NCBI RefSeq assembly: GCF_033958435.1 | Contig: NC_134138.1 | Span: 21,893,098-21,957,097 of the forward strand | Direction: 5' to 3' | Length of the DNA: 64,000 nucleotides | DNA from: Carettochelys insculpta | Taxonomy: Eukaryota > Chordata > Testudines > Carettochelyidae | Shown here: piece by piece, positions 1 to 64,000 of the stretch | How positions within the stretch are numbered: the first letter of the stretch is position 1 | Layout: each line of letters begins with the position of its first letter | Notes under the pieces: model-generated | Seen by the model: only the letters and a program-made list of their open reading frames with translations | Told to the model about the DNA's origin: nothing | The model's database searches: none | Translations under genes and position numbers: made by a program

Positions 1-405
1 AGCCCTGTAGTTTAAATGAATATTCTTGAGTGGAATTGGTAATGGGATACAGTGTCTGTTACTTTCAGGCTGCTGGTCTGCATCCACCCCGATTGGTAGT
101 AAATGAAGATTCCACTCTAATAAATGTTGAATGTGCTACATGCAGTGAGTTGGGTGGTCTATGCCTCGCTTCCAGCAAACAAGTGCCCTTGTCACAAAAC
201 CCATCAGCAAAACTGACACTAATTAGAAGCACCGTTTGCAGCTTTGGCAGAAAGGCCAGTGACTAAATAGGCTTCAGAAAATGAACTATGCCCTTAACTG
301 CTGGGGTTGTTTCCAGGGTCATGGAGTAAAGTTGCCACAGCTGCTGTTCAAGCTGTCCTGATCTCTGGATAACCAGGGCTGTCAGCCCAGCATCTTCCAG
401 GAAGC

Positions 406-436
<31 letters not shown>

Positions 437-2440
437 GAAGCAAAGCAATGTTAAAACAAGTGGTAGAGTTGGCTCTGAAACATCTGTGCTTCCTAGGGAA
501 GTAGTGATTAAAGTAGGCAGTGGTTGGGTATGTGTAGTGGAGTAGGCTTTTACGGGAAGCTCCATAAAACCTCAGGCCAGCAATAGAAACACTGTGAGCC
601 TGGTTCTCCATTCAGTACCTTTGGTAAGGCAGGGCTTAATCCAAAATGCACAGAAATCCAGGAGCATCCTGGATCAGTCTCATGTACCTGTGGAAAGTTA
701 ACCTGATGATCTATTACACGGAATTTTGTGCTCATCTAGTGGTGCAGTGCAGCCCTACAGCCTGCCTAGCCAGTCAGTGGGGAAATCCCCCAGGGTAGGG
801 GAAAACTCAGCCACAGAATCACCATAGTGGTTTCTAATCCAGCTCCTCGGTCTGGCAGGATCTGTCTGGCAGCATATGTGGCCTGGGGAAAGGGGGTTGT
901 TATCAATACTTCCTTATACCCAGCAGTTTCCTCATTCACAAGAATGGCCGCTTCAGGCTTCCATAATTCCCTCCAGGGACTGGCCTAGCCCCACAAGCTG
1001 AGGAACACAAGGATTGGCTTAAACCACCTTTGCAATTATTCCTTCCTGAGCAGCACTGTGCTTTGCCCAACCTCAGTGCAAAATCTGTCCCAAGGAAGCA
1101 TAAAAGCATGGCCACTCTGAGCTGGTATCATTTACACATGCTTTGAACACTCTGGTGTAGGCGTAAAGGACTCCACGAGCTCCAGAGCAGAAGAGACCCA
1201 TTCAGGTCCATGGTTTCAGAAGCAGCCTTTGTAGTTTCTCCATCTTTGGGTGCCTTGTTTGGGACACCCTGGATCTGATTGTCAGGGGGTGCTGTGAACA
1301 CCGACAGCACTTATTATTATTGAGAGATGTTCTGTTAGCTGTATCCCTACCCCCAATATTTGGTGGAGCTCCAGTAGTGGTCTGTCTTAATTTTGGCTTT
1401 GAGGGTCCAGTATGAAAACAACAGCTATCTCACTGAGCTCACCCTCAAGGTCATTACTTCATTATGTCTTCCAGATAGATACATTTTAAACTTCCCTTGT
1501 CACATTTTCTGCAGGCACAGTGGAAATGTACCCTGACGTGTTGTGGAATAGTGTACAGCGACAACAAACACAAGTAATACTCGGCGGTGTGTGGGAGCCA
1601 ATTAAGAGTGTGTCTTGCCTGCAAGGTCTATATCATTGCACCTTCAGAAGGGGTTGATTGTTAATGGGAATTACAATGGCACAGTATATTTAATGTTGCT
1701 GAGGGGGTGAGAGCACCTGTGAATGGTGTAGAGGTGTGTGAGCTGATGTGAACACATCTTTAACATAACTCAATACAATTTCCAAGGAATCCTGCTTCTG
1801 CAAACTGAATATGAAAATAGTTTGCTTAACCTTTGGGACTCCATGGGGGGGAAAAAACCTACTGCCTGCCAGAATCAAAGCCCCTCTGAGTTTGCTCTGT
1901 CACTTGTCAAACCAAATGCTCTCATTGCATGTAAATACTAATACTCCCACATTTCTGGCCCCTCCTGCTCTGGCTGCTGAGAGATGGTTGTTAACAAAGT
2001 GGGAGGAATATTTTTGACTGGCCTAATCTGGCTTCCACTGACATCGATGGCAAATTTCAAATGACGTTGGTAAGAGCAGGGTTGAGACCAATGCATTTAG
2101 ATGACCATCTATCTGCGTTGCTACTGCCCCAGATGTTTTTTCATGTAGCATTTGGATTTCAAGAGTTGCTTCTTGTTACACTTTGTCCTGTGGGATAAGA
2201 TCGTGAAGCTGTCAGATACTGTGGTCATAGGAGGCACATAGGTGTCTAAAAGAAAGAGACTTTTGTTCCATTATGCTATTGTGACATGTCGTCAAGCCTA
2301 ATTTTGCCCCACAAAATTATTAACAGTTCACAATAGTGATTGTTAAATAATGACAGCATCTTAAAGGCAAGTTGCTTTATTACTGTTGCTTTATTACTAT
2401 TTTATTATAGTTAATTAATATAAATTAATTGTGGTACATT
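1..2440. other. Unique-looking sequence, no gene recognised
   Basis: Apart from a 24-base A run at 413-436, I see no repeat family or coding exon here. Open frames are at most about 100 codons and have no recognisable domain. The A run could be a SINE tail, but the flanking sequence shows no SINE head that I can identify. The TA-rich stretch near 2390-2440 lies just before the CR1 tail. Confidence 0.5.
413..436. repeat. Poly(A) run
   Basis: A run of 24 consecutive A bases followed by GAAG. It creates artefactual poly-phenylalanine frames on the minus strand. It may be a simple repeat or an old retroposon tail. Confidence 0.85.
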
Positions 2441-2712
2441 AAGAACATAAGAACAGCCATACTGGGTCAGACCATAGGTCCATCAAACCCAGTATCCTGT
2501 CTTCTGACAGTGACCAATGCCAGGTGCCTCAGAGGGAATGAACAGAACAGGTAACCATCAAGTGATCAATTCCCTGTCGCCCATTTCCAGCCTCTGGCAA
2601 ACAGAGGTTAGGAATATCCTCCAGGCCCATCCTGGCTAGTAGCCATTGATAGGCCTATCCTCCATGAATTTTTCTAGTTCTTTTTTAAACTCTACCATAG
2701 TCTTAGCATTGA
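2441..2712 (-). mobile_element. CR1 LINE 3' end, truncated
   Basis: On the plus strand this begins AAGAACATAAGAACAGCCAT, which is the reverse complement of the end of the CR1 copy near 14124-14144. It continues through the conserved tail (tracts about ACTGGGTCAGACC, GGTGCCTCAGAGGGAATGA and AGCCATTGATAGGCC). This is the 3' untranslated tail of CR1, the main LINE of turtles, crocodilians and birds. The copy is 5'-truncated, as most CR1 copies are, and contains no useful coding sequence. Its identity rests on my knowledge of the family and on the second copy within the window. Confidence 0.85.
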
Positions 2713-3423
2713 GAGGTCTCATCTGAGATTGGGTCCTTGTTCTAAAAATAGTACAAACATATGGTAAGAGACTTTATGATCTGAATAGACAAGACAGGCA
2801 AAAAGAGGAAACTTTTTGTTTCTCCAGTTCACATTTGGGGATTCGGAGGGCAAGAGGTCCTGAGGCACAGAAAGCTAATGGCTTGGATTCAGTATGTGGA
2901 TAACTGGAGACACATGGGTCACCCTTGGGACTAAGAACTCAACTTTCAACAATATTTAGCCACCTTAACATGCAACTAATTGCATAGTGGGCTTTTCAAT
3001 AGTCCCTAGGCAGGTTAGCCACCTAACTCTCCTTGAAAACAATGGGTGTTAGTTACCAGGATAGGTGTTTTTGAATGCCCGACCCAGGGTTAGATTAATA
3101 AAGAAACATGGACGCTTAGAAAATAGCTTGCATTCACTAACACTGGGGAACGGCAGGAACTTGAGAATGGGATTCACAAAAGCCATCAGGTGAGGAGTGC
3201 CTTGCCTAATGGGGGATCCCAAGCTTGGAAGTGTATGCTAAGCCCTACCCCTGTTTTAAAATAGGGGCATAAGTCTAAATCTCCTTTGGGCTTCCCAGCT
3301 GCAAACCCTCTCTTGGTGCTAAGGGCCTATCCTGTTGGAGCAAGGTGTGGGAGGGGGAGGAGTACTAGGAGCTCCCATGTAATGTTTAGCCCTGTTGTTA
3401 TAGTACAAGGCTGGTCTGTGGGA

Positions 3424-3610
3424 AACTGTTCAAATCCTCCATCTCCCTGAGGTGGAGAAGGGATTTGAACAGAGATCTGCCACCTCTCGGTGACGATGCT
3501 CCATTGTGGCTAACTTTTAAAAGATCTATTGGTGCAGGAGGGCAGGCTCCCAGATCTTCCATCTGAGTGCTGTAACCAGTAGGCTATAGAATCATTCTCA
3601 TGCTAGCTTG
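3424..3610 (-). mobile_element. tRNA-like SINE with inverted B-box arms
   Basis: CTGTTCAAATCC (3426-3437) and GGATTTGAACAG (3461-3472) form a 12-bp perfect inverted repeat around a 23-base loop. The right arm is a reverse-strand RNA polymerase III B box (GTTCAAATCC type). Further right, minus-strand sequence near 3590-3540 resembles a tRNA-like A-box segment (CTACTGGTTACAGCACTCAG). I read this as an antisense tRNA-derived SINE of a type common in turtles. The exact ends are not visible. Confidence 0.55.
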
Positions 3611-5765
3611 CTGTCTGTGGGCCCACTATTGAAACTCTCGCACTGTGGATAAATATTGAAATACTTTGTTATGCTATTAACATGCAACTGATTCTGTAGC
3701 CAAGTAGTTAGAGCACACCCTTGCTCCAATGGTTTTCTTGTACTTATTTATCCACATTGGAACAGCTTAGAGAGATACAGAAGAGGGAAAGCTTTGATAA
3801 AGATGTGATATTTCAAAAGGAAATGGGGCATGCAAAGGAAATTATGTTGTGTAAGAGCTAAATGCCAACCAGATCTTACAGTAAAGAATTTTGTACAAAG
3901 TATACTAGAGGTCAACAGCCACCCACATCGGAATAGTCCATAGCCCAGAGGCTAGTATACATCTGCATGGGGGACATGAACTGGTCTTTTCCACATCCCT
4001 AACTACTGGCTAAAATGTATGAGGAAAGGGCTCCTTTCGTGGTTTTGTGTAAGTTTGTCTTTAGCGGATGGATCTGGTACGTGAGACCTGAGCATGCTAA
4101 TTGTGAATTGGATCCCACAGACAAGTTTGGTGGAGAAATATCTCCTCATCTGTGCATTGCTCTGGAACAGAAGTGTCAGGACTACCTGGCATGGGGTTTC
4201 AGTGAGTGTATGTAGAAGTAAAATCATCAGTACCTAGGGAACTTTCACTGCAAAAGTTCAGGAGCCAAGTGATTTTAGGTGCCTATATGAGATGGGAACA
4301 GCTGAGTGAGAGATCTGTGAATCCCAATAGGGCCTGAATCTGGGATTTAAGGACCTAAAATGGCTGTTAGGTGTGTAAGTTGTTTTGGTCTTCCACAAGG
4401 TGCCTATCTGCATCTGTTGGTACCTAAATACCTTTGAAAATCTGGTGCAAAGTTACTGCCCAAGTCACACAGGGGATCTGTGGCTGAGCTGGAAAATGAG
4501 CTTTTTCTTCTTTCCTTTACCTGAGTTTGTCCATCCCTACAAGAGAGTTACTAATATCAATGTACTGTACTGCCTGGAGGTGTCGCAAAATGAAATGGCA
4601 GGAAGTGTGCAAAGCACTTGGAGATTTCTGGATGAAAGGTGCAGTAGAAGGGCCAAGTATTATTGGAACTAAAACCATTTAAAAATAAAGAAGCTATAAA
4701 TCTACTTGCCAGTGTTGCATCCTGCTGTGGCTTGGTCGTTGGTCAGTGCCGCATCAATATGTTCATTATATAATATGCTGATGTAGAAATTGCCGGAAAT
4801 GATTGCTTCCTATTACATAACTGTTGCAGTGTGTGTGTGATGGGTCTTCTGATACTCAGGGGAACAGAAAGTGCAGTGCTCTTGCTTGCTAGTACACCAT
4901 GTGCAAAATTCTTTACTGTAGGATTTAGTTCACATTTAGCTGTGACACAACACCATTTCCTTAATGCGCCCCTTTTCGTTTTTGAAATCTCATGGCCTTG
5001 TTCATATTTTCCCTTCCAGTTACTTATCTAAAAACCTTACTGTTAACTTGAGTTTCAATGGCATTACATTAGGACAAGAGAGGAGAACAGGCCCTTGAGA
5101 TCCGATGTGTCAAGGAGCTGGTAATATGATAGTGAAACCTTACCACCAGTCCCCATGCAGCTCAAGTCCGTAGTGAATGAAAGTTGTTGCCAGCTGGTGG
5201 AATGACTGCCTTCTGTGCAAGGGATTTGAGGTGGTGGCTGGTGACACAACTTGTTTGCCAATATTCTTAACATTCAGTAATCACATGGCAGAGTATCATC
5301 AGTCCTAATAATTTGTGGTAGACCTCGTGTGTACTTTTTAAGGTGCGGCTGTGCTGCCATTGGAAGAGTGAAGGCAGCTTACCTAGACAATCTCAAATTC
5401 ACTTGAATCCAGCTAGTATGGCTCTCGGTAGCAGTGGAGAAACGGAGGTGCAGGCAGTACCGTGCTCCCAGTTAACACTGGCCTATTTAGCTTAGCTCAT
5501 TGCACTGAAGCTCATGCAAGCATATCTACATTACCTGCAGGCATGTCACTGACTGCAGAGTAGGTATACCTATATAACTACATCCAAGCTTGGTCTGAAG
5601 ATTTCAGAAGCTGGCTAATCCACCGCGTCATGCTTTGTTTTGCAAAAAGAGTTAGGCAGAGCTATACATTTAGAAAAACAAACTGCTTGCTACTTTTTTA
5701 TTAAATCATGTAAATCCTTTTTATTCCTATTGTGGATTTTATAAGCCTCACCTAAACTCACAGTC
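3611..5765. other. Unique-looking sequence
   Basis: I recognise no gene or repeat family with confidence. A short tRNA-like phrase near 3700-3722 (AGCCAAGTAGTTAGAGCACA) may be another decayed SINE head. Open frames are under 100 codons and have no domain. Confidence 0.4.
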
Positions 5766-5970
5766 AAAACCAAAAGCAGTCAAGTAGCACTTTAAAGACT
5801 AGCAAAATAGTTTATTAGGTGAGCTTTCATGGAACAGACCCACTTCTTCAGACCATATCCAGACCAGAACAGACTCAATATTTAAGACACAGAGAACCAA
5901 AAACAGCAAGCAAGGAGGACAAATCAGAAAAAGATAAAACTAGACTAGCACGGCTTACTCTCTGTTACTA
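5766..5970 (+). mobile_element. SINE-like interspersed repeat, copy 1
   Basis: This shares blocks with the reverse complement of 54966-55128: GCACTTTAAAGACTA, TTTATTAGGTGA, AGCTTTCATGG and CAGACCCACTTCTTCAG, then a terminal phrase ending CTCTCTGTTACTA. Two copies in opposite orientation in one window show a dispersed family. It resembles a SINE-like repeat frequent in turtle genomes. I cannot assign the clade from sequence alone. Confidence 0.7.
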
Positions 5971-6780
5971 AACTCACAGTGTATATGACTTCTTTAAATG
6001 CAGCCAACAGGCCAGAGCGTGGGGATGCTTTTAATAGGAGACAGGCAAAGGAAGAGACCCCTTTCTAAAAATTCATTCTCTCCACAGTTCGTTCTTTGTG
6101 CAGTTGTCTTCATGAAAGGAGTACTGAAATGATTGAATGATTGATCCATTTGAATTAGCTTCATGTCAGTTTCCTCTCAGCCATTTTTACTGGTCTTGCC
6201 CAAGAACACTTTAATTTCATCTTCTGTCAGAGCTGAGAACTGGAAGGTTTTTTTTTTTTTTCCTCGTCCTTTCTTTTCCCCACTTAATTTCCAAAGATTG
6301 GCCTAAGCCTTTATGTGGCAATCGGTCAGGGGAGCAGAAACAGATGAGTAGATTCCAACACACAAAGCAGGCTCCTAGCAGGAAGCTGACCTCAGCCTTT
6401 GAGTCTCCTGAACTCCAAGGCTTAATCCTCAGTAATGACCTATCTTTGTGAGAAGCGTTGAGGAACAGATGAAAAGAGGCAGGGTCCTTGTTTGTTTGTT
6501 TATTGTCATTTCTACTCTGGCTCTTTCAGCATCAGTTTCTGGACTAGCCTGGATTGCAAGTAATGATGAGGTAAGCAAAGGAAAAAAAATGAGCTTGTGT
6601 AGCAAATTATGGAGCTTCCTTAGGATGAGGAAAACTGCTGCTCTAGGAACAGTCTACTCTTAGGACTGCAGTAGCGTAGGGGGTAGAGGAAACCTATCTA
6701 TCAATTAATTTTTAAGTCAAGGTCAGAATTTTTGAAAATGCACACTCTAGTTCAAAAAGGAATTGTTCTGGGGAGGTTCT

Positions 6781-6852
6781 GTGGCCTTTGTCATACAGGA
6801 GGTCAGACTAGATGATCACAATGGTCCCTATTGGTCTTGGAAGCTAAGAATA
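6781..6852 (+). mobile_element. CR1 LINE 3' end fragment
   Basis: Contains the sense-strand CR1 tail with blocks GGAGGTCAGACTAGATGATC and ACAATGGTCCCTATTGGTCT. The same motif recurs at 8251-8340 and 62600-62672, and reversed at 21508-21601, 22022-22130 and 55635-55712. It is a short, 5'-truncated copy. Confidence 0.75.
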
Positions 6853-6900
6853 TTTGAAACAAAACATTAAAGGCTCCCATAGAGTAAAATCTTTCTTGAT

Positions 6901-7546
6901 GGCTATGTCTACACTAGAGGGTTTTTTCAACATAACCTGGGGAGTGTTCAGATTCCCGAGGTGTTCTGTTGACAGTAAATTGACAGAATGCAGTACTTTT
7001 GTCAACAGCTATATCCTTGTCCCCATGAGGCACAAGGTCTCTGTTGACAGAGGACTATTGACGGAAAGCCAATCTGGACATTTTTCAGGCATAAAGGGCT
7101 GGTGATAAGAGTGGTTTTTTGCTGACAGAGGCACATCTATATGACCTGTTTACTGCCAGCACCCACCTCTGCTGGCAGTGAGATCTCACACAGCTGTGCT
7201 CATGAGACACAGGATATGCTAATAAGCAGTCATTTGCAATTGCGAGACTGCTCATTAACATGAAGCTGCCTGCAGGACATCTCCGTGTAGACCCAGCCTC
7301 TCCTCTGGAGGACCCTCTGTCGACAGACAGTGCTTCCTGGACACCAGGCATCCCTGTCTGCTTTGCTTCTGGTTGGCCATTTTGCCGATAGAGCGGCTGG
7401 GCAGTCTGGTCGCTCTCTGTTGACAGAGCAGATCGCTCATGTGATCCATTTGGCAGTTTGGCCACGATCTGTTGACAGAAGTTTTGTCGGAAGATATCTT
7501 CTGACAAAAGCCTCTGTCGACAAATTGCTCTAATCTAGACCTAGCC
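6901..7546. mobile_element. MITE rich in CTGTTGACAG motifs
   Basis: The ends are GGCTATGTCTACACTAG on the left and TAATCTAGACCTAGCC on the right, an imperfect terminal inverted repeat shared with other MITEs here. The 646-bp interior carries about ten copies of a palindromic or near-palindromic core (TGTTGACAG, CTGTCGACAG, CTGTTGACAGA) on both strands. I saw no clean 3-bp duplication (GAT left, CAA right). Frames of up to 140 codons inside it are incidental. It belongs to the TGTCTACACT-ended MITE group and is probably Harbinger-related by its ends. Confidence 0.75.
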
Positions 7547-7812
7547 CAAGTCCCTTGCATTGCAATGGGGGTATTGGCTAGAAAAGCTGCTGCTTGATGT
7601 GTATCAAAGTAGCAGAATCGGAGTGATATACAACATTACGGCCCACCCCAGCAACCCTTGTCTTTTGGAGTCTATGATACTACTTCACCAAACCCAAGCA
7701 TCATGTTGCTGTTCTGAGGTCAGCAGTGAGTCAGAAGGAAGAGTGCCAGAGACTGAGCCATGCTCCCTGCAGCACAGTGACCCTGGAGCAAGGAGCTCAA
7801 TTGTGTAGTCTA

Positions 7813-8140
7813 AGGGTTCTCAAACTTTGTTGCACCATAACCCCATTCTGACATCAAAAATTGCTACATGACCCCAGGAGGGGGGACCAAAGCCCAAACC
7901 TGCCCAAGGTCCTGGCCCAGGAAGCCAAAGCCCAAGGACTTCAGCTCCAGGTGTGAGGTCTGTAACCTTCACCGGGCTCTCCAACGCTGAAGTCCTCTGC
8001 CTTCAACGCTGGCCCCAGGTGGTGGGGCTCAAACTTCAGCTTCCACTTCAGGTGCCACCAAGTCTAGGCCACCCCGATAACCCCATTAAAACAGGGTTGT
8101 GACTCACTTTGGGGTCTCCCCTGAACTTTGAGAACCACTG
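7813..8140. mobile_element. Nonautonomous hAT-like element
   Basis: The left end GGGTTCTCAAACTTTG and the right end AACTTTGAGAACCACTG are inverted copies of the hAT-type terminus CAGTGGTTCTCAAACTTT. The 330-bp interior is non-coding. I see no clean 8-bp target duplication (GTAGTCTA left; ATAGTCAG nearby right), so the copy is old or the ends are slightly misplaced. Confidence 0.7.
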
Positions 8141-8250
8141 GGATAGTCAGTGATCAAAGTAGCACTGTCTCGGTGAGTAAGGACTGCAGAATGAGCACTA
8201 TTTATTGTAAATTCCCTCCTCAGCCTCATCATCCACAGGTTATTGGAGTT

Positions 8251-8340
8251 GGGAGGAATTACTAGATGAAATTCTATGGCCTGTGCTATGCAGACTATAC
8301 GGTTACAATGCTTCTTTCTGGCCTTAGAATCTGTGAATTA
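8251..8340 (+). mobile_element. CR1 LINE 3' end fragment
   Basis: Decayed sense CR1 tail: ACTAGATGAAATTCTATGGC, then TTCTGGCCTTAGAATCTGTGA. The latter matches the CR1 end seen reversed at 22022 (GATTTTAAGGCCAGAAGGGA). Confidence 0.7.
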
Positions 8341-8523
8341 GACCTTTATTTAGCACTGCATTGCAAACCATTATTAGTTAGCAATTACTCACCCACATAA
8401 ACGTACTCACTTCAGTGGGATTATTTATAGACCGAGTTTTGTTATACTGACTAACCCCTCACTCCACAAGTAGCCCCATTCACTTCTGTAGGCCGAGATC
8501 AGGAGAACAATACAACTCATCTT

Positions 8524-8959
8524 GGCTGTGTCTACACTAGCGAAAAACTTCGAAATGGCCTTGCAAATGGCCATTTCGAAGTTTACTAATGAAGCGCTGA
8601 AATACATATTCAGCGCTTTATTAGCATGCAGGCAGCTGTGGCACTTCAAAATTGACACAGCTCGCCACCGCATGGCTCGTCCAGACGGGGCTCCTTTTCT
8701 AAAGGACCCCGCCTGCTTCGAAGTCCCCTTATTCCCATGAGCAGATGGGAATAAGGGGACTTCGAAGTAGGCAGGGTCCTTTCGAAAAGGAGCCCCGTCT
8801 GGACGAGCCACGTGGCCGCGAGCCGTGTCAATTTCGAAGTGCCGCGGCCGCCCGCATGCTAATGAGGTGCTGAATATGTATTTCAGCGCTTCATTAGTAA
8901 ACTTCGAAATGGCCATTTGCATGGCCATTTCGAAGTTTTTGCCTAGTGTAGACATAGCC
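8524..8959. mobile_element. Palindromic fold-back MITE
   Basis: The 436-bp element starts GGCTGTGTCTACACTAG and ends CTAGTGTAGACATAGCC. Its two halves are reverse complements over nearly the whole length, with the centre at 8741-8742: ATTCCCAT, a six-base spacer GAGCAG, then ATGGGAAT. Transcribed or single-stranded, it would form a hairpin of more than 200 bp. A perfect 3-bp duplication, CTT at 8521-8523 and 8960-8962, marks the insertion. A minus-strand frame of 211 codons (8425-9060) spans it and is a by-product of the palindrome. It keeps many TTCGAA sites, so it seems fairly young. Confidence 0.9.
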
Positions 8960-8962
8960 CTT

Positions 8963-11299
8963 GAGTAAGGGCATCGGAATCCAATCCAATGTGAATAACT
9001 ACTCACTATCCTGGGTTTGGGGTTCACTGTCTGGTTCATATGGCTTTTATTTCTTCCCATTTATAAAATCACAATCACAGTTGCCCTACTCTGGTATTAC
9101 ACTGAGCAGAATTTAACTCATGAGCCCTTCTTTATTTATAGTAACTCATGACTGAGGAAGAGTGTGTTTTTTAAAGCCATTTAGACTAACAGGAATGAAA
9201 CATGCAAATCCCCGAGGCCACTTTGAGAATCTCAACTTTGATTTTTAACCCACAGGTGACAAATTAGCTAGTAAGGGACACGCTCCTTAGTAAGTACAAC
9301 TGCTGATCAATAAAAAAGGAAGCATCAAATTAGCTAAGGAAATCCAGTGCCCTTTGACAAATTCTGCAAACAGAAACTTGAACAGGAGGAGTGACTTGGC
9401 TTTAGTGAAGCAGAAGCTGCTCAACCTTGTAAGAAAACGAGCCCTGTCATGTAATTGAAGTACTGCCTTACAATGCAATCCTGGCAGTATTGCAGCAGTG
9501 TTACTGCTGGTGACTAGACCTTCTGGAGAACGTACATGCAGAAGCAGTGACCAGGTTTTAGCTACTCCCTCGCACCTGAAAGGTGTGGTATGTTTCAGTG
9601 CACTAGGTCCAGTCTACCTTGATATGATTCAGTACAGTGAAGTATGAGTATCGTTTTTTGGGCTTTGTATACCGCTGCTCTTGTTGAAAGGCAGAACTTC
9701 CCACAGCACAAGCACAGTAATTGGAGTCCCTGTGATTCTGGCCACTCTACAATCTGCTTAAGCAAACACCTCCAACCACTGTTTCTGATCCCCTAAGGAA
9801 ATAATGTAAGATCAGGACATTCAGCCACAACACGATCAGTTTTGCTGCAAAAATAAATAAATAAATACATAAAAGAAAATCAATACATCTGATGGGATCC
9901 TGATTTAGTCTGATTAACATTTTAATATGTGCAGCATAGGTCCATTAAGGTTTCACAAATTTTCCTGTATTCCATTTATTCAATAAAAAGTTACATTTCC
10001 AGCAGCACACCCATGGGTGATGTGCTGTTGAACACTGCCTCAGTGCCAAAGCAAATGGAAATAAAACAGAAGATAACTGTACTAATATGATATTATATAG
10101 GAGTTGAGAGGCAAATAGGGATTAGATGATGTTAGCTTCATTTATTCATGGCGATTTTAAAAATGGCAAGGGGTGTGTGTGTGTGTGTGTGTGTGATATC
10201 TATAAAACACATGGTACATATGTGAGTGTATCTCTTTCCCTACTTTCAGGTCATTTGCAGTTTTAGGGCTAAATTGTCACCAGTCCGAGGCTATGATACA
10301 AGAAGTAAAGAAATGTAAGGCATCTCTGTGACCCCTGCCAGGCTATCAATATACTGGGTAGCAGTTCAGTTGGGATCTCAGACTCCATAGGGCTGCTAGT
10401 TTTCCTTTTGTGGAGGTAGGCAGAGATTTTGCAGAAGGGCACCTCAGTGCAGAAGAAGTGTAATTTGCACCAGTTATAGAGCTTGTGCAGATTATTTCTC
10501 CTTTGGCATAAGTGGGGAACTGAAATGCAGATTGCGACACTCTGAGTCATGCCTTTGTCCCAGGTCTGGGCCAGAGGCAGTGCAACTGAACACTGTCCCT
10601 TATGTGGCTCTTGTGACACAAATCAAACTCTAGTCTTATCTTCTGAAGTCTTGAGCGTAGTGACCATAACCTTGAATGTGTTTGTATAGCACTGAATAGG
10701 ATGGGATCCAGATGTTGGTTGGTTTTGTTTGGGTGCTGCAGTATGTTGGAGTTCCCATGAAACCTCTTCCAGTCAGTTTACCAAGAACTCTACTGGAGTC
10801 TGGCCTCATTACTGTGGTTCCTTTATTGGGCATACAGCAAAGCTATGCTGAATTGAATCAGGCACAAGTATAGGGCATGGGACAGCATATATCTCACATC
10901 CAAAGTTACAAAGCAAATCCCTTTCCTTATATGCATTTGCATATTACATTGCATTTACTATACATTGCTTTGCACCTTTAGAGACAGTCTTGGTTACTTT
11001 TTAGGACCCAATCTCCCACGCAGAATACAGGTTACTCTTTAGTCCATATTTATAGTTCCAGTTTACCATAGCCATTGTTATCTTGTCCATTGCAAATGGT
11101 TACCTGGTTGTTCTCCCTTAGGTAGTACAGACCTTGTTTCACTTACCTCCCTAATCCTGTCTCCTGCAAAAATAGGGCCTTGCTCATGTCCAATGAGCCA
11201 TGTCACAGCAAGACTATACAGTAATTTAAATAATAAGAATGACAATCACTTTTAAATTGAGGACCATATATTTGATAATTATTTAACAAAAAGTTCAGA
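8963..11299. other. Unique-looking sequence with two simple repeats
   Basis: I recognise no gene. It contains an (AAAT)n tract at about 9849-9868 and a (GT)n tract at 10173-10195. The longest open frame is 116 codons on the minus strand (10269-10619), with no recognisable domain and no gene context. Confidence 0.5.
10173..10195. repeat. (GT)n microsatellite
   Basis: A 23-base perfect GT tract following GGG. Confidence 0.9.
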
Positions 11300-11684
11300 T
11301 CAAATTGAGTTAGAAAGCAATTGTCTGTTGCATGGGGGTGCAAAATGGGTGGTGGGTGTGGGGAGGCAGGTCCCCTTTGGGGGACGTGAAATTTCAAAAG
11401 TGGGGTGCAGCATGATTGGCAGCTGGGTCTCAGGCTTATCCATCTCATTAGAAATGCTACAATATGTTACTGTTTTTATGTCCGTGTATTCACATTTATA
11501 TACCAATTAATAAAGTTTTTACATTCTACATATTTATTTCTTACACGTGCTGTAAGGGTTTCTTTCTTCATATGAACATAATGGAAATTTCCATTGGCTT
11601 GGATTACATTAGACAGGTTGGGTGACCCCTGCTGATTGCAGAGATGATGGGCGGGGCCTGATGTAAAAAGTTTGCTCACCCCAG
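11300..11684 (-). mobile_element. hAT-type terminus and attached element sequence
   Basis: Read on the minus strand from about 11684, the sequence starts CTGGGGTGAGCAAACTTTTT and continues through a GGCCCCGCCC block. The element terminus at 26757 begins CAGGGGTGAGCAAACTTTTA on the plus strand and continues with a similar GGGCC block. CAGGGGTNNGCAAACTTT is a typical hAT terminus. The other end of this copy is not obvious; 11300 is only a guess at its extent. Confidence 0.5.
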
Positions 11685-11789
11685 GGCTATTGCCAAAAAA
11701 TATGCAAGTAACATTTGTTACAATTGGGGCATCCACACTTCGATCATCTGACGGCTTGCAATGGTATCTTTCCAGGAACCAGAAAGCAA

Positions 11790-12222
11790 CACCCACTGCT
11801 ACTTAACCCTTGTACTCCATGTGGAGCATAGGTCATCTGCAAGTCTCCTCCACTTGACTCTGTCTTGGGACAAAACCTCTAGCTGGCTGCAGGAGCACCC
11901 CAGTTGTTGTCCTTCAATCTCAGTGGACTTTTTCCACATTGTCTGAGGTCTTCCTCTTTTGTGTTTGCCTCGTGGGTTCCATGTGAGAGCTTGATGGACT
12001 ATGCTGGATGATGGTTTTCTGGAAGTGTGGCCTAGCCATCCCCACCTTCTTCTCTGGATTTCAGTGGCAATTGGTTTTTCTCCTGCTCTGTTCCAAAGCT
12101 CCTCATTTGTGATGGTCTTGCCACAGGTGTGAAGGATGTACCTCAGGCATCTGTTTATGGCTGTAGCTTGTGATTTGAAGACTTTTTAGTATGCTAGGTC
12201 TCGCATCCATACAAGAGCACAC
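11790..12222 (-). pseudogene. LINE ORF2 C-terminal remnant
   Basis: The minus-strand translation begins with LLYGCET (12222-12200 region). After a frame change it runs through AINRCLRYILH, NEELWNRAGEKPIATEI, RRRWGWLGHT, ALTWNPRGKHKRGRP and VKWRRLADDLCSTWS, ending near 11790. This series is the conserved C-terminal region, after the reverse transcriptase, of one group of non-LTR retrotransposon ORF2 proteins (LYGxET ... NEELWERT ... WxWIGHTLRK ... WNPxGKRKRGRP). The protein would have served in target-primed reverse transcription. The frame change and internal stops show the copy is dead. The clade is not CR1-like at this end; I leave it unassigned. Confidence 0.8.
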
Positions 12223-13794
12223 TCTTCACATTTATGTTAAAGATTCAGTTTCGTCTTCGTGGCTATTATTTGTGAACTCCATATGGGAAAGCAACACCTA
12301 CTTTGCATAAAATACTTGGCACTGCAAACACCTGATTTTTGATGATCCGGCTCTAGCTGCAAAATTCTGATCTGGCTCTGACTTGCTCCAAAGCCCAGAG
12401 GTGTGAGGAATCTTTTGCTTTGGCTTAGCTCATTCATCACTTTGACGCAGAAGGTGTGGTCCACAAAGTTCAACATTCTCATACATCCAGAGTGCATGGC
12501 TTGAATCATGGAATCGTGGCATTCTGAGTTATGTCATGTCTGGTAAGCACACTTGCCCATTTAAATATTAGCATAGCCATGCACCACTGGGTAGCACTCT
12601 GTGTGCTTTGCCAGTATGTAGGATTTGTACTATCACTGAGAGGCTTGTGAAGTTTTGTGAAGATATGGTCATTTCTTAGAAGAATCCTGAAGGTTTGAGC
12701 TGTGCCACTAGATCAGTCGAAGAACTACATGTCCACTCCACATCCTCTTCTGTACAGAAAATATTTGATGCATAGCTTTTTGTTCACAAGCATCTTTTAA
12801 ATCTCCTGTCACAGAGATTTGATCCTAAATCCTCCAGTTGCCCTGTTGACTTGGTACAATGGTTCTCATATGTCTTTTTTTAATCCCATCATGTAGGAAT
12901 TTGATTGCATCATTTCAGCACTTTTCTTTCATATTTACATGGTGTTCTTCTGCAATCTGTTTGGTTCCCAGCTCTGTTGGAAACTGTCTAGTTCTTTTGC
13001 TTTTCTCAAGAAACTCATGGAAGAATGTGTCTGAATTAAATAAAGATACTAACTGCAATGTATATCCCAACAGAAGAAACCGCACCTTTGGCTAACTCTG
13101 TGTTTCTCTCTGTATGTATTACAAATAATCGCTGCAGTCTTGCTTGGCTCAGAACAAAATGGACTTTGTTAGTTCAGCCTAGTGTGATCTGCCATATCAT
13201 ATTCATAGTGGCCAGCTGTTAAGTGATATAACTAGATATGCTCTTTGCCATTTTTAATGGCAGATACTTTAGGGGTTTTTCTCTCTTGCTTTCTCACACT
13301 GTAAGCGAAACATTTTCTGCAGCTAGTGTCATGTTTCTACAGCAGTGGAGATTATTAACAAAAATATACCATTACACAGTCTATTTCTAAAATTCTGTGA
13401 GACTGTGTGGGAACAAACCAAGACAAAGTCAGACTAATATTACAACCTGAGATCTAAAATTTTTATCACACATTCAGCTATATTGTTTGTCCTAATGCAC
13501 ATTTGATACTCAGAGCTACATTGTGCATAGGTAGAGGGATAAAAACTTTTCACCAAAAATGTGTTTTCTGAGAAAAGGTTCAGCTTGTATCAAAAAACAA
13601 CAACAAAAAAAGCCCAAAACCTGAATTCAAAAATTTTCAGCTCACAACTTTTCATTAGTTTGACAAAAGGTCAATTTTTTTTTGTTTTGTTGACATTTTT
13701 ACACAAAAGAAAAACCCATTTTCTGACTATACTAGTGCCAATCCTGGTTGGGGCTACTACGTATTACAGAAACAACTAATCATGGCCATTTACA
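12223..13794. other. No feature recognised
   Basis: The stretch just right of the LINE remnant (12240-12560) may be more of the same old element, but its minus-strand frames show no motif I can name. The rest is AT-rich and unique-looking. Confidence 0.4.
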
Positions 13795-14144
13795 TCGTTT
13801 CTGTGGGTAGCAGGTTTAAAACTAATAAAAGAAAGTTCTTCTTCACTCAGCGCATAGTTAGCCTGTGGAACTCCTTGGCAGAGGGGGCTGTGAAGGCTAG
13901 GACTATAACAGAATTTAAGAAAGAGCTAGATAAATTCATGGAGGTTAGGTCCATAAAAGGCTATTAGCCAAGGGTAGGAATGGTGTCCCTGGTCTCTGAT
14001 TGTCAGAGGCTGGAGATGGACGGCAGGAGACAAGCCGCTTGATCATTGTCTTCGATCCACCCCCTCTGGGGCACCTGGCACTGGCCACTGTTGGCAGACT
14101 GGCTACTGGGCTGGATGGACAGTATGGCTGTTCTTATGTTCTTT
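13795..14144 (+). mobile_element. CR1 LINE C-terminus plus 3' tail
   Basis: Residues FKTNKRKFFFTQRIVSLWNS (frame ending at 13967) followed by a FKKELDKFME segment match the end of CR1 ORF2, where FFxxRxVxLWNSLP...FKxxLDxF is typical. After the stop comes the CR1 tail (CTCTGGGGCACCTGGCACTG, GACTGGCTACTGGGCTGGAT), ending ATGGCTGTTCTTATGTTCTT. That end is the reverse complement of the start of the minus-strand copy at 2441. The copy is 5'-truncated. Confidence 0.85.
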
Positions 14145-17100
14145 GGTTTTCTCTATGGTCCCTAGCAAGGTTGTCCACTGTGTCACTTACCTCTGTGGAT
14201 GCAGTCTCAATACTCAGTGAGATGCAAATGACGTAAGTGGAGATGATCTCATCTGAGAATGTCATGGGGTTGTAAATTAAAGTCTGCAGGTGGTTCGGCA
14301 GAGGAGTAGGAAGCTCAGTGTCATGTTATTGACTTTTGCTATCTAATTGGTCTCAGGTATGATCTTCATCAATTTAATGAGGCACTTAGCACTCTGTTCT
14401 TCTTTTTTTAGACCTAATTCCTGATCACTGGTAGGCCAAATTTGGAAGCAGCCAGGAGCACTTTCATTAAGACAAGGTTAAGTTACTCCCTTGTCCTGCT
14501 TGTTGTATATCACCTTGCACTACCACCCACAAGTCTGCACTGGCTATGCAGGGCCTGGGTGTACAGATTTTCTATTTGGCTCAGCAAAAATGGACCAGTA
14601 CCTCATTGTACTAGGTAATTCCAGCTAATCTATCTTGCCTTTTCCTTCCTGTGGTTCTTTATGCCTGTGGCTTCACAGTTCATTAGACACAATATCAGCT
14701 CAGTTTGAGACTCTGGGAACAATGATTTACATGTTCAGATGAGTTCTTAAATTCTTCTCTTGGATCTCTGATGAAGTCCAGAGCAGAGATGTCTTTGGCC
14801 ATGCCAACATTTTATAGTCACGTTGGATTGAAGAACACACCACACACTTTCTTAATTTTTTTTAATTGAGGAATTAAGCAGACCATTGGAGAGCTAGAAT
14901 CTGGTCTCTTCTCCTCACTGGTTAAGGATGAGTGGAAAATTGGTACTTCCAGTTTGACTTCTCTCATTTTGTGTCATCACATCATGGCACGGCAGGATGT
15001 ATTGCATTACATGTCGTCAAACAGTCATGGAATGTGACATGATACATTATCTGACATGTTATCTAACATTCTGTCATAAAGTGAAGCATTCAAAGATCAA
15101 AGGGGATCAAAAATCAAACTTGTCTGATTCCATTTTATCACTCAATCCAAAGTGAGGCAAGTGTCTTAATTATTTGCATGGGGGAACTACTGGCATTATG
15201 ACTGGGTGACAATTTACACCTACTTTGCACAGAAGCGAATGGCTGCAAAAGAGGCATCATAGTGAAGAATTAGTCTCTGAAGGGTGATAACACATGAAGA
15301 ATAGCAATAGAGCAGATGGGTGCCTATCTGACTGATCCCCAATGTATGTCATCACTCAGTAAAATTCAGTGTAGGAATCCACTGAGTCTACAAAGAAGGG
15401 TTATAAAACAAACCAAAAATCTCAACAGTTTGAACTAGGAGATAATTTCAGTTGCACTAAGTTAATAGAAAGAATCCTATTGTCTTTAATAGGCTATGGT
15501 TCAGCCCCTGAGGTAAGAGTAGGATTCAGGTGATGTAATGTTATTGTGTATGTGAGATCTGACAGAGTAATGTAACAACTTGTTAACCCTTTGATGAATT
15601 AGCAACAGATATGGCCTGTTGTTTGCTTTTCCTGACTGAATGTTTTTGTTCACATGTCTGTTTCCTGGACTGCCACATTTGGGCCCCAAACTGAGGTGTA
15701 ACTGGGGAAACAAATGAGTTCTGGCACGGAATGAAATTCGTTCTGGGTGCAAACAAATTTGGTTAGAGGCTGTACTTTAAAAAGCATAAGTTATCAAATA
15801 GCAGAAAAAATATCATCTGACTTAGGGGACCAGTCACACAACTTGCTGAACCAATTCCAGATGAATTGATGGAATTCTTGATACAAACAGCTTGAGAAAT
15901 ATCTATTGGTGGGATAATTTTTCAACCAAAATATTCAGAAATCTGGAGAATTTATGCAAATATTTTTATGCCTTAACTTGTCAGGACAGGGTTTGTGAGT
16001 AGCTTACATCATTGCTCTCCTACAACAGGCAGGATTACCGCTGCCAGCAGCTATTGCTCTGAATTGACTCCTGTGTCACTCCAGTATTGTGACAACTTAG
16101 AATGATTTTTGCAGCACTGAATGAAAGAGCTTGTGCAGCATTCTGTCAAGTTGGTTTCAGAGTAGCACCGTGGCTGTGTATTAAGCTTTCAATGTCCAAA
16201 ACCCATGGTCTTTGTGAACATGTCACTGTTTCTGAAGCCCATCCTCAGGCCAGCATATAGTTAGTTTGAGTTTTGAGGAAAAGTTCAGATCAGTCTTTCA
16301 ATGATGCCAACTGACTACACAGCCTGAATCAGCACATATCTGAAGGGAAAGGGTATTCATTAAACATCTGCTGCAGCAGCTTTGCTTTTGTGGCAGGAAA
16401 CTGTGCCCCCATCATTTGGCTGCAGCTCTCCTTAGCCGTGTCAGAAGTTTGTGTAGTGGGATTATGTGGCAGCTCCTGGTGATGGAGAAACCATGGCATG
16501 TTTCTGAGACATGGGATGGTAAGGAGTTGCTGAGTACAATGGTGGAATCAGCAGCAAGAACAGGGGCAGAGATTTGGCTTTTGTTCCTCAGGATAATATC
16601 GTCAAAGTGTTGTACCTCCTGTCTTGGATCCAGGGAGGATATAAAATGAAGACAGGGAAAGGTCCTTGGGTAGGTTCAGAGTGTTGGAGAAAAGAGCTAT
16701 ATGCATTTCCCCACCCTGCAAAAGCACAGCTAAGGTACCTTGGGAGTTGAGATCTGTCAACAGTAGATGTTTGCACCCAGATGAGTGATTGATGTGTTTG
16801 AAGCTTGGTGTACAGAGCACTCAGAAGACATGCCTCGAATTCCCAGAGACCTATGCACACATGCTAGTGAGGAAAAAAAATGCACTTTCGGAACAATTCA
16901 CTCTAGCTAAAGACTGAACTGTCATTGTAAAGTGGGACAGAGAACAAACTCTGTCTAGAGTATTCTCTGGTGTGAAATGCTCTGCCAGTCCCCCTGTTCC
17001 TACCACACAACTTTGTACAACATGTCAGATTTGCCGAACTGTGGGTTTTTGTACATTTGGAAACAAGAGCCTCTCTTCTGCCAAAACTCAACTTTGGTGA

Positions 17101-17403
17101 AGGGGGCCCTAACAGCCGCCCCTCTTACCTCAGCCACACAGCTTCTCTTGGGCCTGATCCAGAACCAATAGAAGACCCTTACTGACTTCAATGGCTTATG
17201 ATCAGGGACAGGAAGACATGTCCCTCAACCTTTAAGAAAAAAGTGCTAACAGCTGTGCATGGATCCAGCATGAGCATCTTGGCTGCATTCTTGTAGCAGA
17301 CATGGCTGACGGTAGGCTCAAAATCTGTTGGGGGGGGAAGTGCAAAGAATTATTTTGAAGACTCTCCCCCAAATACAAAAACTGATTCCATGCACAGAGG
17401 TAT
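14145..17403. other. Unique-looking sequence
   Basis: I found no coding exon or clear repeat. At 16150-16180 the phrase TTTCAGAGTAGCACCGTGGC resembles the head of a repeat common in turtles, but the match ends quickly. Frames are under 100 codons. Confidence 0.45.
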
Positions 17404-17411
17404 GATCAGAG

Positions 17412-18390
17412 TGGTTCCCACACTTTTCGGCATCATGCCCACTTTTTGATTTTTGAGAAACCCTCATGCTTCCCCACCTCTTCTTTATCATCATCCATCC
17501 CGCCTTTTAACCAAAAATTCAATTGGTAATTTAAAAGAAACACAAAACTTGATATAAAAAATGTTATTTCAAATTAAAAATAAGCACAGATAGTTTTTCT
17601 TGGCCTCTTGTGGGTTCCTGATGCAACCCCATCTGGCCAGCTGCCTCCCTTTGCCAGCCGCCAGAGTTGCCCATGCCAGTTGCCTGCCCGCCTGAGACCT
17701 GAGCTGCCAGAGCTTCCCACCTGAGCCCTGTGCTGCTGGCACCAGATGCCCACCCCAGCTGTGGGCCAGCTGCCCAAGCCACCCGCCCAAGCTCCATGCT
17801 GCCAGGGCCAGCCGCCCACCTGCCAGCCCGAGCCTCCCAAGCCCCATGTTGCCGGGGCCAGCTGCCCGAGCCCTGCACTGCTGGAGCCAGCCGCATGCTG
17901 GCCAGTCCGAGCTGCCCGCGCCGCCCAAGCCCCACACTGCTAGGGCCAGCTGCCCACCTGCCAGCCCAAGACAACTGAGCCCTGTGATACTGTGGCCAGC
18001 TGCTCAAGCTTCACGAATCCTACAAGTTGGCTGGTCGGCTGAGCCCTGCAAGCCCTGCAAGCCGCCTGCCCGAGCCCCTCCCTTCCCACAAAACCAAGCA
18101 CCACAAGCTCCTGCTCTTACCCTATCCGTATCCCCCTCACTGGATCCAGGCAGCCCCCCCGCCTTATAACCCCATCCTCCTCCTCCTCCCCCCCCCCCCC
18201 CGACCCACACTCACTTACCTTTGCAAGTGAGTCTTCACTGGCTGCCTGCTTTTTATAGTGGCTGCACTGGGTTACCCATGTAAAATGGCAGGGGCTGAGA
18301 GCCGGAAGCAAAGGCCGGCTCTTTCTTCAGGTGGGAGGAATGATGTCCCCCCAGCCCAGGGAAGCATGCCCCCCAGTTTGGGAAACCATG
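17412..18390. mobile_element. Nonautonomous hAT-like element, copy 1
   Basis: This 979-bp insertion is flanked by a perfect 8-bp duplication GATCAGAG (17404-17411 and 18391-18398), the hallmark of hAT elements. The ends TGGTTCCCACACTTTT and AGTTTGGGAAACCATG are inverted repeats of each other. The middle (17640-18180) is a GC-rich array of degenerate CCAGCTGCCC and CCCGAGCC units. The array gives overlapping proline/alanine/glycine-rich frames of up to 147 codons that I regard as non-coding. The copy at 30710-31473 shares both ends and the array type. Confidence 0.9.
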
Positions 18391-18398
18391 GATCAGAG

Positions 18399-20062
18399 CG
18401 TATGTAAGGAAATGTCATTTCCCAGCCCCAGCCCCGCCCCGCCAGGTCATCTCATGTCCTTTAGCCTCCAACTTTAAGCCAATAGGTGAGGAACTATTTC
18501 TATCCTTGGTCCTGTATTTCTATTGACCTCCAAGCTACTCAGCAGCCACTTGACCAGGAGGGTCTCTGTATGCTAAATGAGCTCTCTGTGTTTGTTTCTT
18601 TGTGTTAACAACATCAGTGAAAACCACAAAGCAGAGCAAGTGCAAAGACAAAGACTCTCATTTGACAACGTCATCTGGAAAATGATACAGGCCCAATTGC
18701 TGAGATGTGCTGAGCACCAGTTGTGCATTCGCCATTTGACTGACTTAAAAGGGAGTTGTCTAAGGCTCAGCACCTTTTAGGATTGTCCCAGTATGGTCAT
18801 ATTATGATATGCATTTCTATATGAAAATATGGCAAATTCACCATGTGTGTATTACACCTTACTGTGAAATGCCATTAAACATAGACACAGCAAACTTGTG
18901 TCCTTTGTCACCCTTCCCTACCCTGTGTTGACCATAGTAGTATTTCACAGGGTAAGAAAGAGCAGAGAGTGACTTACTTCATTTGCATTAATGCAGCAAT
19001 AAAAACAAAAACAAAAACCAAAAAACCCAAAACCAAAAAAAACCCCTAGAAACAAAAAAACAGACCCGCTGCCCTGAAGCTAAAAATTAATAAACCTGAA
19101 CAGAGAATGATACAACCACTCCTGTAGTCTAAGATATACATGTGGAATTACCAGGCTGTACCTGACACAAACCATTACATCCCCATAATCTGGGATGCTA
19201 GAATGAACAGGATCTGCTTTTAAAGAAGAGTAAAATAAATAACATGAGTTGGTGTTGAGGGATAGATTGTATCTGATTTAAAGACGAGACAGACTCTTAA
19301 GAGAGAGTTGCTCTCCAGAAGATACCCAAATTTTAAAATTAATTATGGCTGAACACAAGCAGTTCATGTACATCTTTTTTTATTTCCTAATAGAGGTTGG
19401 GTCATTAGGCACTCAATAGTCTGTTACTATTACAGTAGCCCAGTGCTATCTGAGCAAGGATTTTTTTCATAGCTAGTTTATCATATTGTTCTCCCATCTT
19501 GGCTCAACTCTCTGTCTGAGGGCTTTGGAGCTGTACTGTTGCTATAATGCTATCCCATTAATTCCAAGTGTGCAGTAAAATTCTTTACCCCCCCCTCCTT
19601 CTTGCAACCTAATGCTACCTCGAGCTCTTTGATTCCAGCTGCATTCTTACTGGATTAAGGGGTTTCTGGTTCCTGGAAGGAATAAAGTGTGGCTCTTTGA
19701 ATCACAGCAGTAGGAAGGCTCTTGGTAAACCCTTTAATGGGATTTTTTATGAGTTATATTTTTACCTCATTTAGCTTTTATTTCACCATGGCTTTGACAT
19801 CAATCTGTGCACCTGAAGGAAATGAGAACATTATGGGTGTGCAAGGGGGGATCTTTGCATTAAAAGGCAATATGGAAATAGAGTTCAAGCAATGGTTGTT
19901 ATAACAGAAAATAAGTTCCTAACACAATTTTCCATTGGTGTGAATGTAAATACTCTCACGGACTTCAGTGAGCTTTGGATAAACTCTAAGGAAACTGTTG
20001 CATGAAAATTTTTCATTGAGAGGACACAAGAACTATGCATTGTGTTCTGCATTTTCTTAATC
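18399..20062. other. No gene seen; A-rich tract
   Basis: An A-rich, C-interrupted tract lies at about 19005-19065. Frames are short. I see no repeat family with confidence. Confidence 0.45.
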
Positions 20063-20215
20063 CAGGTTTAACCTCTCTACTCTGGCATTCTCTCGTCCTC
20101 CAACATCCATAGTCCAGCATGATTTTAGTTAGTTGGACGTCCGCTTATCCTGGGTGTGGCCAAGTTTCCTGTGGTCCCATAAAGTTTATTTACAGCCACC
20201 AGTCCTAGCTGTCAG

Positions 20216-21302
20216 AGTATGTCTACACAGCAGCATTATTTCAAAACAAGCTACACAAAAAATGCATTTTAAAATAGCACTTAGCTATTTCAAAATAGAG
20301 TATCTGCACACATACACCCTATTTTGAAATAGCTTGGAGGTATGGCTACGTCTACACGTGCACCCAACTTCGAAATAGCTTATTTCGATGTTGCGACATC
20401 GAAATAGGCTATTTCGATGAATAACGTCTACACGTCCTCCAGGGCTGGCAACGTCGATGTTCAACTTCGACGTTGCTCAGCCCAACATCGAAATAGGCAC
20501 AGCGAGGGAACGTCTACACGGCAAAGTAGCACACATCGAAATAAGGGAGCCAGGCACAGCTGCAGACAGGGTCACGGGGCGGACTCAACAGCAAGTCGCT
20601 CCCTTAAAGGGCCCCTCCCAGACACACTTTCATTAAACAGTGCAAGATACACAGAGCCAACAACTAGTTGCAGACCCTGTATATGCAGCACGGACCCCCA
20701 GCTGCAGCAGCAGCAGCCAGAAGCCCTGGGCTAAGGGCTGCTGCCCATGGTGACCACAGAGCCCCGCAAGGGCTGGAGAGAGAGTATCTCTCAACCCCCC
20801 AGCTGATGGCCGCCATGGAGGACCCCGCTATTTCGATGTTGCGGGACGCGGATCGTCTACACGTCCCTACTTCGATGTTGAACGTCGAAGTAGGGCACTA
20901 TTCCCATCCCCTCATGGGGTTAGCGACTTCGACGTCTCGCCGCCTAACGTCGATTTCAACTTCGAAATAGCGCCCAACACGTGTAGACGTGACGGGCGCT
21001 ATGTCGAAGTTACTGCCGCTACTTCGAAGTAGCGTGCACGTGTAGACGCAGCCACTATGAATTGGATGTGCTATGGCTTATTTCAAAATAGTCTCTATTG
21101 CCTGTCCTAACAACACCTATTTCAACATAGCTATTTAGAAATAGGTGCTATTCCTTGTAGAAAGAGGTTTACTGATTTTGAAATAAACCGCCTGCTATTT
21201 CAAAATTATTTAAAAATAGCAGTTGTGTTGTGTAGGCACTAGGATAGTTATTTCAGAATAACAGCTGTTATTTCAAAATAGTTTTGCATGTAGACCTACC
21301 AT
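20216..21302. mobile_element. Old CpG-decayed MITE (middle layer of nest)
   Basis: The ends TATGTCTACACAGCAG and TTTTGCATGTAGACCTACC belong to the TGTCTACACT group. The body repeats TTTCAAAATAG and TTTTGAAATAG. These look like CpG-decayed forms of the TTCGAAATAG motif in the younger inner element. The outer element has CAG on both sides (20213-20215 and 21303-21305); removing one CAG restores its sequence as seen in the copy at 43027. The MITE is itself split by the element at 20344-21053. Confidence 0.85.
20344..21053 (-). mobile_element. Harbinger-type deletion derivative (inner layer of nest)
   Basis: The ends GGCTACGTCTACACGTGCAC and GTGCACGTGTAGACGCAGCC form a strong terminal inverted repeat. 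The left 350 bp match the reverse complement of the right end of the element at 40377-42856, and the right 300 bp match the reverse complement of its left end. It is therefore the same family in opposite orientation with the gene-bearing middle deleted. It still carries a remnant of the transposase N-terminus: 20693-20731 reads DPQLQQQQPEALG, like the MMDPQQQQQPEV start at 42540, with ATG replaced by ACG. The probable 3-bp duplication is imperfect (GTA left, CTA right). Confidence 0.9.
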
Positions 21303-21507
21303 CAGTGTTCTGTGCTGTTATTCAGCTCTAATTTACCCCTAAATATCTTCCAAGAGCCCAGTAAGCAGTGAAATTGTTGTTAATGCTCCTAGACAATATT
21401 GACTTCCCATGGTTAAATAAACTCTCTAGTTTGACACCAGTCAGATCCCAAGGGTGCCAGACAAGAGAGGTTCAACCTCTAGATTCATTAATACATAACA
21501 ATATTTT

Positions 21508-21601
21508 TAAGGCAAAAGGGGATAATTATGATCTTTTGGTCTGACCTCTTGCATGACACCTGATATAGAATTTCACCAAGTAGCACCTGCATCATAGACT
21601 C
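21508..21601 (-). mobile_element. CR1 LINE 3' end fragment
   Basis: The antisense CR1 tail is visible as GGTCTGACCTCTTGCATGAC plus flanking GATAATTATGATC. It lies immediately left of another CR1 tail that is split off by the MITE at 21605. Confidence 0.65.
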
Positions 21602-21604
21602 TTA

Positions 21605-22018
21605 GGCTGTGTCTACACTGCCCTCCCCCCTTTCCAGAAGAAGCATGCTAACGAGCGCAGTGGAGGATGCAAATGAGATATGGATTAAAATATCTTGCAC
21701 CTCATTTGCATAGTCCTGTGAGATCTGGCTTCTAGAAGAGCTTCTTCCGGACTCCACAACAGGCATGTGGACACAGTTCCTGCAGAATGTTTGAAGAAGA
21801 AGGGTCTTCCGTAAGGGGGGGTTACTTCCGGATGATCCCCCTGGGAACTGCATCCACGTGCCTGTTTTGGAGTCCTGAAGAAGCTCTTCCAGATGCCAAA
21901 TCTCATGGGACTATGCAAATGAGGCACAAGATATTTTAATCTGTGCCTCATTTGCTTCTTCCTTTGTGCTCATTAGTATACCTCTTCCGGAAGAGCAGGG
22001 GCCAACGTAGATGCGGCT
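21605..22018. mobile_element. Palindromic MITE inserted in CR1 sequence
   Basis: The element begins GGCTGTGTCTACACTGCC and ends CAACGTAGATGCGGCT. It is flanked by TTA on both sides (21602-21604 and 22019-22021), the classic PIF/Harbinger target duplication. The two halves are diverged inverted copies (TTTGCATAGTCC...GACTATGCAAATGAGG; AGAGCTTCTTCCGGACTCC...GGAGTCCTGAAGAAGCTCTT), so it can fold back. It is more diverged than the palindrome at 8524. Confidence 0.85.
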
Positions 22019-22021
22019 TTA

Positions 22022-22130
22022 GATTTTAAGGCCAGAAGGGACCCTCCTGATAATCTAATCTGACCTCCTGCATGTTGCAGACCATAGACTCTCACATACC
22101 TAATCACGCCTTTAGCAGGCCCATCACTCT
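22022..22130 (-). mobile_element. CR1 LINE 3' end fragment
   Basis: The antisense CR1 tail begins GATTTTAAGGCCAGAAGGGA and continues with TCTAATCTGACCTCCTGCAT. The sequence left of the MITE (CATCATAGACTC) fits the very start of the same tail. Confidence 0.75.
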
Positions 22131-22439
22131 TGGCTGAGTTACTGAAGTACTCAAATCTTCATATAAAGGTACAGAAAATCCACCATTTATTCTAATTTAA
22201 ACCAGCAAGTATTGATGTGGTTGATTGATCCACCCCATTTCCTCCAGTCTGACGTGGGGGAGTACCCCTGCCTCTTCCATACTGTTAAGTGTGCCCTACA
22301 TTATTTGTTACTAGATGTAGAATGTTGTATAGACTATATTAAGAGTGTTGTTAGAATGAGACCAACAAAGCATGCTGTGTAACTGACCTGTCCCCATCAT
22401 TATTTACCATTCTACCAATCTTTGCCATCCATGCTTATA

Positions 22440-22672
22440 TATTTTCTTCTAGATTGTCAATAAAGATATTGAATTGCATTGGGCCAGGAACAGTTTCTTG
22501 TGGGATCCCATTAGCAATACCTAGTTTTGGTGACTTTTCCCCTTTGCCAGTTACTTTTTTTAGATCTATCCATTAATGAGTTTTTTAATCCATTTAATGT
22601 GTACTGCACTGAATTTACATAGTGCTGCTTTTTAAATTAGAATGTCATATGGTGCTAGGTCATTAACGCATT
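22440..22672 (-). pseudogene. CR1-type reverse transcriptase fragment
   Basis: Minus-strand translation of 22512-22454 reads GIPQETVPGPMQFNIFID. This corresponds to the conserved reverse transcriptase block GVPQGSVLGPxLFNIFIND of CR1/L3-type LINEs, which lies just before the catalytic aspartate box. Upstream on the minus strand (to 22672) is matching palm-domain sequence with stops. The copy is dead and is a separate insertion from the 3' tails nearby. Confidence 0.85.
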
Positions 22673-22702
22673 GCTATGCTAATAGTAATCACAAAAAAAC
22701 AA

Positions 22703-22806
22703 CTGACACAAGGTGAGTGAGATAACGTCTTTTATTGGACCTACTTCAGCTGGTGAAACAGACAAGCTTTCAAGTTACACAGATGTCTTCTCCTTTCCCA
22801 GACCTA
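22703..22806. mobile_element. Interspersed repeat fragment, family unassigned
   Basis: Sequence around TCTTTTATTGGACCTACTTC and GAAACAGACAAGCTTTCAAG matches a repeat I recognise as widespread in turtle and other sauropsid genomes. Only about 100 bp are preserved, and I cannot give its class. Confidence 0.5.
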
Positions 22807-25367
22807 AAGGAGAGCTTCTCTCTAACATCATGTGTCACCTTGGCTTCAAAAACACTGCAAGTAAATAGAAGCACGATTATTTTAATATGTTTACTTTTGT
22901 ATGTTACATCTTTGGGCTAGAAAAAATGGGGCAGCTGGTGGTGGCTGGGTGGAGGGATCGGAGGGCACCTAAGCATCTTTTCTTATTTGAATAATAAGCT
23001 GATTTCTTCAAAACACACGCAGCAATAACACACATATCCACACTGCTGAAAAAAAATAACACAAACAAAATATTTTGTAGTTTGGAAGCTTCAAATCTTT
23101 AAGTGGATTTTTTTCTACCAGTTTGAATTTGGGCATTATTTACCTCTTAGATGCACATCAACTAGAGAGTGAGAAGGTATCAACAATCAAAAGAGGCACC
23201 CTTCAACTCAAAGCAGGTTTAGGAAATGGTGAATGTGTTCAGTCTATTTGCCATCTTCCTGTGTATTGTAGAGTTTGCTGTAGATCCCTCTGATTTGCTA
23301 GTGCTGACACCTGGATGATAGCTATTTATCTACAAGAGCTTTGTTATACAAAGTATTTTTTTATCTCTAGTTCCCAACACAGTAATTGGGAAACTTTCAT
23401 TTTCCCTTTTGTGGCTGAGATTGAAGAGGTCTATCTATCTACCTTTGGATGTGCAGAAGGAAGAAAACTGCCCTGGTTTCACTTTTGGGTATGACCTCAG
23501 TTTCTGAGGCACATTTACCAAGGTTCCTGAACCTTTTGGAGAGTTAAGTTGGGGTTGGAACAAGTCCCACCAAGTTTCAAGCCAATTTAGGCAAAATGTT
23601 GAGATACTTGGTCTGCTTGCCCAGTCCAGGATTTGGACTAAAGTCTTTCTGTCTAATCTGGCTGTCTGCTTTTCAGTTCAAATGCCAGGTCTGGTTGGTA
23701 ATGACTGTGGGTGCAGAGTCTCTGCTTTGTACCATACCATTAGTGGAATCTAGACCTAAGCCCTGTTCAGCCCTGAGGAGATGGATCCTTTACAGCTGTA
23801 AGACCAGAGTAACCCCCTCAGCTCTTGCTGCTGGTGGAAACAGTGCAGCCAGAGAAAAGATAGCTGAGGCTTCCATTAAGGGCTTCTGCAATGGCCTGTC
23901 AGGGCTTTTAGCAGCTGAGTTCCCCGAGGACAATTCCAGCTGCTGTAGGCAAGGCTGGAGGATTGGCCTGGCACATAGCTGACCCAGGACTGAGAAAGTG
24001 TAACCCTTCACACCCAATCTCCTCAGCTGCTTCATGGGCAGAGGTGAAGTGGTGTGTGAGATCACTGGTGAACCATATGATGTCATGTGGTGGCTCTCCG
24101 TGGTTAAGTGCCTCGAACACATTCATCACCAGTGCCACTGAGACTAACTGGCAAGTTGTTGGCAGCACTGGGAGAAATGCCAGGAACGGAACAGGCCACA
24201 GAGAGTGAACGACCTTCAATCTTCAACTCAGCTCTGCCCTTCTGAGTCAGGAAGGAGACACATTGGCAGGGCGGAGAGAGAACAAATGGCCCTACTAGTG
24301 ATGTGCTGTACGTCTCTGGTGGGTGCTGCTGCCGTTCCACATCCATTCAGTGGCTAAGCGGGTGACTCCAAGTTCCAGGTCTGTCAGTACAGCAGTTTTC
24401 ATCAACACCAAGGCAAAGCACTTAAGGCCCAGGGGTAACTTCAAACATGTGAGTAGTCCCATTGAATCCAGTGATATGACTCATGAACTCACAGATGCTT
24501 GACTGCTGTGCTAGAACAGCTCTTAAATCCACTGACAGCATAACTAAATACTGACTATACCTTTTAAACAAACACCCTCTCCCCTTTAAAAACAAATGCA
24601 TAATCACTGCAAGGAATGCCCTCCCTACGTGGGATACAGTTCCACTAAATTTTCAAGAAAGTAAATCAAAAGATTATCTTTCAGGGAAAGTGCAAATGCC
24701 AGAATTAGGGGTGGTGGGTGTAAAAGGATTTCTTTCCCTCTTCCAGAGCTGGATGAAATGCCTGACACAGCTGTTCAGACACAGTTCTTCCAAGAGGGAG
24801 GAATCTCACCAGATGTTCTTCATTTCCTCTCTTGCTGTGTGGCCAGCTCGCTGTTGTACAGAGGATGCAGGGGGGATGGGGAGAATCTCTGGCTAAATTA
24901 CACAAGGAGGGCTGAATGTGGGAATTTTGGGTGAGTCAGGAATGCAGGATCAGACCCTGACTAGCAAAACTGGAATCTGGAAGGGCTGAGAACACTCATT
25001 CAGTCATCTGAGTCATCCACCACAGAACCCTGAAAGCCCCAGTGTTCAGTGGTTCAATGTTTGATTATTTTATGAGTTATCACAAAAGCTAAATTATTCC
25101 TTAAGAAGAAAGAGGGTTATGGAAGGGCATGCACAGTAGCAGAAAAGCCATTGATTCAAAGACTCACAGCTGCAGGGGAGGTTGTGTAACCCACAGTCAT
25201 GCTATTGGCACTTCCTTGCATTAATCCTTTTGAGGAGTAACAGAATGCACAGTCTAGGGCTCAGTGAATACGGGGACTTTTTGTTGTTGTTTTCAATGGT
25301 TCTACCTCTATTAGAACCTGCCTGGAAGATGGAAAACACACGGTTGCTAACTCTAAATTACTCACTA
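22807..25367. other. No gene recognised
   Basis: The longest frame is 128 codons on the plus strand (23596-23982). It has no domain, no codon pattern I can trust and no neighbouring exon. I regard it as chance. No repeat family is evident. Confidence 0.45.
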
Positions 25368-25685
25368 CAGGTTGCACTTCTCTCATCAAGCACCCTTAGC
25401 ATGTGGCCAGTGCCAGAGGAGAGAATTTGCTGGACCACAAGAGGTCAATATTTTGTAGCACATTATCCACACCTACTGCTTACTGGGCTCTTAGGAGGCA
25501 TTTAGGGGTAAATTACAGCCACAGCACAGAACACTGCGACCAGGACTGGTGGCTGTAAACAAACTTAATGGGACTACTGGAAACACGGCCACACCCAGGA
25601 TAAGTGGTTGTCTGGCTAACTAAAATCATGATGGATAATGGATTTTACCAGATGAGAGAGTTTCAGATTAGAGGGGTTCATCCTG
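25368..25685 (-). mobile_element. Tc1/mariner-like MITE
   Basis: A 318-bp element from CAGGTTGCACTTCTCTCATC to GAGGGGTTCATCCTG, flanked by TA (25366-25367 and 25686-25687). Its interior blocks (ACTGCTTACTGGGCTCTTAG, ACCAGGACTGGTGGCTGTAA) match the copies at 37983, and reversed at 20063 and 43027. It is non-coding and was presumably moved by a Tigger/Tc1-type transposase encoded elsewhere. Confidence 0.9.
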
Positions 25686-26144
25686 TACTGGTGTGGTGTC
25701 TGGCAGGTATCTTTGGCTTTTACTGAAAGGCTTCCTGGCAGATGTGTGCGGTTTCTGAGGGATCAAAAGAGGAAAGCTGGGAGACAGACTTGGGAGCAAT
25801 ATGCTAATGCCTTCTTGAAAGGGATTGTAAGTAGCTTTAATTAGGTTAGTTGGAGGCTTAATGTTTCCAAAGTGCCATGTAGTCCTCATATCAAAGTGCA
25901 TCAAGACTTGCTGTTTTAGATATAAAAACTATTGATACTGCATTTGTCTCTATTTCCCTGCAAAATGGCCAATGTCCAGTTCTGCGCAGTGTCAGTGGAC
26001 TGAGTCAGCCTGTCTGTGTAGTGGCTATGGAGCTGCTGCCATGAAGGATTAGAGTTCAGGAGAGGTGATGTAACTATATGCAGAAAACTGGGCGTGGGAA
26101 GAGAAATGAGAGTTGGAACAGCAGTAGTTCTTCAGCCACAGTGA

Positions 26145-26466
26145 CAGTCTCTCTACACTGCAAAGAAGGGTGCACATTTACGTTGGGTTAAATAGCAGTT
26201 CAAATAACAAATCCGTGTTTTAACTTAGGTCAGCTGTCTTGGGTTAAAATAACAGCACAGATGCAGCAACTTGGCCTTTAATGCTGGTTAGCTGCTTGAA
26301 TTCAGCCTCAGGTTGCCTGAGGGTTTGACTTAATTCAGGTTTGACACATAAGTTAAAAGCCAACTGCTGTGTCTTCACTGCTGTTTTAACCCAAGCTAGT
26401 TACTCTGGGTTAACTAAACCAAGTTAAGAACACACTATTTTTCTTAGTGAAGACATAACCTGAGAA
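26145..26466. mobile_element. MITE with TCTACACTGC / GTGAAGACATAACC ends
   Basis: The left end (CTCTCTACACTGCAAAGAA) and right end (TTCTTAGTGAAGACATAACC) are imperfect inverted repeats. The interior has mirrored motifs such as GGGTTAAA and TTTTAACCC. It is a non-coding, decayed member of the TGTCTACACT-ended group. Confidence 0.65.
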
Positions 26467-26693
26467 GATATAACCAAAAGCATAAGAAGCTGAGCGTATG
26501 GGGGAGAATACATGCACTGGTGGGCGCCTCTAAATTCAGGAGTCAGAGCTACATTTTTGTGCTTGTTTGCAGCCTGGCAAGAGCTAAAAGAAGCTCAGTA
26601 AAGATTGGAGTTGAGTGTAAGGATGCGAAGCAGCTGTAGTTGTGCTACTCTACAGTAATGCAACAAAGTTCATAGGGAAATTTTTGCTCTAAG

Positions 26694-27730
26694 GCTACAT
26701 ATACACAAAATTCTGGATCGATTTCTAAGATCGATCTACCAGCAGTTGATTTAGAGCAGGGGTGAGCAAACTTTTACATTGGGCCTCACTTTTTAGCCCT
26801 ACAATTAGCTGCCCCCTCAACCTGTGGGAGGACTACAGGAAGGGATGTTGCGGGGTGTATGTGCTCAGGAAGTGGCTGAGATGCCCAGGAAGTGGATGGG
26901 ATGCTCAGGAAGGGGGTGCTGGGGGACTCTAGGGGTTGCCCCGAAGGGGGAAGGGGTGCTAGAGGGAGGACCCCAGGAGGGTATGTGGGGGACTCAAGGA
27001 GTGCCCCAAAGAGGGAGTGGTGCTGGGGGGATGTCTCAAAGGAAGGACCCTGGGAGCCCAGCTGTATTGTCACCTCTACCTCTTAGGCATTGCCCTTGCT
27101 GTGCTTCTGGCCATGGAACTTGATACTGACCCCAAGCTGTGCCAAGTTGATGGGCAGCAGTGGCACCAGGCTGCAGGTGGCCCTGCACACCCGCAGGCAG
27201 CAGCATGCAGTCCACACAGCATCTCAGGGGCCTCCTGGGGATCAGCATGACATGGGCTGCAGGGACCAAAGCAGCTGCCTTAGCAAGCCGGGAATTCACT
27301 GGGTTGGTCCTGACACTTGCCTCAGGGCCTCTGAACATTCCAATGGGCCCAGCAGTGGGCGGTGGGGTGTGGGGTTCCTTTGGTGTCAGTGGTGGTGGAG
27401 GCTGTCAGGGAGAAAGCAGAGGTGCAGAGCTTTACTATTTCAGAGGCGGTTGGCAGCATTTAGCTGGCCTTTTATTAATCCACCGGCAGCATAGCCTGAG
27501 CTGGTTCCCAGAGGCATGGGGCAGCAGGAGTGGGGCTGAGCCAATGCATGCCAATGCAAATTGGCTTGCATGCCACTCTTGGCATGTATTCCAGGGGTTG
27601 CTGAGTCTTGGTGTGGACCATGTGGTAACTTGACCTAAGGTATATGAACTCCAGCTACACTATTCACATAGCTGGAGTTGCATAGCTTAAGTTGACTTTC
27701 TGCTGCAGTAGCCTAAGTTAAAGCAGTGGA
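26694..27730. mobile_element. Composite of decayed MITE and hAT pieces
   Basis: A MITE left end (AAGGCTACATATACACA, 26694-26756, with an internal GATCGATTTCTAAGATCGATC palindrome-like block) is followed at 26757 by a hAT-type terminus, CAGGGGTGAGCAAACTTTTA. A GC-rich interior follows, and a possible weak right terminus lies near 27590-27612. From 27640, sequence such as CCAGCTACACTATTCACATAGCTGG resembles the fold-back MITE at 61900. Glycine- and proline-rich frames of up to 157 codons here sit in this transposon debris, and I do not call them genes. Confidence 0.5.
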
Positions 27731-28639
27731 AATCTGAAGTAATGTATTGAAGTCAATAGAATTCCAAATAGATTTACACTGATGTAACTGAGAGCAGAAC
27801 TTGCTGGTAGATGTTTTAAAGGATTATATAACTTTGTTCCTCCTTGATTCTCTTTGCTGACTCCCTCTATGATGGTCAGACTCACCCCTGGGTTTGGTCC
27901 AGTAGAGTTATACTGCTGTAAGTCTGGTCCACAATCTCTACCTTATTTCCTTTTAACACTTTTAAGGTACAATTTTAAACATTTCAAGACACCCCACCCC
28001 CCTTTAATATATTGAAAATGTTTACATTACTGTTTTGGGCTGGGAGGGAGCACAAAAATACCCTCACAGGGAGAAAACCAACAAATAAATTCTTTCCAGG
28101 TAGATAGATACAAGCACAACTGGTGAATAATTTGTACCTGTGCTGCCACTGTCATAGAAATAGGGCAATCATCTACTAATATTTGAACAGAATACGGCAA
28201 GAGAGAAAGGATATTTTAGATCAACTTCTAAGTAATGGGGTTTAGGAAGAGATGTTCTTTAGCCTGCACTTCAGAGTTTCTGCCTCAGGTGATGTTGCCA
28301 AAGTCAGTCATGGGAGGGGTGGTGGGCTAAATGGACCACAGGTCTGAGCCAACATGGCAGTTTTTACATATAAGGAGGCTTAGTGGAGTGGGTATAAATA
28401 TCTAGCAGCAATGAGGTGAAAATTAAAAAAGGAAAATGTAGGGCATGATTCTGCTTTCCAGAGATACCGGTGTAAATGCAGGGTTAAGGATAGGTCTTCC
28501 ACAGCTCAATTTCTCATGTCTAGTGGCGATGTGTGAAATTGAATTATCAGGATTTGACAGTTGACCCCTGTGCTTCTCAATGTTGTGAGGAGTAAGGAAG
28601 GTTGGCGGAAGAGTTTCTTTCTCCCATTGACCTCCCTCA
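27731..28639. other. No feature recognised
   Basis: AT-rich unique-looking sequence. No gene or repeat seen. Confidence 0.45.
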
Positions 28640-28755
28640 GTGAGGATGGCCAAGAAAGTCAACTGTAGATAAGTCAATTCCAGATATGCAATTGCTGTAG
28701 CTGGAATTGCATATCTACAATCGACTTTCAAGTCTAGTGTAGACCTGACCTCAAT
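28640..28755. mobile_element. MITE right-end fragment
   Basis: The short palindrome ATTCCAGATATGCAATTGC...GCAATT...GGAATTGCATATCTAC is followed by a terminus AAGTCTAGTGTAGACCTGACC. The ends and the GCATATCT motif match the MITEs at 31818 and 61900. The left half is missing or too decayed to see. Confidence 0.6.
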
Positions 28756-30072
28756 TGCTAGAAATTGAATTGCTCTAGATTTACACCGCTCTGTGAGAAC
28801 ATAATTTGACCATTGAAATGAACATCAGAAACAACTTTTTAGCAATGAATGCAATCGTCTCACAGTAGAAGTGTTTATTTTAGACCATGATGAAAGAACT
28901 GCTTCTGCCTTTCCAGGGAAGATGGACTAGGAGACCTATTTACATTTTTGTATCAGTCATCTCCTCATTTTCTGAGGGGATCAGTAGAACAGTCACCTGA
29001 AATTGCAAACTTTCTTCATACAAGCTATATCTTTGCCATTCTAATTGAACATAGGTGACCAGTCCCATTGCTCCAATAGTGTGTTCGAACATCACCTAGT
29101 GGACTGATTACTTCCTGTGGTTTGCACACTATCTTACCTAATTTATCTGACTACCACATGACCAGCACCTCTTTCTTCAGAGTCAATGCTGGAAACTTCC
29201 ACACTTTGTGTGAACATCTTATTAATATCACAGAATTTCAGCAAATGCTTGTGCAGTTGTAAGTTACAGTTAAGATTATGTGGAAAAAAGTGACACGAGC
29301 AGCTGTCGTATTTTTAACAAAATTTGGTCACTGCGGATATGAAACCTGAGAACTTGCATAAGAGACCCGCTCCCCTGAGCGTTGGTTTAGTCCACAGAGC
29401 AGCTGCACAAAGAGTTGGGGGAGGGGATTTCAATTCTTTTCTGGAACTCCTTGTCTGGGGAATTGTGGCTGTAGATTCCCGAGGGCCCCCTGGTGTTTTG
29501 CACAATCTATCTTTAGAGAAGTGCAAGTTCATTTCTGAGAAGGGCACTGGCTTTGAGCAGGGACTACCTCTAAACTGACAAACCACTTCCTGCAATCGTT
29601 AACTGAATACAAAAGTTGCTGCCCCCCTCAGCCCTCCTTAACAGTCCCCTTTCCTCCCCTCCCCACTTGGCTTGGCTTCAGAAATGACTGATAAAAGACT
29701 AAAGAACATGGAAGGCTGAAGTGCTAGCAATAACTCAGAGAGAAAACAGTAGCTCCAAGAATACAAGTCAGTAAGAGAAAACTATTAAATGTGACTTCAG
29801 CTGCTCTCTTACCCAGTGTTGGCTATTCCTTGGAATGAATTTACCTTACACACACCTGCATCACATGCTCACTTATTACTGATGGTGTGTTACCTCAAAT
29901 CTTGTACCTTAGGACTCTGATTATTGTCATTTGGGTCAAATCTTGAGATTCATAAAGCATCTGCACTTCCCCTGGACCTTAGCACTAGTAGGAAGTATTC
30001 AGCATCTCTCTAGATTTTGGTCCTTAGGGTCTGTTCTTGCTCCCATTATAGCCAGTGGCAAAACACTGTTAA
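28756..30072. other. No feature recognised
   Basis: Unique-looking sequence with no exon or repeat identified. Overlapping frames of 93 and 84 codons on opposite strands at 29314-29595 have no recognisable domain. Confidence 0.45.
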
Positions 30073-30190
30073 CTTCAATGGTGCATGACTGAGACCTTAG
30101 AGAATTGGGTCATATGAGGCCACTCTCAGTACTTCAATGGTGCATGACTGAGACCTTAGAGAATTGGGTCATATGAGGCCACTCTCAGTC
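30073..30190. repeat. Perfect 59-bp tandem duplication
   Basis: The 59-bp unit starting ACTTCAATGGTGCATGACTG occurs twice without a difference (30073-30131 and 30132-30190). The lack of any substitution points to a very recent duplication, or to an assembly artefact. Confidence 0.95.
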
Positions 30191-30709
30191 TATCCACTGT
30201 CTTTTTTCAAGGCTAACATCTATTACTGTCTTCTGTAATGCATGGTTGAATACATGTAGTGATGGTGCCTCAAACACCTATCTCATCAGTTTAATTGGTG
30301 TGACTGTTAAGATAGTTTCCCAATATTTAGCTTAAAACTTTCCTCCTTTAGTTTCACCTTGTATCAGGAAACAAATTCCTCAGGGAGGGCTCCTCCATGA
30401 CTGGATCTTACTGTGTGAAGCTCTTCTTCTATAATGAGGTTGCAGAAAATAGAAAGCAAGAAGAGAAAAGTATGCTTTAAAACATTTCAGTTGTGGATGA
30501 ATGAATTGCCTTGGATTAAGTTTTTCTATTATTCTTTAATACGAATATCATCAGCCTTGCAAAATTCTACTGGTTCATGCCCATGGGACAAAGAGCTGTG
30601 ATAATTACAGAGCATCCCCATGATACAAACAATCCTACTTTACTTTTATCTGGAGACAAGCTCCACTAAGACACTAATTTTTATCGTCTCCTTGAATAAT
30701 CATGTAAAC
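30191..30709. other. Possible old LINE fragment, otherwise unique
   Basis: At 30310-30370 the phrase GTTTCCCAATATTTAGCTTA and its surroundings resemble an antisense CR1/L3-type C-terminal segment. It is too decayed to be sure, and nothing else is recognised. Confidence 0.3.
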
Positions 30710-31473
30710 AGGGGTTCCCAAACTTTTCAGCATCTTGCGCCCTTTTGATTTTTGAGACATGCCCACACCGCCCCTTATTTACCACCATCCAACCTCCCTT
30801 TTATCAAAAAAATTCAATTTATAATCTAAAATAAACATAAAGACTTGATATAAAATGTTATTTAAAAATAAAAATAAGCAGAAATAGTTGGAGCTGACTG
30901 AGCACTGTGCCACCAAGACCAGCTGCCCACCCGCCTGCCAGCCAATGGGGCCCTGCGCTGCCGGGGCCAGCCACACCCCCGCCAGTCACGGGCCAGCCAC
31001 CCCCCCACCAGCCGCCTGAGCCCTGCACTACCAGGGCCAGCTGCCCACCCACCAATCCAAACCATCCGAGTCCCTGGATTCTGGGGACCATCCAAGCACC
31101 ACGAGCCCTGCAAATTGGCTGCCTGAGCCCTGCAAGCCCCCCTGACTGAGCCCCTTCCCTCCCTCAGAGCCAGGCACCACCAGAACCCCACTCTCATCCC
31201 ATTCCCCCTGAGCCAGGCACCCCCAGCCTCCCATCTAATCCCATCCTCCTGCTCTTCCTCCTCCCCCTTCCCTCCCCAACCCACACTCACTCACCTTTGC
31301 AAGAGGCAGCTAACTCCACATGGGTCTTTGCTGGCTGCCTGCTTTTTATAGCAGCTACGCCGGGTCACCCACGTAAAATGGCAGAGGCTGAAAGCTGGAA
31401 GCAAAGGACGGCTTTTTCTTTGGATGGGGGGAAAGACTGGCGGGGCTGGGTCGTCTCAGTTTGGGAAACCATG
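30710..31473. mobile_element. Nonautonomous hAT-like element, copy 2
   Basis: It begins AGGGGTTCCCAAACTTTTCA and ends AGTTTGGGAAACCATG, as in copy 1 at 17412-18390. A probable decayed 8-bp duplication is ATGTAAAC (left) against ATGTAAGA (right). The subterminal AT-rich segment (AAAATTCAATTTATAATC) and the GC-rich array of CCAGCTGCCC-type units match copy 1. At about 764 bp it is some 200 bp shorter, through loss in the array. Frames of up to 142 codons in the array are not genes. Confidence 0.85.
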
Positions 31474-31817
31474 ATGTAAGAGGTTTCACATCTATCTGTT
31501 GGCCTGCTGCAAAGAGTCTATAAAGTTATTCCGAGTATTGCTATTCAAATGTAATTAAAAATCAGCATTGCAGATATACAGTTTAAATCACCTGCTTTGC
31601 TACTTTGCCTTTCACAACTACAGACTTAGCTTCACTATGGGTTAAATTGGCACTGATGAGATCAATGCAGTGGGCATTCATTTAGTGGGTCTGGTGGAGA
31701 TATGGTAAATTAATGGGAGCATGCTCTCTAAGATGTGGAAGCCAAGTCAACAGGATAGTGTCTCCCATCAGCATAGCATGGGGTAGACACTGCTGCAAGT
31801 CAATCTTACATAACTTA

Positions 31818-32094
31818 GGGCTTATCTGCACTACCATGGAAGATTCACTCACTCAGGGTTGATCTTCTGGGGTTTGATTTCATGCTTGGGTGAAATCGAG
31901 CTCTCAGAGGTCTCAGTCGACCCCGTGCTCACTGCGAAAGTCAGGCAGTTCGATGGGAAAAACTCTCCTGTCAATCTTCTCCTGTTAAGACAGGCAGGTT
32001 AGCTGAGTGTAGATATGTCAATTTTAGCTACACAATTGGCATAGCTAAAGTTGCATATCTGCAGCTTAGCTCTGTGTTTAGTGTAGACATAACC
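31818..32094. mobile_element. MITE with TGTCTACACT-type ends
   Basis: The ends are GGGCTTATCTGCACTACC (left) and TTTAGTGTAGACATAACC (right). Interior motifs (GTTGATCTTCTGG; AATTTTAGCTACACAATTGG; GTTGCATATCTGC) match the MITE at 61900. It is flanked by TTA left and TAA right, so the exact boundary or target duplication is uncertain. Confidence 0.75.
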
Positions 32095-32098
32095 TAAG

Positions 32099-34879
32099 AT
32101 CAGTTTAGAGTGGATCAGGCCTCTATTGTTGTCAGGCTAGAAGGAGCAGGTAAATGGGCGCTTACAAAAAAGTGGAACATATGCTAAAAGTTAGGCTCCA
32201 GAGGCTTGGAAAAGGTATAGAAATGTGCACAATGTGAGTGCAAGAGTTAGCTCAGGTAAATGATCCATTTAAATCTATAGGAAGCCCATGTGCCAGGAGG
32301 GTAAATTGATACTACTGCCTACAGAAGGTAGGTGCAACAAGGGTCAGGAGACAGCGTGCTGTCACACTGCATTTGAGATAAATATGGTGTAGCCATGACG
32401 AATTCTAAACCTTGCAAAAGATGGCACGAAGTTGTACGGAAGTCAACGTAGTCCACAGCTAAACTTTATGCATGTGGCTTGATCTTCCAGTTCTGTGGCA
32501 GGCAAAGAGCCTGACTGAAGCCAACACAAGATTTTCAGCGCACTTGGAAAGTGAAATGTGGGGTTAACTTGGGTAAACTTTGTCAATCCGAAAGTAACTG
32601 TTAGGAAACTAAGCAAGAGTATAACATTTGCTTATCATTCTTTTATGAAAATACTTGAAATGTACCTGTTAGTATATAGGTCTGTTTGCAAGACTGAGAT
32701 AGAATTTTGGGTTTAATTTTTGATATATTTATATCCATACTAATGTTTGAACAAAGAAAAAAACACAAAGTGTGTTGCATTTCCCTCAACCTGATAGGGC
32801 TTTTAATGCAATGAAAAAAAGACAGGGAACAGAGCTAAACTGTTGCTAGGTATTGCAGGAATGTAAAAAAAAGTATAAACCTAAAAATGGCCTCGAATCC
32901 TCTCTCAAGTAATCAGTCAGGAGCGGCAGAGACAGCCATGGACAGGAACTCAGTAGCACAGCCTGGACTAGAAGCAGCTATTCTGACTGCTAATACTGTG
33001 TGTTCACCACCACAGTATACTACTACTCACTGAACCATTGTTTTTGCCTGGTCACTATCATCAACAGGCTGCAATGCAAACTGCTTTGAGTCTGATTCCT
33101 CACACTAGCAGATGAAAAAGACTGTTGAAAACAAGCATATCACAACTGAGAGACCAGCCCACCCCAGCCATGGACTATCTGTAGCCCTACAGCAAACAAT
33201 GAATTTCAGGGACGGACACAGATAACATAAAGCCTCTTGAGAAAATACAGATATTGTTCCCACTCAAACTGTTTGAAGCCCACCAGTCATGTAGCTTATC
33301 TAAACTGTCCACTACATATGAGGTTAGCAGCTTCCTGTCATTATAAAGGAGGTACACCCTTGATCAGCCCAGCACAGTATTCTCTCTCGCTCTCTCTTTC
33401 TCTCATACCACCTCTCCACTTGTCAGGAATGCTTGGTTCCTAGATTGGTATGAGCGAATGATGGGAGTCCACAGCTGCAAACTCCTTCGGGTCTGACCTT
33501 GACTGGTGTTGTGCAGAGACACTAAGTGCTTCTCTTCTTTAGCCTTTCCCTTTGTCCTTTTGTTAATACAGACATTGCTATTTGTGGTTTCAGCACAATT
33601 GCTTGTCCATGCAGGGGGTTTCTATAGTGCCCAGCTCCATAGCCCAAGCACTTCCTACACAAATTGGAACTGCAGAAACTCACGAGAAAGCATTTCTCTG
33701 ACAGGATTTTAAAACTCATCCAGGCAGGCTTATTAGTACAAACCACATATTTCTAGGCAGCTGCACCTAAGTACTGAATCAAGTATCAAAACTGTTGGCT
33801 CAGTGCTAGTTAAATGTTTTCAAGCACAAATTTTTGCCCCAAATTGCTTCTTTCATAATTGATTTTTTTCAAAACATTCTTCTTTTTCAATTTGTGTGTG
33901 TGGAATTTCACTTGCTTTTTTAAAAAAAATCTGTGCTTTAAAAACATGCTTCCTCTCTCACCCCCACTGTTTGGCTTTCCTTTCTTTTTTTTTCCTGTCT
34001 TGCCTTTTACCCTCTCCTCTCCTTTCCACTTCCCTTTATCCTCTCCCCACTCATTTACAAAATGAGTTGCTGTAGGGCCCAGAGCTCCAACAGGACCCAG
34101 AGCTTGTGGCCTTTTAAATTGCTACTGGAGTACTGTGTGATGTACTCTGGGAAGCACTAAGGTCTGGGCTGGGGGCACTGTGGTCTAGATGCTTGTGAAT
34201 GCTGGTTTCCGTGTCCCTTCCACCCCAGGCCCTGCCTCCTCTGGGGCCATGGAGCAAGGCTCCTGCCACTTTCTCCAGGGGCCTGGTGAGGCTATTGGTC
34301 CCACTTCAGTGCGGTCACTTAAAATACATGTAAGGAATGTGGCAGCAGGAATGCAATGCTGCTGAAGGCCAGCAGGAATGTGTCTCCCAGAGATCATTTG
34401 CATGAGAATGCAAAGGTGTGCATGTGTGATACCTTTCAGGCAAAGCCTAATGGGTAGCAAGTAAGCCATGAGATTTTGTCTATTGTAAACACATTGTAGT
34501 AAAATCACAATTTATGCTGACTCTCAGTGTGGGAGTTGTGGGATCTCACCAATGCTCTAGGTTGTTGTGGGGGACAGGGCAGTTGCCATAGCTGCATAAG
34601 ACATTGATTACACAGGGCTCCCTGGTTTAAAGCATTGTAAATGGGAAAGGGAGGGGTGTTTGGTGTTGGTCTTATAGTTATAAGCCTGGTTTGACCAGTC
34701 TTCTCTGCCTGTTGAAAGGTAGAGCTGGATGCTAGGGTTTTCATGCACCTCCACACTGGGGTTTGTCTCTCCTTTGCTTAGATATACTGCATCTATCACA
34801 GTAAACTTGGGGTAGGTTATTGTCATTAAATAAGCTGTTTCTATCTTAGACTCTGTGCTTGCAGGGGTTGGGGTGCACT
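32099..34879. other. Unique-looking sequence
   Basis: A CT-rich tract (33381-33404) and a pyrimidine-rich stretch (33940-34050) are the only simple features. No exon or repeat family is recognised. Confidence 0.45.
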
Positions 34880-35272
34880 TACAGGCAGCCAGCAAGTGGG
34901 GTGAGAATGTCCCAGGCCACTGGGTGGGGGCTTGAGCCAGTTAGTTTTATCCTTGACAGGAAACCCCCTAGGAGGTGAACCTGCCCCTTCTGGCAGGCAC
35001 CTGCTGGCCGCTGGCTACTCCTCCTACTGGTGGCTAGGGTTGGGGCCTGGTTATGGCCAGGAAGCTGGTGGCCAGTGAGCCACAGCCCTTGGCCTTGGAT
35101 CAAGGGGTTGGGGCTGGAAAGCTGGGGGGCAAGGGCCAGGAAATGATGCGAGAGATGGCCTGGGAGCACTGTCTGGAGGCCAGCAGGGGAGCAATGACCT
35201 CCTCTGCTCTGGCAAGGTCTCTGGTCCAAGCCTGATCAGGTCTTGAGGATGCCGGACCAGGGAGGTTCAACC
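34880..35272. mobile_element. GC-rich block ending in a Tc1/mariner-like terminus
   Basis: The right edge GCCGGACCAGGGAGGTTCAACC, followed by TATA, matches the right terminus of the MITE family at 43027 (AGAGAGGTTCAACTTG). The GC-rich interior differs from those copies, and I could not find the left end. This may be a different, longer member of the same terminus family. Confidence 0.45.
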
Positions 35273-35867
35273 TATAATGTGATTTTTCAAAGGCTTATAA
35301 TGTTGGGCACATTTTCATAGGTAGGCCAAAAGCCACAAAGGCCACTTCCTGTCAAATGTCAAGTCCCTTCTCCAAAGTATAGGATTGCTAATGCAGTTCT
35401 TAAAAAAGGTGGCGAATCAACAATGTATATTTCCCTAGCTTCAGAAATGCTGAGGAGCTTCGGGTTAATTTTTCAAGGAAAATTTAGTACAAGGCACAGA
35501 AACTTTGAGCCCAGACACTTACAGTCTGGCAAAGTTATAAGAAATAGAAAACAAGGTTGTATAATGGAAAGTGTGGTACAATCTTCATAAGAGGTGGGGC
35601 TACCAGCCACATCTATAATAGAGAAGGGTGTGCTGTGAGGTGAAAGGTTTTTTTCTGGCACTTGTTTGTGCCTCCCTGAATAATGTTGCTGTACTTCACC
35701 ACCTGTAAGTGGTGTCATCATCCCAAACTCTTGCCAACTAAACCTTTCTGCTCCACCACACTATCATTTATTCTGTCCATGTACGTTTATTCACTCTCTA
35801 AATCTGTATCTGTACCAAGTATCAATTATTGCAGCTTCACAGTGAAAGTCCAATAGAGTTTTGCATG

Positions 35868-36345
35868 TCTAGTGGTTAAAGCATAAGAATGGGCCTCAGG
35901 AGCTCTGTTCTTGGCTCTGATGTGTAACCTGAGCAGTACCTTACCCCAGGCATTGTTTCACTGAATTCTATGGGACTACCCAAGGAGCAAAGTATTACTC
36001 AGGAGCGACAGAGTCTGTCCCTCTATGATATAGGGAAATGAGTTTATGCCGCTGTGCTTCAGCTTCCTGCCCCTTCTCCCCTCCGCCCCCCCGTAAGATG
36101 GATACAGCAATGCCACCCTTACACAGCTGTTGTGAGGAAAATATTGTCTCATCATTCCCCTGTATAGGCTTGTCTGTCTGTCTGCTGCTTCTTGTCTTCT
36201 ATTTAGTTTGTTAACTTTTTGGAATTTGGAGTTTTTGGCTGGTCATTTTGTTCAGTGTGTGTACAAACCTAGCACAATGGGGTCCTGAGTGTTCACAGGG
36301 ACTCATGGGCACTATCATAATAAAAAGTGACTAACTATCATCATA
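35868..36345 (+). mobile_element. MIR/CORE-SINE copy
   Basis: A tRNA-like head (TCTAGTGGTTAAAGCATAAG, then a B-box-like GCTCTGTTCTTGGCTC), a TTATGCCGCTGTGCTTCAGC / AGATGGATACAGCAATG middle and a tail CCTAGCACAATGGGGTCCTG follow the order of a MIR element. Unrelated sequence appears to be inserted between head and middle. MIR copies are old RNA polymerase III-derived SINEs moved by L2-type LINEs. Confidence 0.75.
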
Positions 36346-37474
36346 AACAATAAATGACAATTAATTAACGAAGCTATTTGTAGTTCAAATAAAAGTGCAA
36401 AGTAGTATTAAAGACTGCAGATCATATTCTACACTTCCCTATTTTGCTCCAAGGAATGAACAAAAAGGAGTAACTCATGATTTAAAAGACTGTAAACCAA
36501 TGTTGCTGTGTAGTGAGGCCATGTCCTCAGCCTGGGAGGTTGTGAGAGTTCAAACTCGCTGAGACCTAATACATGCTTAGCACAGTTCTAAAACTCTAAA
36601 TAGGTACACAGTCATGAAAGAAAATCATGATAACCAACCCCACACATCTAGTGTTGGCTGGGAACCAGAGCTCTTCATCAAATAGATGTAAAATGAGTAG
36701 GGGGGTCACATGGTCATGTTGACGCAAAACCCATGTGAGGCTAAATCCCGAGCTGGTTCACTGTGGATCACTGGGGACTTCTAAATTAGGACAGGGTAAA
36801 GGAGGGGCATTCCACAGCATTTTGTTCACTGGAGCTGATGAACACCTCCACTCTTTTTATAGTGGATTGATAAATTTGTGAAAACTGCCTGTATATTGAT
36901 TTAGGCCTATTTATAAGGAACATTCAGAGAATTGAATCCAAATTAACAAAAGGCATGAATTTAAAGTGGTTTAGATAAACTACATGAAATCCCTGTGTGG
37001 GTGTTCTTGGTCAGAATGACCGATGTCTTAATCTGATTTACTTTAATTCACTGCAATTTCACTAAATTGAATTAAGGCCATTTTGGATCAGACTAAGAGT
37101 AATACACTGGATCTTCATATAGCTTCACTAAGCACTTTTAAATTCACATACTCAGGTAATTTGAATTAACTTTTCTGAATATCCCTGTGTAGTCAAGCCC
37201 TTATTGATTTCACTCAGCCCTTCTTTTTAAATGCTATTACCAACCAGGACTTAGAACTCGGCTAAGTCTATGTTATAGGTTTTACAGTGGCACAGCTGCA
37301 CTGCTCTAAGATTTCTCAGGTAGTCACTCTATGCTGACTATAGAGTTCTCTCTTGTCTGAGTACTTAAACTATCCCACAATGAGCTGGGATAACAATGTT
37401 GGCAGAAATGCATCTCCCGCTGACACAGCACTGTCTGCACTGGTACATTGTGCTGGTGAAATTTGTGTTGGTTG

Positions 37475-37508
<34 letters not shown>

Positions 37509-37901
37509 ATTCACACCTCTGACTGACAAATTTTACCAACAAAACCTCTAGAGTAGATTTTACTCCCTACTCACTAAACTGAAATGCTGTGTGTTGTTTC
37601 CTAATAGTAGAGTCAGAATGAAAGTTATCTAGAAAGACAATGCCCCCCCACCCACTTCTTCAAAAGAAAAAAAGTTATAATAATTATGAAACAGGAGAAG
37701 AAAAAAATCACATCTAAAGTTGTCCCCACCTTTGGATTTCCCAGTGTGTCCGATCTTCTATGTGTCTGTCCACAGACTTGGAAATCCTTGGGGGAAGGAC
37801 TGTCTTGATTTTTCTATAGTACAGCTCTGAGTTCATTGTGGGCTTTACCCAGCAATCATAAATATATCGGATAAAAAATGCAAAGGTGCCTAACTGACTT
37901 A
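36346..37901. other. Decayed MITE-like sequence and a (GT)n tract
   Basis: Near 37010-37205 and 37255-37560 I see phrases such as ATATCCCTGTGTAGTCAAGC and GCACTGTCTGCACTGGTACA that look like decayed MITE ends. I cannot set boundaries. A perfect GT tract lies at 37477-37507. Confidence 0.4.
37477..37507. repeat. (GT)n microsatellite
   Basis: A 31-base GT tract ending in TTTATT. Confidence 0.9.
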
Positions 37902-38508
37902 GGGTGTGTTCACATTATGGCTGGCTTTTGCCAGCTGCCTCAAGCTCAGAAGTTTGAGCTGTAGGGCTGTTTAATTGTAATACAGGTTGAACTTCCGTAG
38001 TGTGGCATCCTTGGAACCCGATGGGTGCTGGATGAGAGAACTTGCTGGAATATGGGAGGTCGATATTGTCTAGCAGTATTACCAACACTTCCACTGCTTA
38101 TTGGGCTCTTAGAAGACATTGAGGGGTAAATTACAGCTAAATAACAGCACAGAACACTGAAAGCCAGGACTGGTGGCTGTAAACAAACTTTATGGGACTG
38201 AGAACTTGGCCACACCCATGATAAGTGTCTGGCTTACTAAAATCAAACTGAAATACAGATGTTGCCAGATGAGAGACTTCCAGATTAGAGAGGTTCAGCT
38301 TGTACGTACATTCTGCCTTGGGCTGCAGCTCAAGCTCTGGGATCATCCCACCTTGAAGGGTCTTACACCCCATGCTCCCCCATGAGTCCCAAAATTGATA
38401 CTTCAGTTAGGCAGTCTCTTAGCCTGTGCCCCAACCGCCTCCCTGCCAGAGCCTGAGGTACCTGGTATTGGCCATTCATAGGTTTTTAATTGCAGTGTAG
38501 ACATACCC
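37902..38508. mobile_element. MITE with TTA duplication, split by a younger element
   Basis: The left end GGGTGTGTTCACATTATGG and right end TTGCAGTGTAGACATACCC are flanked by TTA on both sides (37899-37901 and 38509-38511), as expected for PIF/Harbinger-type insertion. The interior (CAAGCTCTGGGATCATCCCA; GGGCTGTTTAATTG) is typical of a GCTCGGGCTG-rich turtle MITE. The segment 37983-38302 is a separate element inserted at a TA within it. Confidence 0.85.
37983..38302 (-). mobile_element. Tc1/mariner-like MITE nested in another MITE
   Basis: The 320-bp element runs from CAGGTTGAACTTCCGTAGTG to AGAGAGGTTCAGCTTG, flanked by TA (37981-37982 and 38303-38304). It is collinear with the copy at 25368-25685. 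Its position inside the MITE at 37902-38508 shows it inserted later than that MITE. Confidence 0.9.
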
Positions 38509-38511
38509 TTA

Positions 38512-39400
38512 GGCATCTACGTTTCCTAGTGATACTAAGTACCAATGTCACTTTTGAAAATGGAACTTTAAGGGTCTGGGCCCAAAAACTTGAAAACTTT
38601 TTGAAAATGTTACTCAGATTCAATCAAGAAAAATAACAATACAAAATAGAATAGGATACAGAAAGCAATTTTCTGGATGAAAATGGAACCTTTCCTTACT
38701 GCTTCACTCCAGCTGCAGAAAATTAACCCCGAGATTATGCCATGTGTCTTCTTTTCTTCTGTACACTGCTTCTTGACATGTAATGCGTCTAAAACGACAA
38801 AAACACTTCTGGACTGTAAACACGTATCCTTTGAAATGTCTTTTTCAAACTATGAGGCACATAGCAGGATGGCCTCAGTTTCTTGCTTGTTTGTTTACTT
38901 GCCTTAGACTTAATATCAGCCTGCCATGATGGATTATTCTAGCAGATGTCTTTTTGTAACTGATCCTTTGACACAAGGGGATTTTTACCTCACTTGTAAT
39001 AGAGCATTTCATGGTTAGTGGGCATTCAGCAGAGCCTTAGCTTGCAAACCCTTTTCAGTGACCCATTATGGTGCAGGAAGTGAGTTCTGACAGGTACATA
39101 GACATGGCATCTGAGGACAATCACAAAGGATCTGAGCTGGATATGAATGCTGAAGTCACGCAGGAGGAAGGGGATGTAGATGATATTCAGCACATTGCAG
39201 GATCATGCCTCTGATAATGGGTTGTTCAGCTCTTAGCATGACCAGGAAAGTGTTTTAATGCTGTCTCTATAAGTGCTATAGAGCCCGTGAGCTAGGGGAA
39301 TCTAAATAGTTCATATGCTGTGAGGTAAATCACTTTGCTATTTAACCTTATCAGCTTTCTCTGTCTGCGACCACACTGTCTTATTGGTGGTAACATCAGT
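38512..39400. other. No feature recognised
   Basis: Unique-looking AT-rich sequence; no exon or repeat seen. Confidence 0.45.
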
Positions 39401-39515
39401 TCACCATCTAAGCAAGGTCATGCTAGGTTAAAGCGCAGATGGAAGATCTCTAGGAAAAGCTTAGGTGCTGCTGAAGTTAATGATTCAGCAGAAAGGAACC
39501 CTTCCCCCAGAATTA
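39401..39515 (+). mobile_element. 5S-rRNA-derived SINE fragment
   Basis: The order AAGCAAGGTCATGCTAGGTT ... GATGGAAGATC ... AGGTGCTG matches the 3' half of vertebrate 5S rRNA (AAGCAGGGTCGGGCCTGGTT ... GATGGGAGACC ... GGGTGCTG), which contains the internal promoter's C box. It is followed by a TGATTCAGCAG segment typical of the body of 5S-derived SINEs in sauropsids. The 5' half of the 5S region is lost. It is not a working 5S gene, because many stem positions differ. Confidence 0.75.
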
Positions 39516-39745
39516 GCAAAGAACCAACATTGCAGTATAGAGTTACGAGAAGTGAGCTGGTGGAGGTGCCAAATTTTCTGAGTCACAAAAATGAGGTCTT
39601 GTCCATTCGTGGCTGTTAAAGATGCCAAAAAAGTAAATGTGTTAACTCTCCATGTGCTATTTAAATAGCAGTTTTAATTCATCTCACTTGAATTTCTTCC
39701 TTGTGCTTCCAAACAGATGAGGACCACTCTTCCTTTCGTATCCTA

Positions 39746-39976
39746 GGCTATGTCCAGATTGCTGAGAATGTATTTGCATATCTCCTGCCGACAGTTCTGT
39801 CAGGAGAGACTTTCCCGACATGGTGTCAGATGTAAGGAAAACCCCCTCTGCTGACACCTCCCTTCTTCCTCATGGACCGAGGATGACCAGGATGTCGGCA
39901 GAAGGCTCCTGGCACAGCAGACTTCTGTTGGGAGATCTCCAGGTTCCTGACAGAAGCCTGAAATCTAGACATAATC
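39746..39976. mobile_element. Small MITE with CTA duplication
   Basis: The ends GGCTATGTCCAGATTG and AAATCTAGACATAATC are inverted repeats. CTA stands on both sides (39743-39745 and 39977-39979). The 231-bp interior repeats CTGCCGACA / TGTCGGCAG motifs, like the CTGTTGACAG motifs of the MITE at 6901, so the two may be related. Confidence 0.8.
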
Positions 39977-40090
39977 CTAGAATAGGGTTGTCTGCTTCGT
40001 AGGGTAAAAACAGGGTGTACTCCACACACCTACTGGGTGTGGTTCATTGTCCCATGTAATGGCACCTAGACCAGTTACACAGAGAGACTC

Positions 40091-40195
40091 CTCTACAGTC
40101 TGAGCTAAGAGCAAGCTGGCTTTTTGCTCAGACTGTAGAGGCTTCTGCTCTAGTCTCCAGCTGTACCAGGTTCAAGTCTGCCTGTGGGTGGTTAC
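40091..40195 (+). mobile_element. tRNA-like SINE head with hairpin
   Basis: TTGCTCAGACTGTAGAGG (from about 40124) resembles a tRNA A-box arm and CCAGGTTCAAGTCTGCC (about 40170-40186) a B box, spaced as in a tRNA. Upstream, CTCTACAGTCTGAGC (40091-40105) is the exact reverse complement of GCTCAGACTGTAGAG (40126-40140). I read it as a tRNA-derived SINE or tRNA pseudogene, not a working tRNA, because the acceptor stem does not pair. Confidence 0.5.
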
Positions 40196-40812
40196 AAGAG
40201 CAGCCGGTCCTGGGGCTGTGAACCTATGGGAGAAGCTGTGGGCTGCAGATTGCATGAAGGTTGAAAATCTACAGGATTAGGAAGGGCATTTGTCACACTT
40301 GTGAACCCAGCTATATTAAGGAACTGGCCCTAGGCCTCTGCTCCTTTGATCAATAGCGGTGTAACTGACACACTGTAGCCGCGTCTACACGTGCACGCTA
40401 CTTCGAAGTAGCGGCACCAACTTCGAAATAGCGCCCGTCACGGCTACACGTGTTGGGCGCTATTTCGAAGTTAACATCGACGTTAGGCGGCGAGACGTTG
40501 AAGCCACTAACCCCATGAGGGGATAGGAATAGCGCCCTACTTTGACGTTCAATGTCGAAGTAGGGAACGTGTAGTCGTTGTGCATCCCGCAACATCGAAA
40601 TTGCGGGGTCCTCCATGGCGGCCATCAGCTGAGGGATTGAGAGATGTTCTCTCCAGCCCCTGAGCTCAATGGTGGCCACGTGGAGCGGCCCCTTAAAGGT
40701 CCCCGCCCCCTCCTTTCCTGTGCAGGAAGCTGAGAGAGCGTGCAGGCAGCAGCAGTAACACGCGGCTAGCCTGCACGCTCCCCCGCAGCCACCCACACCC
40801 CCAGCTGACTCG

Positions 40813-41437
40813 ATGGCCTCTCAGCAGGCCCCCCAGCACCCCCAGGGGACCCGTCCCAAGGGGAGCCAGGGCTCACAGCCCAGCAGCCAGCCTGGGAAGC
40901 GGCAGCAGGGCCCCTCCTGGACGGAGGCCGAGCTTCAGGACCTGCTGGGGCTCTGGAGTGAGGAGGAGGTACTCCAGGTAATGGGGAGCAAGAGGCGGAA
41001 TGCGGATGCATTCACTCGGCTGGCTGAGGGTCTGGACGCCCGGGGTCACCCTGACCGCACTCTGGATCATGTCCGGAGTAAAGTGAAGGAGCTGCGGCAG
41101 GGTTACGCCTGGGCCCGGGATGCGTCTGGCTGATCTGGGGCTGCCCCCGTCACTTGCCCCTTTTACAAGGAGCTCAGGGACATCCTGGGCCCCCGGCACA
41201 CCTCCTCCCCTCTGGCCACTCTTGACACCTCGGCTGAGGAGCCCCATCAGGCCCCGGAGGCAAGCCCCGCACCCCGGGGACCCCCCCAGGAGCCCACCCC
41301 CGGGGCACTGGAGCAGGAGGAGGAGGAGGTGGACTCCTCTTCCAGTGACATCGGGCTCCAAATAATGATGCCGTCCCGGAGCTCCAGCCAGACGTCCGCC
41401 CACTGGGTGTTCCCCGACCGTGGGAGTGGACCGTCAG
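40813..41437 (+). pseudogene. Myb/SANT-like DNA-binding protein, exon 1
   Basis: The frame begins MASQQAPQHPQGTR and enters a Myb/SANT-like DNA-binding domain at about residues 35-100. Markers are SWTEAELQDLLGLWSEEEV, then RRNADAFTRLAEGLDARG, then RTLDHVRSKVKELRQGYAWA. An in-frame TGA (41131-41133) follows; it looks like a decayed CGA because reading continues in frame with CPFYKELRDILG, the usual end of this domain, then an acidic, serine- and proline-rich linker. The exon ends at a good splice donor, CAG|GTATGT (41437/41438). In PIF/Harbinger elements this partner protein recruits the transposase to DNA and to the nucleus. Confidence 0.85.
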
Positions 41438-41586
41438 GTATGTACCCCCCCTGGTGCACACCCCTGGGGTTGAGGGGTGGGGGTAATAGATATGACCAGG
41501 GCCCTCCACATGCCCAGATGACCATGGCCCCAAGGACAGCAGTGGCATGTCCCTCAGAAGAGTGCATCAGCCCCTGCCCCCCGCAG

Positions 41587-41738
41587 CACGACAGTACCAT
41601 GCCCCATCCCCAGGGCTTGGGGGAGCGGAACCTCTAGGGTCCCCCCGGGGGGAGGGGGTGGGACACCCAGCAGCAGCAGCAGCAGCAGCTGCAGCATGTG
41701 ATGGAGTGGGGGGAGTGCAAATGCGAGACTCAGGCTAG
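41587..41738 (+). pseudogene. Possible exon 2 of the Myb-like gene
   Basis: A CCCCTGCCCCCCGCAG acceptor (ending 41586) would join in phase with the exon ending at 41437. It would give a tail containing RQYHAPSPGLGG and a poly-alanine run from (GCA)n, ending at TAG (41736-41738). The acceptor fits consensus, but the product is low complexity and other frames are open, so the exon is uncertain. Confidence 0.35.
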
Positions 41739-41877
41739 ATATGAGAAACAAGCTGAATAGCTCCCAGTGGCTACGGATGATCCTGGGGCTACAACTGGCA
41801 GGTTACACCTCTGCCCTGAGCAAAAAGGAGGGACGAGCCGAGCTGGGTTTGAATCGGGGGTGGCAGTTAGAGGCTAG

Positions 41878-41975
41878 GGGAGAGCACCAATGAGGGGTGA
41901 GCAGGGCACATGGGAGAGCACCAATGGGAGAGGCACATGGGAGAGCACCAATGAGGGGTGAGCAGGGTGAGTGTG
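41878..41975. repeat. Short direct repeats inside the Harbinger element
   Basis: The phrases GGGAGAGCACCAATGAGGGG and GGGAGAGCACCAATGGGAG recur three to four times in about 95 bp. They lie where the transposase intron is interrupted, close to the apparent deletion of the catalytic region. Confidence 0.8.
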
Positions 41976-42053
41976 GCCCTCCCCTGCCGGGGCCCCCCTC
42001 CCCTCCCCTGCCCTCCCAGAGCTGCCTCCCCCTCCCCCCGTGTGTCCTCTTAC

Positions 42054-42540
42054 CTCCATGAGGACAGCCCCGACGGTGGCCTTGCCAGCGCCAAACTGCT
42101 GGCCCATGGATCGGTAGCTGTCTGGAGTGGCCAGCTTCCAGACAGCGATGCCGACCCGTTTCTCCACACTGAGGGCATGCCGTATGGCGGTGTCCTGGTG
42201 CCTGAGTGCGGGGGTGAGCCACTGGCATAGCTCCAGAAATGTCTGCCGGCTCATGCGAAAGTTCCTGAGCCAGCGGCTGTCATCCCACTCTCCCAGCACC
42301 AGCTGCTCCCACCAGTCGGTGCTGGTGGGGTAGCTCCACAGCCGGTGGTGTATGAGGCGGAGGGGGGGAGCGGGGTGCTGCAGGGTTGGGGGTTGCGTCC
42401 TCCTCCCCTGCGGGCAGCTCCTCCTCTGTGGCAAGGAGGTGCTCAGCTGCCTCCTGCATGGCACGGAGCAGGGCGAGCACTGCTCCTGCAGGGGCAGCTG
42501 GGTGGACCTCTGGCTGCTGCTGCTGCTGGGGGTCCATCAT
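42054..42540 (-). pseudogene. HARBI1-like transposase, 5' exon only
   Basis: The protein starts MMDPQQQQQPEV, then an acidic low-complexity leader. A frameshift at the G7 run 42362-42368 moves the frame to the conserved N-terminal domain: LWSYPTSTDWWEQLVLGEWD, then FRMSRQTFLELCQWLTPAL, then ALSVEKRVGIAVWKLATPDS, and YRSMGQQFGAGKATVGAVLM. This is the helix-turn-helix-containing region of HARBI1-like PIF/Harbinger transposases, which run to about 350 residues. The exon ends at a splice donor, ATGGAG|GTAAGAG (42054/42053). The DDE catalytic exon that should follow is absent. Confidence 0.85.
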
Positions 42541-43026
42541 GACTGCGTTGCTCGAGGTGTGCGTGCCTATGGCTCTGCAGACCGCATGCTGTGCAGGCTG
42601 CGTGTGTCTGGGAGGGGCCCTTTAAGGGAGTGGCTAGCTGTTGCCCCAGAAGTGCTAGTCCACCCTGTGACCCTGTCTGCAGCTGTGCCTGGCACCCTTA
42701 TTTCAATGTGTGCTACTTTGGCATGTAGACGTTCCCTTGCAGCGCCTATTTCCATGTGGTGCTGCCCAACATCGACGTTGCCAGCCCTGGAGGACGTGTA
42801 GACGCTATTAATCGAAATAGCCTATTTCGATGTAGCGTGCACGTGTAGATGTAGCTTGTAGGTGCTATTCTTCTGCTGGTCACCCTGTTCAGAATATTAA
42901 ATAGCTGTAGGACTTTGGCCAAAAGTTGAGCAACGTCTTGTTGGCCAATATAGTAAACAGTGTCTGTTCTTCAATGCCTCCCTTTTTATCAGGTCACATT
43001 TCCTTTACATACATTCTGGAGGACTA

Positions 43027-43352
43027 CGGGTTGAGTCTTTCTAATCCAGAACTCTCTCAACCAGCAACATCCATAATCTGGCATGATTTTAGTTAGCTGG
43101 ACAACCACTTATCATGGGTGTGGCCAAGTTTCCTGTGGTCCCATACAGTTGTTTACAGCCACCAGTCCTGGCTGGCAGTGGTTTGTGTTGGTATTTAGCT
43201 GTAATTTATCCCTCATTGTCTTCTAAGAGCCCAGTAAGCAGTGGAAGTGTTGGTAATGCTGCTAGACAATATTGATCTCCCCCGGTCTGGCAAATTCTCT
43301 TGTCTGACACTGGTCAGGTCCCAAGGGTGTGGGACTAGAGAGGTTCAACTTG
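43027..43352 (+). mobile_element. Tc1/mariner-like MITE
   Basis: A 326-bp uninterrupted copy from CGGGTTGAGTCTTTC to AGAGAGGTTCAACTTG, flanked by TA (43025-43026 and 43353-43354). It is the best in-window reference for the interrupted copy at 20063-21479, and is in the same orientation. Confidence 0.9.
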
Positions 43353-43354
43353 TA

Positions 43355-44767
43355 CTGTATTAATTGAATCTGGCAGATGGTAATGTGATGTGTATGAGAG
43401 ATACAATGTAGGCTAATCTTCTGTCTGCTCTGCTTCCTACAACCCTTCCCGACACAGTTAATGGTCTTTGTCTTTGTGTTATACTGCAGAAAATCTGGGG
43501 AGCATGTGGCCCATTAATAGCTGTGTAGCTTTGCCATGAGCTGGTAAACAAATGCTCCAGAAGAGGCTGTACATCAGTGATGTACGTATGATTTTGTACA
43601 TGCACAAGGTGTACAAACAGAAAAGTTTGGGTGAAAGTTATTATATAAAATCAAGCTCAGAATCACTGATTGGAGGGCTTTTCCATATCGTGCTATGGAG
43701 GGGATAGAACAGGGACTTACGCTATTTTGCTTTTATTATCTTATTTGCTACAGGCTTTCTATGCCTGGGCAAGTCACAGAGACTGATCCAAAGTCCACTG
43801 AAGAAAAGGAGAAGATTCTTGCTTGGATCATGGGATCAATCCATCTCCGTCTGTGTGTCTTGGTGTCATCTGGAATAGTAGGTTAATAAAATGTATCACA
43901 TGGGTGATGTGAGCCATAATTCATTAAAAGCAAGCCCTCACTGCCTTTATTGACATTCACAGAACCCTATGGGACTATTCTAAAAATATGTTACAAGCCT
44001 AAGTGTATTGAGATCTTTGAATGAAGAACATGGAAGAAATGTAAAGCGTGTGATTAAATTAAGAATCCAGAGATGTGAAGAGGGAATATAATACAGAAGG
44101 GAACTGAGCTCAACATAAAAATGTACTGTCTCCTTTATTGTTATTAAAGGCAGTACAAAATTGTCAAAAGACATCAGAAATCACACTTTTAACATGCTTG
44201 TATTATTTTATCTAATAGGGGATATTTATCTTATAATAGAGAAGAGCGAGAATAAATGCAAATTGAAAAAAGCCAAACATATTTACCCACTTATATTTGC
44301 AAAATGAAAGTACTCCTGCAGAGCAGTTTTCAGATCACAGAAATAACCATTGCATAACTAACTGAAATTGAAAGCAAGTTTGACTGAATCCTTTTTAATC
44401 TTCTATTTCCCAACTGTTTTTGCACCTTCCTCCTCTTCTTCTCCTCTGCTCACAGCAACAGCTTTTGTCTATCTGGCCTGATGAAAAATTGCCTGTATGT
44501 GACTAATGCAATCCCTTCAACGAGCAGCAGGGGGTAACCTTGCACTGTCTGACTGCTTTTTTGGCTTGCTAGTCTATCATTATCCCTGAGGATAGGTGAT
44601 TCCATATTCAACTCTAAACATGGACCATTTGATTGTGGTAGAATGCATTGTTGGTTTTCTGATGTAACGGCATCTCAATTAAACTCTGGGTTCAAAGCCT
44701 CTTTGAGAAGCTCCACTGAATCAGCTACTAAATTGAACAGTTAAAAACCGCATATTTAAAAACCACA
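43355..44767. other. Unique-looking sequence
   Basis: AT-rich from 43880 to 44420, no exon recognised and no repeat family seen. A screen for conserved non-coding elements would be worthwhile here. Confidence 0.4.
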
Positions 44768-45016
44768 GGCTGGGTCTACACTAGCCACAGTAGATTGAAT
44801 GCTTAGGCTCAGTCTTCCAGGGCACCATTTTGCACATGCACGAAACGGTGCATTTCAAGATCAGTGCAGAACTGGAACCCCTTGTGAGCCACAAGGATTA
44901 AGGAATGTTGGTGGGGCAAGTGCTCCCATTGACATTCTGCAGTGAGGACAGGGACCAATGTTGACAGCTGCAAAATCAATTTTAGATATGCAATCCCGGT
45001 AAGTGTAGATGTAGCC
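44768..45016. mobile_element. MITE with TGTCTACACT-type ends
   Basis: The 249-bp element starts GGCTGGGTCTACACTAGCC and ends TAAGTGTAGATGTAGCC. The interior phrase ATTTTAGATATGCAATCCC recalls the MITEs at 28640 and 31818. I could not fix a target duplication. Confidence 0.8.
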
Positions 45017-47400
45017 CCAGATGAGACTGGCCCTATCCGTGAAAATTTGTCTGTAGACCAATATGTTTGCAGTGCAAAGAACAGCAACATCAGGAGAAAT
45101 TACTAGCCACAGGGGCTGATCAAACTTTTCAGTGGTTAAATTACATAAATCAGTGACTAGAGAGAGCCAGACCCTTGCCTTGGCAGTTTATTGCCTAGAC
45201 CACTAGCTGATACAATGGCACAAGTTGTGGACAATGGGTGTTATGTGGACATTGACACGTTTTTAAGGCATCTCAGTTTTGAGATGAGATTTAAAGAGGA
45301 ACTGGAAGGGTGTATATAATATTTTCTATGGTGCCTTCCCTATTCTTGAGTTTATAATGAGCTATTTAATTGCTGAACATCTTAAAGGATAATTATTTAC
45401 CCAGCTGTTTTCCAGGCATTACAATAATAGATCTAGGAATAAGAAATATTCCTTGGCTGTGATTATGATTTTTCATGAAAGAAACACTAATATTGACAGC
45501 AGCAGCTGTAAACATTGCTGTGGTCACACTAGACAGTGGAAACAAGTTGCCTTGACCATTTTGTCATGGATATTTTAAGCACTGTCATAGTCATTGGCTC
45601 AGTCCTTAAGATCAATGTTGAACATCTCCCTTCTGTGACACTTACACTTCTTGATTTAGTTGTTTTGAAAAGCAAATTTTTTCTTCTTCTTCTTCTTCTT
45701 CTTCTTCTTCTTCTTTTAAACCCTATTCCTTGTATTGTAATGTCAGGTTGTCTTTAGCCCTTTTGAGAAACCTGTCTGTAATTTACCATGTCACACCTAT
45801 ACTTGTTTTCATTTTGCACATCAGTATTATTGGTAATAGATGATGAGCTGTAATAAGCAGCTCTGGTGTCTACAATGCTGCATGTTCTGCCTTTTCACAT
45901 TTCTTAACACAATCAAATGGTCTGAAGTTTTAAGTTTAGACAAACTCTTGCTCTGAAGCTTATCTCAAAGCCTGGTTAAAGAGCAAAGTGAAGAGTGGGG
46001 TATCATCAGCCAGGGTGTGTGTGGGAAGGTGGCCATGTAACTTAGATTTGGCCAAATCATGAATGATTGATGCAGGGTGTTCTGATGGAGGAGTGATTAA
46101 AACCTTTGGGGACAATGAAAACACCAGTTCACAGCCTTTGTTTTGCACTCCTAGTTATGCCTAGGGCTCCAGCAAGGCCTTCATCATGAATATGCCACAT
46201 ACTTTCCAAAAAGAAATATTCAGAACATGCTACTTATTTTTAAATGAGGTTTAAGTTTAATATTTTTCCACTTGAAAAGCCAGACTCTCTTAGCACGACT
46301 CCAATTGCACAGGGTGCAGAATGAGAGGGAAAAATATAGCCAATGCATTATGGAAACCCCGAGAAATCTAAAATAGTCTAAATTAGGTTGTCCCAGCATG
46401 AAAATTTGATGTTGCCATCCATGTCACACTAGTGTGAGAGTTAAATATTCTATTGGAAAGATGTCACAATCCCTTTCTAATGGAATCATGCTCAGATATG
46501 TTCTGAAGGGGAAAGAGATGTATCTTAAATCCTTAAATCGGTCACTGGCCTCAGAGGACTGAATGGAATGTATTTGGGAATGTATTTGTATGTGTCATCC
46601 ACACTGACTGAGTGTCATGTTCTGTCCCATCTAGTGGCACCAAGAAAAAGATGAATGTCTGCTCTTCATACTTAGGTAATGGCTATGTGGCTTTTAGTTC
46701 ATGTGGTAGAGGCTCATGCATTTAACTCTAGTTTTCATCCTGCCTGCCAACAACTTGGGTCTGTTGCAGTTAAATAAGCTCATAGGTCTGAAAATGGGAA
46801 TGCTGTGTTCTTTGATGAGTACAATTTGGCATAAATCATGGGTCCGAAAAAGCTGTCTTGACAAAACAATCTGCTGCTGCAAAATGTCATTGTCAGCACC
46901 GTTCCTGTCTGTCATTCAGCACTTTCCATTTGTAGATCTACTTTAGTATTGAACAGTTGTGTTGAGGCCACCACTCATGTTTTTCACTCTTTATTTTCTT
47001 TAACAGATTACAGTGGAGCCTGGAACTTTCTAAATGGCTTAGCTGAATTCAGAAAACGCAGGACAGGGAGATATAAATGACTGTGTCCAGCACACAAGGG
47101 GTGATTCGCTTAGCACAAGGCTGGCGGAGTTTTCATTTCAGCTTTATTTTGCTGTTTCTGTCTGGAGGAGGGAGGATAGATTCAAAACATACCTGAACTC
47201 TCCTGGGAGTATTACTGACCAGTCCCCAACCTCATTTTCCCAGCAAACACTAGCTATACTTTGGATTATCCTGGTTCTACTTAGGACCACTTGGACCTTG
47301 TTACCCATGAGCTCAACTATATCATGGTAAGCCTAAAGTGAAACTATGACCACCATTGCCATAGTATGAGGCTTATCTGGAATGGGTTGAAGGTCTTAAT
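45017..47400. other. Unique-looking sequence with a (TTC)n tract
   Basis: Contains a (TTC)n microsatellite at 45680-45716. A tRNA-like phrase at about 46690-46755 (TTTTAGTTCATGTGGTAGAGG) resembles the SINE head at 40124. No gene is recognised. Confidence 0.45.
45680..45716. repeat. (TTC)n microsatellite
   Basis: About 12 perfect TTC units. On the plus strand they yield a poly-leucine frame, which is not a gene. Confidence 0.9.
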
Positions 47401-47645
47401 GATGTGGCCCAGTGCACTGGGGCTCAGGAGACCAAGGTATTATTTTTGGATCCGCTACTGACTTGCTTTTTGAACTTGTGAAAGACATTCTATCTTCCTG
47501 TTCTTCTGTTACCTCTCTCACACTATAGCTGTCTTATTTATTCAGACTGTAGGCTGTTTGTGAGAGCAGGTCTCTTACTGTGTGTATGTAAACCACCTAG
47601 CATGTTGGGGTCTGTAGACACTACCATATTACATATAATAGTATG
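47401..47645 (+). mobile_element. MIR/CORE-SINE copy
   Basis: CACTGGGGCTCAGGAGACCA, TTGGATCCGCTACTGACTTG, CTTGTGAAAGACATTCTATC, GACTGTAGGCTGTTTGTGAG and ACCACCTAGCATGTTGGGGT follow each other in MIR order, from the tRNA-derived part through the core to the LINE-like tail. It is old and non-coding. Confidence 0.75.
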
Positions 47646-49007
47646 AGTGTGGCAAAAAAAATGGTCACATGAATAAGTATCAACCACTGAATTCTGTTGA
47701 ATTCCTCATCTGCCCTAATGCCCCACCCCCATTACACTGATGTTCTACAACACGGCTTCTTTTTAAGAGTGATTACTGAGGAATGAGTTGCACAGCTCTC
47801 ATGGTGACTGATGGGATCATGTGGCTGATCTGAGAACTCCATGGAAAATGCATGTGCCTTAGTAGCTAAAAGAGAGAAAGAGGGAGAGACAGAGATTGAG
47901 AGAAAATATTTGCATGCTTCGAAGGTGAGTGTAATCAGCATCTCCCAATCTCTGGTGTTTAAATGACTTCAGTGTTTAGCATGCAAAGCAAAGTAACTAT
48001 TCAGCAACACTTCACAATAAAGGGACAATCATTATTGGAACCCTTGGGTTCCCTGTGATAACATTTATCATGATGAATTGGTGTGGCATCCATGTGTCTG
48101 TAATATATAACTCCACATGAATTCCATTAGGATGCAGCACAGTATTTTCAGAGCAGTTTATCTTTTTCTCTCTGGGAAGAGGGAACTTTTCTCAGTCACC
48201 TACGTGCATGGTATTCCTAACTATATTTTGTCTAGCAGCTCGTTATGGCATTTTAGTTGTGTTCTGTTTCTAGTTCAGAGCAACTATTGGCTCTCCTCAC
48301 ACAATGGCATTACTGAAAATACTATGCACTCGTAGCAGAAATTAAATTCCCCAAATAATTTTAAAATTCTCAAAGGAGAGCTATTTCCTAAGCCAAAAGA
48401 AACCAGATGGGAACTGGCTCTGTTTTGATATGATTTGTTCATTTCCATGCTTACCCTGTATCATAAGACAACGCATTATGAAAAAAATCCCTTCAGTGGT
48501 GTTTGAGCTGTGTAGAAAAGTAGGTTGTAAAAATATTGTCACTTTATGATAGTTCCAAACAACTGCACTAGTTCTGTGACAGCTTCCATACATAGGAAAA
48601 AAATAATCAGGGCTGAAGAACACAGGTACCCAGCAAAGTCACACTTTCAGGTCACTAAAAACTTCCTCACATTTCCCATCTCATTGGCAGGAAGTGTGTC
48701 TGTCCTATACAAAGCTGAGTTCCAACTGCTCTATGGCTTTTTGGAACTCCTTATATCAAGCATCTCCATCCTGGTTGATATCTCTCAAGGATCAGCAGTC
48801 TCTGAGGTCTTTGTCCCATTCATCCTTCCATTTTTCAGGACAAAAACCCCTTTTTTTTCCCGTTCCCTTTTCTCCCCCTTCTTTTGGCTAAGTAAGTATT
48901 GTAGATGCCCCTGAGTCCTGCTGGCTGAGCCCAGAAGAGACCATTCCCTTCCTCTGTAGTAGAGTAATGATGTGCCCCTACATGAGCCCTACCAAAAGCC
49001 CTACGTG
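47646..49007. other. No feature recognised
   Basis: Unique-looking. The longest frame is 122 codons (48546-48914, plus), hydrophobic in parts but with no motif or gene context. Confidence 0.4.
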
Positions 49008-49015
49008 CCTTTGAG

Positions 49016-49443
49016 TAAGGTGACCATATCTCCCCTGGCCAAATATGGGATACAAGGGAATGACACCATCCTGGCCAAAATGGTATGGATGGTCACCCTA
49101 CCTGGGAGACAGGCAGTGGCTTCCCTGTGGGGGTTGTCACCTTGCCAGGGTGGGTGAGGGAGGCAGCAGCGGCTCGTGGCAGTCCCATGACTTGGGGCAC
49201 CAGGAGCTAGGCTGCCAGTCTGCCAGTGAAGCTCCTGGCTCCCCGAGCCAGGGGAAGTTGGGCGACAGCTGCACCATCACGTGGGTCCAGCTCTCGGCTC
49301 CCCCCCAGCCAGGGGAAGTCAGATAGCTAGTAAAAAAGTGGAATATGGGGCAATTAGCCCCTTTGGCAAAATAAATCGGGATGCCAGGATGACGCCCAAA
49401 ATACAGGACAGTCCTGCCCAAAAGGGGACGGTTGGTCACCTTA
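49016..49443. mobile_element. hAT-like MITE with perfect 8-bp duplication
   Basis: The 428-bp element starts TAAGGTGACCATATC and ends GTTGGTCACCTTA, with CCTTTGAG repeated exactly on both sides (49008-49015 and 49444-49451). The 8-bp duplication and short terminal inverted repeat (TAAGGTGACC) fit the hAT superfamily. The interior is GC-rich and non-coding; frames on both strands are incidental. Confidence 0.9.
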
Positions 49444-49451
49444 CCTTTGAG

Positions 49452-52365
49452 GCATACTACAATACATCTGAGAGGGTTTTTGGAAGGGACAGACAGTATG
49501 AGTCCCACAAGAGTGAAGAGTTGGAAAACAGTCTCCGTAGGTGACTGACTGCCTGAGTTCCTGTTGAAATGATTAATGCTCATGATATTTTTTGTACTCT
49601 TAATGATGTGTTACCATTTCCAGACCCATTGAAAGGTATTTTAACTATGTTTTAAATCTAACTGAATAAATAAATAGAAGATTAAAAGAACAAAGAGAAA
49701 ATTCTATTGCTTGTGGCTTTTCTGTTGATAAAGAAATTAGTTTTGAAGGGGCCCCAGCCTTCCCAGTGAACCAACCCTAAAATGTCATTATGTAACTCTG
49801 AGAACTCTCCTGTCAGTTGACCTCTGGATGGGTGGGCTCAGCAAACTGGGAGCCAGAGTCCCCCTGTACCTAAAATTTCTCCAGCTTCCTGTTCTAGGAA
49901 TTACTAACCACAAGAGACTTAGAGAAACTCCTGTGGTTACTAACAGAAGAAACAAGTTCCCTTCAATCTCCCACTGCACCTTGTCACTTGTGGTTTGTGG
50001 GAATTACATGACTGCTCTTATCCAAGATGGTCAGAAACCAGACATGCTTGCACACAGCAGTATTGTGAATTAAGCATCTAGACAACAGAGTTGATGCTGT
50101 AAGGCTGCCAGAGGGGCTCGGGTTTGTGGGAAGTTGCTCAAATATTTCCTCAAAGAAAACCGTTACATTATGTAAAGCTACCTGAGCTAAATCACAGCCA
50201 CTCTGTGGGAACAAAATAAGGTTTGGCTACAGATTTTTTTTTGGTCATCACCAAGTTGTGAGACAGTTTGTGATTCACATGCTTTTGCCAAAAGGCTCCT
50301 TGCCTTCTTCCATGTTATACGTTTGGCATGTAACTGCTCAGTAAGGCCAGCAGCCTCTGCTGTTTAAATCCCTTCCCAGTACCTGCATCTGCTTTTGAAG
50401 TCTGTAAGAAATAAACCAATTTGTGACTGCTAGTTTGTCAGGCGCATGAGAATAGTTAAAATTTTATCTTCAATAGATTTATCTGGCCTTGCTCAGGTCC
50501 TTAATTCAATTAAGTGTTTTTTTTAAATAAAAGGAAAATGTACGTATTTTGCTCCAATGATTGTATTTTTCAAAAATACAGCGTTATTTTTAGGAAGCTA
50601 AATTTTTTGGATTTCTTAAAAAAGGGATTGTTCAAATTTTCTGGGTTTTTTTGTTAGTATTTTTTAAAATGGGAATTCTATCAAGTGTATTTTTTCTTCA
50701 TCCCTATAAACTCTTATCATTTCCTATGGTTTAATGAAAGAGGACTATACTCAGTTTGGTCTCCAGTAAAATTTTGTTGTAATTTTGAAACCTTAAGCAT
50801 GATTTAGATGTGTTAAAACATAGCACAACTCCAAATTTCTCCATTTTATCTATTTTCTGTAAGGTTTATTAAGAAGCTATCCTATGCCAGGTTCACGCTC
50901 TTTTTCTGGCTCATCTTGGTTCAGTCTCTTTCAACATTAGCTCAGTTATGCCAATTTTGAGGAAGGTATTTGATTTGGTGATTCTGTCTCTTTTCTATTT
51001 GGTTTTAGGAGAAGCAATCCCATTCCAGGCACATCCCATTTTCCTGGCACACCCAAAACCTTATGTTGGTTTAAGTTATAATAAAAGGAAGCTGTATACT
51101 GAATTTGATGTGCCTAGCTCTTACTGTTTAGGAGGACCTTTTGAGAAAACAGACAAACTCTTTAGAATATGTGGTAGATAAGTAACAAGCTGCTGTTTGT
51201 CAAGCTTCAGACAAACATGGCTACCTCTCTGAGATTATTTACTATGGTAGATAATAGGCAGCACTGCAGGCTCCACCTACAATAATAAATGCATATATGG
51301 TGATAAAATTGTGTATGTTTGATTGAATCCCTTTCCCCCGACCCTTAGTTTATCAGGACACGGATTGGGATTTTGTATGTGTTTTGGCATTGCCCAGTAC
51401 AATGGCCCACTAATTTTGCATTGGCCACCTGGATGGTGTCACCATATGCGTCATTAATGGTGGGTGAACACCTGGCTCCACTGAGTTTTCCCACTGACTT
51501 CAGTGGCAACAGGATTTCAGCACATAAGCCTCTGGATACTTATCTTCTTTTTTTTTGGCCTTTTAAACTGTTGATCTGACTTCTTCACTTGGCTGAGTTA
51601 TTTGCCAACATGCTAGAATTGCCTGTGAAGAACTGCACACATACTTCTACCCTCCTTAACAATGTGGAATCTTTACGGGATATGCACACCCTTGTTTTAA
51701 GTGTATCTTAGACTCTTTTTGGCTCTTTTAATCTTCCCGTTTCCCTGAGACATTTTGTGCGTTAGCTTCTCAATAGCAGCCAGATCTCAGGCCTTGGAAA
51801 TCACCTTTATCTTCAAGAACTGCCTGAATATTCTGGGGCCATTTATGTTATCTCATCTCTTCCATTGCATGTGCAGCTCTCCCCTGCAACTTCTTAGTAG
51901 CACTGTCCTTCAGGTTATTACATCCCAACTGATAAGTTCCCCTGACTCTTCTTTGTTACTCTGCTCAGTTCCATCAGAGAAGTAACCACAGTTGTCTCCT
52001 ACCTAGTTAATTTCATAATTCAGTGAGGGCAGAGCAAAAGTGAGTGTAAAACTTGAAGCTGGTGTAATTGTCAGGTGAGCAGCTTGGTTTGGAACTTCAT
52101 TTGCCAGGTGAGGAGAAGCACAGCTATCAGGTCCATTCATGCCCCACCCATATTAATGGCTCGAGTGGCAATAAAGTGCAGTTATTTGGGCCAGATTTTT
52201 AAAGGCATTTAGCTGTCTAAAGCCACAGACTGAAAATCCCACTAGATGAACTTCTATCTCTATCCCTAGGCACCTACATGCCTTTAAAAACCTGTCCCTT
52301 TCTGTTAATGGCAGTTCAGACACATACACTCTCCAGTGAGTGGCTGGAAGAGCTGAGTTCTTATT
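49452..52365. other. Unique-looking sequence
   Basis: AT-rich from 50450 to 51300. At 51193-51232, CAGACAAACATGGCTACCTC matches the terminal part of the SINE-like family at 54966 (CAGACTAACATGGCTACCTC), so a short fragment lies there. No exon is seen. Confidence 0.45.
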
Positions 52366-52629
52366 GGGTATGTCCATAGTAGATGGATAAATGGGCCCAC
52401 AGCTGGCTCAGGTCAGCTGATTCAGACTCCTGGGACTCAGGCTATTGAATTAAAAAGTCACTGTGCAGGCAGCTGGGCCCTCTCACTTGCAGGGTCCCAA
52501 AGTATGAAAACCAGCTCTAGCTCAAATGCCTGCAAAGCAGTTTTGCAGTCTCACAACCCAAGTCCCTGAAATCTGAACCCAGCAGACCTGCAGCAACCAT
52601 GGTTGTTTAGTTGCTGTGTAGCTGTGCCC
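52366..52629. mobile_element. MITE with GGGTATGTCC end
   Basis: Starts GGGTATGTCCATAGTAGATG and ends TTAGTTGCTGTGTAGCTGTGCCC. The interior phrases CCCACAGCTGGCTCAGGTCA, GACTCCTGGGACTCAGGCTA and GGGTCCCAAAGTATG belong to the same family as the MITE at 37902-38508. TTA follows on the right; the left flank reads TTATT, so the duplication is not exact. Confidence 0.75.
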
Positions 52630-52632
52630 TTA

Positions 52633-54965
52633 GTCAACAAAGCACAAGAACTGCTTCTGGCATTAGTTACTGCCAGGGGACCCAACAGGATCACCAGGCC
52701 CCTGGGCGATGGAGGCGGGGCCAGTCTTGCGCTCCTGGAAGGGGTGGAGCCTTGGGTAGAAGAGTAGGGGAGAGATGGCCATGCCCCAGTATGATCCAGC
52801 GCCCCTCCCTGCCACTGTCCCTCAGAGGTGGCCAGGGCTGCATTGGTGATCCTAAAATCCTGGTGTGCTGGTCACCACTATGGCTGCAGTAGAAGCAGTG
52901 GCAGCTGGGAGTCTCAAGCCCTTTAGAATTGCTGGGCTGTAGGACAGTTGCTCCCTTTGTCCTTCCCCTTCTGCAACCCCACCCCTGCGGCCACTGCAAC
53001 AGACATGAGGGAGACAAAGCCATACTGTTTTGGCTGAGCATATCCGCCATGTAGAGAAGTGTGCTCTGAACCCCAGTAAGGAGGTAAAGCACCAGACACT
53101 TGAATGCCAGGGTGGTCTCTGACTTTCTGAAGTACCAGGCCTAACAAAGAGCCCAGTGGGGATACAGCGGTGTCCTGTCACCAGTGTGAGTAAGTGTCTT
53201 AGAAGCACACTGTGTTCTGTACGGTTGTCATGTTCTGAACTGTGGTAAATTTGTACTTTTTTCTTGGACTTGGCAGAAGTGGGTGAACTTGTGAAATCTT
53301 TAGTCAACGATATGCCTGTTTTCTGGCCTCAGATTTGTCAGATGATTTAAACTGGTTGCTACTTAAACCAGCTTGTGTGTATGTGTGTGCACGTGTTTGT
53401 GTGATGGTGTGTGTGTGTGTGTGTGTGTCCATGTTCAGAATTCAAAACTGTATGTGAATTTTGAAAATGGCTTTATTATGAACTAAACTAAAGGGCTGAA
53501 CTGAAATCCAAGGATACTGAAAACTCAGACCCAGAGCTGAATTTTGCATCTTATGCCACGGTGGGGTTTAATATAATAAGCAATCAGATTTGCGGAAGGA
53601 GTAAACTTTAGTATGGGGAATTTTTAACAACATGCATTTCCAGACTGGCGAATAGTTGTGACTATTGTGCTTCTGATAGTGTTTATTTCCCATATGGGAA
53701 GAAGGGAATGTGTGTTTTGGAGTTCCCTCCTTTTACTAGAACATCAAGAACAAAAATGTTTAGTCATTTTATGCTGTTCAGCTGTAATTGCAATGATCAT
53801 TACAGCTTCCTTTTGGACAGAGCCCGATCCAAAGCTCATGGAAGTCAGTAGAAAGACATCCACTGACTTTGGTAAGGCTTTCAGGCGCCCTCCTAGAGAC
53901 ATTTGCGGACCTACTGTATGTTTGGTGGTGCTGCTACTGATGTCTGATCTATTTTAGCATCCCTGAGGGTGGCTAATGAACTATATGTATGGCCATTTGG
54001 TGGGCTCCTAGTGACAATTAACACATTCAGATATATGTGAGTGCTCCTGAGGGGCAGAGGAGGCTAAACTGCGAAGTGCTTTAGGTGAGGCATCTGTGGG
54101 ATGCCACAGAGTCAAACACAGTTCTCACTATTCTGCAGGCCAGATTCTCTGCTACCATCAATCGGCACACCTCCTACGACTTCAACACAGCTGTGCCGAG
54201 TGCCACCTGAAGAGCACTTGGCCTTACACGTTGGAAAATCCCAGCATTGTAGGACCTGCGTATCTTGCTATAGAGTGATTTATTTTTGTGCTATAAAGCT
54301 ATCTGAGTGATTTGGAGTGGCTGGTTTTGACCATCAAGTGTGCTGGTTTTCAGGTGGGCTTGGAGTGGCACTCAAAGAATAAACACAGGGAACCTCTCCA
54401 AACACACAGCTGTTTTTACCCTTTAGGGAGCTGGCACAGGATAGCGTTGTTGCTCCAGTGAAGTCAGGTGGTTCTAAGATAGGGTCGGATGACTAACCCC
54501 TGATGTAGAGAGCTGCAGCTATGGCCTTTGTAGCTCCCAGTAACCTGTCCCCAGAGGTCAAAGGAGGCAGTTAAGAAATCTAGCTCTTCTGACAACACAA
54601 GCAACTGTTCAGAGGAAGATAGAATAACATAATATATTTAGTGGTACTCATTTATTCATTATAACTTCTTCCAAAATGTAGAGGTCCAAGAAACTTTCAT
54701 CACTATCCGTCTATACAGTGAAAAGCAATACATAACACTTAGCACCATTCTATGACTAGGCATCCCATATCCCTGATTATCAGGTGTACTTCACATCTGC
54801 ATTACATTGCCTATCTAATACAGAGTGAAGAAGGGACTTTCCTTTGCCCTGAATGGAACCTAGCATGTTGTCAGTGCTCAGTGAGGAGTGAATAATAAAA
54901 TATGCAGTGTGCAGAGGACCACCTTTGCAAAGCTACATTTATCAATTTAGCCATGTAAATTATAT
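52633..54965. other. No gene recognised; (GT)n tract
   Basis: A GT tract lies at 53407-53428. Overlapping minus-strand frames of 133 and 151 codons at 52691-53307 lie in moderately GC-rich sequence and show no domain or conserved motif. I do not call them genes. Confidence 0.4.
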
Positions 54966-55128
54966 TCGAAGTAAAAAAGCAGTCACATAGCACTCTGATG
55001 AAGTGGGTCTGTCCCACAAAAGCTCATCACCTAATAAATTATTTTGTTAGTCTTTAAAGTGCGACATGACTGCTGGTTTGTTTTGATAGAATACAGACTA
55101 ACATGGCTACCTCTCTGTTACTATATTT
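54966..55128 (-). mobile_element. SINE-like interspersed repeat, copy 2
   Basis: Opposite orientation to the copy at 5766-5970: GAAGTGGGTCTGTCCCACAA, AGCTCATCACCTAATAAATT, TTAGTCTTTAAAGTGCGACA and CATGGCTACCTCTCTGTTAC. The terminal phrase also appears as a fragment near 51200. Confidence 0.75.
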
Positions 55129-56214
55129 GAAATAATTCACCATTCTAAGTGTAGGGAGCAGCACAGGTGCTGTGAATCACCAAGTTTATTAGAATGACTA
55201 CCTGGAAGAAATCCTGCTTACTTTTGTAACTCTGAGAGCAGATTCTTGAATGTTTTTATTTGAAATTCTGACAATATTTTTAATGAGAATACAGATTACT
55301 CCACGGCACGTTATTACCTTTACCTCCCGGGAACCCAGTCAAAACACTGTATGCAACTCTCCAGCAGAAACCAAATCAGTTCTGCTCTTTGGTAGGATTT
55401 TACTGACATTTTTGACCCTTTGTTTAGCCTCTCTTTCTCCAGCTTCTGTACAAATTTGTTCTGAGACCAATGCCATTTGTAATGGACTGTCGAAAGACAT
55501 AGACACTACAGCCTTCTCTTCAGGAGTCTTCTGTCTCGTGTCACTCAGTGCAGCTGCTTAGGATTTCCTGGAGATGATGTAGAAGGAAAACATGAGATCA
55601 ATGAACTTTAGCTCATGACTGATGGGATCATGTTTGCATAGATTTAAAACCATAAGGGATCATTATGGTCCTCTAGTGTGACCTCCTAGTTTTCAAAGTC
55701 TACTGCACATGGTGTTAAAAAGATCTTTTTGCATAGAGTGAAGAATTTGGGAGTAATGTATGTAAGGGTTAATAATCCCAGAATCCCAGTTTTCAGAGTA
55801 GGCATCTCAATAGGATAACCAAATCCCAAACTGGAATCTAGATGCATCAAAGGGAATTCAGTTGCCTTTGGTGAATACTGACTTGTGTATCTTTATAGGT
55901 TATTTGGAAAGTCTATTTAGACACTGGATTCTCTTTACAGGATTCTCTTGGTACCACATACTTTGGATAAGGATGATTCTCTATTATTCAACTGCATAGC
56001 TCGGTCTCATATGAAATTTGGAAAAATAAATCTTTTTGTGATTAATTTTTCCATGAGTGTTCTCTATTCCCCAAAATGCATTGTTTTGGAAATGTGCAGG
56101 AAAATTCCTCGAGCTAGTGCAAATTAATTAAAAAAGAGCAATTAGTCTTGAATTAACTTACATGTATTAAATGCAAGAGTTTTAGTTAACCACTGTCTAG
56201 TGAACTTGCTAATT
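55129..56214. other. Mostly unique sequence with a CR1 tail fragment
   Basis: A CR1 3' tail in antisense (AGATTTAAAACCATAAGGGA, then TGGTCCTCTAGTGTGACCTC) lies at 55635-55712. The remainder shows no recognisable feature. Confidence 0.5.
55635..55712 (-). mobile_element. CR1 LINE 3' end fragment
   Basis: Antisense CR1 tail; compare GATTTTAAGGCCAGAAGGGA at 22022. Short and decayed. Confidence 0.65.
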
Positions 56215-56559
56215 CAGTAAAAGCTTTGTTATTCAGCAAGCCCCGGGGAATGGGAGTTGCCGGTTAATCAAATGTGCCAGTTATTCAAGCTTTTTAATCA
56301 AAAATGTTTAAGAGATGAAATAACTTTACTTAACACTGCACCTTTTAACACTGTTGCTGTATACAGTACTGTAATATACTTCTCCTCTACTTCCTCAGGG
56401 CCATCAAGTAGACACAACTTCCACAAACACTGCAAAATGATGCTGGATAGCTATCAGAATTTTTCCAGATAACTGAAGGGGGAATTGTATTGCTACCTCT
56501 GGCAGATGCTGATTAACCAGATTTTCTGGATATTACAGTGCCAGATAAAGCTTTTGCTG
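56215..56559. mobile_element. Tigger-like MITE
   Basis: The left end CAGTAAAAGCTTTGTTATTC and right end CCAGATAAAGCTTTTGCTG are inverted repeats. TA follows on the right, while TT precedes on the left (a likely mutated TA). The interior mirror phrases GCCGGTTAATCAAATGTGCC and GCTGATTAACCAGATTTTC are typical of Tigger/pogo-derived short elements. Non-coding, 345 bp. Confidence 0.8.
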
Positions 56560-56766
56560 TACTAATTAAATCTCCAGCCCTGCTGTCTGTGCTCAGCAAA
56601 ATTCCTATTAACTTGAAGATACAACTAAAGATAGGGATCATGGAATTTATACTAGTCTGTTCAGATAGCATTTTTCTTCCTTATTTACTTAATCAGTCTG
56701 ATTCTGCAACTCTTGCGAAAATGGAGCAGTACTCACTCAGACAAAAGGCATTACTCTTATGAGTAA

Positions 56767-57063
56767 GGATACATCTAGACTACAAGGAAGATAGACCCTG
56801 CTGAGGTTGATCTTCCAGCATTCAATTTGGCATCCCTAGTGGGAATGTGCTAAATCGAAGTTACATGGTGCCCTGATTGACCACGGTTCTCCAAACTCCC
56901 ATTAGGAGTAAGGGAACTCAACAGGAGTGCAGGTTCCTGTCAATCTTCCTTAGTGGAGACAGTGCAGGAGCCCAAATTAAGGAACGCTGACTTTAGCTAT
57001 GTCTTTAATGTAGCTGAAATTGTGCACTTTAATTTGACAGCTCCCTGCAGTGTAGACCTGTCT
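56767..57063. mobile_element. MITE with TGTCTACACT-type ends
   Basis: Left end AGGATACATCTAGACTACA, right end CTGCAGTGTAGACCTGTC. Interior phrases GTTGATCTTCCAGCATTC and TGCTAAATCGAAGTTACATG match the MITEs at 31818 and 61900. Decayed; no clear target duplication. Confidence 0.7.
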
Positions 57064-60000
57064 AAGTTTTACTTGATAGATGTAAAATGGATTTGTTTAT
57101 AGCTATCCCCTTTTGCTGCAGAGAAGAGGTTGATTGTCTCCTGCTTTGCATCTTGTTTCGCTAATTTATGCCTGTACCTAGAGTGAGAAGTGGTACCAGA
57201 TCTCAGTTGTAGAGTTCTACATTCACTCTGTCCTGTTGTAAATCAGACCCGAAGAGTCTATCTTATGGTCATCGATAGGATCCAGGAGTGCACACAAACA
57301 ACTTCTTCCAGCACTGCTTTATTGGGAGCATGGGTGAAGGAGAGCTTTAATGTTTCCAAGAAAAGGAGACCTCTGAGATGCCCCAAGCCTTTGCCAAAGT
57401 AAGAAATAGAATCCAGTGAACTCAGTTTTTTGTGCAGTGGTTTATGTGGGCATTTTTCTTCAGGAGCCAGAACATATTTGGCATATTGCTAGCAAATTAT
57501 TAACTCATCTTGATGATTATAGTTTGAGAGTCCTAACTCAGGAGACTGGCTGGTGGAGAACAGAGTGTCCATACTCCCTTATGAACTCAATGGCAAAATT
57601 CCCACTGACTGCAATAGAGCCTGATTGGGCTCTTAAGATGTTATGTTGAGCTGGCAGAAAAACTTTTCAGTGAAACGAGCCATATTTTTCTGTTTGAAGG
57701 GAAAGGCCAAATTTTCAGTCACTACAGAAACTCCACTGGAAACAACAGTAACCAAGCAGAATTTGACCTGGATTGCTAAGAAACAGCTGCTTACCCTCTC
57801 CAGTATAAATGGTGCCTAACCCTCACGTCAATATGCCTAAATATTGCAACCACAGCTGACTTCTGTGATTGGTTCCAAAAGCTAAATGCTTTCTAAGCAG
57901 TACCAGTTCTGGTAGCCAGTCATGCTTTACCTTCTCCTGGGTGGCTGAGGACATCAACAGAAAAACAGTTATATCTATTGTTAATTATCATTATTCTATT
58001 AACGGTCAGTTACTAACTAGTGTTATTTAAATAATCACACATTAAAATGCCACTCCATTATCATTAACAGTTATTGGGTTGTAATGACACATTCATTTCA
58101 CTAGGATCTTAATGACACATCTTACACATTTTCAGATTTGATCTGAAGTCAGTAAAACCCAAACCAGCACAATAAATCCCCAAAAGTCAATAGGGGGAGC
58201 TGTTGCCCCAAAAACCCCACACTTCCCCTCCACTCCTAGGTAGATCAACCTTGGATTGCACTGTACTCACTGTACTCATGAAATGTGAAATTGGTTCCTG
58301 AGTTAGCACCTTCACGTAGAATATTGTCAATCATGTCAGCTCTTGGGGATGTTGTGTAAATAAATAGCTTCATTGTCATTTGTTTGGCTTTCCCACACAC
58401 AGCTGAAGAAAGATGTTTTAGCAGAAGTAATACAGAGCAGTGATGTTTCATTGCCAGCTACAAGTGTCTCTTAAAAAAACACTCAACTTTTGTTAATAAC
58501 TTGTATTAAAAAGCTGTATTGATTTTGACATTTTCTTCTGTCACTTGGCTGGTTTTTGTGGTTTCCAAGAGTCTTTTTTCATTACATGAAGGGCCTGATT
58601 CTGATTCTTTGTAAATTTTTAGTAGTTCAAATAAAGTCAGTGTAATTACTCATTCCGAATAGTACGAATCAGAACCAGACTCTTTCTGTAGGTAAAGAGT
58701 GCAAAGACTTGGGTCCAAATCCCAAGCAATGCTGAGCATCTGCAATTTACATAGAGATTAAAGTTCAGGAGTTGATTTTTGATTTTTAACTTTTATTCAC
58801 TGACAACTCTCTTTTCCTGCAGAGAAATGTCACAGTATCAGTGTAAAATTAGTGTAGCAAGATGCAAAGCAGTAGACAATCAACATCTTCTCTTCAGCAT
58901 TAGATGACAAAGGTGCACTGCCTCAATTAATCCAACCAGTAATTAATTAATTAATCCTCTTAGTAACTGTGTAGTAGTAGTAAGCCTCTTCCACTCCTAC
59001 ATCTTGCAGCATTGCTAGTGTATTGTTTCGCAAGCAGAAATGTGCACAGATAGAGGCCATTGACTAATTGCATGGTTACTCAACGCTGATATTAGCACAT
59101 TGTGCATTTTATATTAAAATGGATTGGATGTTGAATTGCATCTCAGTGCCAGCTGAGAAGGTGGGGCAGGGTGAGTGGTGAACCTTGTATACCATCCGCA
59201 CAAGGTGCTGTCAGAAGTTATACCTTTGGTCTATTTTAATTCCTATGTGCTCAGTTAGAAAAATCATTCATCTTACAGGTCTGTTTGGATGAGTAAAAGC
59301 AATTATATAACTGGATCCCATCACGTACCAAACCGAGCTCATCCCTAGTGTAAATACATTGAAATCAGTGGAGAGAAAATAGGGAAGGACCCACTAGTTT
59401 TTAATGTCCTAAAACTGTGGAAAGAAAACCTGCTTGATGGTAGTTTACTGACTTCGAACAGAGGGACTAGAAATATTCACATTAGACAGCCAAGAGCCAG
59501 TTATTTTTAACTCATTAATTTTTAAAGATCATGTCTTTTCTCCCCCTACATGTGCTGCACTCTGAACAATAGACACCCTTAAAAATATGCCAGCTTCACC
59601 TTAAACAGATATGGTTATCTCAGTACTCCTACGTCCTTTTACTTATCATGACACATACCCAATATCTGCACTCTTGCAAGGAAATATTATGTAGTTATTT
59701 GAGACAATTTGGCAGGTTTTTAAGTGTGACCAGCCTACATGTAAATTCAGTGCATAATCACAGGGCTGTCATTTTACTTATTTAAATGGACTGAATAGAA
59801 ACAGCCTATATTTGTACTCTGTCTCCATTCTCTTGGGATATCTTTGTAAATGAACTGCTACATTCCCACGTTTCCGCCTGGCTAAGAGCGTCATTCAGTA
59901 TCAATAAGGAACAGTCATTTTGCTAATAAGCATATTGACTGCCAGAAGCACTGTTCTGAACAGAACAATCTCCATGTGAAAGAATGAGAGAAAGAAGTTC

Positions 60001-60330
60001 TCCAGTCAGAACAGGCTGCTGTTGTATAAGGCTCAGTCCTGAACAGTGCTGACATACTTGGCATGCTTCACTTTACATGGCTATGCAATTCCCAGGCACT
60101 CAGGTAATACAAATAATAAATAAAAAAGTAGGATGGAATTTAACACTTGGACATACATAATAGCATATGGAGTATGAATTATCATCTGCGATTGCAGTCT
60201 CTTGTCTAAAACCAACTGCATGGTAATATATTTTGTTGCAGGCTTGTGCCCTGGGTACTCAGACATACAGGTCTCAGCACTACAAGACAAATCCAAGTAC
60301 TTTAAACTTCACGTGCATTCACTGTAAGTC
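57064..60330. other. Unique-looking AT-rich sequence
   Basis: No exon or repeat family recognised over 3.2 kb. This is the longest stretch free of young transposons, so it is the best place to look for conserved non-coding elements. Confidence 0.45.
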
Positions 60331-60456
60331 TGCAGTCTGAACCTGCATTTGAGAATAGAACAGGATCTGATATGCAGTCTGAACCTGTATTTGAGAATAG
60401 AACATGATCTGATCTGCAATCTGAACCTACATTTGAGAACAGAGCATGAATATAGA
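60331..60456. repeat. Three 42-bp tandem units
   Basis: Units start at 60331, 60373 and 60415, each with TGCARTCTGAACCTRYATTT followed by GAGAAYAGARCA. The unit length is a multiple of three, so both strands stay open through the array: a 14-residue repeat containing LRIEHDLIC on the plus strand and SDCRSDHVLFSN on the minus strand. The units differ at about 10% of positions. Confidence 0.9.
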
Positions 60457-61899
60457 ACTTGGCACCTTTGGTGTATATGTCAAATGCCAATCATTATCAC
60501 AGAGCAAATGCTTTTGCTTGAAAATTTTTCTGCCAAGTTTGAGTGTGATTGTTCCTCTTACTTAGGCTGGTGTAAACCAGGAGTAATTCCATTGCAGTTA
60601 GTAAAAAAAGAGGAGAATCGGGCCTTTATGTTTAATTGGTACCTTATCATGTCTTCCATAGACTCTCAGACATTAGAGATGAAAGAGTTATTTCTGTGAA
60701 TAATCTAAGCCATCTCATTGGCAGTGCAGGATTGTTCCTTTCACTGCACTCTTTGGCTTGTAGTTGAAGTATGGTTTTAATTGTAAATGATTTGTAAAGC
60801 CTAGACAACTTAAGTAACAGGAAAAGATGTGCACAGACCCCCTTTTAGTGCCCTCCCCACCACTGTGAACTTAACAAGACATTTTTTCTAGCCTTCCCAT
60901 TCAATCACTTTACTTTTCATTTTTCTCCCTTGCTCTGCTTGACACACATTTGTATACTGGCTGGAAGTGGGTGGCAAGCAAAAATTCTGTTTTGTGAAAA
61001 ATTTTACGGTTCTGAAATTTGTTTTCATGCCACGGCAGGCTGACAATAAGCCATTTTGAGTGGTATTATGGAAAAAAAAATGGCAGAGAGAGCCCTGCTC
61101 TGGACTAGCCAATAATCCAATGGTTAAGGTATTCATTTGTGCTGTATGAAAGGTAGATGCAAGGTCCGTGTGCTGCAGAATTCTGAGCAGCCATTGGAGT
61201 CTGGTTCCTTCTTATTCACATATGCCCTAACTCCTGAGCTATTCTGCGATCTCTCTCTGTCTTAGAAACTCTTTTCCAGACAGGAGGAAATTTTATTAAT
61301 CCCAAAATGTTTCCACCATAATATTTTGGTTTCGATTGATTAGTTTTTTCAGATGAAAAAATTGTCGAAAAAGTCCTGTCCAACATTCTCATCTTCCTTG
61401 TGCCTGCAGAATGCCTAAAATGTGAGAGGTGCTGTACAAATAAAGTATAACATCAAATAAGTAATCAATGTTGGGACAACTCAAGAGGGTGTCTTCAGTC
61501 ATTTTTCTTGGGACAATGTTCTCTAAGTAAGTACACCTCACAGCCAAGAAGTTATTTCTGATATTCAGGCTAAATGATTCCAATCTTAAGTTAAATCTCT
61601 TTCTGTTAGTTATTCCCTTGTGTACCGTGCAAGATAATTCCTTTCCCTTCTTGATGTTTACCCTTCAAAGCACTGATATATTTATAATTCACTTCATCTA
61701 GGGGCTTGCTCCTGCTTGCACAAACACAGGTAATGAGTTTCCCAGAGTTCCGTTTAGCTCATTTTCATTCCCTTCCCATCTTCTGATTCAATTTGGGGCA
61801 AATCTGCAGCATTATTATTGCTAGGTTCAGTATGCGCCTAGTTCCGCCAGCAGTTTTTGATGGTAAGATGGCTACACATCTTTGTGAAGTCCACTCTAA
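60457..61899. other. Unique-looking sequence with LINE and SINE fragments
   Basis: At 60650-60745, antisense CR1-like phrases (GCAGTGCAGGATTGTTCC) are visible. At 61110-61190 a tRNA-like phrase (CCAATGGTTAAGGTATTC) suggests a SINE head. At 61530-61690, TTATTTCTGATATTCAGGCT and neighbours resemble an antisense L3/CR1 ORF2 C-terminal segment. All are decayed. Confidence 0.4.
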
Positions 61900-62191
61900 G
61901 GGCTCGTTGTTGTTCAAGGAAAGATCGATGCTGCTGCAGTCGATCTTCTGGAGTTCAGTTTAGCGTTCCTGGAAGGGACACGCTAAATCAAGCTCAGCGG
62001 GTGCCCCCATCGGTGCCAGTACTTCTGCCTCTCACTAGGCGTAAAGAATGTCGATGGGAGAATTTGCTCCCATCGACCTCCAGCAGTGGAGACAGAATGG
62101 AAGCTTGAAATTAGATACATTGACTCCAGCTACATAATTAGCTGGAGTTGCATATCTTAATTCAACCTTCTCTGTTAGTGTAGGCCTAGCC
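61900..62191. mobile_element. MITE with TAA duplication
   Basis: A 292-bp element from GGGCTCGTTGTTGTTC to GTTAGTGTAGGCCTAGCC, flanked by TAA (61897-61899 and 62192-62194), the preferred PIF/Harbinger target. It contains inner palindromes (AATGTCGATGGGAGAATTTG...CTCCCATCGAC; CCAGCTACATAATTAGCTGG). It is the least decayed in-window member of the family that also includes 31818 and 56767. Confidence 0.85.
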
Positions 62192-62194
62192 TAA

Positions 62195-63475
62195 GTCTGT
62201 GTTATTAAGCAGGGGAGACCAAGGGAGAGAAAGCCCTTTGTGGTTGCATTTGGGAGATGTATGTTTGCCCTGGCACAAACCTGGAATAGCTCCAATGAAG
62301 TGCTTATCTGGCTGGTTATCACTCACATGCTCAGCGTCTAACTGACCACAGTTGGTTGGGTCAGGAAGGATTTTTTCCAAATGTCGGGTTGTCAGTGACC
62401 TTGGGTTTTTTTGCCTTTCTGTGCAACACAGAGTTTGGATCACTTGCTTGTTCAGTCTTGGTATGTTTCAGTTATTTCCCTGCCATTACAAGGAGCTGCT
62501 GCAATGGTGCACTTCAGTGTTTCTTAATCAGTATGGTACCTAATACTTGCCTCTCTTTTGGGCTGCAATTTCTAGGAGCTGAGTTTATTGTGCTGGTGTT
62601 TGTGGCCTGTGATGTGTGGAGGTCAAATTAGATGATATGATGGTCCCATCTGGGTTTAAACTCTAAGATTCAGTTCAGTTTCACGAGTATAAAACCGGGG
62701 TAAGCTAGAACTGAGACGTGCTATTTTACTATTGTTAAAATCCATGTAGGATAATGTAGAAGGGCTTTTCGAACACACCCAAGCTGCTGAGATCTGTGTG
62801 GCACAAGCAGTGGTGGGGGAGAGGTGTCCCTGTCTCTTCAAACTTCCCCCGTTATGCTACCCTGACTCAGGCAATAGCTGAATGCCAGAGTCCTGCCCTT
62901 CCTGTGTGCCACAGGGCAAGGATAGTTCAAACTTATGTGCCTTTCTAGGAGCATAGGCCTAAATGCACCAAAGGAGTTAGGAGCCAAAGTTTTAGCATTG
63001 GGACTACAGCAATGCACAAAACTCTCACTAAACCCCATGGTGCCTAAATCACTTGGCACCTAAGTTTTTACAGTAAAAGTTCCCTACACACTTATGTGTC
63101 TGGGTAGGTGCACTGCTGCCTCCCTCTAGATTAAGACTTCTCAACCCATTTACCTTTGTGGGCTGCATATTCTGCTCTCCATTATCTATGTGGCCACATC
63201 CAGTCAATATCCTACCTGCAGGGCCCTGTGAATATCACATGGGCCTTCGCTGTGTGCTGATTAGGTCACAAGTGGCCTGCAAGCCATGGCTTGAAAACCA
63301 CACAGCCATCTATCTCCCAACTAAGCTCCAGAGCGAATCACAAACCAGGGGAAGGTAGGTTCCTCCACTTGAGTTGCGTGTTGAGACATCTTCAGTGGGC
63401 ATGTTCAGAGGATGCCTATTGGATCGGCCCCCTCAAGTGAGTTCACACAAAAGAGTTGGGGAAGGCAGCAGCCCG
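62195..63475. other. No gene recognised
   Basis: A CR1 3' tail in sense (GAGGTCAAATTAGATGATAT, then GGTTTAAACTCTAAGATTC) occupies about 62600-62672. Nothing else is identified. Confidence 0.45.
62600..62672 (+). mobile_element. CR1 LINE 3' end fragment
   Basis: Sense CR1 tail, matching the copy at 6781 in order: GAGGTCAAATTAGATGAT, ATGGTCCCATCTGGGTTTAA. Confidence 0.65.
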
Positions 63476-63477
63476 TT

Positions 63478-63665
63478 CTCTAAAGTTTTAACCTTATGGT
63501 TAGGATACTCCCCTGAGATGTGGGAGACTCCCAATTCAAGTACCCCCACAATCAAAAGGGGAATTGGGATGTGAGGAGTACCCTACCATTATTAGGTTCT
63601 CCAACCAGTGGTCTATTGCCCTCACTCACTCTCAGAGTCATTTGAGAGAGGAAAACAGGCATGAG
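63478..63665 (+). mobile_element. tRNA-like SINE
   Basis: An A-box-like TTATGGTTAGGATACTCCCC and a B-box-like CAATTCAAGTACCCCC are spaced as in a tRNA-derived SINE. The B-box arm is followed by an inverted copy (GGGGAATTGG), as in the SINE at 3424. The tail runs to about 63665. Confidence 0.55.
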
Positions 63666-63847
63666 AATGCATCAGTTGCCAGGCTAGAAAGCCCCCAGTC
63701 CAATAATGCTTTAATCATGTTTCCGGAGCGCAGGCCTTTTAACAGGAGGATCTGAGAGAGCCCTACATCAGCATATAACAGAACACAGTAGTTGGAGCAC
63801 ATACCTGCACAGGTGGTAGAACCTTGTTCAAGTCCCTTGTTCTCCTA

Positions 63848-64000
63848 GGCTACGTCTACACGTGCACCCTACATCGAAGTAGCTTATTTCGATGTTGCGA
63901 CATCGAAATAGGCTATTTCGATGAATAACGTCTACACGTCCTCCAGGGCCGGCAACGTCGATGTTCAACTTCGACGTTGCGCAGCCCAACATCGAAATAG
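63848..64000 (-). mobile_element. Harbinger-family copy cut by the window edge
   Basis: Starts GGCTACGTCTACACGTGCAC and follows the left 150 bp of the copy at 20344 almost base for base (CTATTTCGATGAATAACGTC, CGTCGATGTTCAACTTCGAC). The copy continues beyond base 64000. Orientation is as in the 20344 copy. The left flank reads CTA. Confidence 0.9.

Follow-up and report, generated by a model that had tools for sequence, protein, structure and literature searches.

The window analysed here, a stretch of 64,000 nucleotides of Carettochelys insculpta DNA, contains a 2.48-kb insertion with parts of two genes. Is it a single element, what has it lost, and is it a step on the path from a full transposon to a MITE, as had been proposed in an earlier sequence-only reading? 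We conclude that it is very probably a dead and non-autonomous copy, derived by internal deletion from a two-gene transposon of 4.5 kb that belongs to the Harbinger superfamily (PHIS) in Carettochelys insculpta. The earlier interpretation is partly supported, in that the anatomy was correct, while the evolutionary story needs changing. The features of the element and of related sequences in the window are collected in Table 1.

Table 1. Positions of the element, its parts and its relatives in the 64,000-nucleotide window.
Feature	Position	Strand	Basis or remark
Internally deleted Harbinger-superfamily element, 2,480 bp	40377..42856	+	Inverted ends, sibling alignment, target site duplication
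Left target half-site CACAC	40369..40373	n/a	Symmetric site comparison
Left target site duplication TGT, 3 bp	40374..40376	n/a	
Left TIR	40377..40411	+	35 nt; 86% complementary to right TIR
Myb/SANT-like exon 1	40813..41437	+	ATG at 40813; PF13837 match about 40915-41118
Premature TGA in Myb frame	41131..41133	+	Sole stop
Myb exon 1 splice donor GTATGT	41438..41443	+	TCAG|GTATGT at 41437/41438; P0121/P0122 peptide junction agrees
Myb intron remnant, ending at left breakpoint	41438..41881	+	
Deletion junction, three head-to-tail right-flank units	41878..41967	n/a	
Transposase intron remnant, starting at right breakpoint	41927..42053	-	Acceptor and DDE exon deleted
Transposase exon 1 splice donor GTAAGA	42048..42053	-	GAG|GTAAGA at 42054/42053; P0001, P0003, P0105 agree
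HARBI1-like transposase exon 1, 91 conserved open codons	42054..42326	-	Frame open 41877-42536
Right TIR, short form without the 29-bp block	42822..42856	-	35 nt
Right target site duplication TGT, 3 bp	42857..42859	n/a	
Right target half-site AGGTG	42860..42864	n/a	Symmetric site comparison
710-bp MITE of the same family	20344..21053	-	L044 positions 2-314, 4143-4168, 4235-4530
Right-end segment of another family copy, cut by the window end	63848..64000	-	

The two gene fragments of the element are convergent, with the Myb gene on the + strand and the transposase gene on the - strand. A Pfam search of the Myb segment gave PF13837 with E 1.6e-08, and the part of the segment 3' of the TGA gave no Pfam match. 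The transposase exon 1 aligns over 91/91 residues, with 87% identity and no stop, to the NCBI Carettochelys predicted model P0003; the exon has no Pfam match of its own up to E 10. Thus, the Myb/SANT-like exon with its single premature TGA, and the convergent HARBI1-like 5' exon that stops at a splice donor, are present as first described. Rfam gave zero matches at gathering score within the window. A sequence search for the solved structure of a relative gave only two matches, with E 0.61 and 0.71, both to unrelated proteins. The right subterminal region varies among copies L039-L058, where a 29-bp block is present or absent; the gap lies after window position 42821.

The genome searched comprises 2.18 Gb in 134 contigs; the published description of the Carettochelys insculpta assembly, in the portion consulted, gives 14.23% for DNA elements (PMC10960847). 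Among the best 40 left-half matches examined, all 39 others stop at or before element position 1505, and the right-half matches mostly start near position 1551. Twenty sibling copies were fetched for comparison. In 19 of them, the left half is followed by about 2 kb of extra sequence and then by the right half, giving full copies of 4,458-4,836 bp (n = 19); in the remaining one, L048, the right half is absent within the 6,001 bp fetched. The middle of all 19 full copies encodes the DDE exon, and the window copy has no match to this exon. The catalytic exon is therefore gone from the window copy, and the full-length copies that the earlier reading had proposed to search for do hold it between the same ends.

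The sibling genes show what the window copy once encoded. PF13359 (DDE_Tnp_4) was found in all three sibling transposase frames tested, two of them complete (E 1.2e-37 and 1.8e-36) and one partial, and PF13837 in both sibling Myb frames tested. Exon 1 of the transposase has an open core in a single unbroken alignment in 16/19 full copies, and exon 2 is open likewise, over at least 250 of 252 residues, in 11/19. Both genes have identical order and orientation in all 19 siblings. The full copies are thus shown to carry a Myb/SANT gene and a DDE_Tnp_4 gene on opposite strands, of two exons each, with the 3' exons meeting mid-element. The closest proteins from outside Carettochelys, among the best 120 of 657 matches, are turtle HARBI1-like proteins, about 54% identical across 84% of the query.

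The genes had been thought to look spliced. In the NCBI predicted models P0001, P0003, and P0105, transposase exon 1 (..VLME) is joined to exon 2 (VVRAIN..), and in P0121 and P0122, Myb exon 1 is joined to exon 2 (AAPSEGP). Splicing of both genes is thus supported by predicted gene models of sibling copies. Siblings differ in whether the glutamine-rich MMDP start shares a reading frame with the conserved TSTDWW part, so any start assigned to the transposase protein is provisional.

In addition, predicted models elsewhere in the genome (P0046, P0069, P0116, and P0002) join other upstream exons to the DDE exon, all through one phase-0 acceptor (VVR..). Two such models are named hepatic leukemia factor isoform X1 and patatin-like phospholipase domain-containing protein 4 isoform X1, and the latter has both Patatin and DDE_Tnp_4 domains. 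These models may reflect recurrent capture of the transposase, or splicing into adjacent copies.

Alignment of the window copy with the siblings breaks off at 41881 and is taken up again at 41927, corresponding to positions 1510 and 3555 of L044. These breakpoints fall within the interval, about 41740 to 42053, where the missing segment had been placed. The copy has lost about 2.04 kb, from the Myb intron to the transposase intron, and with it both 3' exons and the catalytic domain; both ends and both splice donors are retained. The join consists of a right-flank piece of 27-34 bp present in three tandem copies. The tandem array was confirmed, and the same unit is single in all 19 full copies. 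GGGA is common to both sides of the join.

A 34-base pattern for the window junction, with up to 3 mismatches allowed, has one match in the genome. A 24-base pattern gives two additional matches, each with 3 mismatches, and neither was accepted as a second junction: one has only 22 matching bases, the other is without homology, and their flanks do not match the element. With no more than 3 mismatches allowed over 34 or 24 bases, these patterns could miss a second copy that has decayed badly. With the junction found once, we reject the idea that the window copy is a member of an amplified deletion family.

Filler copied from a flank is a possible residue of incomplete gap repair. We suggest that the deletion may stem from a break, left by excision or arising at replication, that was repaired incompletely; the break ends would have been joined at the GGGA microhomology while the right flank was copied repeatedly. 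The deletion may have occurred in place or one hop before the present insertion. Abortive gap repair is also the account of PIF/Harbinger-like deletion derivatives in Medicago, in the part of that study consulted (PMC2213677). Against the repair reading, the mechanism is read from a single junction, and slippage of replication between GGGA repeats, with tandem expansion later, would give a similar join. After the deletion, the window copy could presumably move solely by means of the proteins of other copies, and it seems to have left no amplified progeny.

The window copy groups with L039, L040, L043, L044, and L057 in both the left-half tree (support 0.989) and the right-half tree (support 0.997). 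Since both halves fall in one sibling subclade, both belong to one insertion. The terminal branches of the window copy are 0.046 and 0.040, similar to those of the full-length copies, which have a median pairwise K2P of 0.085 (range 0.056-0.101, n = 19). Because these branches are as long as those of the full copies, they bear no mark of a recent or transitional copy. The window copy is old, as are its siblings.

A MITE of the same family lies in the window itself (Table 1), and its internal junction recurs in a MITE within L058. A pattern for this MITE junction has 39,883 matches in the genome at up to 3 mismatches, with 0 for the control. None of the 19 full copies has this junction (15 or more mismatches of 39), and neither of the two MITE copies examined contains the filler unit of the window copy (5 or more mismatches of 13). 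The left-end pattern has 42,338 genome matches, the transposase exon 1 pattern 6,927, and the DDE exon pattern 7,054, with 0 for the control in each case. The near-equal counts for exon 1 and the DDE exon suggest that the latter is still present in most gene-bearing copies. Multiplying the counts by 0.7 and 4.5 kb gives very roughly 60 Mb, a figure to be taken as a rough ceiling, since many copies will be incomplete.

The earlier claim of a step from transposon to MITE is not supported by these counts. Since the MITE junction differs from the window junction, the abundant MITE traces to another deletion. At 2.48 kb, with coding exons present and a junction found once, the window copy is not itself a MITE. 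Could its deletion nevertheless be a true intermediate, whose further deletion yielded the family MITE? The coordinates would permit this, because the MITE deletion (L044 about 314-4143) encloses the window deletion (1510-3555), which makes nesting possible. However, one genome match for the window junction stands against nearly forty thousand for that of the MITE, the terminal branches resemble those of full-length copies, and no full copy has the MITE junction. The window filler is also missing from the two MITEs, although a later deletion could have erased it. We consider an intermediate very unlikely. The window copy appears to be an isolated dead end, and one genome thus shows two outcomes of a like internal deletion, with about 40,000 junction matches in one case and a single match in the other.

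Another element, of about 436 bp and palindromic, was seen at window positions 8524-8959, with ends GGCTGTGTCTACAC..GTGTAGACATAGCC and TTCGAAAT motifs. It is apparently from a different MITE family with similar ends.

It is even less likely that the window copy is in use through splicing of its two 5' exons, each with a donor, to host exons downstream. In favour are the intact donors, the loss of both 3' exons, and the reverse type of capture shown by the models elsewhere that join other exons to the DDE exon; however, the Myb frame contains a stop, and the divergence of the copy is similar to that of its siblings. Least credible of all, and in our opinion negligible, is that two nested or adjacent insertions mimic one element: the fragments are indeed non-overlapping and on opposite strands, but there is a single pair of matching ends with a single duplication, all 19 siblings carry both genes with order and orientation kept, no full-ended copy bearing only one gene is found among the 19 full copies, and the two halves share a subclade, their divergences being correlated among 19 copies (rank correlation 0.69, p 0.001). 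Neither result named as fatal to the earlier description was obtained: copies with the DDE exon do exist, and the fragments do not come from different insertions. The single 2.48-kb insertion, bounded by 35-nt inverted ends and flanked by TGT on either side, stands. An internally deleted copy of the two-gene transposon remains our reading of this locus.

The window copy is in itself ordinary. The feature that deserves follow-up is one of the family, a loose duplication inside a symmetric target. Target sites were sought for 48 copies, namely the window copy, the 19 full copies, and 28 others identified by their right end; L048, having no right half, had been excluded beforehand. Both ends were located in 35 of the 48, and 13 of the 28 right-end copies were dropped, as their left end was not in the 551-bp piece. 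Three base pairs are shared beside the ends in 29/35 copies, and the other 6 differ by one base, which excludes chance as the source of the element ends. None of the 29 extends to 4 bp. The middle base of the shared 3 bp is A or T in 24/29.

A second sample comprised 40 other left ends, namely the exact 36-mer matches that come first on C1 (of the 42,338), for which the adjoining 3 bp were assumed to be the duplication. TWA accounts for 6/29 of the complete sites and 0/40 of these other left ends, TNA for 7/29 and 1/40 (with the exact C|TNA|G in 2/29), ANT for 3/29 and 3/40, and CWG for 0/29 and 1/40. None of the four fits 19 of the 29 complete sites. The TGT duplication of the window copy is real; it is not the TWA expected of PIF/Harbinger, and it fits the looser rule of its family.

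Around the loose, A/T-rich 3-bp duplication, the complete sites show the symmetric pattern CACAY|NWN|RTGTG. W is found at -2 in 29/29 sites (p 1.6e-07), Y at -1 in 26/29 (p 7.5e-06), R at +3 in 29/29 (p 1.9e-09), and G at +5 in 21/29 (p 3.5e-09), all p values being uncorrected. When the window site, GACACAC-TGT-AGGTGCT, is scored with itself left out, its score is reached by 0.03% of window 17-mers. The 40 left ends have C at -1 in 29/40, A or T at -2 in 37/40, and C at -3 in 23/40. Position -5 has 15 C and 15 G and is weaker than in the 29 sites. A is present at the first and at the third of the 3 bases in 22/40 each (p 5.7e-04), so the 3-bp interval is loose rather than free. The share of TWA also differs between the two samples. 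Three of the left ends, L088-L090 (C1:5.97-6.23 Mb), have one common flank, leaving 38 distinct among the 40; this suggests local duplication of one insertion.

We propose, tentatively, that the family represents a further PHIS target class, in which a symmetric site of about 13 bp is recognised mainly outside a loosely constrained 3-bp cut interval. The MITE in the window shows no 3-bp duplication by eye (TAT on the left, ACT on the right). This, together with the A-rich interval, the weak position -5, and the TWA discrepancy, lowered our estimate for a further class from just short of even to slightly below that. If the proposal is confirmed, the sequence of the duplication and the recognition of the target would be separable in the PHIS superfamily. 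The zebrafish Harbinger3N element reportedly has a palindromic target that, like that of the turtle family, is symmetric around the duplication.

How does the family compare with the known groups? The DDE_Tnp_4 transposase, present in the siblings and with its exon deleted in the window, and the Myb/SANT second gene place it in the PHIS superfamily. In the portion of the PHIS survey consulted, transposons are sorted by their target bases, with TWA, AT, none, ANT, CWG, and C|TNA|G as the group targets, and fixed bases, within or next to the duplication, define those groups that produce one (PMC4482050). None of these six classes, as given there, fits the turtle family, which breaks each of the rules given yet shows a strong symmetric preference just outside the duplication. 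The literature searched, which comprised titles, abstract openings, and excerpts outside Repbase and most subscription papers, yielded no description of a rule combining a loose duplication with a symmetric site.

The likeness to the PIF/Harbinger group, as described in the same portion of the survey, includes the DDE transposase with a separate Myb/SANT protein, the 3-bp duplication, a TIR length inside the range of 5-1042 bp, and a group average of about 4.1 kb (PMC4482050). The first base of the TIR is usually A or G in that group, and the turtle left ends are AGCC or AG variants in 35/35. However, PIF/Harbinger sensu stricto is defined there by TWA, found in 6/29 and 0/40 of the turtle sites and replaced by TGT in the window (PMC4482050). 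NuwaII has the same two kinds of genes, C and G beside the duplication, TIRs of 13-46 bp, and an average of about 4.7 kb, all similar to the turtle family, and is reported from one turtle in the pages consulted (PMC4482050). By contrast, its TIRs mostly start with GG, while those of the turtle family mostly start with AG, and its C|TNA|G rule is found exactly in only 2/29 (TNA in 7/29 and 1/40). NuwaI is alike in coding capacity and differs in its CWG target (0/29 and 1/40), and Pangu differs in its ANT target (3/29 and 3/40), according to the same extract (PMC4482050).

The internal deletion also has parallels. PIF/Harbinger-like elements of Medicago, in the part of the report consulted, comprise core elements, simple internal-deletion derivatives, and MITE-sized members, with tandem repeats tied to rearrangement, although they are plant elements with TTA/TAA duplications (PMC2213677). 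Closer in host, Harbinger-Snek of sea kraits is likewise a reptile Harbinger; as far as the excerpt of that study goes, it includes variants in which a deletion has spared one of the two genes, as well as short non-autonomous copies that share its ends (PMC8437027).
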